In this document: one piece after another, positions 1 through 51,746 of the stretch | Position numbering within the stretch: the stretch's first letter is position 1 | Layout of the letters: every line of letters starts with the position of its first letter | From: an uncultured Verrucomicrobia subdivision 3 bacterium | GTDB lineage: Bacteria > Verrucomicrobiota > Verrucomicrobiia > Limisphaerales > UBA11358 | Length of the DNA stretch: 51,746 nucleotides | Direction: 5' to 3' | Assembly (NCBI GenBank): GCA_903835255.1 | Contig: CAILMI010000017.1 | Span: forward strand, 1 to 51,746 | The notes under the pieces: generated by a model | Databases searched by the model: none | Told to the model about the DNA's origin: nothing | Seen by the model: only the letters and a program-made list of their open reading frames with translations | Made by a program: the position numbers and the translations under genes

Positions 1-136
1 GCAGCGTCAGGCGACGGAGAGCGCGTCGCAAGGCGAGCGTCTTTTTTTCGTTCGTTCCGCCCTGTCGGTCGTGGGCATCGCAGCGCGATGCCCTCTACCA
101 TGCGGGCGCAAACTCCTATTTCGAAGTTCGGGTGAA
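1..136. repeat. Interspersed repeat, copy A
   Basis: No gene fits here. The segment around 74-136 (a GCATCGC/GCGATGC palindrome, then ACTCCTATTTCGAAGTTCGG) matches 2902-2963 at most positions. It belongs to the repeat family also seen near 2.8, 12.66, 32.0, 34.6 and 41.95 kb. The left part (about 1-45) shares the CAGCG-CAGGCGACG string with the copy at 31,962-32,137. The left end is cut by the window edge. Confidence 0.6.
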
Positions 137-143
137 ATCCAGA

Positions 144-944
144 TCAGGGGACGACCGGCGGAGTCGGATTTGTTTTAGCGGGAAAATGGCGCTGCCGGGG
201 CATCCAAGGGGACTGCTGCAATTCCGGCGTCAGTTTAAATCCGAATTCCTGCAGAAACGGTTCTACCGGGGCAAGGATATTTACCGGGCGGCGTGTGAAC
301 GTGTCCTGATAGGCCAGCCGGACGGCCCGCAGCCCCAGCCGGAACCCTTTCTCCACCCGCCCATAAATCTCGTCGCACATGATTGGATAACCGGACTCCG
401 CTAAGTGCACGCGGATCTGATGGGTCCGCCCCGTCAGCGGCCGGGCCTCAATCAGCGAGAATCGCGGACTGCTGAGCAGCACCCGGAAATGGGTCTCGGC
501 CTCCTTGCCCTCCTCCGTGCGGTCCACGCGCATCCGGCCGAATTGCTTGGGATCCGGCCCCAGCGGAAGGGTGCAGGTCCACGCCGGCTCGCGCGGCACG
601 CCCTCGACCACCGCCAGATAGGTTTTCTCCATGCGCCGGGATTCAAACAGATCTCCCAGCGCCCGCATCGACCCCTCACTTTTGGCGAACAGCAGCACCC
701 CGCTTGTGTCCGCATCCAGCCGGTGCACATGCCGGAGATAACGCAGGTTGCGCGAGCGCGCCCAGAAATCATCCGCCCGGATGGACGAGTCGATCGCCGT
801 CTGCAGATTCCAGTTGGTCTTGCGCCAGGAATCCGGCACGAGCATCCAGCCGCGCGACTTATCGATCGCCAGCGCCGACCGGTCCTCAAAGAGGATGGGA
901 ATCGGCTCGCAGCCCGGCAGCTCAATGAAAGGGGATTTGGCCAT
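144..944 (-). CDS. RluA-family pseudouridine synthase
   Basis: Converts specific uridines in rRNA or tRNA to pseudouridine in the cytoplasm. The catalytic motif HRLDADTSG (Asp about residue 77) and the downstream RTHQIRVH block are both intact. No N-terminal S4 domain is seen, so it is closer to the short RluA/RluC-like group than to RluD. The open frame extends to 1037, but the start is placed at the ATG at 944 (MAKSPF) because the upstream residues look random; an ATG at 956 is an alternative. The C-terminus, rich in Pro, Lys and Gln, runs to the edge of the interspersed repeat. Target site is unknown. A second paralogue with an S4 domain lies at 19,229-20,179. Confidence 0.9.
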   Translation of the reverse strand: MAKSPFIELPGCEPIPILFEDRSALAIDKSRGWMLVPDSWRKTNWNLQTAIDSSIRADDFWARSRNLRYLRHVHRLDADTSGVLLFAKSEGSMRALGDLFESRRMEKTYLAVVEGVPREPAWTCTLPLGPDPKQFGRMRVDRTEEGKEAETHFRVLLSSPRFSLIEARPLTGRTHQIRVHLAESGYPIMCDEIYGRVEKGFRLGLRAVRLAYQDTFTRRPVNILAPVEPFLQEFGFKLTPELQQSPWMPRQRHFPAKTNPTPPVVP

Positions 945-1099
945 GGGCCCCAGCATAGCAGCCGGCGGGAACGGGCTCAAACATTTCGGAAGTGAAACTG
1001 CAGGTGCAGAATCTAGCCGGCGGCGGACACCCGGCAAAGACGGAAGAGCGAACCGGCAGGACTGGCATAATAAACTTTTTTATTGGGAGGGAGGACCCG

Positions 1100-1714
1100 T
1101 CACTGTCCCGCCAGATCGAGCCGAAAAGCGCGGATGGCGTTGAGCATGAACTGGACGGCGACCGCCGCCAAAAGCAGCCCCATCACGCGGATGGCAATGC
1201 TCATGGCGATGGGATTGAGCCAGCGCTCGCTGCGCGCTGAAAGTCGCAAAATCAGATAAGTCACCAGCAACACAGCCACGATACAGACGCAGAGGGCAAT
1301 GCGCTGGGGAATATCCTTGGCTTCATTCTGAAGCAGGATCGTCGTAGAAATCGCGCCAGGCCCGGCCAGCATGGGAATTGCCAGGGGCGTGATGGCGATA
1401 TCCGTCTTTTCGGTCCCTGCCGCCGTCTCCTCCCGGGTTTCTTGAACGCGCGAGCGCTGGGCGCGCAACATGTCCAGCGCCACGATCAGCAGCATGATGC
1501 TCGCCGCGATTTGAAACGCCGGCATGGTGATGCCCATGACCTTGAAAACCAGCGTCCCCGCCACGGAAAAGACCAGCAGAACGCCCGTCGCCACACAGCA
1601 CGCCAGCCGCGCCGTGCGGAACCTCTGCTCGGCCGTGTCGCGCGCCGTCATGGCCAGAAACGCCGGCACCGTGGCCAGCGGATCCACAATCACGAAAAGC
1701 GAGCCGGTCGCCAA
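1100..1714 (-). CDS. MarC-family integral membrane protein
   Basis: UPF0056/MarC inner-membrane protein of unknown transport function. About six hydrophobic segments are visible, with the family's FVIVDPLATVPAF block at the start and AIPMLAGPGAIS in the middle. The start is uncertain. The given TTG at 1714 would drop the first residues of helix 1. In-frame sequence upstream (codons reading ITLLEYIL, 1715-1738) looks like genuine MarC N-terminus, but there is no ATG or GTG before the in-frame stop at 1772-1774. Only CTG (1729) or ATT (1738) could serve as earlier starts. It stands alone between two RNA-modification genes. Confidence 0.85.
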   Translation of the reverse strand: MATGSLFVIVDPLATVPAFLAMTARDTAEQRFRTARLACCVATGVLLVFSVAGTLVFKVMGITMPAFQIAASIMLLIVALDMLRAQRSRVQETREETAAGTEKTDIAITPLAIPMLAGPGAISTTILLQNEAKDIPQRIALCVCIVAVLLVTYLILRLSARSERWLNPIAMSIAIRVMGLLLAAVAVQFMLNAIRAFRLDLAGQ

Positions 1715-1880
1715 TAGGATGTATTCCAGAAGAGTAATACCCTGCGAGTAACTCGCAGAGCGGAGCGAAAGTCAAATGGCAAAACCTCAAAGGACAGAAA
1801 CCCAAGCGCGGCTTTCCCACCGCATCGATCATCGGCCGCAAGTCACAGGACCACCGGAGGTATCCAGACCCGCTTTAGAT

Positions 1881-2705
1881 TCAGCAGCGCTGCCGGGTCG
1901 CTTCGTAGAGAAACACCCCTGCGGCAACGGCCACGTTCAGGGAGTTCATGTGAGAGGGCATCGGAATTTCCACGGCCTCATCGCATGCTGCCAGCGCGGC
2001 TGGGGTGAGCCCCGGCCCTTCGGCGCCGAACACCAGACAGCAATCGCCGCGCAGCGCGGCGGCGGCCAGCCGGACCGCACCCGGGCGCGGATGCGCCGCC
2101 AGACAGCGCACGCCCCGGGCGCGCAGGTCTGTCAGCGTCCCCACCAGATCCGCGACCCGCACCAGCGGCTGATCAAAAATCGTCCCCATGGATCCCGCCA
2201 CCGCCCTGCGCTGGAAAGGGCTGCCACAGGTCTCGCCCACCACTAAGACATGCGCGCCGAACGCTGCGCAGCACCGCACCACCGCGCCGAGATTCTCCGC
2301 GCTAGCGATGCCCTCCACAGCAGCGAGCAGGAGCGGGCGTGAAGATTGATTGAGGAGCGTTTCCAGATCGGGTTGCGGCGGGATTTTAGCCACCGCCAGA
2401 GCGCCCTGATGCATTTTATAGCCGGTGATGGTTTCCAGCAGCTTCGGCTCCGCCACGTAAACGGGCAGGCTAGCTTCCGGTCGCGCGCGCAATTCCGGCT
2501 CCAGCTTTTCCAGCCAAGCGGGCGTGACCAGAGCGGAGACCACCGGGAACCGGCTTGCCAGCAGGCGCCGCACGGTCTTGATGTTCGCCGCCACTAACAC
2601 GCCCGCGCGCTCGTGCTCCTCCACGCGCTTGAGGGTCAAATACAACGCCAGCTCCGGCGCATCTAAGATTTGGACGGGTTGGATGTGCAAGAGGGCCACG
2701 CCCAA
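1881..2705 (-). CDS. SpoU/TrmH-family RNA 2'-O-methyltransferase
   Basis: SAM-dependent ribose methyltransferase of the SPOUT knot class, acting on rRNA or tRNA. The three family motifs are present: ENLGAVVR (Asn 138), FGAEGPGL (226-233) and IPM..SLNVAVAAGV (247-264), the last forming the C-terminal trefoil knot. The N-terminal ~110 residues resemble the substrate-binding domain of TrmH/RlmB-like proteins. No ATG starts the frame: the candidates are TTG at 2705, GTG at 2699 and TTG at 2690, so the start is approximate. It is transcribed away from a repeat copy at 2738-2964. Confidence 0.9.
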   Translation of the reverse strand: MGVALLHIQPVQILDAPELALYLTLKRVEEHERAGVLVAANIKTVRRLLASRFPVVSALVTPAWLEKLEPELRARPEASLPVYVAEPKLLETITGYKMHQGALAVAKIPPQPDLETLLNQSSRPLLLAAVEGIASAENLGAVVRCCAAFGAHVLVVGETCGSPFQRRAVAGSMGTIFDQPLVRVADLVGTLTDLRARGVRCLAAHPRPGAVRLAAAALRGDCCLVFGAEGPGLTPAALAACDEAVEIPMPSHMNSLNVAVAAGVFLYEATRQRC

Positions 2706-2737
2706 ATTAAAACGGGAAGCCGCCCCAATGAAAAGCG

Positions 2738-2964
2738 CTTAAACTCGGTTTCGGAACTCCGTGAGAATACCCCCTTTTGTTCCGTTCTCCGCATGGGTAG
2801 GGGCATCGCACGGCGATGCCCTGGGCCGCATCCAGCGCGGAAGGGACTTTGTGGGCGTCCGTTCCGGCACTCTTCCCGGCGCCCTCTGAACACGGACGAG
2901 GTCATCGCAGCGCGATGATGCTACCATTCTGGCGCGAACTCCTGTTTTGGAGTTCGGGTTTAAC
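2738..2964. repeat. Interspersed repeat, copy B (inverted ends)
   Basis: This gene-free stretch is bounded by inverted ends: TTAAACTCGGTTTCGGAACTC at the left (one base over is ambiguous) and GGAGTTCGGGTTTAA at the right. It contains two GCATCGC/GCGATGC-type palindromes, near 2802-2820 and 2902-2920. Its interior (about 2836-2865, GCGCGGAAGG..TTTG..GGGCGTCCGT) recurs at 34,599-34,627. Its right half recurs at 74-136. No transposase is present. It is MITE-like in form; mobility is inferred, not shown. Confidence 0.6.
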
Positions 2965-3940
2965 TCACCGCCCGAAACTGGGGATGGGCCTGCAACCGCT
3001 CCCAACTTTCCGGCCGCAGCGGGGCGATCTGGTACACCGGTTCGGTCATCGGTTCGGCGCTGTGCGACCGGCCCGCCCGCTCCAGCCAGCGGCGGTCGAG
3101 CGGTTCATCAATTAATTCCAGAGTGTTGGCCGCCAGAGTGGTCTCTTCCTTCTCGCCCGTGGCATGGCCGACCCCGACAAAAAAACCCGCCAGCAGCAGG
3201 GTGACCCGGAGAATTGTGCTACGCGAATACGTCGGCAGCGCACAGGGACGCCCAGAATTGAGCCGCTGAAAGAGTTGCGTAAAAAGCGGCAGCGTCCACA
3301 TGGCCGGATTCCGGGCCGGCGAATAGGCGTCGAATAAAATCACGTGCGGCGCGGCTGCCAGCGTGGGGCTTTGCATCGCCCCCCCCGCCCCGGCGAGCAG
3401 GGTTGGAAAATCGCCGTGATGGAATTCCCAGTCCACCTTTTGATCGCCGTTTTGGAACTGGACGCGCTGCGTGCGGATTAATTCCTGCAGCGGAAGTTCG
3501 TAGCCGCCGAAATAGCCGAGCTCGGCGGCGTGACGCAGCGCGAACTGAAGGGGTTCCAGCGTGTGGTCAAAGCTTACCAGGCGGATCTGGCAGGCGATAT
3601 CCTGGGTCGCTCGCAGGACGGTGAGCGCATTCGCCGCGGCCCCGAGCCCGACATCCCAGACCACAAATTCGCCGGTGTGCCGCTGGAGCCGCTCGCGCAG
3701 CCGGAGCTGGCGGACATACAGCGCCTCCGCCTCGGCCACCGGCCCCACCACCGGATGAAACGTCTCGCCATCCACAAGGGAGCGCACGGAGCAGATGCCG
3801 TTGTTGAGACGGACCAGTTGATAGGCGGAGTCGGTTTGCACGCCGGCAATTTTGACAGCCTCCGCAGGCGCAACCAACACAAAACGTCGGGCACAATTTC
3901 CTCCCCGCGCGGCACGCCGCCGGACTGACATCACTCCCAT
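2960..3940 (-). CDS. MnmC-like SAM-dependent methyltransferase
   Basis: Resembles the methyltransferase domain of MnmC (Methyltransf_30), which completes 5-methylaminomethyl-uridine at tRNA wobble positions. A glycine motif sits in VWDVGLGAAANAL, followed by a long middle segment and a C-terminal ILRVTLLLAGFFVGVGHATGEKEETTLA block like the family's end. The FAD oxidoreductase half of MnmC is absent, so only the methylation step could be done here. The open frame reaches 4087, but ATG 3940 is preferred: it follows a GAGGG four bases upstream and lies 8 bp after the thiE stop, suggesting co-transcription. The exact substrate is inferred. Confidence 0.75.
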   Translation of the reverse strand: MGVMSVRRRAARGGNCARRFVLVAPAEAVKIAGVQTDSAYQLVRLNNGICSVRSLVDGETFHPVVGPVAEAEALYVRQLRLRERLQRHTGEFVVWDVGLGAAANALTVLRATQDIACQIRLVSFDHTLEPLQFALRHAAELGYFGGYELPLQELIRTQRVQFQNGDQKVDWEFHHGDFPTLLAGAGGAMQSPTLAAAPHVILFDAYSPARNPAMWTLPLFTQLFQRLNSGRPCALPTYSRSTILRVTLLLAGFFVGVGHATGEKEETTLAANTLELIDEPLDRRWLERAGRSHSAEPMTEPVYQIAPLRPESWERLQAHPQFRAVS

Positions 3941-3947
3941 CAATCCC

Positions 3948-4586
3948 TCATCGCATCCGGCGCCGGAACTCCGCGCACGCCCCGGCCACATCCGGCGCTT
4001 CCAGGATGGCGGAGACCACACAGATGCGCCGGGCCCCCGCCGCCAGCACCGCATCCAGAGTGCCCAGATGAATGCCGCCAATGGCAAACCACGGAACAGT
4101 CACCCGCTCCGCCGCCCAGCGGACGTATTCCAGGGTCACAGGCTTGGCGGTTGGTTTGGTGCCGGTGGCATATACCGGCCCGATGGCGATGTAGTCCGCT
4201 CCGGCCTCAAGCGCGCGCTGCGCCTGATCCGGAGCATGGGTGGACAGCCCCACCCGCACACCGGATCCTTCGCCCCTCACAGCTGAAGCCTGCGTGTGCC
4301 CGGCATCGAAGAAATCTTCCTGACCGAGGTGGCACCCCTCCGCGCCCAGCTCGCGCGCAATCTCAGGATGATCGTTGATAATCAGCCCCACGTTGGCGCG
4401 CGTGGTGACGGGCAGGATTCTCTCCGCCAGGCGCCGCAGCTCATCGGGAGGCGAGTTCTTCGCGCGCAATTGAATCAGGTCGCTGCCCCCATCGCACAGC
4501 TGTTGCGCGATCAGCTCCGGTGCGCGGCCCTTCAGCCAGGCCGTGTCCACAAAGGTATACAGAATGCAGTCCGCAAGCGGTTTCAC
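3948..4586 (-). CDS. thiE: Thiamine phosphate synthase
   Basis: Joins HMP pyrophosphate and thiazole phosphate to thiamine monophosphate. The TIM-barrel signatures are present: LIQLRAKN, GLIINDHPEIA, GCHLGQED, VGLSTHAPDQA, YIAIGPVYATGTKPTA and WFAIGGIHLG. At 212 residues it is of normal family length. It carries a short insertion (QASAVRGEGSGVR, before VGLSTH) where most family members are shorter. It lies between the polyketide-type FAD oxidoreductase (50 bp upstream) and the MnmC-like gene (8 bp downstream). Its pathway partner thiD is at 29,220-30,092, so thiamine genes are not clustered. No TPP riboswitch was recognised in the 50-bp upstream gap. Confidence 0.93.
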   Translation of the reverse strand: MKPLADCILYTFVDTAWLKGRAPELIAQQLCDGGSDLIQLRAKNSPPDELRRLAERILPVTTRANVGLIINDHPEIARELGAEGCHLGQEDFFDAGHTQASAVRGEGSGVRVGLSTHAPDQAQRALEAGADYIAIGPVYATGTKPTAKPVTLEYVRWAAERVTVPWFAIGGIHLGTLDAVLAAGARRICVVSAILEAPDVAGACAEFRRRMR

Positions 4587-4635
4587 AGGGACAGCTTAAC
4601 AAAGCACTTTCCCGAACACACGCACGAGTTCACCC

Positions 4636-5679
4636 TCAGCGCGTTTTTTCAAACGCCCGCCGCCAAACCCAGTCGCTGCGGGCGGCGAGCGCGGCGAACG
4701 GGTTTTGCAGGAGGGGCGTGAGCACGAGGCGTTGCAGCCACCGGGCCCAGACCAGCCGGCCCGCAAAGGCGGCGTCACACTCCTGCACAATTTTGAGGCG
4801 TGCATCAGCCCAGGAAGATTCTCCCCGGCTCCACGCGACCAGCGCCGGGACCGCCAGAGCCGAGGCCTCGAACGCCATCGACATGCCATTGCCCGTCACC
4901 GGCGGAATCATCGTGATGGCGTCGCCCACGCATATTTCAGGGTGAGAGGCGGCCTGCCGGGGCGATAGGGCCAGGCCGGCGATGGAGCAAAAGGACTCTT
5001 GATCGAACGAGGCCCCCGCCAGCCGCTGGCGCAGAGGGGACCCGGGAGGACCGCTCAACTGTTCCCGCCAGTGTTTTGCCCCGCCCTTTTCCTCCGCGCG
5101 GCGGCGAAACAGGCCGCAGACGTTCACCCCGCCGTTCTCAATCCGGCACAGGCCGACGTAACCCTCCGACGAAACGTGCATTTCCAAATCAGCGACCAGC
5201 GGCACGTTGCGCGCATGAACCTTCAGGCCAAACCAGCGAGCGCCTGCGGGCGACGCCTGCGCCCGCCGGCCCGTGGCTCGGACAAAGCCTTCGCCGGTGA
5301 AATCGGCGGGCACCCGCTGGCCCGTTTGCACGTCGCCCCCCAGCGCGCGGAACTTTTCCGCCAGGGCCGCATCCAGCGCAAAGCGGGAGAGACAGAGGGC
5401 GGGCGAAGGCAGCGGGCGCGGCGAACTGGAACGAGTTGCCGTAAAAAAAGCGGCTGTCTGCGCGGAAACAGCTCCCGCACCCGTCATCAAACCTTCCAGA
5501 CCGAGCGCGACCAGCGCGGCCTGACCCCGGCCGCTGATGAATTCGCCGCAGACGCGATGACGCGGATACTGCCCCGCCTCGTGAAGAATCACCGGCACGC
5601 CTTGCTGCCGCAGGCCGATGCCCAGGGTCAATCCCGCCAGCCCGCCCCCGACGATTGTGATGGATTGGGGTCCAGCCAT
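4636..5679 (-). CDS. FAD-dependent oxidoreductase of the type III PKS operon
   Basis: Flavoprotein of the geranylgeranyl-reductase/PHBH-like monooxygenase class. The FAD-binding GGGLAG is at residues 11-16, a 'PRHRVCGEFIS' segment follows, and the second FAD motif is CVGDAITMIPPVTGNGMSMAFE. It starts 4 bp after the methyltransferase stop and is the third gene of the operon polyketide synthase > methyltransferase > oxidoreductase. By analogy with the Streptomyces srsABC set (type III PKS, methyltransferase, flavoprotein hydroxylase), it probably oxidises an alkylresorcinol or pyrone product, but reduction cannot be excluded. Substrate assignment is inference from context. Confidence 0.8.
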   Translation of the reverse strand: MAGPQSITIVGGGLAGLTLGIGLRQQGVPVILHEAGQYPRHRVCGEFISGRGQAALVALGLEGLMTGAGAVSAQTAAFFTATRSSSPRPLPSPALCLSRFALDAALAEKFRALGGDVQTGQRVPADFTGEGFVRATGRRAQASPAGARWFGLKVHARNVPLVADLEMHVSSEGYVGLCRIENGGVNVCGLFRRRAEEKGGAKHWREQLSGPPGSPLRQRLAGASFDQESFCSIAGLALSPRQAASHPEICVGDAITMIPPVTGNGMSMAFEASALAVPALVAWSRGESSWADARLKIVQECDAAFAGRLVWARWLQRLVLTPLLQNPFAALAARSDWVWRRAFEKTR

Positions 5680-5682
5680 AAA

Positions 5683-6378
5683 TCACTTGGTTTTCCGGGC
5701 GCTAAAGAGATGACTAAAGCTGCCGGCCGGGCGCTCGGCGAGTTCCCAGCCTGAAGGATCAGGCCAGAGCCCGGAAATCTCGTGGCCGGAGAACCCCGCA
5801 CGGACACTCACCACGGCGTCGTGCCGGGTCACCGCGTTGCAGCCGATCGCCCCCAGCCAGCGGCTGCAAAATAAAGGCCAGGCCGCGCGACGCGGCTCGA
5901 GGGCGACGAAGTATCCGGCCCGCAGCGACACCTGTTGAAGCAGTGCCGCCAGCCGCGCATTCTCAAAGTGATGCAGAAACAAATTGGCGATGACGGCCTC
6001 CCCTGCCTGATCCCCCGCCCGATCCGGCCAGTCAAAGACATCCGCGACGACGACCTTTGCGCGCCAGCCGAGATCGGCGAAGGCGTCGAGAGTCCTGCTG
6101 GAAACATTTTCATGCAAATCGAGCAGGGTCACTTCCAGCCCAGGCCAGCGCGGGGCGAGAATTTGCGCAAGGCCCAATAGAAAAGTCCCATCGCCCGCGC
6201 CCAGTTCCGTGAGATGTCGCGGCGGATCGCCCGGTCCGTCTTTTATCAGCGCCTGCGCCAGAAGGCGCCGGCTGCCCATCCAGGCATTAACCCGGCGCAA
6301 ATCGCGACGCGAATGAACGGCGCGCGGATCATCGGGCGGCAGCGTATCCAGCCATTCGGGCTGGACGAGTCGTTTCAT
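5683..6378 (-). CDS. Class I SAM methyltransferase of the type III PKS operon
   Basis: Rossmann-type methyltransferase with SAM motif I as ELGAGDGTF (residues 58-66) and a later VIANLFLHHF segment typical of small-molecule methyltransferases. The open frame extends to 6438, but the start is put at ATG 6378 (MKRLVQPEWLD); the upstream peptide looks like readthrough of the preceding gene's end, and ATG 6393 is an alternative. It lies 24 bp after the polyketide synthase and 4 bp before the FAD oxidoreductase, so it very likely methylates the polyketide product or an intermediate. No strong ribosome binding site is visible, which would fit translational coupling. Confidence 0.8.
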   Translation of the reverse strand: MKRLVQPEWLDTLPPDDPRAVHSRRDLRRVNAWMGSRRLLAQALIKDGPGDPPRHLTELGAGDGTFLLGLAQILAPRWPGLEVTLLDLHENVSSRTLDAFADLGWRAKVVVADVFDWPDRAGDQAGEAVIANLFLHHFENARLAALLQQVSLRAGYFVALEPRRAAWPLFCSRWLGAIGCNAVTRHDAVVSVRAGFSGHEISGLWPDPSGWELAERPAGSFSHLFSARKTK

Positions 6379-6401
6379 TTTAGAACAACCCATAAAAAGA
6401 T

Positions 6402-7496
6402 TCAGGGTTGTCTCACATCTAAAAACGCCCCGTGACAACTAAATCCCGCGCCGAAGGCGGACATCCACCAGGGGCCGTCGGGAACGGCATCACGCAGGGC
6501 GCGTTCGAGGACGAAGTAGACGGTGGGGCTGCTCATGTTGCCGTAGTCGCGGAGGATGGCGGCGCTATGGCGCACGTCGGCGTCGCTCAACTCGAGATGG
6601 TCGCGCAGGGAGAGAATCACGTCGCGACCGCCGGTGTGCAGAATCCAGCCGGCCACCTGGTCGCGCCGCACGCCGGTAGCCCGGAGGGAGTCGGTGAATA
6701 ATTTCCCAGCCACCGCGCCAGCCACCTGCGGCACTTGCGGCAGCAGCCGGTTCCGCAACATTCCGTTCTGATGAGTGAACCGGAGCGTGTCCCGCTCGGC
6801 GGTGACGAGGCGCGAGTCGGTGAACGTCCATTCCACGCGGCGCCGGCCCGGCAACGGCTCATCGGACAGCACCGCGGCGCCCGCGCCGTCGGCGAACAGG
6901 CAGGCGCTGATTAAAACGCCGGCGTCATCATCGAGAAAAAAAGCCGCGCTGCAAACCTCGACACAGACGGAGAGCACGCGGCGGGCGGAGCCGGCCGCAA
7001 TCAGCGCTGCGCCGTTCCGCAAGTTGGGCAGCGCGGCTCCGCAGCCCTGCCCCACCAGGTCGAGGGCAAAGACGTCCGGGCGCAGGCCGAGCTCCTCGCT
7101 GACGTAGCTGGTGAGACCGGGGCAAAGATAGCCGGTGCAGGTGCTGATGAGCACGGCATCGATCTCCGCCGCCACACACCCGGCATCGCTGAGGGCGCGG
7201 CGGGCGGCAGCGGCGGCCAGCGCCGGGGCCTCCCGGGCGAACCGCTCCTGGAGCGTGTCCGGGGTGGGATTAAAAACCTCCGCGAGCGGGTCCAGGGCGA
7301 GGTGCCGCGACTCAATGCCATTCTCTCCGCAGAGAACTTTCTTCAGGATGGCGCGGGATCGCGGCTTGAGACCGGGAAAGGACGGACTGTTCTGCAGGGC
7401 GGCCCAGGATTCCCGCTGAGAGTAGCGTTTTAATGGAACGGCAGTGCCGAGGCCAATGATAAACATGGCGGTTTTTAACCCAGACTCGCCCCGCAT
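6402..7496 (-). CDS. Type III polyketide synthase (chalcone/alkylresorcinol synthase family)
   Basis: Homodimeric ketosynthase that extends an acyl-CoA starter with malonyl-CoA. The full catalytic triad is visible: Cys152 in LVGQGCGAALPNL, His287 in WILHTGG, and Asn320 in DYGNMSSPTV. The C-terminal 'AFGAGFSCHGAFLDV' loop is also conserved. The length (364) is normal for the family. ATG 7496 is chosen because AAGG lies four bases upstream; ATG 7466 (MFIIGLG) is the alternative. It heads a tight operon with a methyltransferase and a flavoprotein and starts 62 bp downstream of pfp. The product is probably a long-chain alkylresorcinol, alkylpyrone or quinone, inferred from the operon plan only. 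Confidence 0.92.
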   Translation of the reverse strand: MRGESGLKTAMFIIGLGTAVPLKRYSQRESWAALQNSPSFPGLKPRSRAILKKVLCGENGIESRHLALDPLAEVFNPTPDTLQERFAREAPALAAAAARRALSDAGCVAAEIDAVLISTCTGYLCPGLTSYVSEELGLRPDVFALDLVGQGCGAALPNLRNGAALIAAGSARRVLSVCVEVCSAAFFLDDDAGVLISACLFADGAGAAVLSDEPLPGRRRVEWTFTDSRLVTAERDTLRFTHQNGMLRNRLLPQVPQVAGAVAGKLFTDSLRATGVRRDQVAGWILHTGGRDVILSLRDHLELSDADVRHSAAILRDYGNMSSPTVYFVLERALRDAVPDGPWWMSAFGAGFSCHGAFLDVRQP

Positions 7497-7558
7497 ACCA
7501 CCTTATTCGGCATCCCGAAACAATTGCATTCGCTGCATCACGGCGGGCGCAACTCTCT

Positions 7559-8845
7559 TTATTTCAACCCGACGAGATAGCCGAAGCGGGCGCGGAATTG
7601 TTCCGGCGTCTGGCGGATGACGGCCCCCAGCTTGGCGAGCTGTTTGGGGTCCTCAAAATCATCGCGCTCGAGGCGGATCATATAGGCTTGGGCGCATTCA
7701 AAAGCCTCGCCGTCCACGTTGACCTTGCGGTTCTGCATCCGCCCGGTCTTGGGGTCGAGCATGTTGTCGAAGGGCAGCGGGTTCATTTTGCCATCCACGA
7801 AGCTGATGATGGCCCCGTACTTTTCAGACTCCGGCGAGCGGAGGAATTTCACCGCGGCATAGCCGAGATCGCGGGTGTATTCGGCGTCAAAGGGAATCGG
7901 GTCGGCGCAGCGCAGCTCGTAGCCGAGATCCTTGTCAATGAAAGCCATCTTGATCCCGAGCGTCTCCAGGCGCACAGTCAGCAGCTCCTTCATCAGGCGG
8001 CCGAATTCAATTTCCCCCAGGCGGAGATGGCCGTGGTCGTCGCGGATGACTTTGCCGAAACGTTCCAGCTGCCCCTCCGGCAGCGCCTTCACCAACCCGG
8101 CTTCGCCCAGGGATTCAATCAGGCCCTCAGCCAGGACCACCAGCCCGTATTGGGAGCCCTCGGCTTTGCGCTTGATAATGGAGCCGATGATGATGTCACA
8201 CACTTCATCCACGGTCACGGGGCGCCCGCGGAATTCCTCGGAGATGATGGCCAGCGTGGCTGCCGAGGCCTTGGCGATGCCGAGGGCGAGATGCCCGGCC
8301 GCCCGCCCCATGCTGATGATGAGGTACCAGCGCGACGTCGTGCGGGCGTCCTCCATCAGGTTGCGGACGATCTGCACGCCGTAGTGACGGGCCGTCTCAT
8401 AGCCAAAGGTGGGGGCGGTGCCGGGCAGCGGCAGGTCGTTGTCGATGGTCTTGGGCACGTGCGCCACCTTGATCCTGCCGCCGCTCCGTTTGGCAACGTG
8501 GCTGGCGGAAAAGGCCGTGTCATCCCCGCCGATGCTGACCAGCGCGGTGATGCCGAGCTTCTCGAACACGGTGAAAATATTGCTCATCTGCTCCTCCGAC
8601 TTGGTCGGGTTGGTGCGCGCCGTGCCGAGGATGGATCCGCCCCGGAGATGGATGTCCTTCACATCGCGGATCGATAGCGGCTTGATCTGGGTGGTGTCGC
8701 CCTGGGCGATGTGCTTGAAGCCGTCCCGGAAGCCGATGACTTCGTAGCCTTGGTTGATGCCCTCGATGGTGGCTGCGGCAATGACGCCGTTCAAGCCGGG
8801 CGCCGGCCCGCCGCCGACCAGAATTCCAAGTCTTCCTTTATTCAT
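7559..8845 (-). CDS. pfp: Pyrophosphate-dependent 6-phosphofructokinase
   Basis: Interconverts fructose 6-phosphate and fructose 1,6-bisphosphate. Phosphoryl-donor residues point to pyrophosphate: GGDD at residues 106-109 (ATP enzymes have GGDG) and PKTIDND at 131-137 (ATP enzymes have PGTIDND). The sugar-phosphate motif MGRAAGHLAL is intact near 179-188. The length (428) fits the bacterial PPi-PFK group. Such an enzyme is reversible and could serve both glycolysis and gluconeogenesis. The gene starts about 100 bp from the divergent gmhB-like gene and may be co-transcribed with the polyketide synthase 62 bp downstream. Confidence 0.92.
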   Translation of the reverse strand: MNKGRLGILVGGGPAPGLNGVIAAATIEGINQGYEVIGFRDGFKHIAQGDTTQIKPLSIRDVKDIHLRGGSILGTARTNPTKSEEQMSNIFTVFEKLGITALVSIGGDDTAFSASHVAKRSGGRIKVAHVPKTIDNDLPLPGTAPTFGYETARHYGVQIVRNLMEDARTTSRWYLIISMGRAAGHLALGIAKASAATLAIISEEFRGRPVTVDEVCDIIIGSIIKRKAEGSQYGLVVLAEGLIESLGEAGLVKALPEGQLERFGKVIRDDHGHLRLGEIEFGRLMKELLTVRLETLGIKMAFIDKDLGYELRCADPIPFDAEYTRDLGYAAVKFLRSPESEKYGAIISFVDGKMNPLPFDNMLDPKTGRMQNRKVNVDGEAFECAQAYMIRLERDDFEDPKQLAKLGAVIRQTPEQFRARFGYLVGLK

Positions 8846-8950
8846 ATGATTGCGCCTTGTGATGGTTGTCTACTGCCTGCGCGGCAGGATGTGCAGGCGG
8901 CCGCAAGAATTCAATTCCATTCTTCCCGTAATCCACCCACACTCCTCGCA

Positions 8951-9499
8951 ATGAAACGGGCTGTATTTCTCGATCGCGACGGCACGCTGATTGCCGAAAA
9001 AAATTATTTATCCCGCCCCGAAGACGTCGTGATTTTTCCCGGGGTGGCCGGGGCCTTGAAACGACTCCAGGAGGCCGGCTTCCACCTTTTCATCGTCTCC
9101 AACCAGTCCGGCGTCGGACGCGGCTACTTCACGCTTGCAGATGTGGACCGCGTGCACGAGCATCTGTGCTGGGAGTTGGCGCGCGACGGAATCCGCTTCG
9201 AAAAAGTATACACCGCCCCCGAGGCGCCCGGCCAGCCCAGCCGCGGCCGCAAGCCCTCGCCCCAGTTTTTATTTGATGCGCGGGATGAGTTCGCCCTGGA
9301 TTTGGCAGAAAGTTTCATGATCGGGGACAAGCGGATCGACTTGGAATGCGGCTGGAACGCCGGAGTTCAGCGGAGCCTCCTCGTCCGCACCGGCTATGGC
9401 GCGGCCCTCGAGCAGGAAGCGCCGGCGGAGCTGACCCGCGCCGTGATCGTGGACGGCCTGCCGGAAGCGGCGGAATGGATTTTAAACCGGAACCGTTAG
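8951..9499 (+). CDS. HAD-IIIA phosphatase, GmhB-like
   Basis: Resembles D,D-heptose-1,7-bisphosphate phosphatase (LPS core heptose) and histidinol phosphatase. HAD motifs are FLDRDGTL (nucleophile and acid Asp), IVSNQSGVGRGYF and MIGDKRIDLECG. The usual zinc loop before RKP (Cys-rich in GmhB) reads APEAPGQPSRGRKP and has no Cys, so the zinc site is lost; such zinc-free members exist in the broader family. The open frame runs back to 8711, but the ATG at 8951 is the only start matching the family N-terminus. It is followed 24 bp later by glmS; both could supply envelope sugars. The precise substrate is uncertain. Confidence 0.82.
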   Translation: MKRAVFLDRDGTLIAEKNYLSRPEDVVIFPGVAGALKRLQEAGFHLFIVSNQSGVGRGYFTLADVDRVHEHLCWELARDGIRFEKVYTAPEAPGQPSRGRKPSPQFLFDARDEFALDLAESFMIGDKRIDLECGWNAGVQRSLLVRTGYGAALEQEAPAELTRAVIVDGLPEAAEWILNRNR

Positions 9500-9523
9500 C
9501 GCTCCGGCAAAGGATTATATTAT

Positions 9524-11425
9524 ATGTGCGGCATCATTGGATACGTTGGAAAAAAAGCGGCCGCGCCCATCCTCCTGGAAGGATTACGTCGGCTAGAATA
9601 TCGCGGCTACGACAGCGCAGGGATTGCCGTGCTGGACGGCGCGCGGCTGTCCCTGCTGAAAAAAAAGGGCAAGATTGACGAGGGGCTCGCGCCGCTGCTG
9701 AAGGCCAGCCCCCTCGCCGGCCGGCTCGGCATCGGCCACACGCGCTGGGCCACCCACGGGGTGCCCTCCGACAAGAACTGCCACCCTCATCTCGACGCGT
9801 CCGGCACCCTCGCCGTCGTCCACAACGGCGTCATCGAAAACTATGAAACCCTCAAACAGCGCCTAAAACGGGGAGGGCACCGTTTCAAATCCGACACGGA
9901 CACCGAAGTGCTGGCGCATCTGATCGGCGAGTGCTACGCGCGGCGGCGCGGACAGACGGGCGCGACGCGTCCCCGGAAGTCAGCGCCTGGGCCGACCCAT
10001 GGAAACAGCGCCGATCTCCTGACCCAGGCGGTGTGCGATGCCCTCCGGGAAGTTATCGGCACCTACGGCTTGGCGGTGATCTGCGCCGACCAGCCGGAGG
10101 TGATTGTGGGCGCGCGGCGCGGCTCGCCCCTGATCATCGGCATCGGCAAGGGCGAAAACTTTCTCGCCAGCGACGCCAACGCCATCGTGGCCCACACGCG
10201 AAAGGTTGTTTACCTGAACGACTACGACGTGGCGACCATCACGGCCGAAGGATTTGAGGTGCAGAATCTGGGCACCGCCACCGCCCAGGTGCAGATCAGC
10301 AACATCGAGTTTAACCAGGAGGATGCTGCGCGCGGACGGCATGCGCACTTCATGCTCAAGGAAATCCACGAGCAGCCGCAGACGGTCCGGAACGCCCTGC
10401 GCGGGCGGATTGATCTGGAGGGGGCGACCGCCCGTTTCGGCGGCCTGAACATGACCCCGGCGCAACTGCGCGGCATCGACCGCATCGTCATCGCCGCCAG
10501 CGGGACGAGCTGGCACGCGGCGCTGGTCGGCGAATACCTGATTGAGGAATTCGCGCAGATCCCGGTGGAGGTGGAGTTCGCGCACGAGTTCTGCTACCGC
10601 AACGCGCCGCTCGAACCCAATACCGTGCTGCTGGTGCTATCGCAATCCGGGGAGACGGCGGACACACTCGCCGCCCTGCGCGAGGCCAAGCGCCGCAGTC
10701 ACCGCGCGCTCGCCATCGTCAACGTTGTGGGCAGCACCATCGCGCGCGAAGCCGACGGCGGCATCTACCTGCATGCCGGGCCGGAGATCGGCGTCGCCTC
10801 CACCAAGGCTTTTGTATCCACGCTCACGGTGCTGTCCCTGCTGGCCGTGCATTTGGGGCGGATGCGGAATCTGCCCGTGAAGCGGGCGCTGGAAATGCTG
10901 CGGGCACTCGAGGCCGTGCCGGAGCAGATCGAGAGACTGCTCGGCCAATCCGCCGCGCTCAAACGAATCGCCCGCAAATACGCGAAGGCCGAGGACTTTT
11001 TCTTTCTCAGCCGCGGCTACCTGTTCCCCATCGCGCTCGAGGGCGCGCTCAAACTCAAGGAGATCTCCTATATCCACGCCGAGGGATACTCGGCGGCGGA
11101 GATGAAGCACGGCCCGATCGCCCTGATCGATGCCAAGACCCCCGCGGTTTTCCTGGTGCCGCAGGATTCCATGTACGAAAAAACAATGGCGAATCTGGCC
11201 ATGATCCGGTCGCGCCGGGGGCCGATCATTGCGCTGGCCACAGAGGGAGACCGGCAGATCCGGGCCGTGGCCGACGACGTTTTTTATCTGCCCCGGGCGC
11301 TGGAACCTATTTATCCAATTCTTGCCACCGTCCCGCTGCAGCTGCTGGCGTATCACATCGCCGTCGCCCGCGGCTGCGACGTGGACAAACCCCGCAATCT
11401 GGCCAAGAGCGTGACGGTGGAGTGA
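9524..11425 (+). CDS. glmS: Glutamine-fructose-6-phosphate aminotransferase (isomerizing)
   Basis: Makes glucosamine 6-phosphate from fructose 6-phosphate and glutamine, the first step to UDP-GlcNAc for peptidoglycan and LPS. Cys2 is the N-terminal amidotransferase nucleophile (CGIIGYVG), with RRLEYRGYDSAG and TRWATHG following. Two SIS domains fill the rest (SGTSWHAA, LSQSGETADTLAAL, EGALKLKEISYIHAEGY), and the C-terminus DKPRNLAKSVTVE is the conserved end. At 633 residues it is longer than the usual ~610. An extra Arg/Gly/Pro-rich stretch at about 140-163 interrupts the glutaminase domain between the ECY helix and the next helix. No glmS ribozyme fold is apparent in the 24 bp before it. Confidence 0.97.
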   Translation: MCGIIGYVGKKAAAPILLEGLRRLEYRGYDSAGIAVLDGARLSLLKKKGKIDEGLAPLLKASPLAGRLGIGHTRWATHGVPSDKNCHPHLDASGTLAVVHNGVIENYETLKQRLKRGGHRFKSDTDTEVLAHLIGECYARRRGQTGATRPRKSAPGPTHGNSADLLTQAVCDALREVIGTYGLAVICADQPEVIVGARRGSPLIIGIGKGENFLASDANAIVAHTRKVVYLNDYDVATITAEGFEVQNLGTATAQVQISNIEFNQEDAARGRHAHFMLKEIHEQPQTVRNALRGRIDLEGATARFGGLNMTPAQLRGIDRIVIAASGTSWHAALVGEYLIEEFAQIPVEVEFAHEFCYRNAPLEPNTVLLVLSQSGETADTLAALREAKRRSHRALAIVNVVGSTIAREADGGIYLHAGPEIGVASTKAFVSTLTVLSLLAVHLGRMRNLPVKRALEMLRALEAVPEQIERLLGQSAALKRIARKYAKAEDFFFLSRGYLFPIALEGALKLKEISYIHAEGYSAAEMKHGPIALIDAKTPAVFLVPQDSMYEKTMANLAMIRSRRGPIIALATEGDRQIRAVADDVFYLPRALEPIYPILATVPLQLLAYHIAVARGCDVDKPRNLAKSVTVE

Positions 11426-11574
11426 GCGTCCGCCGGGAGCGGCCCTTGAGGACAAACACCCCGGACACCCCCATTAGCGCGGCATCCCGGGCCAGCCCGG
11501 GCCGGATCAGCGGTGGCAGAGGGCCGCGAAATTTTCTCGCGCGCGGGACGGTTTGTCGGTTTAATTTCCCCCGC

Positions 11575-12645
11575 ATGAAACATCAAAAGGCCTATGCCGC
11601 CGCCGGCGTCGACATCGATCTGGGGAATAAAGTGAAGGCCACCCTGCCCCAACTGCTCGCCCGGACGCACCGCCGCGAGGTGCTCGGAAAGGTCGGAGGC
11701 TTCGGCGGCCTGTTCGCGCTGGACGTGAAAAAATATCGCCAGCCCATCCTGGTCAGCAGCGTGGACGGCGTCGGCACCAAGCTCAAGATCGCCTTTGCGC
11801 TGGACCAGCATGACACCATCGGCGCGGACCTCGTGAATCATTGCGTCAACGACATCGCCGTGCTGGGTGCGGAACCGCTGTTCTTCCTCGACTACCTCGG
11901 CACCGGCACGCTGGAGCCGCATGTTTTCACGGACATCATCAAGGGCTTTGCGCGCGCCTGCGCGGAGAACGGCTGCGCGCTGATCGGCGGCGAGACGGCG
12001 CAGATGCCGGGCTTTTATCAAAAGGGGGAATACGACGTGAGCGGCACAATCGTGGGGGTGGTGGAAAAATCCCGGATGCTCAATGGCCAGAAAACCATCC
12101 GCCGGGGCGACGTGGCGATTGGTATCGCCTCCAGCGGACTTCATACCAACGGCTATTCGCTCGGCCGAAAAATCTTCTTCGATCAGTTGAAACTCAAGCC
12201 GTCCAGCCGGTTGCCCGGCCTCAAGGGCACCCTCGGACAGGCCTTGCTACGGGAGCACGTCAGCTACGGACCGCTGGTGCAAAAACTGCTTAAGCGGTTC
12301 AACCCCGTCCGGACGTCCGCAAGCCGGGGGCCGGCCATCAAGGCGTTCGCCCACATCACCGGGGGCGGGTTTGTGGACAATCTCCCGCGCGTGCTGCCCC
12401 GGACGCTCGATGTGGTGATCCGCAAAGGTTCTTGGGAAATGCCGCCGCTCTTCAAAATCATTCTGGAGCAAGGCGGCGTTCCGGAGGAGGAGCTGTATCA
12501 GGTCTTCAACATGGGCATCGGCATGGTGGGCATCGTGTCTGCGGACCAGGCCAAGGCGGCCCTGAAGTTTATCCGCGCGCAGAAGCATCCGGCCTGGATC
12601 ATCGGCGAAGTCCTCAAAGGCCGCGGCGAGGCGCGGGTGGAGTAA
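11575..12645 (+). CDS. purM: Phosphoribosylformylglycinamidine cyclo-ligase
   Basis: AIR synthetase, the fifth step of purine synthesis, closing the imidazole ring with ATP. Family blocks are present: YAAAGVDIDLGNKVK, VSSVDGVGTKLKIA, HCVNDIAVLGAEPLFFLDYLGTG, LIGGETAQMPGFY and HITGGGFVDNLPRVLP. Length (356) is normal. The frame is open from 11,422, but ATG 11,575 matches the conserved N-terminus (MKHQKAYAAAG). It follows glmS by 150 bp; that gap contains GC-rich inverted sequence (CCCGGG..) but no convincing terminator. Adjacent downstream are a repeat end and the group II intron remnant. Confidence 0.96.
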   Translation: MKHQKAYAAAGVDIDLGNKVKATLPQLLARTHRREVLGKVGGFGGLFALDVKKYRQPILVSSVDGVGTKLKIAFALDQHDTIGADLVNHCVNDIAVLGAEPLFFLDYLGTGTLEPHVFTDIIKGFARACAENGCALIGGETAQMPGFYQKGEYDVSGTIVGVVEKSRMLNGQKTIRRGDVAIGIASSGLHTNGYSLGRKIFFDQLKLKPSSRLPGLKGTLGQALLREHVSYGPLVQKLLKRFNPVRTSASRGPAIKAFAHITGGGFVDNLPRVLPRTLDVVIRKGSWEMPPLFKIILEQGGVPEEELYQVFNMGIGMVGIVSADQAKAALKFIRAQKHPAWIIGEVLKGRGEARVE

Positions 12646-12650
12646 TCCCG

Positions 12651-12681
12651 CTTAAACCCGAACTCCGAGTTAGATAGGGGT
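12651..12681 (+). repeat. Partial interspersed repeat end, copy C
   Basis: TTAAACCCGAACTCCGAG begins here, 5 bp after the purM stop. It matches the terminal motif of the repeats at 114-136, 2,940-2,964 and 31,962. It runs straight into the presumed 3' end of the group II intron remnant, so the intron may have landed in, or next to, a repeat copy. Confidence 0.45.
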
Positions 12682-12860
12682 CGGGAGAGCCGCTTCCCTT
12701 CCCTGCAAACCGGACAGGCGGGTCTCCCGCATCCGGCTTTTCAGTCAGCGGGTTCGTCACTTTACGATTGTCCGCTGCCAAGCCTATTCAGCTGCCAAGG
12801 ACAGCTAACCATGTTGGTCAAACCAAGGTCTGCCAGCTCACACGAGGTGAGCCCCCTCAA
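12674..12860 (-). mobile_element. Group II intron 3' remnant (domains V-VI)
   Basis: Read on the minus strand, 12,739 to 12,707 folds like group II intron domain V: AAGCCGGATGCGGG, a GAGA tetraloop, CCCGC, a small bulge, then GTCCGGTTT, with the AGC triad at the start. It is followed by a purine-rich stretch (GCAGGGAAGGGAAG) and a pyrimidine end (CCCCTAT at 12,680-12,674), as in domain VI and the intron 3' terminus. No reverse-transcriptase frame is present, and the boundary at the 12,860 side is a guess. The call rests on fold recognition by eye. Confidence 0.5.
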
Positions 12861-12918
12861 CATGCGATCGGTCTAGACGCAACGCTCCGCTCATGTCCAT
12901 CGGCGTGCTATCCGGAGA

Positions 12919-13782
12919 TCATCCATAGGGGGATCGGGCGGAGCCGCACGCGAAACGGATCCACGAGCCGAACACCAGTGCGAGCTTGTGCGGCTTGCTC
13001 AGGCGGACGGGCTGGGGGCCGAAGACCTGGAAGCGGTGGGCCTCCAGTTTTTGCAGCAGCTGCCAATAGACCGATCCCATCAGTTCGGCGGCCACCATGG
13101 ATTGACGGTCCCGTGCGGGAAGGGTGTTCCGCGCGCGCTGGTAAAAATGCCGCGCCCGGGCGGCCACGCTGTCGGCCAGGGCGTGAAAATTTTCCGTGTA
13201 GCGGAAATGGAGGATATCGTCCTCGGAGACATTGAATTTTTTCAATGCGTCCAGCGGCAGATAAATCCGGCCCCGGGCGGCATCGGCGCGGACGTCCCGC
13301 AGGATGTTGGTGAGCTGGAGCGCTTGGCCCAGGTCGATGGCGTAATCGCGGCAGGCGGGATCCTGATAGCCGAAGATTTCAATGCTCAAGAGGCCGACGA
13401 CGGAGGCGACGCGGTAGCAATAGGATTCCAACTGCTTGGAATCGGCATAGCGGTGGATCTCCAGATCCATTTCGCAGCCCCGGATGAGTTCGTCGAACAA
13501 GGCAAAGGGGAGGCGGAAGTTTTGAATGACCGGCATCAATTCCTGATTGACCGGGAATCGGGGGGAGCCGCCCTTGCAGGCGCGGCGGATGTCCTCCCGC
13601 CACTCGGCCAGCTGGGCGCGGCGTTGCTCCGGGGGCACGGAATCCTCGTCCGCGACATCGTCCACTTCGCGGCAAAAGGCGTAGAGCGCCGACATGGCGT
13701 CGCGTTTGGCCTGGGGCAGCAGGATAAAGGCGAGCGCGAGATTAGAGGCGCTCTTGCGGGTGACGGCGCGGCTGTGTTGCAT
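12919..13782 (-). CDS. Squalene/phytoene synthase family (HpnD-like)
   Basis: Trans-isoprenyl diphosphate synthase joining two C15 (or C20) diphosphates head to head. Both Asp-rich motifs are clear: REVDDVADED (Asp41-45) and LTNILRDVRADAARGRIYLP (Asp163/167), as in HpnD and CrtB. The frame is open to 14,004, but ATG 13,782 (MQHSRAVTRKSASNLALAFILLP) gives the family start. The C-terminus (..GSARSPYG) looks complete. The partners HpnC and HpnE are not in this window, so squalene/hopanoid versus carotenoid output is undecided. The gene is last in the unit histidine kinase > regulator > small membrane protein > synthase, 14 bp after its neighbour. Confidence 0.88.
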   Translation of the reverse strand: MQHSRAVTRKSASNLALAFILLPQAKRDAMSALYAFCREVDDVADEDSVPPEQRRAQLAEWREDIRRACKGGSPRFPVNQELMPVIQNFRLPFALFDELIRGCEMDLEIHRYADSKQLESYCYRVASVVGLLSIEIFGYQDPACRDYAIDLGQALQLTNILRDVRADAARGRIYLPLDALKKFNVSEDDILHFRYTENFHALADSVAARARHFYQRARNTLPARDRQSMVAAELMGSVYWQLLQKLEAHRFQVFGPQPVRLSKPHKLALVFGSWIRFACGSARSPYG

Positions 13783-13796
13783 CACAGGTGGGAGGG

Positions 13797-14075
13797 CTAT
13801 GGCCCGTCCGTTTTTCCGGTCGGTCGCACCGGGGGCAGTCCGCCGTTGTCGGCCAGCGTGGGGTTGGCTTTGGGTTTCCCGCGGCCGCTGCGGTGACGGC
13901 GGCGGTACTTGCGCTGCCTTTTTTTGCGGAATTTCACCGCCCAGATCAGGACCCCGAAGGCCACCAGCGCAATGGCGCTGACCATGACCAGAAAGTTGAG
14001 CCATTGGGGCAACGGCTCATAGACCGCCATCAATGTATTTCCAGCGTTCATTTCAATCAGATTGGTGCGGTTCAT
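13797..14075 (-). CDS. Small basic single-pass membrane protein, unknown function
   Basis: A 92-residue protein with one hydrophobic helix (about residues 25-46, FLVMVSAIALVAFGVLIWAV). A very basic stretch (RKKRQRKYRRRHR) follows, then a Pro/Gly-rich tail. Topology by the positive-inside rule would be a short N-terminus outside and a basic C-terminus in the cytoplasm. Its ATG overlaps the stop of the sigma-54 regulator (ATGA), which argues for real, coupled translation despite no recognised family. The squalene synthase follows 14 bp downstream. It might tether something to the membrane, but that is speculation. Confidence 0.7.
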   Translation of the reverse strand: MNRTNLIEMNAGNTLMAVYEPLPQWLNFLVMVSAIALVAFGVLIWAVKFRKKRQRKYRRRHRSGRGKPKANPTLADNGGLPPVRPTGKTDGP

Positions 14076-15484
14076 TGGGCGGCTGGCGGGTCGCCGCTGT
14101 CGCCCTCGCCGATAGCCATTCGCAATCGCTGCATACGATAGCGGAGCGAATGCCGGGTTAGCTTAAGAGATTCAGCGGCGCGTGTCAGGTTGAAATCGTT
14201 CTGCTCCATCGCCCCGGTGATCAGTTGGCGTTCCATGCGGGCAAGGATGCCGTCCAAGGATTCCTCCAGGGCCGCATCGCCAGGCGCCGTTTTACTGAGG
14301 CGCGACTCCACCCTGAAATCAGGAAGACTGGCGGGCTGGATATCGCGGCCCGTCTCCAGGATCAGGGCGCGTTCGAGGGCATTGCGGAGTTCGCGCACAT
14401 TTCCCGGCCAGCGATGCGAGAGCAGTTTCTGGCTGGCGGCCGGAGTGAGGCTGTTCACATTTTTGTTCATTCCCGCCCGGAACAGTTTCAAGAAATGGCC
14501 GGCCAGCAGGAGCAGGTCCCCGCCGCGCTCGCGCAGGGGAGGGAGGTTGAATTGCACCACGTTGAGCCGGTGGAACAAGTCCTCGCGGAAACGGCCGGCG
14601 GCGATAGCCTGCACAATATCGCGGTTGGTCGCGGCGATGAGGCGGACATTGACGCGCAATTCCTGGGTGCCGCCGACACGGGTAAAGGATCCGTCCTCCA
14701 AAAACCGGAGCAGTTTGGCCTGGAGCGGCGGGCTCATGTCGGCGATCTCATCCAGAAAAAGCGAGCCTCCGTGGGCCTCCTCCACGCGCCCCGGCTTCTG
14801 TTTGATGGCCCCGGTGAAGGCGCCTTTTTCGTGGCCGAACAGTTCACTTTCCAGCAGCGATTCAGGGATGGCGGCGCAGTTGATGCGGAGGTACGGCGCG
14901 GTGCGCCGCCGGCTGAGGTGGTGCAGGGCGCCGGCGACCAGCTCCTTGCCGGTGCCGCTTTCACCCAGGATCAGGACCCGCGCTTCCGTGGGCGCCACGG
15001 TTTGGATGAGGTGTCGGAGCTCGCGGATGCCCGGGGATTCGCCGATTATCTGGTTCAGGCTAGGGGTTTCGCTGGCGCGCGACCGCAGCGCCGCATTCTC
15101 TCGCAGCAGTCGGTAGCGCTCAGCGCAGCGGGCGACGGCGTGGAGTAATTCCTCGGGCGCAAACGGTTTGGCCAGGTAATCCACCGCGCCGGCTTGGATG
15201 GCTTCCACGGCGAGCTTGGGGGTGGCATAGGCCGTGAGCATGAGGGTCGGCAGGTCGGGCCAGCGGTGGCGGATCCGCCCCAGTAATTCATATCCGGTCA
15301 TGCCCCCGAGACGCGCGTCGGTGATAACCATGAGAAATTCCCCGCCCGCCAGGAATGAGAGCGCTTCCTCGGCCGACTCCACGGTTCGCACCTCGTACCC
15401 CTCGTCCGCGAGCATCGTCTGAAGCGAGCGGCGCATGTTCTTCTCGTCGTCCACAACGAGCACGGAGGGCAGCGTCGGGTTCAT
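14072..15484 (-). CDS. NtrC-type sigma-54-dependent response regulator
   Basis: The receiver domain (residues 1-120) has the acidic pocket VVDDE, phospho-acceptor Asp56 (VITDARLG) and Lys106 (LAKPF). The AAA+ domain has Walker A GESGTGKE (174-181), the sigma-54 loop GAFTGA (221-226) and Walker B SLFLDEI. A Fis-type helix-turn-helix ends the protein (FNLTRAAESLKLTRHSLRYRMQRL). It overlaps the histidine kinase stop by ATGA at 15,481-15,484, so the two are a cognate pair. It should activate RpoN promoters on phosphorylation. Targets are unknown; a squalene synthase in the same unit suggests envelope lipid control. Confidence 0.95.
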   Translation of the reverse strand: MNPTLPSVLVVDDEKNMRRSLQTMLADEGYEVRTVESAEEALSFLAGGEFLMVITDARLGGMTGYELLGRIRHRWPDLPTLMLTAYATPKLAVEAIQAGAVDYLAKPFAPEELLHAVARCAERYRLLRENAALRSRASETPSLNQIIGESPGIRELRHLIQTVAPTEARVLILGESGTGKELVAGALHHLSRRRTAPYLRINCAAIPESLLESELFGHEKGAFTGAIKQKPGRVEEAHGGSLFLDEIADMSPPLQAKLLRFLEDGSFTRVGGTQELRVNVRLIAATNRDIVQAIAAGRFREDLFHRLNVVQFNLPPLRERGGDLLLLAGHFLKLFRAGMNKNVNSLTPAASQKLLSHRWPGNVRELRNALERALILETGRDIQPASLPDFRVESRLSKTAPGDAALEESLDGILARMERQLITGAMEQNDFNLTRAAESLKLTRHSLRYRMQRLRMAIGEGDSGDPPAAQ

Positions 15485-16869
15485 GGGGAGAATGTTTTCA
15501 CGGTTTTCGCCGGGAAGATTACGGTGAAATTCGCCCCTTTTCCAAGCTCCGATTCCAAACGCACCGTGCCGCCATACAGCTCGACGTTGTGTTTAACAAT
15601 GGCCAGCCCCATGCCGGTGCCCTTTTCCTTGGTCGTGTAATAGGCCTCAAAAACCCGCCCGATTTTGTCCGGGGCAATTCCCGGGCCGCTGTCGCGCACG
15701 GAGATTTCCACTGAATAATCGCGGTGACAGGTGGCGGCCACAAAAACATCCCCGCCCTGAGGGAGGGCTTCCCGGGCGTTTTGGAGGAGGTTGAGCAGGA
15801 TCTCCGAGAGGTGGCCGCGCTGCATTAGCAGGGGGGGGAACCCGACGCCGTGATCGCAGTGGACCTTGATGCCGGCGGAAATCGCCGGCGGAAACACCTG
15901 AAGGAGGGCGCGGTTGAGTTCGTCCATCACGCTGAGCTTTTCCACCCGGCCCTCGCTCAGCTGCGCGTAGCCCATGATCTGGATGATGACCTGATCCGCG
16001 CGCGCGACCTCTTCCTGGATGATGTGGATCTGCTCGGTGGCCCCCGGGCTCCCCTCGCGGACGGCGCGCTTCAGCGAGAAGGCGGCGTTGTTGATGATGG
16101 CCAGGGGATTTTTGATCTGATGCGCGAATTCGGCGGCCAGCCGCCCGGCGGAGCGCAACTGGCTTTCGCGCGCGGCGAACTCGCCCGCCTCCTCCGCGGC
16201 AAGACGGTGCCGCTCCATCAGCAGTTCCAGGCCGGAACAGCAGAAGGTAGTCAACAGCAACACCGTCATCCGCAACACAAATGGCTGGCCCAGACCTTCC
16301 CCCAGAGGCGACTCCAGCATCAGCCGGCTAAAATCGTCCTGGACTTGAAATACGGCGATATCCAGCACGGCGGCCAGCGCGTAGCAGGCACAAATGGCAA
16401 AATTTAAAATCAACTGCGACCCCCCGGCCGGCACCGTCACGGAGTTGCGGACGATGAGGGCCACCAACAGCCAGAACAGGATGCTGTCCCGCCCCCCGGC
16501 CAGCAATGCCATGCTCGCGATGAAGATCCCATCCACCAGACTGGTTGTGAACACCGTCCATTGCACCAAGGCCAGCGGCAGCCGGTCGGCCCCCAGCAAA
16601 AGCCCCCCCAGAACCGCGCTGGCCAGGGTGTAAAACCAGAAGAAAATCTGAACCGTTTCTACCACCACATCGGGCGTGCCCGAGGTCAGATTGATCCAGG
16701 GCGTCACGTCGAAGGAATAGCTGATGATCCCGATGAAGACGGCCTTGACCGGCAGCATGATGTTGCGCTCCATCATGATGATCCGCTGCCGCAGGCGCGC
16801 CGGATCCGGGGCCGGAATCTCAAACAGCCGGGTGACGCGGGTCAGCCACTGGACAAGGCCCGGGGTCAT
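15481..16869 (-). CDS. Membrane sensor histidine kinase
   Basis: The N-terminal ~215 residues carry about six hydrophobic helices and almost no periplasmic domain, so the signal is probably sensed in or at the membrane. A linker (res ~215-240) leads to the dimerisation domain with phosphorylated His250 in EFAHQIKNPLAI. The ATPase domain has the N box ILLNLLQNAREAL and G boxes VRDSGPGIAP and GTGMGLAIVKHNVE. It overlaps the sigma-54 regulator gene by 4 bp (ATGA). This is the NtrB/AtoS-like kinase architecture without a PAS domain. The ligand is not deducible. Confidence 0.93.
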   Translation of the reverse strand: MTPGLVQWLTRVTRLFEIPAPDPARLRQRIIMMERNIMLPVKAVFIGIISYSFDVTPWINLTSGTPDVVVETVQIFFWFYTLASAVLGGLLLGADRLPLALVQWTVFTTSLVDGIFIASMALLAGGRDSILFWLLVALIVRNSVTVPAGGSQLILNFAICACYALAAVLDIAVFQVQDDFSRLMLESPLGEGLGQPFVLRMTVLLLTTFCCSGLELLMERHRLAAEEAGEFAARESQLRSAGRLAAEFAHQIKNPLAIINNAAFSLKRAVREGSPGATEQIHIIQEEVARADQVIIQIMGYAQLSEGRVEKLSVMDELNRALLQVFPPAISAGIKVHCDHGVGFPPLLMQRGHLSEILLNLLQNAREALPQGGDVFVAATCHRDYSVEISVRDSGPGIAPDKIGRVFEAYYTTKEKGTGMGLAIVKHNVELYGGTVRLESELGKGANFTVIFPAKTVKTFSP

Positions 16870-16935
16870 AACGGTGGGGGCCCCCGGAAGAACCCTCCCT
16901 GATCCGTGCGGAAAATCATCCGGCCCGGCTGCATT

Positions 16936-17493
16936 TTAATTCCCGATTTTTAATTGGGACAGCGCGCGCTCCGCGATCTGCGCCACCGGCCACAGGCGCC
17001 CCACCCCCTCGTAGCCGCAGGACAGCATCCCTGCGTCCGGCCCGATGAATTCCACCCCGCGCCGCTGCAAGGTCGCCACGTTTTCCTGCGTGGCCGCGTG
17101 CAGCCACATTTTCCCGTTCATCGCGGGCGCAATCAGGATTTTTGCGCGCGGATTCAACGCCAGCGCGATGCAGCTCAATGCGTCGTCGGCAATGCCGTGG
17201 GCGAGCTTTGCGAGGATGTTCGCGGTGGCCGGGGCGATGAGCAGCAAATCAGCCGAGTCCGCGACCTCGATATGCGTCGGCTTCCAGCCCTCGTCCTCAT
17301 CGTACAAATCCGTCACCACCGGGTTGCGCGTGAGGGTCTTGAAGGGCAATGGAGTGATAAAGCGCTGCGCGTCGGCTGTCATCACCACGCGCACATCGCA
17401 GTTCTGTTTCGAGAGCAGGCTGGCCAGGTCCGCGGCTTTGTACGCAGCGATGGAGCCGGTCACCCCCAGGATGATTTTATTTGGAACGCTCAT
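16936..17493 (-). CDS. coaC: Phosphopantothenoylcysteine decarboxylase (CoaC-type flavoprotein)
   Basis: FMN flavoprotein that decarboxylates phosphopantothenoylcysteine to phosphopantetheine in CoA synthesis. The family residues are intact: catalytic His74 (PTHIEVADSADLLLIAPATANI), Asn126 in PAMNGKMW, and Cys159 in MLSCGYEGVGRLW. At 185 residues it stops exactly where CoaBC proteins continue into the CoaB ligase, and no CoaB coding sequence follows (16,870-16,935 is empty). It is therefore a monofunctional CoaC; CoaB must be encoded elsewhere. It follows gmk by 49 bp, in the classic gmk-rpoZ-coaBC neighbourhood but without rpoZ. Confidence 0.9.
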   Translation of the reverse strand: MSVPNKIILGVTGSIAAYKAADLASLLSKQNCDVRVVMTADAQRFITPLPFKTLTRNPVVTDLYDEDEGWKPTHIEVADSADLLLIAPATANILAKLAHGIADDALSCIALALNPRAKILIAPAMNGKMWLHAATQENVATLQRRGVEFIGPDAGMLSCGYEGVGRLWPVAQIAERALSQLKIGN

Positions 17494-17542
17494 GGTTCAA
17501 TCTTAGCTGAAATCTGGAATCGGCAACCTTGAATTTAACGCC

Positions 17543-18238
17543 CTAAAATGCGGGCGGCTGCGACCGCGCCCCGCGCATCTTTTCCGTCTCCACAATGGCC
17601 AGCATCCGCCGCAGATCCTCCTGCTTGCTGGTGCTGATGAGCAGGTAGTTAAAATTCTTCCACTGGGCGATTTCCTGCCGCGCCACGCCCAGGCGTTTTT
17701 TAATCGTGGCAGGGTCGTCGGAACCGCGCCGCTTCAAGCGCTGCTCCAGCACTTCGACCGAAGGGGGGGTCAGGAACACCGTCACCAGCGCCCGGCTCAG
17801 TTCGGGGTCCTCCAGCGCCTTCTCGCGGAGGGTCGCCGCACCCTGCACGTCCACATTGAGCAAAACGTCCTTGCCCTCCCGCAGCTTGCCCAGCAGCTCG
17901 GATTTCAGCAGCCCGTAGCTGTTCCCGTAAACTGTGGCATGCTCCAGAAAATTCCCCGCCTGCAGCCGTTTCAGGAAATTCCCCGCCTCCAGAAAATAGT
18001 AGTCTACCCCCTCTGTTTCCCCCGCGCGCGGCGCGCGCGTGGTGCAGGTCACCGCGCGGGTCATGTGCGCGCGCGCCCCCAGCAGCATGTCGCACAGGGT
18101 CGTCTTCCCGCCGCCGGACGGCGCGGAGATCAGGATCAGCAGGGGCGCGGAATTATCAGCCGGGCCTCGCGCCGGCGCCGGGGTGCGGCGCCGCGCCGCG
18201 GGATTCGGGGCGCGGGATTCGGGGGTGCTTTTTTTCAT
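17543..18238 (-). CDS. gmk: Guanylate kinase
   Basis: Phosphorylates GMP to GDP. The P-loop SAPSGGGKTT is near residues 38-47, the GMP-binding segment TTRAPRAGETEGVDYYF follows, then VQGA and FLTPPSVEVLEQRLKRRG. ATG 18,238 overlaps the yicC stop (ATGA) and is preferred to the longer open frame reaching 18,409. The first ~30 residues are an unusual basic, Pro/Ala-rich extension (RRRTPAPARG) ahead of the kinase core. Together with yicC and coaC this is a conserved gene neighbourhood. Confidence 0.95.
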   Translation of the reverse strand: MKKSTPESRAPNPAARRRTPAPARGPADNSAPLLILISAPSGGGKTTLCDMLLGARAHMTRAVTCTTRAPRAGETEGVDYYFLEAGNFLKRLQAGNFLEHATVYGNSYGLLKSELLGKLREGKDVLLNVDVQGAATLREKALEDPELSRALVTVFLTPPSVEVLEQRLKRRGSDDPATIKKRLGVARQEIAQWKNFNYLLISTSKQEDLRRMLAIVETEKMRGARSQPPAF

Positions 18239-19125
18239 TCGACGTTCTGTGCCTGTTCGCGGAATTTTTCCAGTTCCGCCTTGAGCGTCACGACCTCGCG
18301 GGAGATGACCGCATCGTTCGCCTTTGATCCAATGGTGTTGATCTCCCGGTTCATTTCCTGCGCCAGAAAATCCAGCGTGCGCCCGACCGGCTCCGGCGCG
18401 GTCCGGCAATCCTCGAACTGTTGGAAATGACTCTGCAGCCGAGTCAGTTCTTCCGAAATATCCGAGCGGTCAGCGAACAGGACGACCTCCTTCAGGAGCC
18501 GGTCGTCTTCCTCCGTGACGGACGCCAGTCCGGCGCCCTGGATGCGGGCCAGCAGGTTCTGCCGATAGTTCCGCGCGGTGGCCGGAGCCTGTTTCTGGAT
18601 ATTCCCGACCGCCGCGCGCATCACGCCGATGCGCGCCGCCAGATCCTTTGACAGATGCGCCCCCTCCCGGACCCGCATCTTCACCAGCGCGCCGAGCGCC
18701 TGGTTCAAGGCTTTCTCCATGGCCGGCCACAGGTCCTCGGTTCCGGCCAGCTCCTCGTCCGTCTGGAAAACCCCCGGCGCCCGCAAGACCTGGTCCAGCG
18801 TCACTTCCCCGGACAGTTTCAACTGTTTGGCCAGCCGGGCAAATTCGGCGGCGTACTCTCGGGCGAGCGCGGCGTTAATGTGCTTGCGCACGGAAAGCTT
18901 GCCGCCGGCGGCGTGGAGCGTGATGCGGGCGTTCACGCGGCCGCGGGCGACGTGGCGGTTGATGGTGTCCCGGACCCGGGTCTCGAGCATCTCCAGTTCG
19001 CGCGGCAACGTGACCGACACCTCGGCCTGCTTGCGGTTCACGCTGCTCAACTCAACCGTGATCTTAAAGCCATCCTGAGCGCCGTCGCCCCGGCCGTATC
19101 CCGTCATCGATTTCACGCCGCCCAC
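18235..19125 (-). CDS. yicC: YicC/YloC-family endoribonuclease
   Basis: Full-length member (296 aa) with the N-terminal SMTGYGRG motif, VELSSVNRKQAEVSVTLPREL, VEE/ADRSDISEELTRLQSHFQQF and the C-terminal GRTLDFLAQEMNREINTIGSKANDAVIS block. E. coli YicC and B. subtilis YloC have endoribonuclease activity. Translation looks coupled to gmk through a 4-bp overlap, the usual arrangement for this pair. Confidence 0.95.
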   Translation of the reverse strand: MGGVKSMTGYGRGDGAQDGFKITVELSSVNRKQAEVSVTLPRELEMLETRVRDTINRHVARGRVNARITLHAAGGKLSVRKHINAALAREYAAEFARLAKQLKLSGEVTLDQVLRAPGVFQTDEELAGTEDLWPAMEKALNQALGALVKMRVREGAHLSKDLAARIGVMRAAVGNIQKQAPATARNYRQNLLARIQGAGLASVTEEDDRLLKEVVLFADRSDISEELTRLQSHFQQFEDCRTAPEPVGRTLDFLAQEMNREINTIGSKANDAVISREVVTLKAELEKFREQAQNVE

Positions 19126-19228
19126 TATGCGGAAATCATCGCCGGCAAGCGAATGAATTTTCTCTGGAATCCCGCCCCCCCAGGCGCCGCCGAACGCGGG
19201 CGGAAATCCTTTTGATTCCTGCCGCGGC

Positions 19229-20179
19229 TCAGCTTTTTACCCGCAGGAAATTGAGCGCCGACAGGAAATCCTCGGGCAGGGGAGCTTCGAACTCCATCGG
19301 TTTCTGGTTGAGCGGGTGGCGGAAGGACAGGTGCCAGGCATGCAGCATCACGCGCGGCGCCGCATAGCAGGTGAGTTCCTTGACCCGCGCATTTTGACGG
19401 GCGCCGTAGGTCTCGTCGCCCAGCAGGGGGTGGCCGATAAACTGAAAATGAACGCGGACCTGATGGGTGCGCCCGGTGTGGATCTGCGCCGCCATCAAGG
19501 TCGCCGCATAGAGCCGTTCCAGAATCGTGTAGCTCGTGTGCGCCGCACGGCCGACGCTGTCGTCGCGCACCGCCATGCGCTTGCGATGGGTGGGATGGCG
19601 GGCGATGGCGGCCCGGATTTCCCCGGAGGCGCGCGCCGGCTCGCCGCAGACCAGCGCCTGATAGATTTTCTCGACCTCGCGCGCGGCGAACTGTTCCGCC
19701 AGGGCGATGTGGGTCTCGTCGTTTTTGGCGACGACGAGGCAGCCGCTGGTTTCCTTGTCGAGGCGGTGGACAATGCCGGGGCGGGCCACGCCGCCGATGC
19801 CGCTAAGCGAGCCCTGGCAGTGGTGCAGAAGGGCGTTGACCAGCGTGTGCTCCTCGTGTCCGGCAGCGGGGTGCACGACGATGCCGGCGGCCTTGTTCAG
19901 GACGAGCAAAGATTTGTCCTCGTACAGAATCTCAAGCGGGATTTTTTCCGGCTGGGCCCGGGCGGGTTTGGCCTCCGGCCAGTGGACCTGGATCTGGTCG
20001 CCGGCGTGCGGGCTCTGCGTGGGCTTGACCCGCAGGCCGTTGACGAGGATGTGGCCTTCCTCGATGAGCCGCTGCAGCGCGCCGCGCGAAGCGGCGGGGA
20101 ACCGTTCGCACAGGAATTTGTCCAGCCGCGCGGAGGGCAGGGATTTTTCGACGACGAAGCGTTCCGTGCGCTCGCTCAT
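19229..20179 (-). CDS. rluD: RluD-like 23S rRNA pseudouridine synthase
   Basis: The N-terminal S4 RNA-binding domain (residues ~16-62, ARLDKFLCERFPAASRGALQRLIEEG) is followed by the synthase domain. Catalytic Asp141 lies in GIVHRLDKETSG, with HTGRTHQVRVHFQFIGHPLLGDETYG downstream. RluD modifies helix 69 of 23S rRNA; assignment to RluD rather than RluC rests on the S4 domain and the lspA neighbour. ATG 20,179 overlaps the lspA stop (ATGA), fixing the start against the longer open frame to 20,224. lspA-rluD is a common bacterial pair. Confidence 0.92.
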   Translation of the reverse strand: MSERTERFVVEKSLPSARLDKFLCERFPAASRGALQRLIEEGHILVNGLRVKPTQSPHAGDQIQVHWPEAKPARAQPEKIPLEILYEDKSLLVLNKAAGIVVHPAAGHEEHTLVNALLHHCQGSLSGIGGVARPGIVHRLDKETSGCLVVAKNDETHIALAEQFAAREVEKIYQALVCGEPARASGEIRAAIARHPTHRKRMAVRDDSVGRAAHTSYTILERLYAATLMAAQIHTGRTHQVRVHFQFIGHPLLGDETYGARQNARVKELTCYAAPRVMLHAWHLSFRHPLNQKPMEFEAPLPEDFLSALNFLRVKS

Positions 20180-20709
20180 GCCGTGGTTTGCGCCGGGGAG
20201 TGGGGCGAGGTCTCGCTCTTCCAAGTGATCAGAAAAACAAGGGCAACGCCCGTGCAGATGGCGGAATCGGCGACATTAAAGGCGGGGAAGCCGAGCTCCC
20301 GGCCGTCCCGTTGCTGCAGGTAGAAATAGAGGAAATCCACCACGGCCTGGCGTCCAGGCAGCAGCCGGTCGGTGAGGTTGCCGAGGATCCCGCCGTAGAT
20401 CAGGCCCAAAGCGATCTGACCTGGAATCGTGTGGACCTTAAAATGGCGGCGCGCAAAAAACAGGGCCACGAGCGCGATGCCGGCGATGAGGGCGAGCAGC
20501 GCGTTGTTGCCGGTGAAGAGGCTCCAGGCGGCGCCGGTATTGTCGCGGTGGACGAGGTTGAAAAAACCGGGGATTACTGGGATCTCCTCGCCCGCCGGGA
20601 GGCGGCGCAGCACGAGCCACTTGGTCCACTGGTCGAGGACGAAAACGAATAGCGCGAGCACAAGAATGCGGCGCAGGGACTTTTCTAAAATGGGGCGGGC
20701 GGCGGTCAT
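20176..20709 (-). CDS. lspA: Lipoprotein signal peptidase II
   Basis: Inner-membrane aspartyl protease that cleaves prolipoproteins after lipidation. Four hydrophobic helices are evident. Family motifs are LDQWTKWLV, HRDNTGAAWSLF, GGILGNLTDRL..VVDFLYF (catalytic Asp125) and FNVADSAICTGV (catalytic Asp148). Start is ATG 20,709; an in-frame TTG at 20,718 is also open. It overlaps rluD by 4 bp. A substrate candidate in the window is the lipobox protein at 42,634-43,035. Confidence 0.95.
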   Translation of the reverse strand: MTAARPILEKSLRRILVLALFVFVLDQWTKWLVLRRLPAGEEIPVIPGFFNLVHRDNTGAAWSLFTGNNALLALIAGIALVALFFARRHFKVHTIPGQIALGLIYGGILGNLTDRLLPGRQAVVDFLYFYLQQRDGRELGFPAFNVADSAICTGVALVFLITWKSETSPHSPAQTTA

Positions 20710-20961
20710 GGTCAACAAATACAGAGACCAGTTTAGACAAAACGCTGGAATTCACCATGAAAATTCGCAGGAAAACGGGGGTGTCGTCAGCGGCCTTTTA
20801 GAAAAGAGGTTTTCCCAGGCCGGCGAGCTGCCGGCGCGTTCCAGCGCGGCAAATTGGGCTTCCTTCAGCGGCAGGGGCGACCCCATCGGCTTGCCAGCGC
20901 GGGCGTAATCCTGTTGGGTGGACAAACCGCGCCTGACCCGTGATACTCGCCGAATTGGATT

Positions 20962-21435
20962 ATGGCGTTGGTCCGCATATTAATTGACGGGTATTCGCTG
21001 CTGCACCAGTGGCCGGAGCTGGCGGAGGGCGCACCCCGCCATTCCGAGGCCGCGCGGGATGCGCTGGTGGAAATGCTCGCACAGTATCAGGACGCGGCGG
21101 GCACGCCGGTCACGGTTTTTTTCGACGGATCCGGCTCGCGCCGCCGCAAGCCGAAGAACGCCGCGGCAGGATCGGTGGAAGTGCTCTACTCGCACGCCGG
21201 CCAGACCGCCGACGATTTGATTGAGCGCGCGGCGCACCGTTTTCAGGATTATGGCGAGGTCCTGGTGGTGACGGATGATCATGCGGAGCGGGACACCGTT
21301 GGGGCGCTGGGTGGTTTGGTGGCGAGCTGCGATCACTTCATCCGCTTAATGAACCAGGCGCGGGTGGAGTTGCGGGAAAACCTGCAGCGCCACAACCGGG
21401 CTGAGCAGGATCGTTTTAAACGCCGCCAAACTTGA
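20962..21435 (+). CDS. NYN-domain ribonuclease, YacP-like
   Basis: 157-residue PIN-like protein of the YacP/Rae1 group. Acidic residues typical of the metal site are visible: ILIDGYSLLH (Asp9), FFDGSGSRR, TADDLIER and VLVVTDDHAERD. In B. subtilis Rae1 (YacP) cleaves ribosome-bound mRNA; the role here is inferred from family only. It is divergent from lspA across a 250-bp gap and is followed 7 bp later by the vWA protein, so those two may be co-transcribed. Confidence 0.85.
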   Translation: MALVRILIDGYSLLHQWPELAEGAPRHSEAARDALVEMLAQYQDAAGTPVTVFFDGSGSRRRKPKNAAAGSVEVLYSHAGQTADDLIERAAHRFQDYGEVLVVTDDHAERDTVGALGGLVASCDHFIRLMNQARVELRENLQRHNRAEQDRFKRRQT

Positions 21436-21442
21436 TTTTTTA

Positions 21443-22714
21443 ATGAACATGAAAAGATATCCAGCTGATTTTTTCCGCCGGGCGGCGTTGGTCACCCTGC
21501 TCGTGGCAGCGCTCCTGCCGCAGTGGGGATTGAGGTCCCAGCCGTCCCCGGAGACGGCGCCGGGGCGTTATCTGTTTATTTTTGACACGTCGTCGGCCAT
21601 GAAAAAACGGGCTGCAGCGGTACAGGAAACCGTGGTTTCGATGCTGGCGACATCTCTGGGCGGCCAGCTGAAGGCGGGTGACACGGTGGGGGTGTGGACC
21701 TTCGATCAGGAATTGCGTCCTGCGGATGCACCCTTACAAGTATGGGATCCGGACACAGCGGCGATGATCACCGATAACATCACCCAATTCCTCGGGAGCC
21801 GGAAATATGAAAACGAAACCCGGTTTGAGGTCCTGCAGCCGCTGTTGAATCGGGTGATGCAGAACTCCCCGCGGCTGACGGTGATTCTTTTCTGTGACGG
21901 GATGACTCCCATCTCGGGAACTACTTTTGACCATGGCGTCAACCAGCTTTTTCAGGACAAAGGAGCCGCCCAGAAAAAAGCGCGGCAGCCGTTTGTGGTC
22001 GTGCTGCGATCCCAGCGCGGCCAATTCGTCGGCTGCACCCTAAGTTGCCCCCCGCTGCCGGTGAGTTTCCCTCAATTCCCCCCCTGGCCACAACCCGCGC
22101 CCGCTCCCCTGCCCTTAGCCTCTGCGGCTCCGTCGCCGGGTGCCCCCGTCCGGGTCGTCCCATCCCTGATTCTCGTTGGCACTAAAACCATCACCAACCG
22201 CCCCCCGGCGCTCACTTCGGCTCCGGTCGCTCAGGCCCCGGCCCGGCCCCCAGAAGCCATGGATCTAGCGACCTCCGCGCCCATCTCCAGCAATCCGACG
22301 CCCATCGTGGCAGCTCCGATCGATCCTCTGGCGCAGCCACCGGCAAGTGTTCTCCCCCCCGCTGCTGCGGGGACCGTAAATCCCCCGAACGCCCCCTCGA
22401 TCGCAGCCGAGCTCCCACAGCTCCCAATCCAGGCCGCGCCGCCCCCCGCCGTCGCCCCCTCAAATCAATCCCCAGCCCTCAGTGAAGTGGCGGCGATTCC
22501 CCCGCCCGCCTCGGCCACGCCAAACTCCATTCCGGGGTCGGGAGGGACTCCCGTCTCCGGGGCGGCGGCAGACAATCCGGACGCCGTCCAGCAGGGAATC
22601 CTTCTCGGCCTGTTGGTGGGGGTTGCAGCCGGAGGCGTGACGATTGGGGCTGTGTTTTATTTCCGGCGACCCTACCGCCGCAGCCTGATTTCCAGTTCGA
22701 TGAACGACCGGTGA
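21443..22714 (+). CDS. Membrane-anchored von Willebrand A-like protein with Pro/Ala-rich linker
   Basis: An N-terminal signal or anchor helix (res ~13-29, RAALVTLLVAALLPQWG) leads to a vWA-like fold at ~42-200 (RYLFIFDTSSAMKKR, GDTVGVWTFDQELR, VILFCDGMTP). The metal site is degenerate: DTSSA instead of DxSxS, so metal binding is doubtful. Residues ~205-385 are a low-complexity Pro/Ala/Ser stalk. A C-terminal helix (ILLGLLVGVAAGGVTIGAVFYF) with a basic tail follows. It looks like a periplasmic sensor or scaffold held at both ends. The function is unknown. Its start is 7 bp after the NYN gene. Confidence 0.75.
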   Translation: MNMKRYPADFFRRAALVTLLVAALLPQWGLRSQPSPETAPGRYLFIFDTSSAMKKRAAAVQETVVSMLATSLGGQLKAGDTVGVWTFDQELRPADAPLQVWDPDTAAMITDNITQFLGSRKYENETRFEVLQPLLNRVMQNSPRLTVILFCDGMTPISGTTFDHGVNQLFQDKGAAQKKARQPFVVVLRSQRGQFVGCTLSCPPLPVSFPQFPPWPQPAPAPLPLASAAPSPGAPVRVVPSLILVGTKTITNRPPALTSAPVAQAPARPPEAMDLATSAPISSNPTPIVAAPIDPLAQPPASVLPPAAAGTVNPPNAPSIAAELPQLPIQAAPPPAVAPSNQSPALSEVAAIPPPASATPNSIPGSGGTPVSGAAADNPDAVQQGILLGLLVGVAAGGVTIGAVFYFRRPYRRSLISSSMNDR

Positions 22715-22759
22715 TTCGCGCGTGACTTTTTTGCGCCGTTCTGGAAGAGTTTCGGGCGT

Positions 22760-23368
22760 ATGAAAACCATGTCTTTCATCGGTGCGCTCGGCCTGCTTTT
22801 GGCCGCAGGCGCCGTATCTGCCCAAGAAACCAAAACCAACACCCCCCCCGCATCCGCCATGAGCACCCCCAACGAAGTTGCTGTCATTAAAACCACCGAA
22901 GGCGACATGGTCGTCGAGTTCTGGACCGACGCCGCGCCCAAGACCATTGAGAATTTCAAGGGCCTGGCGAAAAAAGGCTATTACGACGGCACCTGTTTTC
23001 ATCGCGTCATCAAAGGCTTCATGATCCAGGGCGGCGATCCGCTCACCAAGGATGCGGCCAAGGAAGACGCCTGGGGCACAGGCGGGCCGGGCTATATGAT
23101 CAAGGCTGAGTTCAATGATCATTCCCACCAACGGGGCGTTCTCTCCATGGCGCGCTCGAACAACCCGGACTCCGCCGGCTCGCAGTTTTTCATCTGCCAC
23201 GGCACCCCGACCTTCCTCGACCATCAATACACTACGTTTGGCAAGCTGATCAAAGGCGACGACGTGCTCGAAAAAATCGCCACCACGCCCACGCATCCGC
23301 AGGACCGCCCCGACAAGCGCATGGGCATCCTCAGCATCACCCTCGTTCCGCGCGATTCGGTGAAGTAA
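22760..23368 (+). CDS. Secreted cyclophilin-type peptidyl-prolyl isomerase
   Basis: Catalyses proline cis-trans isomerisation during folding. A signal peptide (MSFIGALGLLLAAGAVSAQ) indicates the periplasm; a short Thr/Pro/Ala linker follows. The cyclophilin core shows FHRVIKGFMIQGGDP, GGPGYMIKAEF, GVLSMARS..PDSAGSQFFI and LDHQYTTFGKLIKG. The usual Trp near the active site is replaced, as in many bacterial PpiA/B-type proteins. It ends just before a degenerate 'ACCACGGATCACCGCGG' intergenic repeat. Confidence 0.93.
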   Translation: MKTMSFIGALGLLLAAGAVSAQETKTNTPPASAMSTPNEVAVIKTTEGDMVVEFWTDAAPKTIENFKGLAKKGYYDGTCFHRVIKGFMIQGGDPLTKDAAKEDAWGTGGPGYMIKAEFNDHSHQRGVLSMARSNNPDSAGSQFFICHGTPTFLDHQYTTFGKLIKGDDVLEKIATTPTHPQDRPDKRMGILSITLVPRDSVK

Positions 23369-23455
23369 TTTTTCAACCACGGATCACCGCGGAGATTGGC
23401 GCGGACGCGAGGAATTCCCTCCACGTCAATTTCTGCGGCTCCGGGTGATTCTTTC

Positions 23456-23650
23456 ATGGAAATCGCCCAACTCGCTCAGATTCTGGTCGCCCTCGGCTGC
23501 CCGGTTGAAAAGTCAGCCGGGATGGCGGCTCAGCTGGATAAGCGGGCCCGACAGCTCTCTGCTGAGAAGGGACGCACTCACGAGGAGGCGTTGAAGCATC
23601 TGTTGACGCTGATGAAGCAGGGCTGGGCGGCGGGCGGGAGAGCGTCGTAA
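23456..23650 (+). CDS. Small helical protein, unknown; probably frameshifted
   Basis: A 64-residue helical protein (MEIAQLAQILVALGCPVEKS.., then AAQLDKRARQLSAEKGRTHEEALKHLLTLMKQGW) that I do not recognise. The start is ATG 23,456; the open frame from 23,396 begins in repeat-like DNA. Directly after its stop, another frame continues without a start codon from about 23,650 to 23,757 and encodes a protein-like peptide (RRLYNSLFREFLRLYPEEP.., ending ..PPWKTAN). The junction is a G-rich run (GGCGGCGGGCGGGAG). An indel there would fuse the two into a ~100-aa protein. Either a real frameshift or a sequence error fits. Confidence 0.55.
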   Translation: MEIAQLAQILVALGCPVEKSAGMAAQLDKRARQLSAEKGRTHEEALKHLLTLMKQGWAAGGRAS

Positions 23651-23757
23651 GCCGTCGGCTTTATAACTCGCTTTTCCGGGAGTTCCTCCGGCTTTATCCT
23701 GAAGAGCCCTATGACAGGGATTGGCTGGCGAATCCGCCCTGGAAAACGGCGAATTAA
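23650..23757 (+). pseudogene. Start-less coding-like tail, probable frameshifted C-terminus of the preceding gene
   Basis: Reading frame with protein-like composition (RLYNSLFREFLRLYPEEPYD, then RDWLANPPWKTAN) ending at TAA 23,755-23,757. No ATG, GTG or TTG precedes it in frame after the upstream gene ends. It begins one base out of frame relative to the 64-residue gene, so it is best read as its displaced end. Confidence 0.4.
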
Positions 23758-23800
23758 CTTGCCGCCCCATCGCGTCGCGCCAAACTAATAAATCAGCGGC

Positions 23801-23876
23801 GGGCCCATAGCTCAGCGGTTAGAGCAGGCGACTCATAATCGCTTGGTCCTCGGTTCAAATCCGAGTGGGCCCACCA
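23801..23876 (+). tRNA. tRNA-Ile(CAU), lysidine-type
   Basis: Complete cloverleaf with encoded CCA: acceptor GGGCCCA/TGGGCCC, D arm GCTC..GAGC, anticodon stem GGCGA/TCGCT, loop CTCATAA with anticodon CAT, and T arm CTCGG-TTCAAAT-CCGAG. The anticodon arm and D arm closely match E. coli tRNA-Ile2 (..AGAGCAGGCGACTCATAATCGCT), not elongator or initiator Met. It should therefore be modified by TilS to read AUA. Confidence 0.9.
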
Positions 23877-24040
23877 CCCCACACCCCTGCCAGAGATTCA
23901 GGTTCCCCATTATCCATTCCTGACGGACGGCGCCCGCCCATCCAGGCTTTAGCCGTTCTTGGCAACTTTGGGACTGGGGGGGGCATTACTCTGTGCGCCG
24001 TCGTGGCAAATCCGCACGTATGGATTGGCAGACGACCGCC

Positions 24041-24526
24041 CGCCCTACCTGCGGACTTTTTTGCGCAAGCGGATCGATTTGTTATTACCCCGGCTTCAGT
24101 AGCAAGAGCAGACCGGATACATTCGGATGGATGAAGGATGCCTGGATCCGGATTGACCAACCCAAGGACCGGCCACCGCCCTCGCTGGATCGCGGTTAGG
24201 TAGGGCGCGTCACTCCGTGCGCGCCGTCCCAGGGAATAAGGTGACGTGGGTTGGCAACCGCGGCGGGCAAGGGACTGCCCGCCCTACCTGCGGACTTTTT
24301 TGCGCAAGCGGATCGCTTTGTTATTACCCCGGCTTCAGCAGCAAGAGCTGACCGGATACATTCGGGTGGATGAAGGATGCCTGAATCCGGATTGATCGAC
24401 CCAAGGACCGGCTTCCACCCTCGCAGAATCGCGGTTAGGTAGGGCGCGTCACTCCGTGCGCGCCGCCCCGGGCATCAGGTGACGTGGATTGGCAACCGCG
24501 GCATGCAGAGGCTGCCCGCCCTACCT
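24041..24526. repeat. ~238-bp tandem direct repeat, 2 full copies plus partial
   Basis: The copies start at 24,041 and 24,280 and a third partial begins at 24,517. By eye they differ at only about twenty positions. Each begins CGCCCTACCTGCGG and ends with AGGTAGGGCGCGTCACTCCG..., so AGGTAGGGCG (24,198-24,207) and CGCCCTACCT (24,280-24,289) are inverted. A degenerate earlier trace lies at about 23,978-24,040. No coding frame persists. It fills the gap between tRNA-Ile and ksgA (23,877-24,541). Confidence 0.85.
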
Positions 24527-24541
24527 GCAGATGTGCCACGG

Positions 24542-25465
24542 TTAAGTTGAACTGCCAAAATCTCCGGCTAGGATTCGAGTCAGCGCCACAAACTGGTCCA
24601 AGCTCAGTTTTTCTGCGCGTTCCTGGGGCGAAATTTTCAACGTCTCAAAAGCCGCAGCCAAGGCCTCTGCTGACCAGTCCTGCTTCAATAATTTCAGCAT
24701 CATCTTGCGCCGCTGCGAGAAGGCCCGCTTGACGATTCTCACGAACGCAGGGCGCAGGGCCTCCGGCAGCAGCGGCGTCGCCCGGCGCACCAGGCGGACG
24801 CACGCGGAGTCCACATCCGGCGACGGGAAAAAACATTCCGGGGGAATCTTGAACCAGTCGCGCGGCTCGAAATCAATCTGGACCAGCAGGGTTAGCACTC
24901 CATAGTTGTCGTCATCCGCCCGCGCCATCAGGCGCTTGGCGACCTCCAGCTGCAGCGTGGCCACAATCATCTCCGGCGCGCGCGCGCCGGCGGCGAGCTC
25001 CACTAAAATCGGCGAGGCCACGGAATACGGCAGGTTCGCCACCAGTTTCCAGTCGCTCCAGTCGCGCGGCTCGCGCCGGAGATAGGCCAGCGCATCGTCG
25101 TGCACCAAAAATAAATTGTCAGGCGCACCGGCCGCCGCCGCCGGCTCTTCCCCGGGCGCGGAAGCAACCGGATCGGGCGCGGGAAATTCCCCCGGCCGGG
25201 TGGCCAGATGAAAACGCTCGCACAGCACCTCCACCAGCCGCGCGTCCATTTCAATCGCCAGCACCTCGCCCGCCTGGGCCGCCAGCAACTCCGTCAGCGG
25301 TCCCAGGCCGGGGCCAATTTCGAGCACCTTGTCGGCCGGCTTCAATTGGGCCGCCTCCACGATGCGGCGGAGCTGATTGCCGTCGTGCAGGAAATTCTGG
25401 CCGAGCGAGCGGGTCAGCTGGATGTTCCGCTTCGACAGCCACGACCGCATTTCAGTGAGTGTCAT
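24542..25465 (-). CDS. rsmA: 16S rRNA dimethyladenosine transferase
   Basis: KsgA/RsmA dimethylates the two adjacent adenines in helix 45 of 16S rRNA. Motifs: SLGQNFLHD, VLEIGPGLGPLTELL (SAM motif I), IEMD, VANLPYSV (catalytic NLPY, residues 144-147) and FFPSPDVDSACVRL. An Ala/Pro/Glu-rich insertion of about 30 residues (~88-117, APDPVASAPGEEPAAAAG) separates the acidic motif II from HDDAL. This is not usual in the family and probably forms a surface loop. The stop lies 15 bp from the tandem repeat. Confidence 0.95.
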   Translation of the reverse strand: MTLTEMRSWLSKRNIQLTRSLGQNFLHDGNQLRRIVEAAQLKPADKVLEIGPGLGPLTELLAAQAGEVLAIEMDARLVEVLCERFHLATRPGEFPAPDPVASAPGEEPAAAAGAPDNLFLVHDDALAYLRREPRDWSDWKLVANLPYSVASPILVELAAGARAPEMIVATLQLEVAKRLMARADDDNYGVLTLLVQIDFEPRDWFKIPPECFFPSPDVDSACVRLVRRATPLLPEALRPAFVRIVKRAFSQRRKMMLKLLKQDWSAEALAAAFETLKISPQERAEKLSLDQFVALTRILAGDFGSST

Positions 25466-25517
25466 AGGCAGATAAAAAGGGAGGGCGGTGGATTGCGCTT
25501 TGGCATGAGCGAGAGGG

Positions 25518-26861
25518 TCATCGGCCCGATCTGCGACGCGCTTCCGGGGGGCGGGTTTCGTTCGGGTCCAAAGCCCGAGCCAGCGCGCAAACGGCCCGGG
25601 TGAGTTGCGCCTGGGTAATGGTCAGGGGCGGGGTGAAACCGATGACGTTGCCATGGTCGCCTTCCGGCAGAAACAGGTAACCGTCGCGCAACAGTGTCTT
25701 AATGGCCATCAAGGCCTTCCCAGTGTCAGGCCTGCCGTCGGGCGTGCGCAATTCCAAACCGGCCATCAGGCCGAGTCCGCGGGAAAAGGAGCGGGGCGAG
25801 GCGAGGGACGACAGGAGCTTCAGAAGGACAGCGCCCAGCGCCGCGCTGCGCTGGACAAGTTTGAGCCGGCGGATTTCTGAAATCTGCGCGAGCGCCATGG
25901 CGCAGCCGACGGGATGCCCCAAGAACGTGCTGGTATGGATAGCCTCCCCGGTTGAGGCGGGCCACGCGGCATCCATCACGTCCGCCCGGCCCACGCAGGC
26001 GGACAGCGGGAAGCCGCCGGTGAGCGCTTTGCCCAGACAAATCAGATCAGGAATCACGCGGCTGTGTTCACAGGCAAACCATTTTCCCGTGCGACCAAAG
26101 CCGGTATAGACCTCGTCAAGGAGGAGCAGTGCGCCGTGTTCATCGCACAGCTTGCGGAGCAGCGGCAGAAAGGCCGGGGGCGGGATCTGGATGCCGCCGC
26201 GCGCCTGCACGGGCTCGACCAGGACGGCCCCGATGCGTTCCTGCCAGAACAGGCGCCGGAGGTTTTTTTCGATCCCGGCGAGCTGTTCCGCCCGAGTGGG
26301 AAAGGTCACGAAGTGGCTGAAGGCGCGAAGCTGCGGGCGGAACGGACCGCGGAAATGGCGGCGGTGGGTGGCGTTGAGCGCCCCGTAGCCGAGCCCGTGA
26401 TACCCGCCCTCGAACGCAATCACCCCGGGTTTGCCGGTGGCGAGCAGGGCCGTTTTAAGGGCGGACTCGACGGCCTCAAAACCGGAGTTGCTGAAAATGA
26501 CTTTTCCAGTTTTCGCATTCCCTTTTTTTTGTTTCCCAGAGGCCCAGCGCCCGAAGGTGAGCCGGCTCAGCTCGCGCGCCAGGCGCGCTTTCAGGGCGTG
26601 CGGATGGACGTCGCCCATGGCATGCAGCAGTCGGGCCATCTGCCGCTGGCCGGCCTTGACGACGCGCGGGTTGGCATGACCGGCGGCGGCGACGCCAAAC
26701 GCGGCGGTCAGGTCCAGATACTGCTTTCCCTCCGCGTCCCAAACCCGGACGCCCCGGGCGCGTTCCCAGACAATCGGCCACGACCCGTCCGGCTCGGTGA
26801 ACAGGACGTTGCGCGATTCGTAGTCGCGCAGCAGTTGAAGAGTGTGGCGGGTTTGACTCAT
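25518..26861 (-). CDS. Class III PLP aminotransferase
   Basis: Fold-type I aminotransferase of the GABA/acetylornithine/adenosylmethionine group. The PLP site is LLLLDEVYTGFGRTG (Asp249) with Schiff-base Lys278 in DLICLGKALTGGFPLS. The substrate side shows FSNSGFEAVESALKTALLATG. The natural amino donor cannot be assigned by eye; a 4-aminobutyrate-type enzyme is plausible. It starts 1 bp after the queE stop, so co-expression with queE is likely, although there is no evident pathway link. Confidence 0.88.
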   Translation of the reverse strand: MSQTRHTLQLLRDYESRNVLFTEPDGSWPIVWERARGVRVWDAEGKQYLDLTAAFGVAAAGHANPRVVKAGQRQMARLLHAMGDVHPHALKARLARELSRLTFGRWASGKQKKGNAKTGKVIFSNSGFEAVESALKTALLATGKPGVIAFEGGYHGLGYGALNATHRRHFRGPFRPQLRAFSHFVTFPTRAEQLAGIEKNLRRLFWQERIGAVLVEPVQARGGIQIPPPAFLPLLRKLCDEHGALLLLDEVYTGFGRTGKWFACEHSRVIPDLICLGKALTGGFPLSACVGRADVMDAAWPASTGEAIHTSTFLGHPVGCAMALAQISEIRRLKLVQRSAALGAVLLKLLSSLASPRSFSRGLGLMAGLELRTPDGRPDTGKALMAIKTLLRDGYLFLPEGDHGNVIGFTPPLTITQAQLTRAVCALARALDPNETRPPEARRRSGR

Positions 26862-26862
26862 T

Positions 26863-27612
26863 TCAAACCCCGCGCTTTTCTGCGGGCCAGATGATTTTAT
26901 GCTGCTGAATTTGAAAGCGGACCGGCAGGGCGTCGGCGATGATCCGTTCGGCCAGCTCGCGCCGGGTGAGGGGCGTGAGTCCGGCGGGGACTTTTTTCAG
27001 CACCGGGCTCTGCTGCTCCGGCGCCAGCGGATGCACCCACGAAAAAAGCAGCGGACAAAGGGAGGCCAGCCGGTGCGTGGCGATCTGCTGCCTGGCCCAT
27101 TCGTAATCCTCCACAGTGCTGATGACGAACTTGATTTCGTCCGCGGCCGTCAGGTGGGCGAGATTCTCAAACCGGTTGCGAGCGACCTCGCCGCTGGCCG
27201 GGCATTTCAAATCCACAATGCGGCGGACCCGCGGATCGATTTTTGAAATGTCGTGCGCGCCGCTGGTTTCGAGCAGGACGGTGTATCCCGCGGCGCAGAG
27301 CTGCTGCATCAGCGGGATTGAATTTTTCTGGAGCAGGGGTTCGCCTCCCGTCAGTTCCACGAGCGGCAGCCGGGAAGCATGCCCGGCGCCCGGCGGGGCC
27401 GCGTAGGGGCGCGCCAGGCGGTCCACTTCCGAAAGAATTTCCGCGAGCGTCCGCTTTTTACCCTGAGTGAAGGCATAGGCGGTGTCGCAGTAGGAGCAGC
27501 GCAGGTCGCAGGCGGTGAGGCGGATGAAAATGCACGGCAGCCCGGCAAAGGTGCTTTCCCCCTGCAGGCTCAGATAGACTTCGTTGACGACGAGCGTGTC
27601 ACTCACGCCCAC
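26863..27612 (-). CDS. queE: 7-carboxy-7-deazaguanine synthase
   Basis: Radical SAM enzyme making CDG in the queuosine/7-deazaguanine pathway. The cluster-binding motif is CDLRCSYC (Cys35, Cys39, Cys42), the CX3CX2C variant. It is preceded by the QueE signature SLQGESTFAGLPCIFIRL and followed by ELTGGEPLLQ. The length (249) is normal. No queC, queD or queF is nearby in the window. It is divergent from the secreted protease gene and followed directly by a class III aminotransferase. Confidence 0.93.
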   Translation of the reverse strand: MGVSDTLVVNEVYLSLQGESTFAGLPCIFIRLTACDLRCSYCDTAYAFTQGKKRTLAEILSEVDRLARPYAAPPGAGHASRLPLVELTGGEPLLQKNSIPLMQQLCAAGYTVLLETSGAHDISKIDPRVRRIVDLKCPASGEVARNRFENLAHLTAADEIKFVISTVEDYEWARQQIATHRLASLCPLLFSWVHPLAPEQQSPVLKKVPAGLTPLTRRELAERIIADALPVRFQIQQHKIIWPAEKRGV

Positions 27613-27709
27613 AGACTAGCGGGACCGCCGGAAAAATGAAATGCACTTTGCAGTTTGGATTTTTGGCGGGAAATGGATTATTTTACGGCACCAACGACTG
27701 CAAGGTTTG

Positions 27710-29299
27710 ATGAAACGATTAATAAGTCATGCCTCCGTGATGGCCATGGTCTGGATGGCCTGCTTTGCCCTGCCGGTACGGGCTCAATACCTGGACCCCA
27801 TTGGTGCAACAGCTTTAAGGGCGGTCACGACCAATTTGAACGGCGCGAGCATCAAAGTCGGCCAGGTCGAGGCGGGATACGAGTCGGCGACCAATTGGCA
27901 GGTGAATCCGGGTGTTATTGGGCAGCCGACAAGCGTGTTCACTTATTATTATGGCACCTCCCCTTATTTCACGGTCGGCAGCGCCAGCACCTATCCCAAC
28001 TCGCTCGGCGGGCCCTCCGGCCACGCCAATATTGTAGCGGGTGTTTTTTACGGCATAACCAACGGCGTGGCGACCAACCTGGCACATATAAATAATTACG
28101 ACGCCGATACATTCGTTAATTACTACGTCAATCAACTTCGCCCGATCCCCGAGCGGATCGTGAACCAAAGTTTTACTTTCGGCACCTACAGCACCAATGT
28201 GGATCAAATTTATGATAACTATGCGGCTCAATTTGGCGTGCTGCTTATCTCCGGCGCCGGGTTCGGCGGGCAGCCGGTCTACACCCCGGCAACCTGCTAC
28301 AACGGCGTAGGCGTCGGGTCCTACGTCTGGAACACGCCCGACGGTCCGACGCCCGACGGCCGGAGCAAGCCGGACATCATTGCCGCGGGCTTCTCAGAGA
28401 CGAGCTACACCACCCCCCAGGTTTCCGGCGCGGCGGCGTTACTGATGCAGGCCGGATTGCGGGGCGACGGCGGCAGCGGGAGTATCACGAATTGGGCCGT
28501 GGACATCCGCACCTTGAAGGCGCTGCTGCTGAACGGCGCAGTGAAGCCGCTGGGCTGGACAAATTCCCCTGCCGCGCCGCTGGACGCCCGCTACGGCGCG
28601 GGCATGCTGAACGTATTGAACTCTTACCAGCAGCTCGCGGGCGGCAAACGCGGCAGCATCGTCTCCACAACCAACGCTCCCGGCGGCGCCCATCCGCCCA
28701 CCGGGGCGGCAGGAACTGTGGCCGTTTTGAGCGGCTGGGATTACGGCACCAACACCAGCGGCAAATCGCCGTCCCCGTATGAGGCCGTGAACCATTATTA
28801 TTTTAATGTGACGAACAAGTGGGCGGGAGCCCGGTTCACCGCCACTGCCACGCTTGTGTGGAACCGGCAGGCCAGTCAAACCGCGATCAATAATCTCGAT
28901 CTTTTTTTGTATGACACCGCCAACAGCAATCTGGTCCTGTGCAGCACCAGCCGGGTGGACAATGTGGAGCATCTCTACAAGACAAACCTCGCGCAGGGCC
29001 GATATGATCTGCAAGTCTGGAAAGCGGGCGGCTCCGGCATTGTTAGCGCGGCGGAGCCCTATGCGCTGGCGTTTGAATTTTTCTCGGACACGCTGAGCCT
29101 CAGCCGGTCCGGGACGAATGCGGTGATCTCCTGGCCGGTTTACCCGGACGGATTCCTGGTGGAAAGCGCGACCAATCTGGCGGCGCCGGCCTGGATCACG
29201 AACACCCTGCCGGCAGTCATCACGAATGGCAGCAATCGCATTTTGCTGCCGGCGACGAATGGGACCCAATTCTTCCGGCTGCGCCGCCCTGATTTTTGA
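27710..29299 (+). CDS. Secreted subtilisin-like (S8) protein with Glu at the Asp site
   Basis: A signal peptide (MKRLISHASVMAMVWMACFA.., cut after VRA) precedes an S8 fold. His105 is in GGPSGHANIVAG, the oxyanion Asn152 in RIVNQSF and Ser232 in SETSYTTPQVSGAAALL. The catalytic Asp position reads VGQVEAGY, giving Glu54. A beta-rich domain (TATLVWNRQAS..NNLDLFLYD) follows, then a C-terminal [16 protein letters not shown] tail common on exported proteins of Verrucomicrobia. ATG 27,710 follows CAAGG; the longer open frame from 27,641 is less likely. Its last 80 bp overlap thiD on the other strand. Activity is uncertain. Confidence 0.8.
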   Translation: MKRLISHASVMAMVWMACFALPVRAQYLDPIGATALRAVTTNLNGASIKVGQVEAGYESATNWQVNPGVIGQPTSVFTYYYGTSPYFTVGSASTYPNSLGGPSGHANIVAGVFYGITNGVATNLAHINNYDADTFVNYYVNQLRPIPERIVNQSFTFGTYSTNVDQIYDNYAAQFGVLLISGAGFGGQPVYTPATCYNGVGVGSYVWNTPDGPTPDGRSKPDIIAAGFSETSYTTPQVSGAAALLMQAGLRGDGGSGSITNWAVDIRTLKALLLNGAVKPLGWTNSPAAPLDARYGAGMLNVLNSYQQLAGGKRGSIVSTTNAPGGAHPPTGAAGTVAVLSGWDYGTNTSGKSPSPYEAVNHYYFNVTNKWAGARFTATATLVWNRQASQTAINNLDLFLYDTANSNLVLCSTSRVDNVEHLYKTNLAQGRYDLQVWKAGGSGIVSAAEPYALAFEFFSDTLSLSRSGTNAVISWPVYPDGFLVESATNLAAPAWITNTLPAVITNGSNRILLPATNGTQFFRLRRPDF

Positions 29300-30092
29300 C
29301 CCGCACACTTCCCAGGGCAAAATGGCTGCCGACCCGGTAGCTGCGGGCGATGGCGTTCGTGATGAAATTTTTCCCGAGGGTCACCGCGGACGGCAAATCG
29401 TGGCCGAGCGCGAGCGCCGCGCAAATCGCCGCGGAATAGGTGCAGCCTGTGCCATGCGTGGATACGCCTCTCACGAACGGGGCGGACAGCAGCAGCTCGG
29501 TTTTGCCATCAAAGAAAACGTCCAGCGCCTCGCGGGAATTCTTCAGGTGGCCGCCTTTCAGGAGCACCGCGCCGCCGTAGCGCATATGGATTTCGCGCGC
29601 CGCAGCGCGCATTTGCTCCGGGGAGGAGATTTTTGTGCCGGCCAGGATTTCCGCCTCATCGAGGTTGGGGGTGATTAGCGCGGCCAACGGCAGCAGTTTT
29701 TCCCTCAGGTTTTTTTCCGCCGACGACTGCAGGAGCCGCGCGCCGCGGGTGGATACCATCAGCGGATCCACGATCACGGGGCATTTCACGCCCCGGAGGA
29801 TTGCAGCGACAGCGCGGACGTTTTCGGTGGAAAAGAGCATCCCGATTTTTACCGCCGCCGGTTTTAATTCTTCGAAGACGGCTTCGATCTGCTGCCGCAG
29901 CATTTTGGCCGAACACGCTTCCACGCCGAGCATTCGCCGGGGATTTTGCGCGGTGAGGCAGGCGATGGCGCTGGCGCCGTGAACGCCGAGTGCGGCGAAT
30001 GTTTTCAGATCGGCCTGGATTCCGGCTCCGCCGCCGCTGTCGGAGCCGGCAATGGTGAGCGCGACGGGAAGGATGGGGCGCTTAGTTCGCAT
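29220..30092 (-). CDS. thiD: Hydroxymethylpyrimidine (phosphate) kinase
   Basis: Phosphorylates HMP and HMP-P for thiamine synthesis. Motifs: [64 protein letters not shown] and the catalytic [15 protein letters not shown] 30,092 is the family start; the longer frame to 30,182 overlaps polX. The last ~25 residues (after SHFALG) are Gly/Ser/Cys-rich and lie in the 80-bp antisense overlap with the protease gene. They look like an extension gained by loss of an earlier stop. ThiE is 25 kb away. Confidence 0.93.
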
Positions 30093-30191
30093 GGCCCCAG
30101 AAATTAGCGGAAAAGCGCCGCTGGAAAAGCACCAAACTCGAGGGGCTCTCCGGGGCTTGGAATTTGAGGCCGGTTGCCTCATAGTGGGCGC

Positions 30192-31961
30192 ATGGACAAA
30201 GAGAAGGTAGCGGAAATCCTGGTGGAGATTGGCGTGCTGCTGGAATTGAAGGGGGAAAATCCTTTCAAGACGCGGGCCTACGCGAATGCGGCGCGGACCC
30301 TGGAGGGGCTGCAGGAGCCGCTGGAGACGCTCGTCGCGGAAAAACGGCTGGGCGCTGTCAAGGGAATCGGGGCGGCGCTGGAAGAGAAAATCACCGAATT
30401 GGTGGAAACAGGAGCCCTGGGTTATTACGAAAAATTGAAGAGTTCGATCCCGCCCGGGTTGATCGAGATGCTGCAGGTGCCGGGGCTGGGGCCCAAAAAA
30501 ATACGGGCGTTGAACCAGGGGCTGGGGGTGGATTCCATCCCGCTGCTGGAAGCCGCCTGCCAGGCGGGGCGGGTGGCGGCCCTGGCCGGGTTCGGAGAAA
30601 AGACGCAGACGAACTTATTGGAGGGGATGGCGCGCCTGCGGACGTATGCCAGCAAGCATATGCTCAGTCGCGCGCTGGCCGCCGCCGAGCCGCTGCTGGA
30701 GGAATTGCGCCAGCATCCGGATGTGATCCGCTGCAGCACCGCAGGCAGTTTGCGGAGGTTCAAGGAAGTGGTCGGCGACATCGACCTGCTGGCCTCGTCG
30801 TCGCAGCCAGCCGGGGTGATTAGTTTTTTTGTTTCGCAGCCGGGCATTCTAAAGGTGACCGCGCAGGGCGAGACGAAGGCAAGCGTGATTCTGGCCGGGG
30901 GAGTTCAGTGTGATTTGCGGGTGGTGAGCGACGCGGAGTTTCCCTTCGCGCTGGCGTACTTCACCGGGAGCAAGGAGCACAACATCGTCATGCGGCAGCG
31001 GGCGATCCAGCGCGGCCTGCGCCTCAATGAATACGGGCTCTTCCAGTCGCAGGAGGAGACGCGGGACCCCGCGCTGCGGGTGGCCTGCCTGACGGAGGAG
31101 GATATTTTTGCGAAGCTGGACCTGGTCTACGTGCCGCCAGAATTGCGGGAGGATCACGGCGAATTTTCAGCGGCGGAAAAGAACGCGCTGCCAAGGCTGG
31201 TGGAATGGACGGACCTGAGGGGAGCTCTGCACAATCATTCGGAATGGAGTGACGGGCACGGCACGCTGCGGGAGATCGCGGAGCACATGGAGGGGCTCGG
31301 CTTGGAATATTGGGCGATCACCGACCACTCCCGGGCGTCGTTCCAGGCCAATGGGCTGGATGCCCAACGGGTGCGGGCACAGATGGCGGAGATCCAGCAA
31401 TTGAATGCGGCGATTTCCGGGCGCGGCGGCGATTTCCGGCTATTGACGGGCAGCGAGGTGGATATTTTGAAGGAAGGGCTGGATTTCGATGATGATCTGC
31501 TGGCGGAGATGGATGTGGTCGTGGCCAGCCTGCATGTGCCCAGCAGCAGCGAGGCGGAAAACACCCGGCGCCTCATCCGCGCGGCGGAGAATCCCTGGGT
31601 CCACATGCTCGGCCACCTGACGGGGCGGCTGCTTTTAGAGCGCGAACCCTATCCGGTGAATATTCATGCGGTGCTGGATGCCTGCGCGGAAACCGGCACC
31701 TGGGTGGAGCTGAACTGCAATCCGCGGCGGTTTGACTTGGACTGGCGGCACTGGCCCTACGCCAAGAGCCGGGGGGTCAAGTGCGTCATCAATCCTGATG
31801 CACACCGGAACGAACACGCCGGATTCCTGCGGCTGGGCGCCGGAATCGCCCGAAAAAGCTGGCTGGAAAAAGGGGATGTCATCAATGCCCTGCCCTTAAA
31901 ATCGCTCCTGAACCAGCTGAAACACAAGCGGGCGAAAAAAGGATCGGTAAAAGCCATTTAA
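30192..31961 (+). CDS. polX: DNA polymerase X with C-terminal PHP domain
   Basis: Bacterial/archaeal PolX, a gap-filling repair polymerase with a Mn-dependent 3'-5' exonuclease. Helix-hairpin-helix regions lie at ~50-110 ([23 protein letters not shown]). The palm has the metal Asps in [11 protein letters not shown] (Asp196, Asp198) and Asp241 (QCDLRVV). The PHP domain from ~340 has [11 protein letters not shown] (His347, His349) and AITDHSRA (Asp378, His379). The start is ATG 30,192, about 100 bp from the divergent thiD start. Full length (589 aa) and all key residues are present. Confidence 0.95.
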
Positions 31962-32137
31962 CCCGAATTCTGAAATAAGGTAAGGATGGCGCGCTGCGCC
32001 GTCCCGGTCGCCGAGCGCAGCGCCAGGCGACGAAGCGAGTGGGGTGGCGCGGGAAACCGGGCACCATTGGTTCCGCCCGCTCCGCGCGGGCGGGGACAGC
32101 GCGATGCCCCTCCCCACTTCGACGTTCGGCTTAAATC
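31962..32137. repeat. Interspersed repeat, copy D (inverted ends)
   Basis: Begins right after the polX stop with TTAACCCGAATTCTGAAATAAGG (first 20 bases fit the family end) and finishes with CTTCGACGTTCGGCTTAAA, its imperfect inverse. The interior is palindromic and GC-rich (GGCGCGCTGCGCC, CCGCCCGCTCCGCGCGGGCGG) and shares CAGCGCCAGGCGACG with positions 3-17. No coding frame. Confidence 0.6.
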
Positions 32138-32140
32138 TGA

Positions 32141-32168
32141 TTGACAGTGGCGGGATGGAAATTAATCT
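32141..32168 (+). promoter_or_regulatory. Promoter for the outer-membrane protein
   Basis: TTGACA at 32,141-32,146, a 16-bp spacer, then TAATCT at 32,163-32,168, 50 bp before the ATG at 32,218. The spacer and downstream bases carry an imperfect inverted repeat, GGGATGG (from 32,152) with CCCATCC (from 32,177), which could be an operator or mRNA hairpin. Confidence 0.5.
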
Positions 32169-32217
32169 CAATTATTCCCATCCGATCTGACTGGGAAATA
32201 ATAAAACCTCGTACTCT

Positions 32218-33180
32218 ATGAAAAACAAAAAAATAGTGACCCAATGGACCAGCGGCGCCCTGCTCGCTGGAATAACTCTCCTGAGTCTGCCGGCATCCGC
32301 GCAGAATGTGGAGAGCCTGGACAGCGGCGTTTCCACTCCGGCTCCCGTCGAGCAGGTGCAGCCGGCGGATCATTCCGGTCTGCTACCGGTGACGGTGTCT
32401 TCAGGGGTATCGGAGCAGTTCAATACCTCCATCAACACGGACGGATCCTTTTCGCTCACCCGCTTCAAAGCCGGCGTGAGGGCCCCGGTCCGCTTGAATG
32501 ACGATTTCGTGCTCGGCACCACCTTCCGGTACCAGCTGGATTCCTATGATTTCCAGAGCTCCCCGGATTATTCATGGCACAACATCAACACCCTCGCCGT
32601 CTCCTCAATCCTGGCCTGGCGGGTGGATGATGTCTGGTCCGTGTACGGCGGCGGATTCGTGCGGCTGTCGGCGGAATCCTCCGCGTCCCTGGGCGATGGC
32701 GTCAACGGCGGCGGCGTGGCAGGCTTCAACTACAAGGTGGACGATACCCTGCGAGTGGGCGCCGGCCTGGCGGTCATCAGCGTGCTTGAAGACAGCGCCC
32801 GCGTGCTGCCGATCCTCACGGCCAAATGGAAGTTCGATGAAGACTTCCGCCTGGACCTGGGCTTGGCCGATATCGCCACCATGGGCTACGGCGCGGATCT
32901 GAAATGGTTTTTCAACCCCGAGCTTGAGTTCACCCTGGGAGTCCAGTACCACCGCTCCCGCTTCCGCGTGGGCCAGGACAACAGCATTGGTCAGGAGCAG
33001 GCCACAACCGTATTCGTCGGGCCCACCTGGCACGCCTGTCCTAACATGGATGTCACCGGGTACGTCGGATTGGCCGCTGGCGGCCAGTTGCGCGCGGAGG
33101 ACAGCGCCGGCCAAAAAACGGCTCAGTCCGACTACAGCACGGCCGCCGTGCTCGGCCTGAACGCCTCGGTCCGGTTTTGA
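32218..33180 (+). CDS. Outer-membrane beta-barrel protein, unknown function
   Basis: A Sec signal peptide (TSGALLAGITLLSLPASAQ) is followed by alternating hydrophobic/polar strands across the whole mature chain and a C-terminal Phe (NASVRF), the mark of BAM-assembled outer-membrane proteins. Strand-like segments include FVLGTTFRYQLDSYDF, WSVYGGGFVRLSAES and PELEFTLGVQYHRSRF. The length (320 aa) is compatible with a 10-14 strand barrel. It has its own promoter and a perfect hairpin after the stop, so it is monocistronic. No substrate can be named. Confidence 0.78.
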   Translation: MKNKKIVTQWTSGALLAGITLLSLPASAQNVESLDSGVSTPAPVEQVQPADHSGLLPVTVSSGVSEQFNTSINTDGSFSLTRFKAGVRAPVRLNDDFVLGTTFRYQLDSYDFQSSPDYSWHNINTLAVSSILAWRVDDVWSVYGGGFVRLSAESSASLGDGVNGGGVAGFNYKVDDTLRVGAGLAVISVLEDSARVLPILTAKWKFDEDFRLDLGLADIATMGYGADLKWFFNPELEFTLGVQYHRSRFRVGQDNSIGQEQATTVFVGPTWHACPNMDVTGYVGLAAGGQLRAEDSAGQKTAQSDYSTAAVLGLNASVRF

Positions 33181-33185
33181 ATTGC

Positions 33186-33214
33186 GCCGGCCGCTCCTAC
33201 CCGGAGCGGCCGGC
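33186..33214 (+). terminator. Perfect 12-bp hairpin after the outer-membrane protein gene
   Basis: GCCGGCCGCTCC, loop TACCC, GGAGCGGCCGGC. It starts 5 bp after the stop codon but is not followed by a T-run. It could act as a transcript-end stabiliser or a weak or Rho-assisted terminator. Confidence 0.6.
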
Positions 33215-33298
33215 GACTTCAGCATCGGAAGAGCCAGCACCGCAGCCCCCCCGCCGGACCAATAAAATTCAAAACGCGCTTGCCATTGACCCTCGCTT

Positions 33299-33312
33299 GT
33301 GAAAAATTTCAC
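33299..33312. promoter_or_regulatory. 14-bp palindrome upstream of class V aminotransferase
   Basis: GTGAAAAATTTCAC is a perfect inverted repeat 19 bp before the ATG at 33,332 and just after TTGACC (33,286-33,291). Its place suggests a repressor operator over the promoter or start region; no regulator is identified. Confidence 0.35.
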
Positions 33313-33331
33313 GAGGTAATTTTAAAAATTT

Positions 33332-34420
33332 ATGGCACACGTCAAATTGCACATCCCGGGACCGGTCGAAGTCAGCGAAAAAACCTTTCAGGCGTTCCGC
33401 TCGCCCATGGTCGGGCATCGTGGGCAGGGCTTCAAAGACCTCTACGCAAAAATTCAGCCGCAGCTCCAGCAGCTGCTTTACACGCGGCAGCTCGTTTATC
33501 TCTCTACCTCGTCGGCCTGGGGCGTCATGGAGGGCGCCGTGCGCAATCTCGTCCAGAAAAAAGTCCTCAACTGCATGTGCGGCGCCTTTTCGGACAAGTG
33601 GCTGGATGTGTCCAAGAAATGCGGCAAGTCAGCCGAGGCCCTTCAGGTCGAATGGGGCTCCCCCATCCGCGCTGAGGCGATCGACCGCAAGCTCGCCACC
33701 GGCGAATTCGACGCGCTCACCCTCATCCACAACGAAACCTCCACCGGCACCATGAGCCCGCTGTCGGAGATTGCGGCGCTCAAGAAAAAGTATCCCGAGG
33801 TGATGTTCATCGTGGACGCCGTCAGCTCGCTCACCGCGCTGCCTGTGAAGTTCGACGAGCTGGGCATCGACGTCCTGCTGGCGGGGACGCAGAAGGCGTT
33901 TGCCCTGCCGCCGGGGCTGACGGTGTTCACCGCCTCGCCCGCGGCGCTCGCCAAGGCGGCCACCGCCAAGGATCGCGGCTACTATTTCGACTTTGTCGAG
34001 TTCCAGAAAAACGCCGAGCAGAGCATGACGCCTAGCACGCCCAGCATCAGCCACATCTACGCCCTCTCCTCCAAGCTCGATGATTTCTTCGCCGAAGGCT
34101 TGGAGAACCGTTTTGCGCGCCATGCCAAGACCAACCAGCTCACGCGGGACTGGGCGGCGAAGCACGGCTTCAATCTTTTTCCCGAAAAGGGATACGAGTC
34201 CGTCACCCTCACCTGCGTCAGCAACGGCGCGCGTCCGGGCGGGCGCACGGTGGACGTGGCCAAGCTGCAAAAGCTCGTGAAAGACCAGGGATTTCTGATC
34301 GATGGCGGCTACGGGAAAATCAAGGGCACCACGTTCCGTCTTTCCAACATGGGCGACGAAACCGAGGCCACGATGAACCATCTCTACGCCGCGCTCGACC
34401 GGGCGATGGCGCAACTTTAA
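33332..34420 (+). CDS. Class V PLP aminotransferase (alanine-glyoxylate/serine type)
   Basis: Fold-type I enzyme of the alanine-glyoxylate, serine-pyruvate or phosphoserine group. Motifs: HIPGPVEVSEKTFQAF, MVGHRGQGFKDLY, IVDAVSSLTALPVKFDELGID (Asp162 binds the PLP nitrogen), and Schiff-base Lys188 in LLAGTQKAFALPPG. The length (362) is normal. The start is followed by a clean open frame and the gene ends 20 bp before a strong terminator. The adjacency to leuA is separated by that terminator, so a shared pathway is not implied. The substrate could be serine, alanine or phosphoserine. Confidence 0.9.
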   Translation: MAHVKLHIPGPVEVSEKTFQAFRSPMVGHRGQGFKDLYAKIQPQLQQLLYTRQLVYLSTSSAWGVMEGAVRNLVQKKVLNCMCGAFSDKWLDVSKKCGKSAEALQVEWGSPIRAEAIDRKLATGEFDALTLIHNETSTGTMSPLSEIAALKKKYPEVMFIVDAVSSLTALPVKFDELGIDVLLAGTQKAFALPPGLTVFTASPAALAKAATAKDRGYYFDFVEFQKNAEQSMTPSTPSISHIYALSSKLDDFFAEGLENRFARHAKTNQLTRDWAAKHGFNLFPEKGYESVTLTCVSNGARPGGRTVDVAKLQKLVKDQGFLIDGGYGKIKGTTFRLSNMGDETEATMNHLYAALDRAMAQL

Positions 34421-34440
34421 TATCGGAAGGATTGAGCAGG

Positions 34441-34479
34441 AACCGGCAATCCGCGTGGGGCGCGGGTTGCCGGTTTTTT
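34441..34479 (+). terminator. Rho-independent terminator after class V aminotransferase
   Basis: AACCGGCAA-CCGCG pairs with CGCGG-TTGCCGGTT around a short loop, with one mismatch, followed by TTTTTTG. Confidence 0.85.
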
Positions 34480-34537
34480 GATTCCGGCCTATTTCCGTGG
34501 CGGTCCTTTTACCCGGGAGCGCAAGCAGCGCCCTGTT

Positions 34538-34668
34538 TCAATCCCGAATGCCGAAGTAGGGAGTGGCATCGCGCTGCGATGGCCCCTGCGCCATATTAGG
34601 CGCGGAAGGAAATTTGAGGGCGTCCGTATGTGCCACCTCGGTGCGTTATCCTTCCAGGAAAAGCGCCG
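34538..34668. repeat. Interspersed repeat, copy E
   Basis: Starts with CCCGAATGCCGAAGTAGG, then GGCATCGCGCTGCGATGGCC. The stretch GCGCGGAAGG..TTTG..GGGCGTCCGT at 34,599-34,627 matches copy B at about 2,836-2,865 in the same orientation. It lies between a terminator and the leu promoter and holds no gene. Confidence 0.55.
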
Positions 34669-34677
34669 GGAAAAGAT

Positions 34678-34706
34678 TTGACCGGTCCCATCCCCCGCGC
34701 TAGCTT
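34678..34706 (+). promoter_or_regulatory. Promoter for the leu leader and leuA
   Basis: TTGACC (34,678-34,683), 17-bp spacer, TAGCTT (34,701-34,706). A start seven bases downstream would fall at about 34,713, which is the GTG of the leader ORF, implying a leaderless transcript. The -10 resembles the TAGTCT of the rpmB promoter. Confidence 0.55.
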
Positions 34707-34712
34707 GGCCCC

Positions 34713-34778
34713 GTGAATCACTCTCTTAATCTGCACTTAATCCTAGCGCTGCCCCGCAGCGCGGCAGTCGGGCTTTGA
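34713..34778 (+). CDS. leuL: leu leader peptide (attenuator)
   Basis: A 21-codon ORF starting GTG AAT CAC TCT CTT. It contains six Leu codons at 34,725 (CTT), 34,731 (CTG), 34,737 (TTA), 34,743 (CTA), 34,749 (CTG) and 34,773 (CTT), including the likely rare TTA and CTA. An in-frame TAG at 34,701 means the GTG is the only start that includes the cluster. No Shine-Dalgarno is seen, in line with a leaderless start. It ends ..ALPRSAAVGL just before a terminator. Ribosome stalling at Leu codons would report charged tRNA-Leu. It is the translated sensor of leuA attenuation; inference from architecture. Confidence 0.75.
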   Translation: MNHSLNLHLILALPRSAAVGL

Positions 34779-34833
34779 TTCATTCAACCGAATTTAACAA
34801 ACCCACTGCCGGATTGGCGGTGGGTTTTTTTTT
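34749..34833 (+). promoter_or_regulatory. Attenuator: alternative hairpins and terminator before leuA
   Basis: Four segments can pair in turn: CTGCC (34,749-34,753), CGGCAGT (34,762-34,768), ACTGCC (34,805-34,810) and GGCGGT (34,816-34,821). The 3:4 hairpin is a perfect 10-bp stem (ACCCACTGCC / GGCGGTGGGT, loop GGATT) followed by nine Ts, a strong terminator. The 2:3 pairing would be the antiterminator; 1:2 would protect the terminator when the ribosome is absent. Segment 1 and 2 lie inside the leader ORF. Confidence 0.75.
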
Positions 34834-34952
34834 GAAACACGGATGGAACCTAATCGGAAAAGAATCCGGACCTCAGTGGCCGGCGCGAAGTGGAGCGGGT
34901 GGCCGGCCGGGGGTTTTCCCGGATAATCCGGCACCCCTTAAAATCCCTAGTT

Positions 34953-36608
34953 ATGTACAAAGATCCGTCTAAGAAATACCGCCCGTTCCCGCAGATTGCC
35001 CTGCCCGACCGCCAGTGGCCCAGCCGCGTCCTCACGAAGGCTCCGCGGTGGTGCAGCGTGGATCTGCGCGATGGCAATCAGGCGCTTGCCGTGCCGATGA
35101 ACATCTCCCAGAAACTGGAGCTGTTCCAGACGCTCCTGAAGGTCGGGTTCAAGGAAATTGAGGTCGGCTTCCCCTCCGCCTCCAACACGGAATTCGCCTT
35201 CAACCGCCTGCTCATCGAGAAGGGCCATGTCCCCGATGACGTCTGGCTGCAGGTGCTGGTGCCGGCCCGCGAAGATCTCATCGAGCGCACCATCGAATCC
35301 CTCGCCGGCGCCAAGCGAGTGATCATCCACATGTACAACTCCACCTCGCCGGCGCAGCGCCGCGTCGTCTTCGGCAAGTCGAAGAATGAAATCACGGCCA
35401 TCGCCGTCCAGGGCGCCCGGTGGATCCGGGAGCGGCTGCCCCGCCTTCAGGGCGCCGAGGTGATGCTCCAGTATTCGCCCGAAAGCTTCAGCATGACGGA
35501 GGTGGACTATGCCCGGGAAATTTCTGAAGCCGTCATGGACGTGTGGCAGCCGACGCCCCAGCGCCCGATGATTTTAAACCTGCCGGACACGGTGGAGGTG
35601 GCCACGCCCAACGTCCACGCCGACCAGATTGAATGGATGTGCCGCCACCTCCGAAACCGGGAGTCGCTCATCATCTCCCTCCACACCCACAATGACCGCA
35701 GCACCGGCGTGGCGGCCACGGAACTCGGACTGCTCGCGGGAGCGGACCGCGTGGAGGGCACCCTGTTCGGCAATGGCGAGCGGACCGGCAATCTGGACAT
35801 CGTCACCGTCGCACTCAACCTCTACATGCAGGGCATTGACCCGCAGCTGGACTTCAGCGACATCGGAAAAATCCGCGATGTGTATGAGCGCTGCACAGGT
35901 CTGACCGTGCCGCCGCGCCAGCCGTATGCGGGCGAACTGGTCTTCACCGCCTTCAGCGGCTCGCACCAGGATGCGATCAAAAAGGGCCTGGCCGAGCGCC
36001 AAACCGCTGCCCCCGCGTACTGGGACGTGCCCTACTTGACGATTGACCCGGCGGACATCGGGCGGGAATACCGGGAGGTCATCCGCGTTAATTCCCAGTC
36101 CGGCAAGGGCGGCGTGGCCTATCTGCTTGAAAGCGAATTCGGCATCCAGCTGCCCAAGGACATGCAGCGCGAGTTCGGACCCATCGCCAACGACGCGGTG
36201 GACCGTCTGGGACGGGAGGTCAGCGGCGCCGAACTCAAGGCGATGTTCTGGCGGGAATATGTCGAGCGGAATTCGCCTTGGACGCTGCTGGGGTTTGAGA
36301 CGGAAAGCAAAAACGGAATGGTGAAATGCCAAGCGCACTTGCTGCAGGACGGACGGAAGGTGCCTCTGTCCGGCGAGGGGAACGGTCCGCTCGCGGCGCT
36401 CGTCCAGGGTTTTGGCAGCCTCGGCATTCCCCGTTTTGAAATCACCAATTACAGCGAGCACGCCTTGGATTCGGGCGAGGCCGCGGCCGCGATTTCCTAC
36501 ATCCAGATCAAGACCGCCGCCGGCAAGAGCCTCTGGGGTGCGGGCGTGGACACCAACATTGAGCTCGCCTCGGTGCGCGCCGTCTTAAGCGCCCTGAACC
36601 GGTCGTGA
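34953..36608 (+). CDS. leuA: 2-isopropylmalate synthase
   Basis: First committed step of leucine synthesis: acetyl-CoA plus 2-ketoisovalerate. The catalytic domain has VDLRDGNQAL, GFKEIEVGFPSAS and the metal-binding LHTHNDRSTGVAATELGLLAGADRVEGTLFGNGERTGN region. The C-terminal ~120 residues (from ~430) form the allosteric LeuA dimer domain (ESKNGMVKCQAHLLQDG, VPLSGEGNGPLAALVQGF), so leucine feedback inhibition is expected. It is the long (552 aa) actinobacterial/fungal-like LeuA type, starting MYKDPSKKYRPFP. ATG 34,953 is preferred to the open frame from 34,890. Expression should be controlled by the attenuator 120 bp upstream. Confidence 0.96.
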   Translation: MYKDPSKKYRPFPQIALPDRQWPSRVLTKAPRWCSVDLRDGNQALAVPMNISQKLELFQTLLKVGFKEIEVGFPSASNTEFAFNRLLIEKGHVPDDVWLQVLVPAREDLIERTIESLAGAKRVIIHMYNSTSPAQRRVVFGKSKNEITAIAVQGARWIRERLPRLQGAEVMLQYSPESFSMTEVDYAREISEAVMDVWQPTPQRPMILNLPDTVEVATPNVHADQIEWMCRHLRNRESLIISLHTHNDRSTGVAATELGLLAGADRVEGTLFGNGERTGNLDIVTVALNLYMQGIDPQLDFSDIGKIRDVYERCTGLTVPPRQPYAGELVFTAFSGSHQDAIKKGLAERQTAAPAYWDVPYLTIDPADIGREYREVIRVNSQSGKGGVAYLLESEFGIQLPKDMQREFGPIANDAVDRLGREVSGAELKAMFWREYVERNSPWTLLGFETESKNGMVKCQAHLLQDGRKVPLSGEGNGPLAALVQGFGSLGIPRFEITNYSEHALDSGEAAAAISYIQIKTAAGKSLWGAGVDTNIELASVRAVLSALNRS

Positions 36609-36693
36609 TCGGCCCGTAAGCCGCCAAAAGTAGCGCCAAAAGTAGCCGTTGCACTTCCCCGCAATTCTGGGGATAGTGGCTCCCATAACTCCC

Positions 36694-37347
36694 ATGAAAA
36701 TCCTGGTCATTGATGTCGGAGGCACCCACGTGAAAGTCATCGCCACCGGCCGCCGCACCCCGCTCAAAATCCCATCCAGCCCCACCCTGACAGCCCGCCA
36801 GATGGTCGAGAGCGTGCGCGCCGCCACGGCCGGCTGGCGCTACGACGCGGTCTCCATCGGCTTTCCCGGCCCGGTGTCCGACCACCGGCCCGCCCGCGAA
36901 CCGCACAACCTCGGCGGGGGTTGGGTCCGATTCCCCTTCCCCAAGGCCTTTGGCTGCCCAGTAAAAATCATCAACGACGCCGCCATGCAAGCCCTGGGGA
37001 GCCATCAGGGGGGGCAGATGCTTTTCCTCGGCCTGGGCACCGGCCTGGGTTCGGCGATGATTCATCACGGGGACGTTGTGCCCCTGGAGCTGGCGCATCT
37101 GCCCTATAAAAACGGGCGGTCCTATGAGGACTACGCCGGGCTGGCGGGATTGAAGCGGCTGGGGAAAAAGAAGTGGCGCCGGCACGTGGCGACCATCGTC
37201 GCGCAGCTCCGGGCCGCGCTTCAGGCGGACTATGTTGTGCTGGGCGGCGGCAATGCGCGCCTGATGGAAATCCTGCCGCCGGACACGCGGGCTGGGGATA
37301 ACGCCAACGCCTTTCGCGGCGGGTTCCGGCTTTGGGAAAAAAAATGA
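36694..37347 (+). CDS. ROK-type glucokinase, polyphosphate-glucokinase-like
   Basis: Sugar kinase with the DVGGTHVKV phosphate loop (residues 7-15), SIGFPGPV, catalytic Asp95 in KIINDAAMQALG, and FLGLGTGLGSAM. The short length (217 aa) and lack of the zinc-binding CXCGXXGC motif resemble strictly polyphosphate- or ATP/polyP-dependent glucokinases rather than classic ROK. It overlaps the glucosidase gene by 4 bp (ATGA at 37,344-37,347), so it very likely phosphorylates the glucose the glucosidase releases. The phosphoryl donor is inferred, not proven. Confidence 0.82.
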   Translation: MKILVIDVGGTHVKVIATGRRTPLKIPSSPTLTARQMVESVRAATAGWRYDAVSIGFPGPVSDHRPAREPHNLGGGWVRFPFPKAFGCPVKIINDAAMQALGSHQGGQMLFLGLGTGLGSAMIHHGDVVPLELAHLPYKNGRSYEDYAGLAGLKRLGKKKWRRHVATIVAQLRAALQADYVVLGGGNARLMEILPPDTRAGDNANAFRGGFRLWEKK

Positions 37348-40049
37348 ACCCCGAAAAACAGCGGCTGCAAGAAGCAGGCGGGAGCCGCAAAAAATGGCGG
37401 CGCTGGGGGCCTTACCTGGCCGAACGCCAATGGGGCACGGTACGCGAGGATTATTCCCCGGACGGCACGGCCTGGGACTATTTCCCCCACGACCACGCGC
37501 GCAGCCGGGCGTATCGCTGGGGCGAGGACGGGATTGCGGGCCTGTGCGATGACCATCAGCATCTCTGTCTCTCGCTGGCGCTGTGGAACGGCCGGGACCC
37601 GATTCTCAAGGAGCGCCTGTTCGGCCTGAACAATGCCGAGGGCAACCACGGCGAGGACGTCAAGGAGTTGTATTATTATCTCGACGCCACGCCGACCCAC
37701 TCCTACCTGAAAATGCTCTACAAGTATCCGCAGCGGGAGTTTCCCTACGCGGAACTGGTGGCTGAAAACGCCCGGCGCAAGGCCCAGCCAGACGCGCCTG
37801 AATTCGAACTGCTGGATTCAGGGGTGTTTGACGAGGACCGCTACTTCGATGTGTTCGTCGAATACGCCAAGGCCGGACCGGACGACCTGCTCATGCGGGT
37901 GACCGCGCACAACCGCGGCCCGGAAGCGGCCGAGATCCACCTGCTGCCGCAGCTGTGGTTTCGAAACACCTGGTCCTGGAATTCCGATGCGGCCAAACCG
38001 GAGATCTCCCTCACCAACCGCGACGTGGTGGTGGAAAACCATCCGCATCTGGGCACCTACAATCTCTACTCGGACGGCGACCCGGAGCTATTGTTTTGCG
38101 ATAATGAAACCAACGTGCGCCGCCTGCAGGGCCAGCCGGGGGCGGCCGGCTATTTCAAGGACGCCTTCCACGAATACCTGGTGGATGGCAACACGGCCGC
38201 GGTCAATCCGCACTGCATCGGCACCAAAGTCGGCCTTCATCACCGGCGGGTCATCCCCGCCGGCGGCTCCACCCAGATCCGCCTGCGCCTCGCCAAACCG
38301 GTTGCCGGCAAACCCTTTGCGGATTTCGACGCCCTGTTCGCCCAGCGCCTCGCGGAGGCCGATGACTTTTACTCCGAATTGCAACACGGCATCCGGTCGG
38401 CGGACGCGCGCCTGGTGCAGCGGCAGGCCTTTGCCGGGATGATCTGGAGCAAGCAGTTTTATTACTACGACGTGCGCGAATGGATCAAGGGGGACAAGGC
38501 CCAGCCGCCGCCGCCGCCCGGACGCCGGCACGGGCGCAACTTCGAGTGGCTGCACCTCAACAACGCCGACATTCTCTCGATGCCGGACAAGTGGGAGTAT
38601 CCGTGGTACGCGGCGTGGGATCTGGTGTTCCACTGCATCCCCCTCGCGCTGGTGGATCCGGAGTTTGCCAAGGGGCAGCTCGTGCTGCTCACGCGCGAGT
38701 GGTACATGCATCCCAATGGACAGCTGCCGGCCTACGAATGGGCGTTCGGCGATGTGAACCCGCCCGTCCACGCCTGGGCGACCTTCCGCGTCTTTCAAAT
38801 GGACCGCAAGGAGCGGCGCAAAACCAAGCCGGGCGACAAGGGGGACCTCGCGTTTCTCGAGCGGGTGTTCCACAAGCTCATGCTGAATTTCACCTGGTGG
38901 GTGAATCGCAAGGACGCACAGAACCGCAACATTTTCCAGGGAGGCTTCCTCGGCCTGGACAACATCGGCGTGTTCGACCGCAGCGCGCCCCTACCGACCG
39001 GCGGCCACATCAACCAGGCCGACGGCACAAGCTGGATGGCGATGTATTGCCTGAACATGCTCCAGATCTCGATCGAGCTCGCACGGCACAACAAGGTCTA
39101 CGAGGACATTGCCACCAAATTTTTCGAGCATTTCCTAAACATTGCCGTGGCCATCAATGGCGCAGAAAACGGCGCGCTCGGATTGTGGGACAACGAGGAC
39201 GAATTCTATTACGACCACCTCAGCCTCGCCGACGGACGCAATCTGCCCATGAAGGTGCGGTCCATGGTGGGGCTGATCCCGCTGTTCGCCGTGGAGGTGC
39301 TGTGCCCCAACCTGCTCAAGGAGGTGCCGGCTTTCGCCAGCCGCATGGAATGGTATCTCAATCACCGGCCCGATCTGGCCCAGCTCGTTTCGCGCTGGCA
39401 GGAACGCGGCACGGGCGAACGCCACCTGCTCTCGCTCCTCCGCGGGCACCGGATGAAATGCCTGCTCCGGCGGATGCTCGATGAGACCGAATTTTTGAGC
39501 GACCACGGCGTGCGCGCCCTCTCCAAAATCCACGAGCAAAAACCCTACCGCCTGGAATGCGACGGCACCCTGCACGAGGTGAAATACTGGCCCGCCGAGT
39601 CGCTCACCGGACTGTTCGGCGGCAACTCCAACTGGCGCGGCCCGGTCTGGATGCCGGTGAATTATCTGCTGATCGAATCGCTGCAGAAATTTCACCACTA
39701 TTACGGCAACGATTTCAAGGTCGAATGCCCCGCCGGCTCCGGTCAATTCATGACCCTCAACGACGTCGCCAACGAACTTGCCCACCGCCTGACACGGCTG
39801 TTTTTAAAGGGCAAGGACGGCCAGCGGCCGGTGTTGAAATCTCATTCGAAACTCGCAACCGATCCGCACTTCAAAGATTACGTCCTGTTCCACGAATATT
39901 TCCATGGCGACACCGGACGCGGCGTCGGCGCCTCCCACCAGACCGGGTGGACCGGCCTGGTGGCTAAACTGCTGCAGCCGCGGCACACCTCTCACCCCAC
40001 CCCGTCGCCCCACAGCCACGCATCTTCGGACCAGCCGGCCCAGCCCTAA
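37344..40049 (+). CDS. GH63-like glucosidase
   Basis: A 901-residue cytoplasmic (no signal peptide) glycoside hydrolase of the GH63 family found with an (alpha/alpha)6 barrel. Recognised segments: [36 protein letters not shown] near the N-terminus (res ~25-60), a beta-rich domain to ~340, then the barrel with [53 protein letters not shown] and [16 protein letters not shown]. Bacterial relatives act on alpha-glucosides such as glucosylglycerate or mannosylglycerate. The exact substrate is unknown. Coupled to the upstream sugar kinase through an ATGA overlap. The C-terminal ~20 residues are His/Ser/Pro-rich. Confidence 0.85.
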
Positions 40050-40244
40050 ACGGCATCCGTCAGGAAGACCGCCACGACGAATAAGGCGCCTGACCTCATA
40101 TAATCGTCGGCTGTCCGTTGACGTTGACCGGAGAACGGCCACTTCGGCCACTTACAGGAGGAAGCTTTTAATCATCCAGAGAAAACTGGCTGCCCCGATT
40201 CCGGCGGCTAAAACCAGAAAACTTTTCTCCCGCGCGGCGGCAGT

Positions 40245-41459
40245 TTAGAGCATATGGCAGAACATCGCGTCGCGGAGCTTGGGCTCAAACCAGGTGCTCT
40301 TGGGAGGCATGATGCCGCCGGCGTCGGCGATAGTCATCAAATCCTCGATGCTCGTCGGGAACATGCTGAACGCGCAGGCGTACTCGCCGCTGTCCACCAA
40401 CCTCTCCAGCTCCGCGGTGCCGCGGATGCCGCCGACGAAATTGATCTTCTTGCTGGTGCGCGGATCGTCAATGCCGAACAGCGGCGCGAGGACCTGCTTT
40501 TGCAGCAGCGTCACATCCAGCTGCTCGATCGGGTCGTCGCCGGCGATCCGCTTCGGCTTGAACGTGAGGGTGTGCCAGCGGCCATTCATGAAAAAGCCCA
40601 GCTCATGCTTGCGCGTCGGGGTGGCGCTCCCGAGCCGGACGATGCTGAAAACTTCCTCCAGCTTTTTCAGCAGTTCCGCGGGCGTCAGGCCGTTCAAATC
40701 TTTCAGCACCCGGTTGTAGGGCAGGATCTGCATCTGGTTGTGCGGGAAAATCACGGTGAGAAACTGGCCGCTGTGCCCCCCGCCCTGACGCGACTGAAAG
40801 ACCCGCGCCGCCGCCGCGCTGCGATGATGCCCGTCGGCAATGTACAGAAACGGGATCTGTGCGAACTGCGCTCCGATGAACTGGATCCCCTCCGCATCGG
40901 CCACCGTCCACGCGGTGTGGCGCACGCCATCCTTGCCCGTGAAATCCACGGACGGCGTCCCGGCAGTTTTCCGGGCGACAAATTCATCCAGCGCGGCGCT
41001 GGCGCGGTAGGTCAGGAACACCGGGCCGGTCTGGGAATCCAGCGCCTCGATGTGGCGCACGCGGTCGTCCTCCTTGTCCGGGCGGGTGAACTCGTGCTTC
41101 TTGATGATGCCGCCCAGGTATTCCGCGCAGCTTGCCGCCGCGACCAGCCCCACCTGCGCATGCCCGCCCATGATTTGGCGGTAAAGATAAAAGGCCGGCG
41201 CCGCATCCTGTTTCAGCGCGCCCCGGGCGATCAGCTGTTGGAAGTTTTCCCGGCCCTTGGCATAGACCGCCGGCGAATAAAGGTCCGCGCCCGGGGGCAG
41301 GTCAATCTCCGGCTTGCTGACATGCAGGAAGCTCAAGGGATTGCCTTCCGCCATCTGCCGGGCTTCGTCCGACGACATGACGTCGTAGGGCAGCTCGCAG
41401 ATCTGGGCGGCAAGTTCGGGCTGGGGTCGCAGGGCTTGAAACGGTTGAATGGTAGCCAT
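40245..41459 (-). CDS. DUF1015-family protein
   Basis: A 404-residue cytoplasmic protein of the widespread DUF1015 family. Recognised blocks: PFQALRPQPELAAQICELPYDVMSSDEAR, FLHVSKPEIDLPPG, YLYRQ, HEFTRPDKEDDRVRHIEAL, the strongly conserved YIADGHHRSAAAARV (His and Asp suggest a metal or phosphate site) and FPHNQMQILPYNRVLKDLNGL. The biochemical function is not established; members sit near serine or cofactor genes in many bacteria. It is convergent with the GH63 gene, with a 195-bp gap between, and divergent from rpmB. Confidence 0.88.
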   Translation of the reverse strand: MATIQPFQALRPQPELAAQICELPYDVMSSDEARQMAEGNPLSFLHVSKPEIDLPPGADLYSPAVYAKGRENFQQLIARGALKQDAAPAFYLYRQIMGGHAQVGLVAAASCAEYLGGIIKKHEFTRPDKEDDRVRHIEALDSQTGPVFLTYRASAALDEFVARKTAGTPSVDFTGKDGVRHTAWTVADAEGIQFIGAQFAQIPFLYIADGHHRSAAAARVFQSRQGGGHSGQFLTVIFPHNQMQILPYNRVLKDLNGLTPAELLKKLEEVFSIVRLGSATPTRKHELGFFMNGRWHTLTFKPKRIAGDDPIEQLDVTLLQKQVLAPLFGIDDPRTSKKINFVGGIRGTAELERLVDSGEYACAFSMFPTSIEDLMTIADAGGIMPPKSTWFEPKLRDAMFCHML

Positions 41460-41523
41460 AAATAAGAGGGACGAGGATACGAATGACGCCGATCAAAGGC
41501 ACGCACATTTACGGAAATAATGC

Positions 41524-41551
41524 TTGCAACGCGGCGCGCGACGGCTAGTCT
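41524..41551 (+). promoter_or_regulatory. rpmB promoter
   Basis: TTGCAA (41,524-41,529), 16-bp spacer, TAGTCT (41,546-41,551). The rpmB ATG at 41,579 lies 27 bp downstream, preceded by AAGG as ribosome binding site. Confidence 0.55.
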
Positions 41552-41578
41552 GTGCAGCCTTTTAACAAGGGAAATTTT

Positions 41579-41851
41579 ATGGCACGCATCTGTGAATTGA
41601 CCGGCAAACGCCCGATGAAAGGCAGCATCATCTGGCGCAGTGGTAAATCGAAAAAAAGCGGCGGTATCGGCACGCACATCACCGCGATCACCAAGCGCAA
41701 GTTCCATGTGAACCTGCAACGGGTGAAGGCGCTCCTGCCCAGCGGCGAGGTCCGCTACATCCGCGTGGCCGCCAACGCCCTCAAAAAGGGCCTGGTCGTC
41801 AAAGCCCCCAAGCGGACTTGGAAAAAAGGCGACGTGGCCAAGAAGGCCTGA
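41579..41851 (+). CDS. rpmB: 50S ribosomal protein L28
   Basis: Structural protein of the large ribosomal subunit. A 90-residue basic protein with the family start MARICELTGKRPMKG and the block FHVNLQRVKALLPSGEVRYIRVAANALKKG. Cys5 is the only Cys, so this is not the full zinc-binding four-Cys form. The ATG at 41,579 follows AAGGGAAATTTT; the open frame from 41,552 overlaps the predicted promoter. It is monocistronic with its own promoter and terminator; rpmG, often adjacent, is not here. Confidence 0.96.
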   Translation: MARICELTGKRPMKGSIIWRSGKSKKSGGIGTHITAITKRKFHVNLQRVKALLPSGEVRYIRVAANALKKGLVVKAPKRTWKKGDVAKKA

Positions 41852-41870
41852 CGCCCGGTTAGATTTCAAG

Positions 41871-41903
41871 AAAAGCGAGGTCCTCAGGACCTCGCTTTTT
41901 TCT
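41871..41903 (+). terminator. Rho-independent terminator of rpmB
   Basis: AAAAGCGAGGTCC pairs perfectly with GGACCTCGCTTTT around TCA, followed by a T-run (TTTTTTC). Symmetric A and T tails mean it could act for both strands. Confidence 0.92.
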
Positions 41904-41924
41904 TTGGCTGGCCGCCCGCCCCGG

Positions 41925-41986
41925 CCTGTGCCGCGCTGTCCCTCCCCTGAGCGAGGCGCCGCTTTGGCGTTCGGCCTTAAAAGGCT
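41925..41986. repeat. Partial interspersed repeat, copy F
   Basis: The end CGCTTTGGCGTTCGGCCTTAAA matches the right terminus of copy D (CTTCGACGTTCGGCTTAAA). Upstream is GC-rich sequence resembling the interior of D. It lies between the rpmB terminator and the SUI1 gene stop. Confidence 0.4.
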
Positions 41987-42379
41987 CTAGCCGCCTGCAA
42001 ACACGGGCTGGAAACGGGCCTCGGTCAAAATACGCGCCACCTCGGCGCGCTTGTCTCCCTGGATTTCAATCTGCCCGTCCTTCACCGTCCCGCCGGTGCC
42101 GCAGGCGCGCTGCATCGCCTTGGCCAGCTGCTCCTTTTCCGGCAGACCAATCCCCACAAAATTCTTCACCACCGTCACCGTCTTGCCGCCGCGACCGGCC
42201 GTCTGCCGGACGATGTCCACGCGCCCGCGATGCTTCCGCGCCCCCTTCTCCGGCGGCGGCGCGGCCTCCGGCGCGACCGTTTCCGGTGCCGCGGGGAATC
42301 CTTCGCTCGAAAGTCCGGCAAAGGGATTGTGGCTCAGGCTTTGTCCGCCCTCCGTGGGAATGCGCTGGGATCCGCTCAT
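41987..42379 (-). CDS. SUI1/eIF1-like translation factor
   Basis: A 130-residue protein whose C-terminal ~80 residues are a SUI1 domain (VDIVRQTAGRGGKTVTVVKNFVGIGLP, KAMQRACGTGGTVKDGQIEIQGD). The E. coli relative is YciH, thought to discriminate against non-canonical starts or to modulate initiation. The N-terminal ~45 residues are a low-complexity Pro/Ala/Glu tail. A factor of this kind is of interest because the window seems to contain leaderless and non-ATG starts. Its stop is next to a repeat end. Confidence 0.9.
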   Translation of the reverse strand: MSGSQRIPTEGGQSLSHNPFAGLSSEGFPAAPETVAPEAAPPPEKGARKHRGRVDIVRQTAGRGGKTVTVVKNFVGIGLPEKEQLAKAMQRACGTGGTVKDGQIEIQGDKRAEVARILTEARFQPVFAGG

Positions 42380-42394
42380 GGCCTCGTGACGGGT

Positions 42395-42616
42395 TTAAAG
42401 TTCTCCGATGAACCAATCCTCCACCCGCTTGCGCGCCCAAGGCGTCTTGCGGAGGAAGGTGAGGCTGGATTTCACGGTGGGATTGAATTGGAAACAGCGG
42501 ACGGGAATGCGCCGCCCCATCTCCCCCCAGCCGTGGCGCTGGACCAGCTGGTTGAGGATATTTTCCAGCGTAATGCCGTGCAACGGGTCGCGGGGCGGTT
42601 TTTCAGGGGAAGGCAT
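42395..42616 (-). CDS. VF530-family DNA-binding protein
   Basis: A 73-residue protein with the VF530 (DUF2132) pattern: DPLHGITLENILNQLVQRHGWGEMGRRIPVRCF, NPTVKSSLTFLRKTPWARKRVEDWFI. The Vibrio structure shows a DNA-binding-like fold; function is not established. ATG 42,616 is chosen; the longer frame to 42,679 overlaps the lipoprotein gene. It lies 15 bp upstream of the SUI1 gene on the same strand. Confidence 0.92.
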   Translation of the reverse strand: MPSPEKPPRDPLHGITLENILNQLVQRHGWGEMGRRIPVRCFQFNPTVKSSLTFLRKTPWARKRVEDWFIGEL

Positions 42617-42633
42617 GATCTCCAAGCGTGGGC

Positions 42634-43035
42634 TTAATAACTCCCGTGAACCCAGCCGTCCCCAGTCCACTCCACCCACCGGACCTCATCCAAATTGGAA
42701 GCCCCCGCCATGTCGGCATCCACCCGGTTTTCCCCGGCGATTGCCTTGTCGGAAAGAAGCTGCTGATAGGCCTGGTACTGTTCCGGGCTGCCCACGTACA
42801 GCTGGCGGCGCGCCGGGTCGGGGAAAACGTAGTAGGTCTTTCCATTGCGATGGGCCACGGTCAATTGATCCGCCGGCAGCGCATGGAGCTGCTGCTTCTG
42901 GTCGGGCGTCTGGGGCAGCACCCGCTTAAAACCGGCGTCGACCAGCATCTCTTCAGTATTCCGCGTGCTCGCGCACCCGGCAACCAGCAACACAAGAACG
43001 CTGAGGAATGAAGCCCAAGCCCGAGTTTTTTTCAT
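42634..43035 (-). CDS. Lipoprotein, unknown function
   Basis: A type II signal peptide MKKTRAWASFLSVLVLLVAGC with lipobox LVAGC predicts lipidation at Cys21 and LspA cleavage. The mature part (~112 aa) has no known domain; it holds a YYVFPDPARRQLYVGSPEQYQAYQQLL segment and a Trp-rich end (VRWVEWTGDGWVHGSY). ATG 43,035 is the start giving a proper signal peptide; the frame is open to 43,080. It is followed 17 bp later by the VF530 gene. Confidence 0.8.
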   Translation of the reverse strand: MKKTRAWASFLSVLVLLVAGCASTRNTEEMLVDAGFKRVLPQTPDQKQQLHALPADQLTVAHRNGKTYYVFPDPARRQLYVGSPEQYQAYQQLLSDKAIAGENRVDADMAGASNLDEVRWVEWTGDGWVHGSY

Positions 43036-43120
43036 GAATGGCATAGGCCTGATTGTCAGCACTCGGCCGGCGGGAGTCAATTATTTGCTGGGCACCCCTG
43101 AGCGCATGCAGGCCACGCCC

Positions 43121-44680
43121 TCACCAGTCCGTAGGCCGATAATCTTTCAGGAATTTCCCCCAGACATGCTCCCCGGTGTTGATGCCCGCGATAATGGGAT
43201 CCGTGATGCGCGCCGCGCCGTCCACGATGTCCAGCGGCGGATGGAAGCGATGCTCCTTGACCTTGCGCGCCGCGATCTGCACCGGGTCCTCATCCGTCAC
43301 CCACCCCGTGTCCACGGCGTTCATATGAATGCCGTCGGCGTGATAATCAGCCGCCGAAGTGCGCGTCATCATGTTGAGCGCGGCCTTGGCCATGTTGGTG
43401 TGCGGATGGCGCGTGGTCTTGAATTTCCGGTAAAACTGGCCCTCCACTGCTGAGACGTTGACGATGTGCTTGTCGCGTTCCGGCGTCCGGAGCAGGAGCG
43501 GTTTCAGGCGCGCATTGAGGAGGAACGGGGCGATGGCGTTGACGAGCTGCACTTCCAGCAGCTCCACCGCCGGCACTTCCGCCATGAGCAGGCGCCAGGA
43601 ATTGCGCTCGCGCAAATCCACCTGCTGCAAATCCTGGTCCAGCTGGCCCTGGGGGAAAAGCCCCTGCTGCGCGGCGAGCTCCTCAGCGAGGAGGGGCACT
43701 TGCGAGAGGGCGGCCGAATGCGTGATTCCCGCGAGCTGGGAAACTTCCTGGAGCTGCCCCGTCCGGACCGGACCTTCCGGCAGCAGATGATAGCCGCGCA
43801 GCCCCTCGTAGGCGCCGAGCAACCGGGCCGCTTCCGGGGGCAGGTCGTGCAGGGACCCCTGCTCCCGCTCCATCATGTGCTGATAAAAATCCGGGGGCCG
43901 GCGCACCGTCTGGCAGGCGTTGTTGATGATGAAATCCAGTCGGCTCCGCGTCGCAATCAGATGCCGGCAGAATGCCTCCACGCTCGGCGTGTGGCGCAGA
44001 TCGAGCCCGAAGATCTCGAGGCGATCGCGCCACTCCGTAAAATCCGGTTCCGCCGCATACCGCATCGCCGAGTCGCGCGGAAACCGCGTGCTGACGATGA
44101 GATGCGCGCCGGCGCGGAGCAGCTTGATGCCCGCCTGATAGCCGATCTTCACGCGCCCGCCGGTGAGCAGCGCCACGCGCCCGCGCAGGTCCGCCGTCTC
44201 CGTGCGCTTGGCAAAATTCACCTCCGCGCACGCCGGACACAGCTGGTCGTAGAAATGATGGAGCTGCGCGTAATCGCGCTTGCAGATGTAGCAGTTCTGC
44301 TCCTCCACCACCTCGCGGAATTCCGGGTCGCCCTCGATTTCCTGCTGCTCGAAGCCGGCGGGGGGATGGGCGTTGGGCGTGGTGAAGACCGTCTGCCGGC
44401 GCAGCTTGCGGATGCCCGTCTGGTTCAGGGCGCTCTCGGCGCGCTCGGACTTGGAGGCCTTGCGCTGGCGCTGGGTGGCCTTGACCAGCTGCCGCCGGGC
44501 GCGGGCATCGGGCCGGGAAACCTGCCCGGCAGCCCGGAGCAGGCGGGTGCGGTCCGCCTCGGGCACCCCGACCAGCAGCTCGCGCTGGGCGGCGATGGAT
44601 TCCAGCAACTCAGCGGCGGCCTGCAGCCGCTCGGCGAGCGGAAGGGAATTTAATTTTTGATTCATCATGGCCTCGGCCAT
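43121..44680 (-). CDS. SDR-like oxidoreductase with N-terminal zinc ribbon and atypical active site
   Basis: 519 residues. The N-terminal ~125 are helical and charged. A CX2C...CX2C unit follows (Cys130, Cys133, Cys148, Cys151), then a Rossmann SDR domain from ~165 ([18 protein letters not shown] at 252-256, NVSAVEG with Ser410). The expected YxxxK helix reads [13 protein letters not shown]-like: Lys432 is present but Thr428 sits where Tyr belongs, though a nearby Tyr417-x3-Lys421 might substitute. The NAD loop is GGRVKIG rather than GxxxGxG. The function is not known. It stands alone on the minus strand; the start may be the ATG at 44,680 or one of two shortly after. Confidence 0.75.
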
Positions 44681-44909
44681 TCCCAGTTTGGTTTCAGCGC
44701 GGCGCCGGCGTCAATGATGCGTTTCCAAAAAATGCCGGGCAACTGCTGGCCGGCGCGATCAGGTTCAGCATGGAGGACAGCAATCGTGAGACGAGACTCT
44801 CGCAGCAGAATAAGTCGGATGGGGCAGATACGCAGACTGGAAATGGGTTAATGGAAATGGGTTAAAACGGGTTGAACGGCGCGAAGGATACCGGTTCCAA
44901 AGAAAGGGA

Positions 44910-44985
44910 TGGTGGAGCCTAGGAGGCTCGAACTCCTGACCTTCTCATTGCGAACGAGACGCTCTACCAACTGAGCTAAGACCCC
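44910..44985 (-). tRNA. tRNA-Ala(CGC)
   Basis: Complete cloverleaf on the minus strand with encoded CCA: acceptor GGGGTCT/AGGCTCC with the G3-U70 alanine identity pair, D arm GCTC..GAGC, anticodon stem TCTCG/TGAGA with loop TTCGCAA (anticodon CGC), T arm AGGAG-TTCGAGC-CTCCT. It reads GCG. Confidence 0.92.
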
Positions 44986-45097
44986 ATCCCGATGCGGACG
45001 CCCCTAGGTGTGTCAGAAAACGGCCCGGGGCGCAACCGAGAAGTGACAGGCTTAAAGGTTTTATTGACGCGCGGCGGCATCGCGGGGAAAATCCGGC

Positions 45098-45430
45098 ATG
45101 AGCAAACCTCAAGTTCAAATTGAAAAACTGACAATCGGCCAGGGCGCAGCCCCTAAAAAAGGCGACACAGTGACCGTCCATTATACCGGCCTGTTCACCG
45201 ACGGCAAAAAATTCGACAGTTCCGTGGACCGCAATGAGCCGTTCGCCTTCGTCTTGGGCGGCGGCCAGGTCATTGCCGGCTGGGATCTGGGCGTGGCCAC
45301 GATGAAAATTGGCGACAAGGTGAAGATGACCATCCCCCCCGAGCTCGCCTACGGTCGCGACGGCTATCCCGGCGCGATTCCGCCCAACGCCACGCTGGTT
45401 TTCGAGGTGGAACTGCTGGGAATTAATTAA
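45098..45430 (+). CDS. FKBP-type peptidyl-prolyl isomerase
   Basis: A 110-residue single-domain FKBP with no signal peptide, so cytoplasmic. Core residues: [77 protein letters not shown]. The active-site Tyr, Asp, Phe, Trp and Tyr positions are all visible, so it should be catalytically active and FK506-binding. Monocistronic in appearance; katG follows 78 bp later. Confidence 0.95.
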
Positions 45431-45460
45431 AACCCTTCAAAGACCGCGGCGGAGACTTGA

Positions 45461-47710
<2,250 letters not shown>

Positions 47711-47758
47711 ATACCGGCCACGGATTCATTCCCCTGCCAATAACCAACGTTTGAATCG

Positions 47759-48076
47759 ATGCCGCCGGCGAGCTTTCTCAAGGAAATCGTCGGCGGCACT
47801 TTGCTTTCAGTGAAGCTCGTGCCGCGCGCCTCCAAAAACGAAATCGGCAAACCCCTGGGCAACGAACTTAAAATCACCGTCACCGCCCCGCCGGTGGATG
47901 CGGCGGCCAATCAGGCGCTGGCAGCATTCCTGGCGGAGCAACTGGACTGCCCCCGCGGCCGGGTGGAATTGATCCGCGGTCAGACCTCGCGGCATAAAAC
48001 GGTGATGCTGCACAGCTTCCAGCCAGAGGAGATTCTCCAGCGCCTTTTCAAAGGGATAGCCCCCGGGAATCCCTGA
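47759..48076 (+). CDS. DUF167/YggU-family protein
   Basis: A 105-residue member of the UPF0235 family with the conserved VKLVPRASKNEI, VTAPPVDAAANQALAAFLAEQL and VELIRGQTSRHKTV blocks. The family has known structures but no settled function. It lies 48 bp after katG on the same strand and converges with the flavoprotein gene, with only 13 bp between stops. Confidence 0.9.
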   Translation: MPPASFLKEIVGGTLLSVKLVPRASKNEIGKPLGNELKITVTAPPVDAAANQALAAFLAEQLDCPRGRVELIRGQTSRHKTVMLHSFQPEEILQRLFKGIAPGNP

Positions 48077-48089
48077 GCCGGCCAGCGAG

Positions 48090-49508
48090 TCAGCGAGGCC
48101 GGGGAATTTTCTCAGCTAATTCCTCCGCCGGATAGGTCCAGATCTCCGCCAGCGTCGGATGATAGTGCGGCATCCCCGCGAGTTCATGAACGGTCATCCG
48201 CTTGGCCATCGCCGCCACGATTTCATGGATCAGCTCGCCCCCGCTGGGACCCACGCAGGATCCGCCGAGGATTTCGCCGGTCTTAGGATCCGCCAGCAGT
48301 TTCACAAAGCCGTCCTTGGCCTCCATCAGAAGCGACTTGCCGTGATCGTTGAACGGATAACTGGCGGCGAGAACCTTGCGACCGAGCGCCGCCGCCGTAT
48401 TTTCTGTCAGCCCCACCGTCGCCACCTGCGGCTCGGTGAAGACCACCGAAATCAGCAGCCGGTAATCCATCCGGCGCGGCGATCGCGCCCGGAGGATGTT
48501 GTGTACCGCCGTCTCGCCCTGCTGGATGGCGATGTGGACGATCTCGTGCGGCCCGGTGCAGTCGCCCGCCGCAAAAATATGCGGCGCGCTGGTCTGCATC
48601 CGGTCGTTGGTGAGGATGCGGCCGAGGTCGGTTTTCACGCCCGCGTTTTCCAGGCGGAGCGCGGCCGTGTTCGGCACGCGGCCGAGCGCAAACAGGATTT
48701 CCTCGGCGGCCAGAGTCCTCTTCTTTCCGTTTTGTTCAAACACGATGGATTTCAACTTCCCCTGCTTCCGCGCATCCAGCAGCCGCGTGCCGGTGAAGAT
48801 CCGGATGCCCTCGCGCTGAAACACCCGCTCCACCTCGGCCCCGGCGTCGGCATCGGATTCCTTTAACAATTGCTGGCTGCGCTGAAGCAGAGTCACCTGG
48901 ACCCCAAAACGCGCAAAGATCTGTGCGAACTCGCACGCCACCACCCCGCCGCCGAGCAGGAGAAGCGATTTCGGCAGCCGCTTCAGCGACACCGCCTCGT
49001 CGCTGGTGATGTAGCCGACGTCCTGGAGCTGCGGCAGGGGCGACGGGGCGACACGAGAGCCGGTGGCAATGACAAAGTTTTTAGCGGTGAGGGCGGCGAC
49101 CGGGGCGAGGCTCCGGCGGGAGGCAGAAATGAGCTCGACCGTATGCGCATCCGTAAAACGGGCCTGGGCGCGGATGAACTTGAATTTGCCGGCGTTGAGC
49201 TGCTGGATGCGAAAGTCGGCAAAATCTTTCACCTGCGCGCTTTTTCGGGCCATGACCTTGGCAAAGTCGAAGGAGACGCGTCCGGCGCGCACCCCCCAAG
49301 TATCCGCCCGCTCGGCGAGATGTTTCACCTCGGCCGCGTACAGCAGGGCTTTGGTAGGCATACAGCCGCGCAAGATGCACAGCCCGCCCACGTCACGTCC
49401 GCCCTCGATGAGGACGGTTTTCAATCCTGCCGCCGCCGCCGTGCGCGCCGCCGCGTACCCGCCGCTGCCGCCGCCGAGGATGGCCACGTCATAATCAAAT
49501 CGTTTCAT
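48090..49508 (-). CDS. Pyridine nucleotide-disulfide oxidoreductase (dihydrolipoyl dehydrogenase/mercuric reductase-like)
   Basis: FAD flavoprotein of the LPD/MerA/SthA group. FAD motif GGGSGGYAAARTAAAAG, active disulfide Cys44-Cys49 in LCILRGCMPTK, NAD(P) motif LLGGGVVACEFAQIFARFG, and IFAAGDCTG. The C-terminal dimer partner shows HYHPTLAEIW, providing the His-x3-Glu relay. The disulfide region reads CILRGC instead of the LPD CLNVGC, so it is not a standard dihydrolipoyl dehydrogenase. No 2-oxoacid dehydrogenase or mer gene is adjacent, so the substrate is open. Confidence 0.88.
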   Translation of the reverse strand: MKRFDYDVAILGGGSGGYAAARTAAAAGLKTVLIEGGRDVGGLCILRGCMPTKALLYAAEVKHLAERADTWGVRAGRVSFDFAKVMARKSAQVKDFADFRIQQLNAGKFKFIRAQARFTDAHTVELISASRRSLAPVAALTAKNFVIATGSRVAPSPLPQLQDVGYITSDEAVSLKRLPKSLLLLGGGVVACEFAQIFARFGVQVTLLQRSQQLLKESDADAGAEVERVFQREGIRIFTGTRLLDARKQGKLKSIVFEQNGKKRTLAAEEILFALGRVPNTAALRLENAGVKTDLGRILTNDRMQTSAPHIFAAGDCTGPHEIVHIAIQQGETAVHNILRARSPRRMDYRLLISVVFTEPQVATVGLTENTAAALGRKVLAASYPFNDHGKSLLMEAKDGFVKLLADPKTGEILGGSCVGPSGGELIHEIVAAMAKRMTVHELAGMPHYHPTLAEIWTYPAEELAEKIPRPR

Positions 49509-49659
49509 GTACAGAAGAAGATGGAAGCCCGGGGTTAAAATGCAAATTTCAAATTCAGTGACCAGCGGAGTCTAAGACAGGATTAGGGTGCCCGGTAAAT
49601 TTCCACCCGTTGCCACCGGGTCGAACCGACCCGCTGCCGGAGGGAAAGTATTCCCGCAC

Positions 49660-49890
49660 GGCGGAGCATTTCGTCGGCAGGTACCTGGCGCGCTCAACCT
49701 TCAACGGCGGGATCCGTCGGGGGCGCAAAACGATCAGGAAGTGGCGTTGACAGAGGGGTCGCTGCTCGCCAAGATTGCTGGTAGGCGGGTATTGGGCGTG
49801 AATCGTTCCCATCATCAGGCTTTACAGGAACTGGCGTAACCCTTGGTGGCGCGGACGCTGGAAAACTTTGCGGAAGCGATGGAATTGAAG
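49660..49890 (+). pseudogene. Decayed PuuD-like class I glutamine amidotransferase (peptidase C26)
   Basis: Frame from about 49,660 reads HGGAFRRQVPGAL.., then DQEVALTEGSLLAKIAG, VLGVNRSHHQALQELA, which resembles the PuuD family's gamma-glutamyl-GABA hydrolase region (..V.VNS.HHQAV..). TAA at 49,837-49,839 interrupts it, and the same frame resumes PLVARTLENFAEAMELK, matching the family's next block. The catalytic Cys region and the C-terminal HPE are missing. Together with the rest of 49,509-49,969 this is a remnant with no intact gene. Confidence 0.55.
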
Positions 49891-49969
49891 CCGGAACGGC
49901 TGGCCAGAAAACGCGTATCCCGCCCTATTCCGCAGTTTGATCCGGGCTTGTATCCGAAAGGCATAAATC

Positions 49970-51328
49970 ATGAAATCCAAAGTGCTGGTTGTGGACGACG
50001 ACGCGGGGGTGCGGGAATTACTCAGCACCATGCTCGGGGATTATTACGACGTCACGCAGGCGGAGAGCGGCGCGGCGCTGAGAAAAGCCCTGGGAGATAC
50101 GCCGCCGGATCTGGTTGTGCTGGACGTCAATCTGCAGGACGACAACGGCCTGGACTTGCTGCCGCAGATGAAAAAGCGGTGGCCTGATACCGAGGTGATT
50201 GTCCTCACCGGCCAGGCAACCCTAGAAATGGCACTGGAGGCCGGGCGCCTCGGCGCCTACAACTTTCTGACCAAGCCGTTCGAAATTCAGAAACTGATTG
50301 CCGACGTCAAATGCGCCATCGATCGTAAGCAGCAGACCGAAGAGAACACCTCCCTCCGCCGGGCGCTGGAAACCATGAGCGGCGCCGCTTCCCCCATTTT
50401 CCGCAGCGCTTCCATGCAGCAGGTCGTCCGCACCGTGGAACGCATCGCGCCGAGCGACGCCACCGTGCTCATCACCGGCGAAAGCGGCACCGGCAAGGAA
50501 GTCATCTCCGACCTCGTCCACGCCTTGAGCACCCGCAGCAAGGGCCGCCTGCTCAAAATCAATTGCGCCGCCATCCCGCGCGAACTCATCGAGAGCGAAT
50601 TGTTCGGGTCCGTCAAGGGCGCCTTCACCGGCGCGCACGCCGACCGCGACGGCTATTTCCGCCAAGCCGACGGCGGCACGCTGTTCCTCGATGAAATCTC
50701 CGAGATGCCCATCGACGTGCAGAGCAAGCTGCTGCGCGTGCTGCAGGATCAGGAAGTGCGGCCGGTCGGCAGCAAGAACAGCTACAAGACCAACTGCCGC
50801 ATCATCGCCGCCACCAACCGCAAGCCCGAGGACGCGATCCGCGACGGCAAGCTCCGCGAGGATTTGTTTTACCGGATCAGCGCGCTGTCGGTTCATCTGC
50901 CGCCGCTGCGCGAGCGACGCGACGACATCATGCCGCTGGCCAATGCTTTTCTGAAACGTTTCGCCGCGCAGGCCAGCCGGGATGTGCGCGGCTTCAAGCC
51001 GGATGCGATCGAACGCCTGACCGCCTTTGACTGGCCGGGCAACATCCGCCAACTGCAGAATGAAGTGCAGCGCGCCGTGCTGTTGAGCGAGGGCGACGAA
51101 GTGGCCGCGGCCGACCTGTCCATCGCCGAAAGCCGCATCAGCGCCAGCGCCACTCCGGCCCCGGAGCTGGACCCCAGCTTCACCCTGCTTGAAGGCGTGG
51201 AACGCAATGCCATCATCTCGACCCTCAAGGAGACCCACGGCAACAAGCTCGAAACTGCCAAACGCCTGGGCATCGGCCGCCAGACGCTCTACAATAAGAT
51301 CAAAGCCTACGGCATCGAAACGCCTTAG
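49970..51328 (+). CDS. Sigma-54-dependent response regulator
   Basis: Receiver domain with VVDDD and phospho-acceptor Asp52 (LVVLDVNL), Thr80 and Lys102 (LTKPFE). The AAA+ domain has GESGTGKE (170-177), GAFTGA (217-222) and TLFLDEI. A C-terminal Fis-type helix-turn-helix (NKLETAKRLGIGRQTLYNKIKAYG) follows. It shares architecture with the regulator at 14,072-15,484, but no kinase gene is adjacent, so it is an orphan in this window. ATG 49,970 is preceded by GAAAGGCATAAATC. It lies directly downstream of the decayed amidotransferase. Confidence 0.95.
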   Translation: MKSKVLVVDDDAGVRELLSTMLGDYYDVTQAESGAALRKALGDTPPDLVVLDVNLQDDNGLDLLPQMKKRWPDTEVIVLTGQATLEMALEAGRLGAYNFLTKPFEIQKLIADVKCAIDRKQQTEENTSLRRALETMSGAASPIFRSASMQQVVRTVERIAPSDATVLITGESGTGKEVISDLVHALSTRSKGRLLKINCAAIPRELIESELFGSVKGAFTGAHADRDGYFRQADGGTLFLDEISEMPIDVQSKLLRVLQDQEVRPVGSKNSYKTNCRIIAATNRKPEDAIRDGKLREDLFYRISALSVHLPPLRERRDDIMPLANAFLKRFAAQASRDVRGFKPDAIERLTAFDWPGNIRQLQNEVQRAVLLSEGDEVAAADLSIAESRISASATPAPELDPSFTLLEGVERNAIISTLKETHGNKLETAKRLGIGRQTLYNKIKAYGIETP

Positions 51329-51746
51329 CACTTGCGGACAGGATCACCCCAGCCCCTTGATGCTTGGCGTTCTGGGTTCCTTGGCGGTTAAAAATGTCCC
51401 TTCCGTAATTCGTGTTAATTCGTGAAATTCGCGTCTCAGTCTTTGCCTGCCCAAAAACAATCGCTTCCACCTCATCGCGCCGCGCCCGATCCGCCGACCA
51501 CGTCGGCGCCGCACCCCCTGCCCCGCCACCAACCGCTTCACCCGCGGACCGGCACCCGCGTCGGCGCCGCCTTTGCCTGAATCTTAAAAAAATAGTGACA
51601 TTAAAACACTACTGTCCCGTTTAGCTTTTGACGACAGCGATTTTACTATTGTAAAAACTGGATAAAACCGCTGTCCGGTTATTTTTCGATTTCAATTCTG
51701 CGACGACTCCCAGAGGGTGTTTCACCGCCAACCAGCGGTTTTTCAC
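51329..51746. other. Gene-free end of window with repeat and possible IS end
   Basis: The left part contains a common intergenic filler (TTCGTGTTAATTCGTGAAATTCGC near 51,408-51,431; first 20 bases shown are TTCGTGTTAATTCGTGAAAT). From about 51,590 the composition turns AT-rich, with CACTACTGTCCCGTTTAG and, further on, CGCTGTCCGGTTATTTTT as an imperfect repeat. This looks like the edge of an insertion sequence or another laterally acquired piece continuing past the window. No ORF longer than ~70 codons is credible. Confidence 0.4.

Follow-up and report, generated by a model that had tools for sequence, protein, structure and literature searches.

In the enterobacterial leu operon a leader peptide with Leu codons and a choice between terminator and antiterminator precede leuA; this leader has a Shine-Dalgarno (SD) sequence and a 1:2 hairpin. 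The leaderless polycysteine short ORFs of mycobacteria are said to use a leaderless reading frame as an amino acid sensor, in that case for cysteine. For Streptomyces lividans, the available part of PMC8079986 describes leaderless Leu-rich leader peptides, leuL1 at leuA and leuL2 at leuS, with a hairpin and a U stretch following leuL2 while leuL1 lacks a typical Rho-independent terminator. The actinobacterial LEU element is presented in the excerpt of PMC1262725 as a pseudoknot with Leu codons that pair with the SD of leuA. The ilvB1 attenuator of Mycobacterium tuberculosis, in the accessible text of PMC13236596, has a 166-nt leader with branched-chain codons and a choice between antiterminator and terminator, in which a ribosome that has reached the stop codon prevents antiterminator formation. 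Some Verrucomicrobia are SD-scarce according to the part of PMC10783764 at hand. In the literature searched, mostly at title and abstract level, no description of ribosome-mediated attenuation of amino acid synthesis in Verrucomicrobiota was found; an Akkermansia match on attenuation and leader peptides concerns, in the part available, erythromycin resistance.

Here we analyse a leuA gene and its upstream region in a stretch of 51,746 nt (hereafter the window), from a genome of 3.17 Mb in 70 contigs. The gene is very likely preceded by a ribosome-mediated transcription attenuator with a leaderless leader peptide. This was the reading of the initial annotation, and it is supported in substance, with the exception of a proposed masking element. 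The loci described below were used to compute the component parts and how far they are conserved, the covariation in each of the two alternative pairings, and the spacing from promoter to start codon, which is steady.

Leader reading frame and promoter

LeuA of the window scores 814.7 bits with NF002991 (cut-off 455) and 729.4 bits with TIGR00970 (cut-off 697.4); the second LeuA-like gene of the genome is a citramalate synthase (TIGR00977, 675.9 bits). Among 80 named LeuA relatives most are titled Verrucomicrobia or a subgroup, many of them subdivision 3, Limisphaerales or Pedosphaera, and a few are labelled Akkermansia, Proteobacteria or other, in line with the earlier guess of a probable verrucomicrobium. 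The order sampled is, we infer, Limisphaerales.

At most 500 nt upstream of leuA were taken from 110 matching loci. The 81 leuA loci with at least 67% identity gave 75 candidate leaders, 67 of them distinct (8 duplicates). No leader was obtained from six loci (L014, L016, L033, L064, L065 and L081), several of which are truncated or gapped, and five with a spurious or other leader were removed by hand (L070, L071, L075, L077 and L079). The resulting 62 distinct loci, the window and 61 relatives, share a Leu-rich leader and a terminator and were aligned as A1. A covariance model, R1, was built from this alignment; the window is in the training set and its own score is therefore not independent. 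The features are collected in Table 1.

Table 1. Features of the leuA leader region in the window, and the ilvB attenuator of the same genome
Feature	Position	Strand	Basis and remarks
Candidate -35 hexamer TTGACC	34678-34683	+	sequence; aligned loci
Candidate -10 hexamer TAGCTT	34701-34706	+	17-nt spacer from -35; 6 nt before GTG 34713
Leader peptide ORF VNHSLNLHLILALPRSAAVGL*, probably leaderless	34713-34778	+	66 bases, 21 codons; 62 distinct loci
Closing stem, 5' strand	34713-34720	+	pairs with 34776-34783; window fold, swap test
Leu-codon control region: codons 5 CTT, 7 CTG, 9 TTA, 11 CTA, 13 CTG	34725-34751	+	sequence
Region 2, last leader codons GGCAGTCGGGCTTTG; antiterminator 5' strand, mimics terminator 3' arm	34763-34777	+	pairing, synonymous-codon test
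Closing stem, 3' strand, overlaps stop codon	34776-34783	+	window fold, swap test
Region 3 CAAACCCACTGCC; pairs with region 2 or, from 34799, with 34816-34827 (terminator)	34798-34810	+	pairing, covariation
Intrinsic terminator: stem 34799-34810/34816-34827, T-run 34825-34833 (nine)	34799-34833	+	scan, covariation
leuA, 2-isopropylmalate synthase, TIGR00970/NF002991 type, 551 residues	34953-36608	+	profile match; ATG 34953
Val-rich, apparently leaderless ilvB attenuator	G000:C20, L191:1262-1416		own genome; leader and terminator found

The GTG at 34713 is the seventh base past the end of the -10 hexamer. Throughout the alignment of 62 loci (one of them the window), the start codon of the leader lies 34-39 nt downstream of the first base of the best -35 match and is separated from the end of the best -10 by 5-9 nt (exactly 6 nt in 41), the start codons of this set having been picked partly by promoter fit and Leu count. 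When the loci are aligned on the start codon, T-rich -35 columns stand at -36 to -34 and the -10 at -13 to -7. Leader and leuA are 130 to 376 nt apart, and the spacing from promoter to start is steady. When start codons were chosen by a rule that ignores the promoter, 41 of 49 loci still had a -35-like hexamer at 34-39 nt upstream; three of the 49 (L075, L083 and L104) lie outside the 62-locus set. R1 located another 23 leaders, which precede one or the other LeuA type and a few of which share genomes with loci of the set; here an exact TTGAC starts 35-38 nt upstream in 19 and at 27-28 nt in three where a longer reading frame had been picked; L153 has none. No leader start reaches an SD pairing of -7 kcal/mol or lower (0/62, against 4.8% of shuffled leader upstream stretches), nor does any leuA start codon (0/62).

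A promoter that places the start of transcription at the start codon, together with the absence of an SD, is the mark of a leaderless mRNA, and both are read here from sequence. The leuA leader is thus very probably leaderless, with transcription starting at the GTG, as had first been proposed from the position of the promoter. An unlikely alternative is that the attenuator is real and transcription starts further upstream, so that ribosomes enter through a short 5' UTR. A generic sigma-70 scan of 33500-36500 lends it some weight, having found no promoter-like site; TAGCTT fits three of six positions of the scan's -10 consensus, and the promoter therefore rests on its conservation in relatives. 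That conservation speaks against an upstream start, given the -35 and -10 columns aligned to the start codon with the -10 end at 5-9 nt in every locus, as does the lack of an SD at the threshold used in 62/62, with starts partly chosen by promoter fit; the promoter-blind rule yields the same -35 distance.

The leader ORF agrees with the initial annotation, which had listed 21 codons, six Leu codons with TTA and CTA among them, and an in-frame TAG at 34701, all read there in the sequence. The sixth Leu codon, beyond the control region of Table 1, is codon 21, CTT. Over the 62 distinct loci, window included, the peptide consensus is approximately (V/M)NRNLNLLLTNALLTSAAVGF*. As expected of an attenuator, codons for the amino acid under regulation are overrepresented in the ORF: Leu makes up 28.8% of leader codons and 8.6% of those of leuA in the 62 loci, Leu count being among the criteria of leader selection. 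Relative to leuA, CTG, CTT and CTA are enriched in the leaders of the set; CTC, at 36.6% in leuA, makes up 3.2% there, and TTG 9.8% against 26.8%. CTC is the commonest Leu codon of leuA, yet it is avoided in the leaders, where CTT is enriched. CTC and CTT are usually read by one tRNA, and the avoidance of the one with preference for the other is not explained by tRNA identity alone. In selective tRNA charging theory the choice of leader codon matters, as the consulted portion of PMC1183508 puts it.

Alternative pairings and ribosome position

Between leader ORF and gene lies an intrinsic terminator, as an attenuator requires. The nine Ts first noted are present, and the stem, described at the time as a perfect 10 bp, has 12 pairs including one U-G wobble; in the terminator scan the count is 13 pairs, with a loop of 3. 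Over the 62 loci 96.3% of cells are paired and five of the 12 pairs have changed on both sides, one of them being C-G in 37, A-U in 20, G-C in one and G-U in one. The antiterminator, regions 2 and 3 of Table 1, has a pairing energy of -17.6 kcal/mol in the window and extends into the stop codon. The pairing of CGGCAGT (34762-34768) with ACTGCC (34805-34810) that had been proposed is part of it and was drawn too short. Its nine core pairs are 95.7% paired over the 62 loci, one of them as A-U in 25, G-U in 20 and G-C in 12. The covariation counts are inflated by related rows, and the loci include MAGs; with this reading, the terminator lies above all shuffles on all five measures and the antiterminator on three, its changes on both sides being reached by one of 500 shuffles and its measure of further pair types by 67 of 500. 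Both helices exceed their slid versions. The 120-nt leader fold has a z of -4.36, which none of 200 shuffles equals. RNAalifold alone returns the terminator and a small hairpin inside region 2 and no antiterminator, since the terminator is the more stable fold.

The codons for AVGF and the stop (GGCAGTCGGGTTTTGA in many relatives) resemble the 3' arm of the terminator, and the fit reaches the level of the single codon. The third base of the last sense codon tracks the class of the arm, T with AAACCC-like and C with GAACCCC-like arms (16/4 against 12/26 in 58 of the 62 loci, Fisher p = 7e-4). In 61 of 62 loci regions 2 and 3 pair more strongly than the mean of synonymous codon sets; native and synonymous pairing average -18.5 and -13.1 kcal/mol, and single loci reach p <= 0.05 in 25 of 62 (0.403). 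In the window the native value of -17.6 kcal/mol stands against a synonymous mean of -12.5 kcal/mol and is matched by 13% of random sets; its own codon choice, taken alone, is unexceptional.

We infer stalling, termination and the leucine response of the leader from these parts as follows. RNA polymerase would start at the GTG or within about 2 nt of it, and a ribosome would therefore begin directly on the 5' end. When charged tRNA-Leu is short, the ribosome would stall among Leu codons 5-13 and leave region 2 exposed, which would pair with region 3, so that the terminator is blocked and leuA transcribed. With ample leucine it would reach the stop codon and cover region 2; the terminator would then form and transcription end.

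The pairing and covariation data point to an antiterminator exclusive with the terminator, and its control by ribosome position was modelled by ribosome-masked folding of the nascent RNA in the 62 loci, the antiterminator being scored at P > 0.5. It is predicted in 62/62 loci with a ribosome at the mid Leu codon, in 56/62 with one at the last control Leu and in 0/62 with one at the stop codon, the last value being largely a matter of geometry. With no ribosome it is predicted in 42/62, the window among them, and untranslated leaders would therefore read through. At equilibrium the complete window RNA is predicted to prefer the terminator in every modelled state, that with a stalled ribosome included, so the switch must be kinetic and chosen during transcription.

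The initial annotation had also an upstream CTGCC masking CGGCAGT, and this part finds no support: the nascent window RNA free of ribosomes is still predicted to form the antiterminator (P = 1.00). A protector hairpin over region 2 built on this CTGCC is likewise unsupported in the window, as the helix GCGCTGC/GCAGCGC (34746-34752/34756-34762) leaves region 2 free, and no conserved protector of region 2 was seen in the 62 loci.

A further pairing joins the start codon to the stop codon, in the window GTGAATCA with TGATTCAT. Between the first 15-18 nt and the region of the stop codon, native partners pair at -7.47 kcal/mol and partners swapped between loci at -6.20 kcal/mol; the native pairing is the stronger in 45 of 62 loci (p = 7e-5; p = 0.0015 in a reduced set of 35). 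Codons 7-12, used as a control, show no effect (p = 0.68). A finer scan of ten comparisons, uncorrected, gave p = 0.007 for a segment that begins at base 6 and overlaps the first one; segments from base 12 onward show no stronger native pairing, one having p = 0.048 in the opposite direction. The stem could shut the 5' end after the first ribosome has passed.

Spread in the order, two LeuA types and ilvB

Of the 293 genomes sampled in the order, 232, spread over 105 of 118 genera, have an R1 match at E <= 1e-6. For 11 of the 232 the best E lies between 1e-9 and 1e-6, the range of terminator-only matches, and the true copies may therefore be nearer 221. In the wider phylum 2 of 387 sampled genomes match, namely the genome of the window and one with a terminator-only match (model positions 88-139); these large searches used stricter filters and may miss weak copies. 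Among the listed genomes without an R1 match, the same-genus G024, G028, G033 and G039 are also without this LeuA (E <= 1e-50).

In its own genome R1 gives 15 matches at E <= 1, one being the element and one its terminator on the opposite strand. Of four others inspected as possible copies, three (L113, L116 and L117) directly follow long reading frames and resemble ordinary terminators, and the fourth (L115), rejected as a leu copy, is the terminator before ilvB. On inspection of 450 nt upstream of the trpE-like genes of this genome, no clear Trp leader was seen.

Several sequences were noted beside the element. The repeat ACCACGGATGAACACGGATAAACACGG and its variants, which look dispersed, stand between terminator and leuA in several loci with long spacers (L017, L032, L035, L036, L037, L047, L050, L052 and L060; also L033 and L016). 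Many relatives with short spacers have a CGCCGGACGGCAATAATAAGAA-like sequence directly after the terminator (L006, L009, L010, L022, L040 and L048), which was not seen in the window. On the minus strand of the window, 12674-12741 matches the Rfam Group II intron family at 40.3 bits (gathering score 40 bits).

The element is found before two types of LeuA, which are about 30% identical. When 84 of the R1 matches were compared with the LeuA list, 79 were found to precede a LeuA gene, 55 of the type of the window and 24 of another type, of which two examples pass TIGR00973 and NF002086. The remaining five comprise two with a partial LeuA just downstream (G160 and G075), two at contig ends (G100 and G071) and G133. 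Two genomes carry both types, each with its own element (L151 and L152 in G110, L153 and L154 in G169). G070, with LeuA of the window's type, and G169, with the other type, share two upstream neighbour genes at 91% and 83% identity. An additional stretch of about 0.8 kb is present in G070, and the alignment with G169 is poor over the 250 nt that precede the leader (65% over gapped columns); replacement of a cassette and a swap of the coding sequence are therefore equally likely. The 12 leuA neighbourhoods compared gave no other matching pair at E <= 1e-8.

The ilvB gene of the same genome is preceded by an ATG ORF, MLKSTSQVVMLGVVAVGDIVGAC*, and then by a terminator, GAACCCACGGCTAAAAAGTCGTGGGTTTTTT; a promoter-like TTGACC-N17-TAAATT ends 9 nt before the ATG. 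A search of 58 genomes gave 48 with a match and 30 loci returned for the order, 31 with that of the genome itself. A Val-rich leader and a terminator precede ilvB in 26 of these 31, own genome included; L208, L209, L212, L214 and L233 were dropped, of which L212 and L233 look like variants. Leaders were selected by Ile/Leu/Val count and promoter fit, and the two traits are partly circular here: Val accounts for 178 of 638 leader codons, with L235 counted in a misread form, and 24 of 26 leaders have their best -35 beginning 34-40 nt upstream. Because of this choice the pairing test alone is independent of it; the last codons pair with the terminator arm above the synonymous mean in 26/26 leaders, with p <= 0.05 in 23/26. 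No SD was found at the ilvB leaders (0/26), and the start-codon closing stem was not found in them (p = 0.86). The ilvB attenuator thus appears to have the same build as that of leuA, with a Val-rich and apparently leaderless leader.

A different conserved RNA element stands upstream of leuA in 28 loci, mostly of Opitutae (L086:2323-2423 and 27 others, L084-L111, alignment A2). It has a short ORF, an invariant CGACTTA and a 10-bp covarying stem, GCGCACGAYC/GRTCGTGCGT, in which 99.3% of cells are paired. Its base stem is weaker (74.3% paired), and a pyrimidine-rich stretch precedes leuA. No T-run terminator was seen in the 28 loci of A2, and three such loci tested gave no Rfam match. A model of it, R2, finds 21 of 387 genomes of the phylum, all of one family, and 20 of 20 fetched matches precede LeuA. 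In L070, L075 and L077, two of them labelled Chthoniobacter, CGACTTA and the inverted-repeat sequence that follows it are similarly placed before leuA; the R2 scores are weak there (17.5 bits for L070, 11.3 bits for L075, none for L077).

Alternative explanations and known systems

Quite improbable is a protein-bound or structure-based RNA like the actinobacterial LEU element, in which translation of the leader is not the sensor. In its favour, changes in the leuA leader of Streptomyces coelicolor behaved unlike the predictions of classical attenuation, as stated in the excerpt of PMC1262725, and leuA of Opitutae has the different conserved element with invariant CGACTTA. The loci of the window's type argue otherwise, since they conserve an intrinsic terminator together with an antiterminator exclusive of it, the leuA start has no SD to sequester (0/62), Leu codons are enriched in the leaders and ilvB shows the same build with Val codons in their place. 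Still less likely is a small functional peptide, encoded by the ORF and conserved at the protein level, with the terminator marking only the end of the transcript. Its C-terminal AAVGF is indeed well conserved, but this stretch is region 2, where synonymous codon choices also suit the pairing and with which the 5' arm of the terminator covaries; the N-terminus and the length of the peptide vary. That a chance ORF is followed by the terminator of the upstream aminotransferase gene, which ends at 34420 on the same strand, can be put aside, as the comparative data already contradict it through recurrence of the element in 232 of 293 genomes of the order and a conserved promoter stands between that gene and the ORF.

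The attenuator with a leaderless leader peptide therefore remains the preferred reading. The alignment of leuA upstream regions in relatives, proposed at the outset as a check, has retained the Leu-rich ORF, the terminator and the covarying alternative pairing. The order-wide spread, the covariation at codon level, the ilvB sibling and the two LeuA types under one attenuator are new. As a tentative and rather speculative extension, the order might govern its branched-chain amino acid synthesis by matched leaderless attenuators, with Leu at leuA and Val at ilvB, the leu element being a portable module and its closing stem making it a one-shot sensor that admits about one pioneer ribosome per transcript. 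If the attenuator reading is right, translation-coupled sensing of Leu and Val would span an order far from Proteobacteria and Actinobacteria, and would do so without Shine-Dalgarno sequences. The element would be a simple, testable leaderless sensor, and the sequence models can be used for annotating many MAGs.

No Rfam leader family reached its threshold at the leuA element in the loci searched, and for RF00512 (Leu_leader) the score of the window is 17.4 bits, where the gathering score is 50. In contrast to that enterobacterial leader, the one described here probably starts leaderless, has its region 2 within the leader reading frame, shows no conserved protector hairpin and precedes a LeuA of TIGR00970 type. 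Compared with the LEU element, as far as the excerpt describes it, a Leu-rich short ORF before leuA is common to both, and here there is an intrinsic terminator; pairing of a Leu-codon run with the SD of leuA has no counterpart, no SD at or below -7 kcal/mol being present in 62/62 loci. With leuL1 and leuL2 of S. lividans, going by the available text, the leaderless Leu-rich leader is shared, in a different phylum and with a different sequence. The M. tuberculosis ilvB1 attenuator, in the part accessible, is close in mechanism and belongs to another phylum, the verrucomicrobial ilvB leader being Val-rich and apparently leaderless. In its proposed working the verrucomicrobial leuA leader is like classical leu/ilv attenuation.
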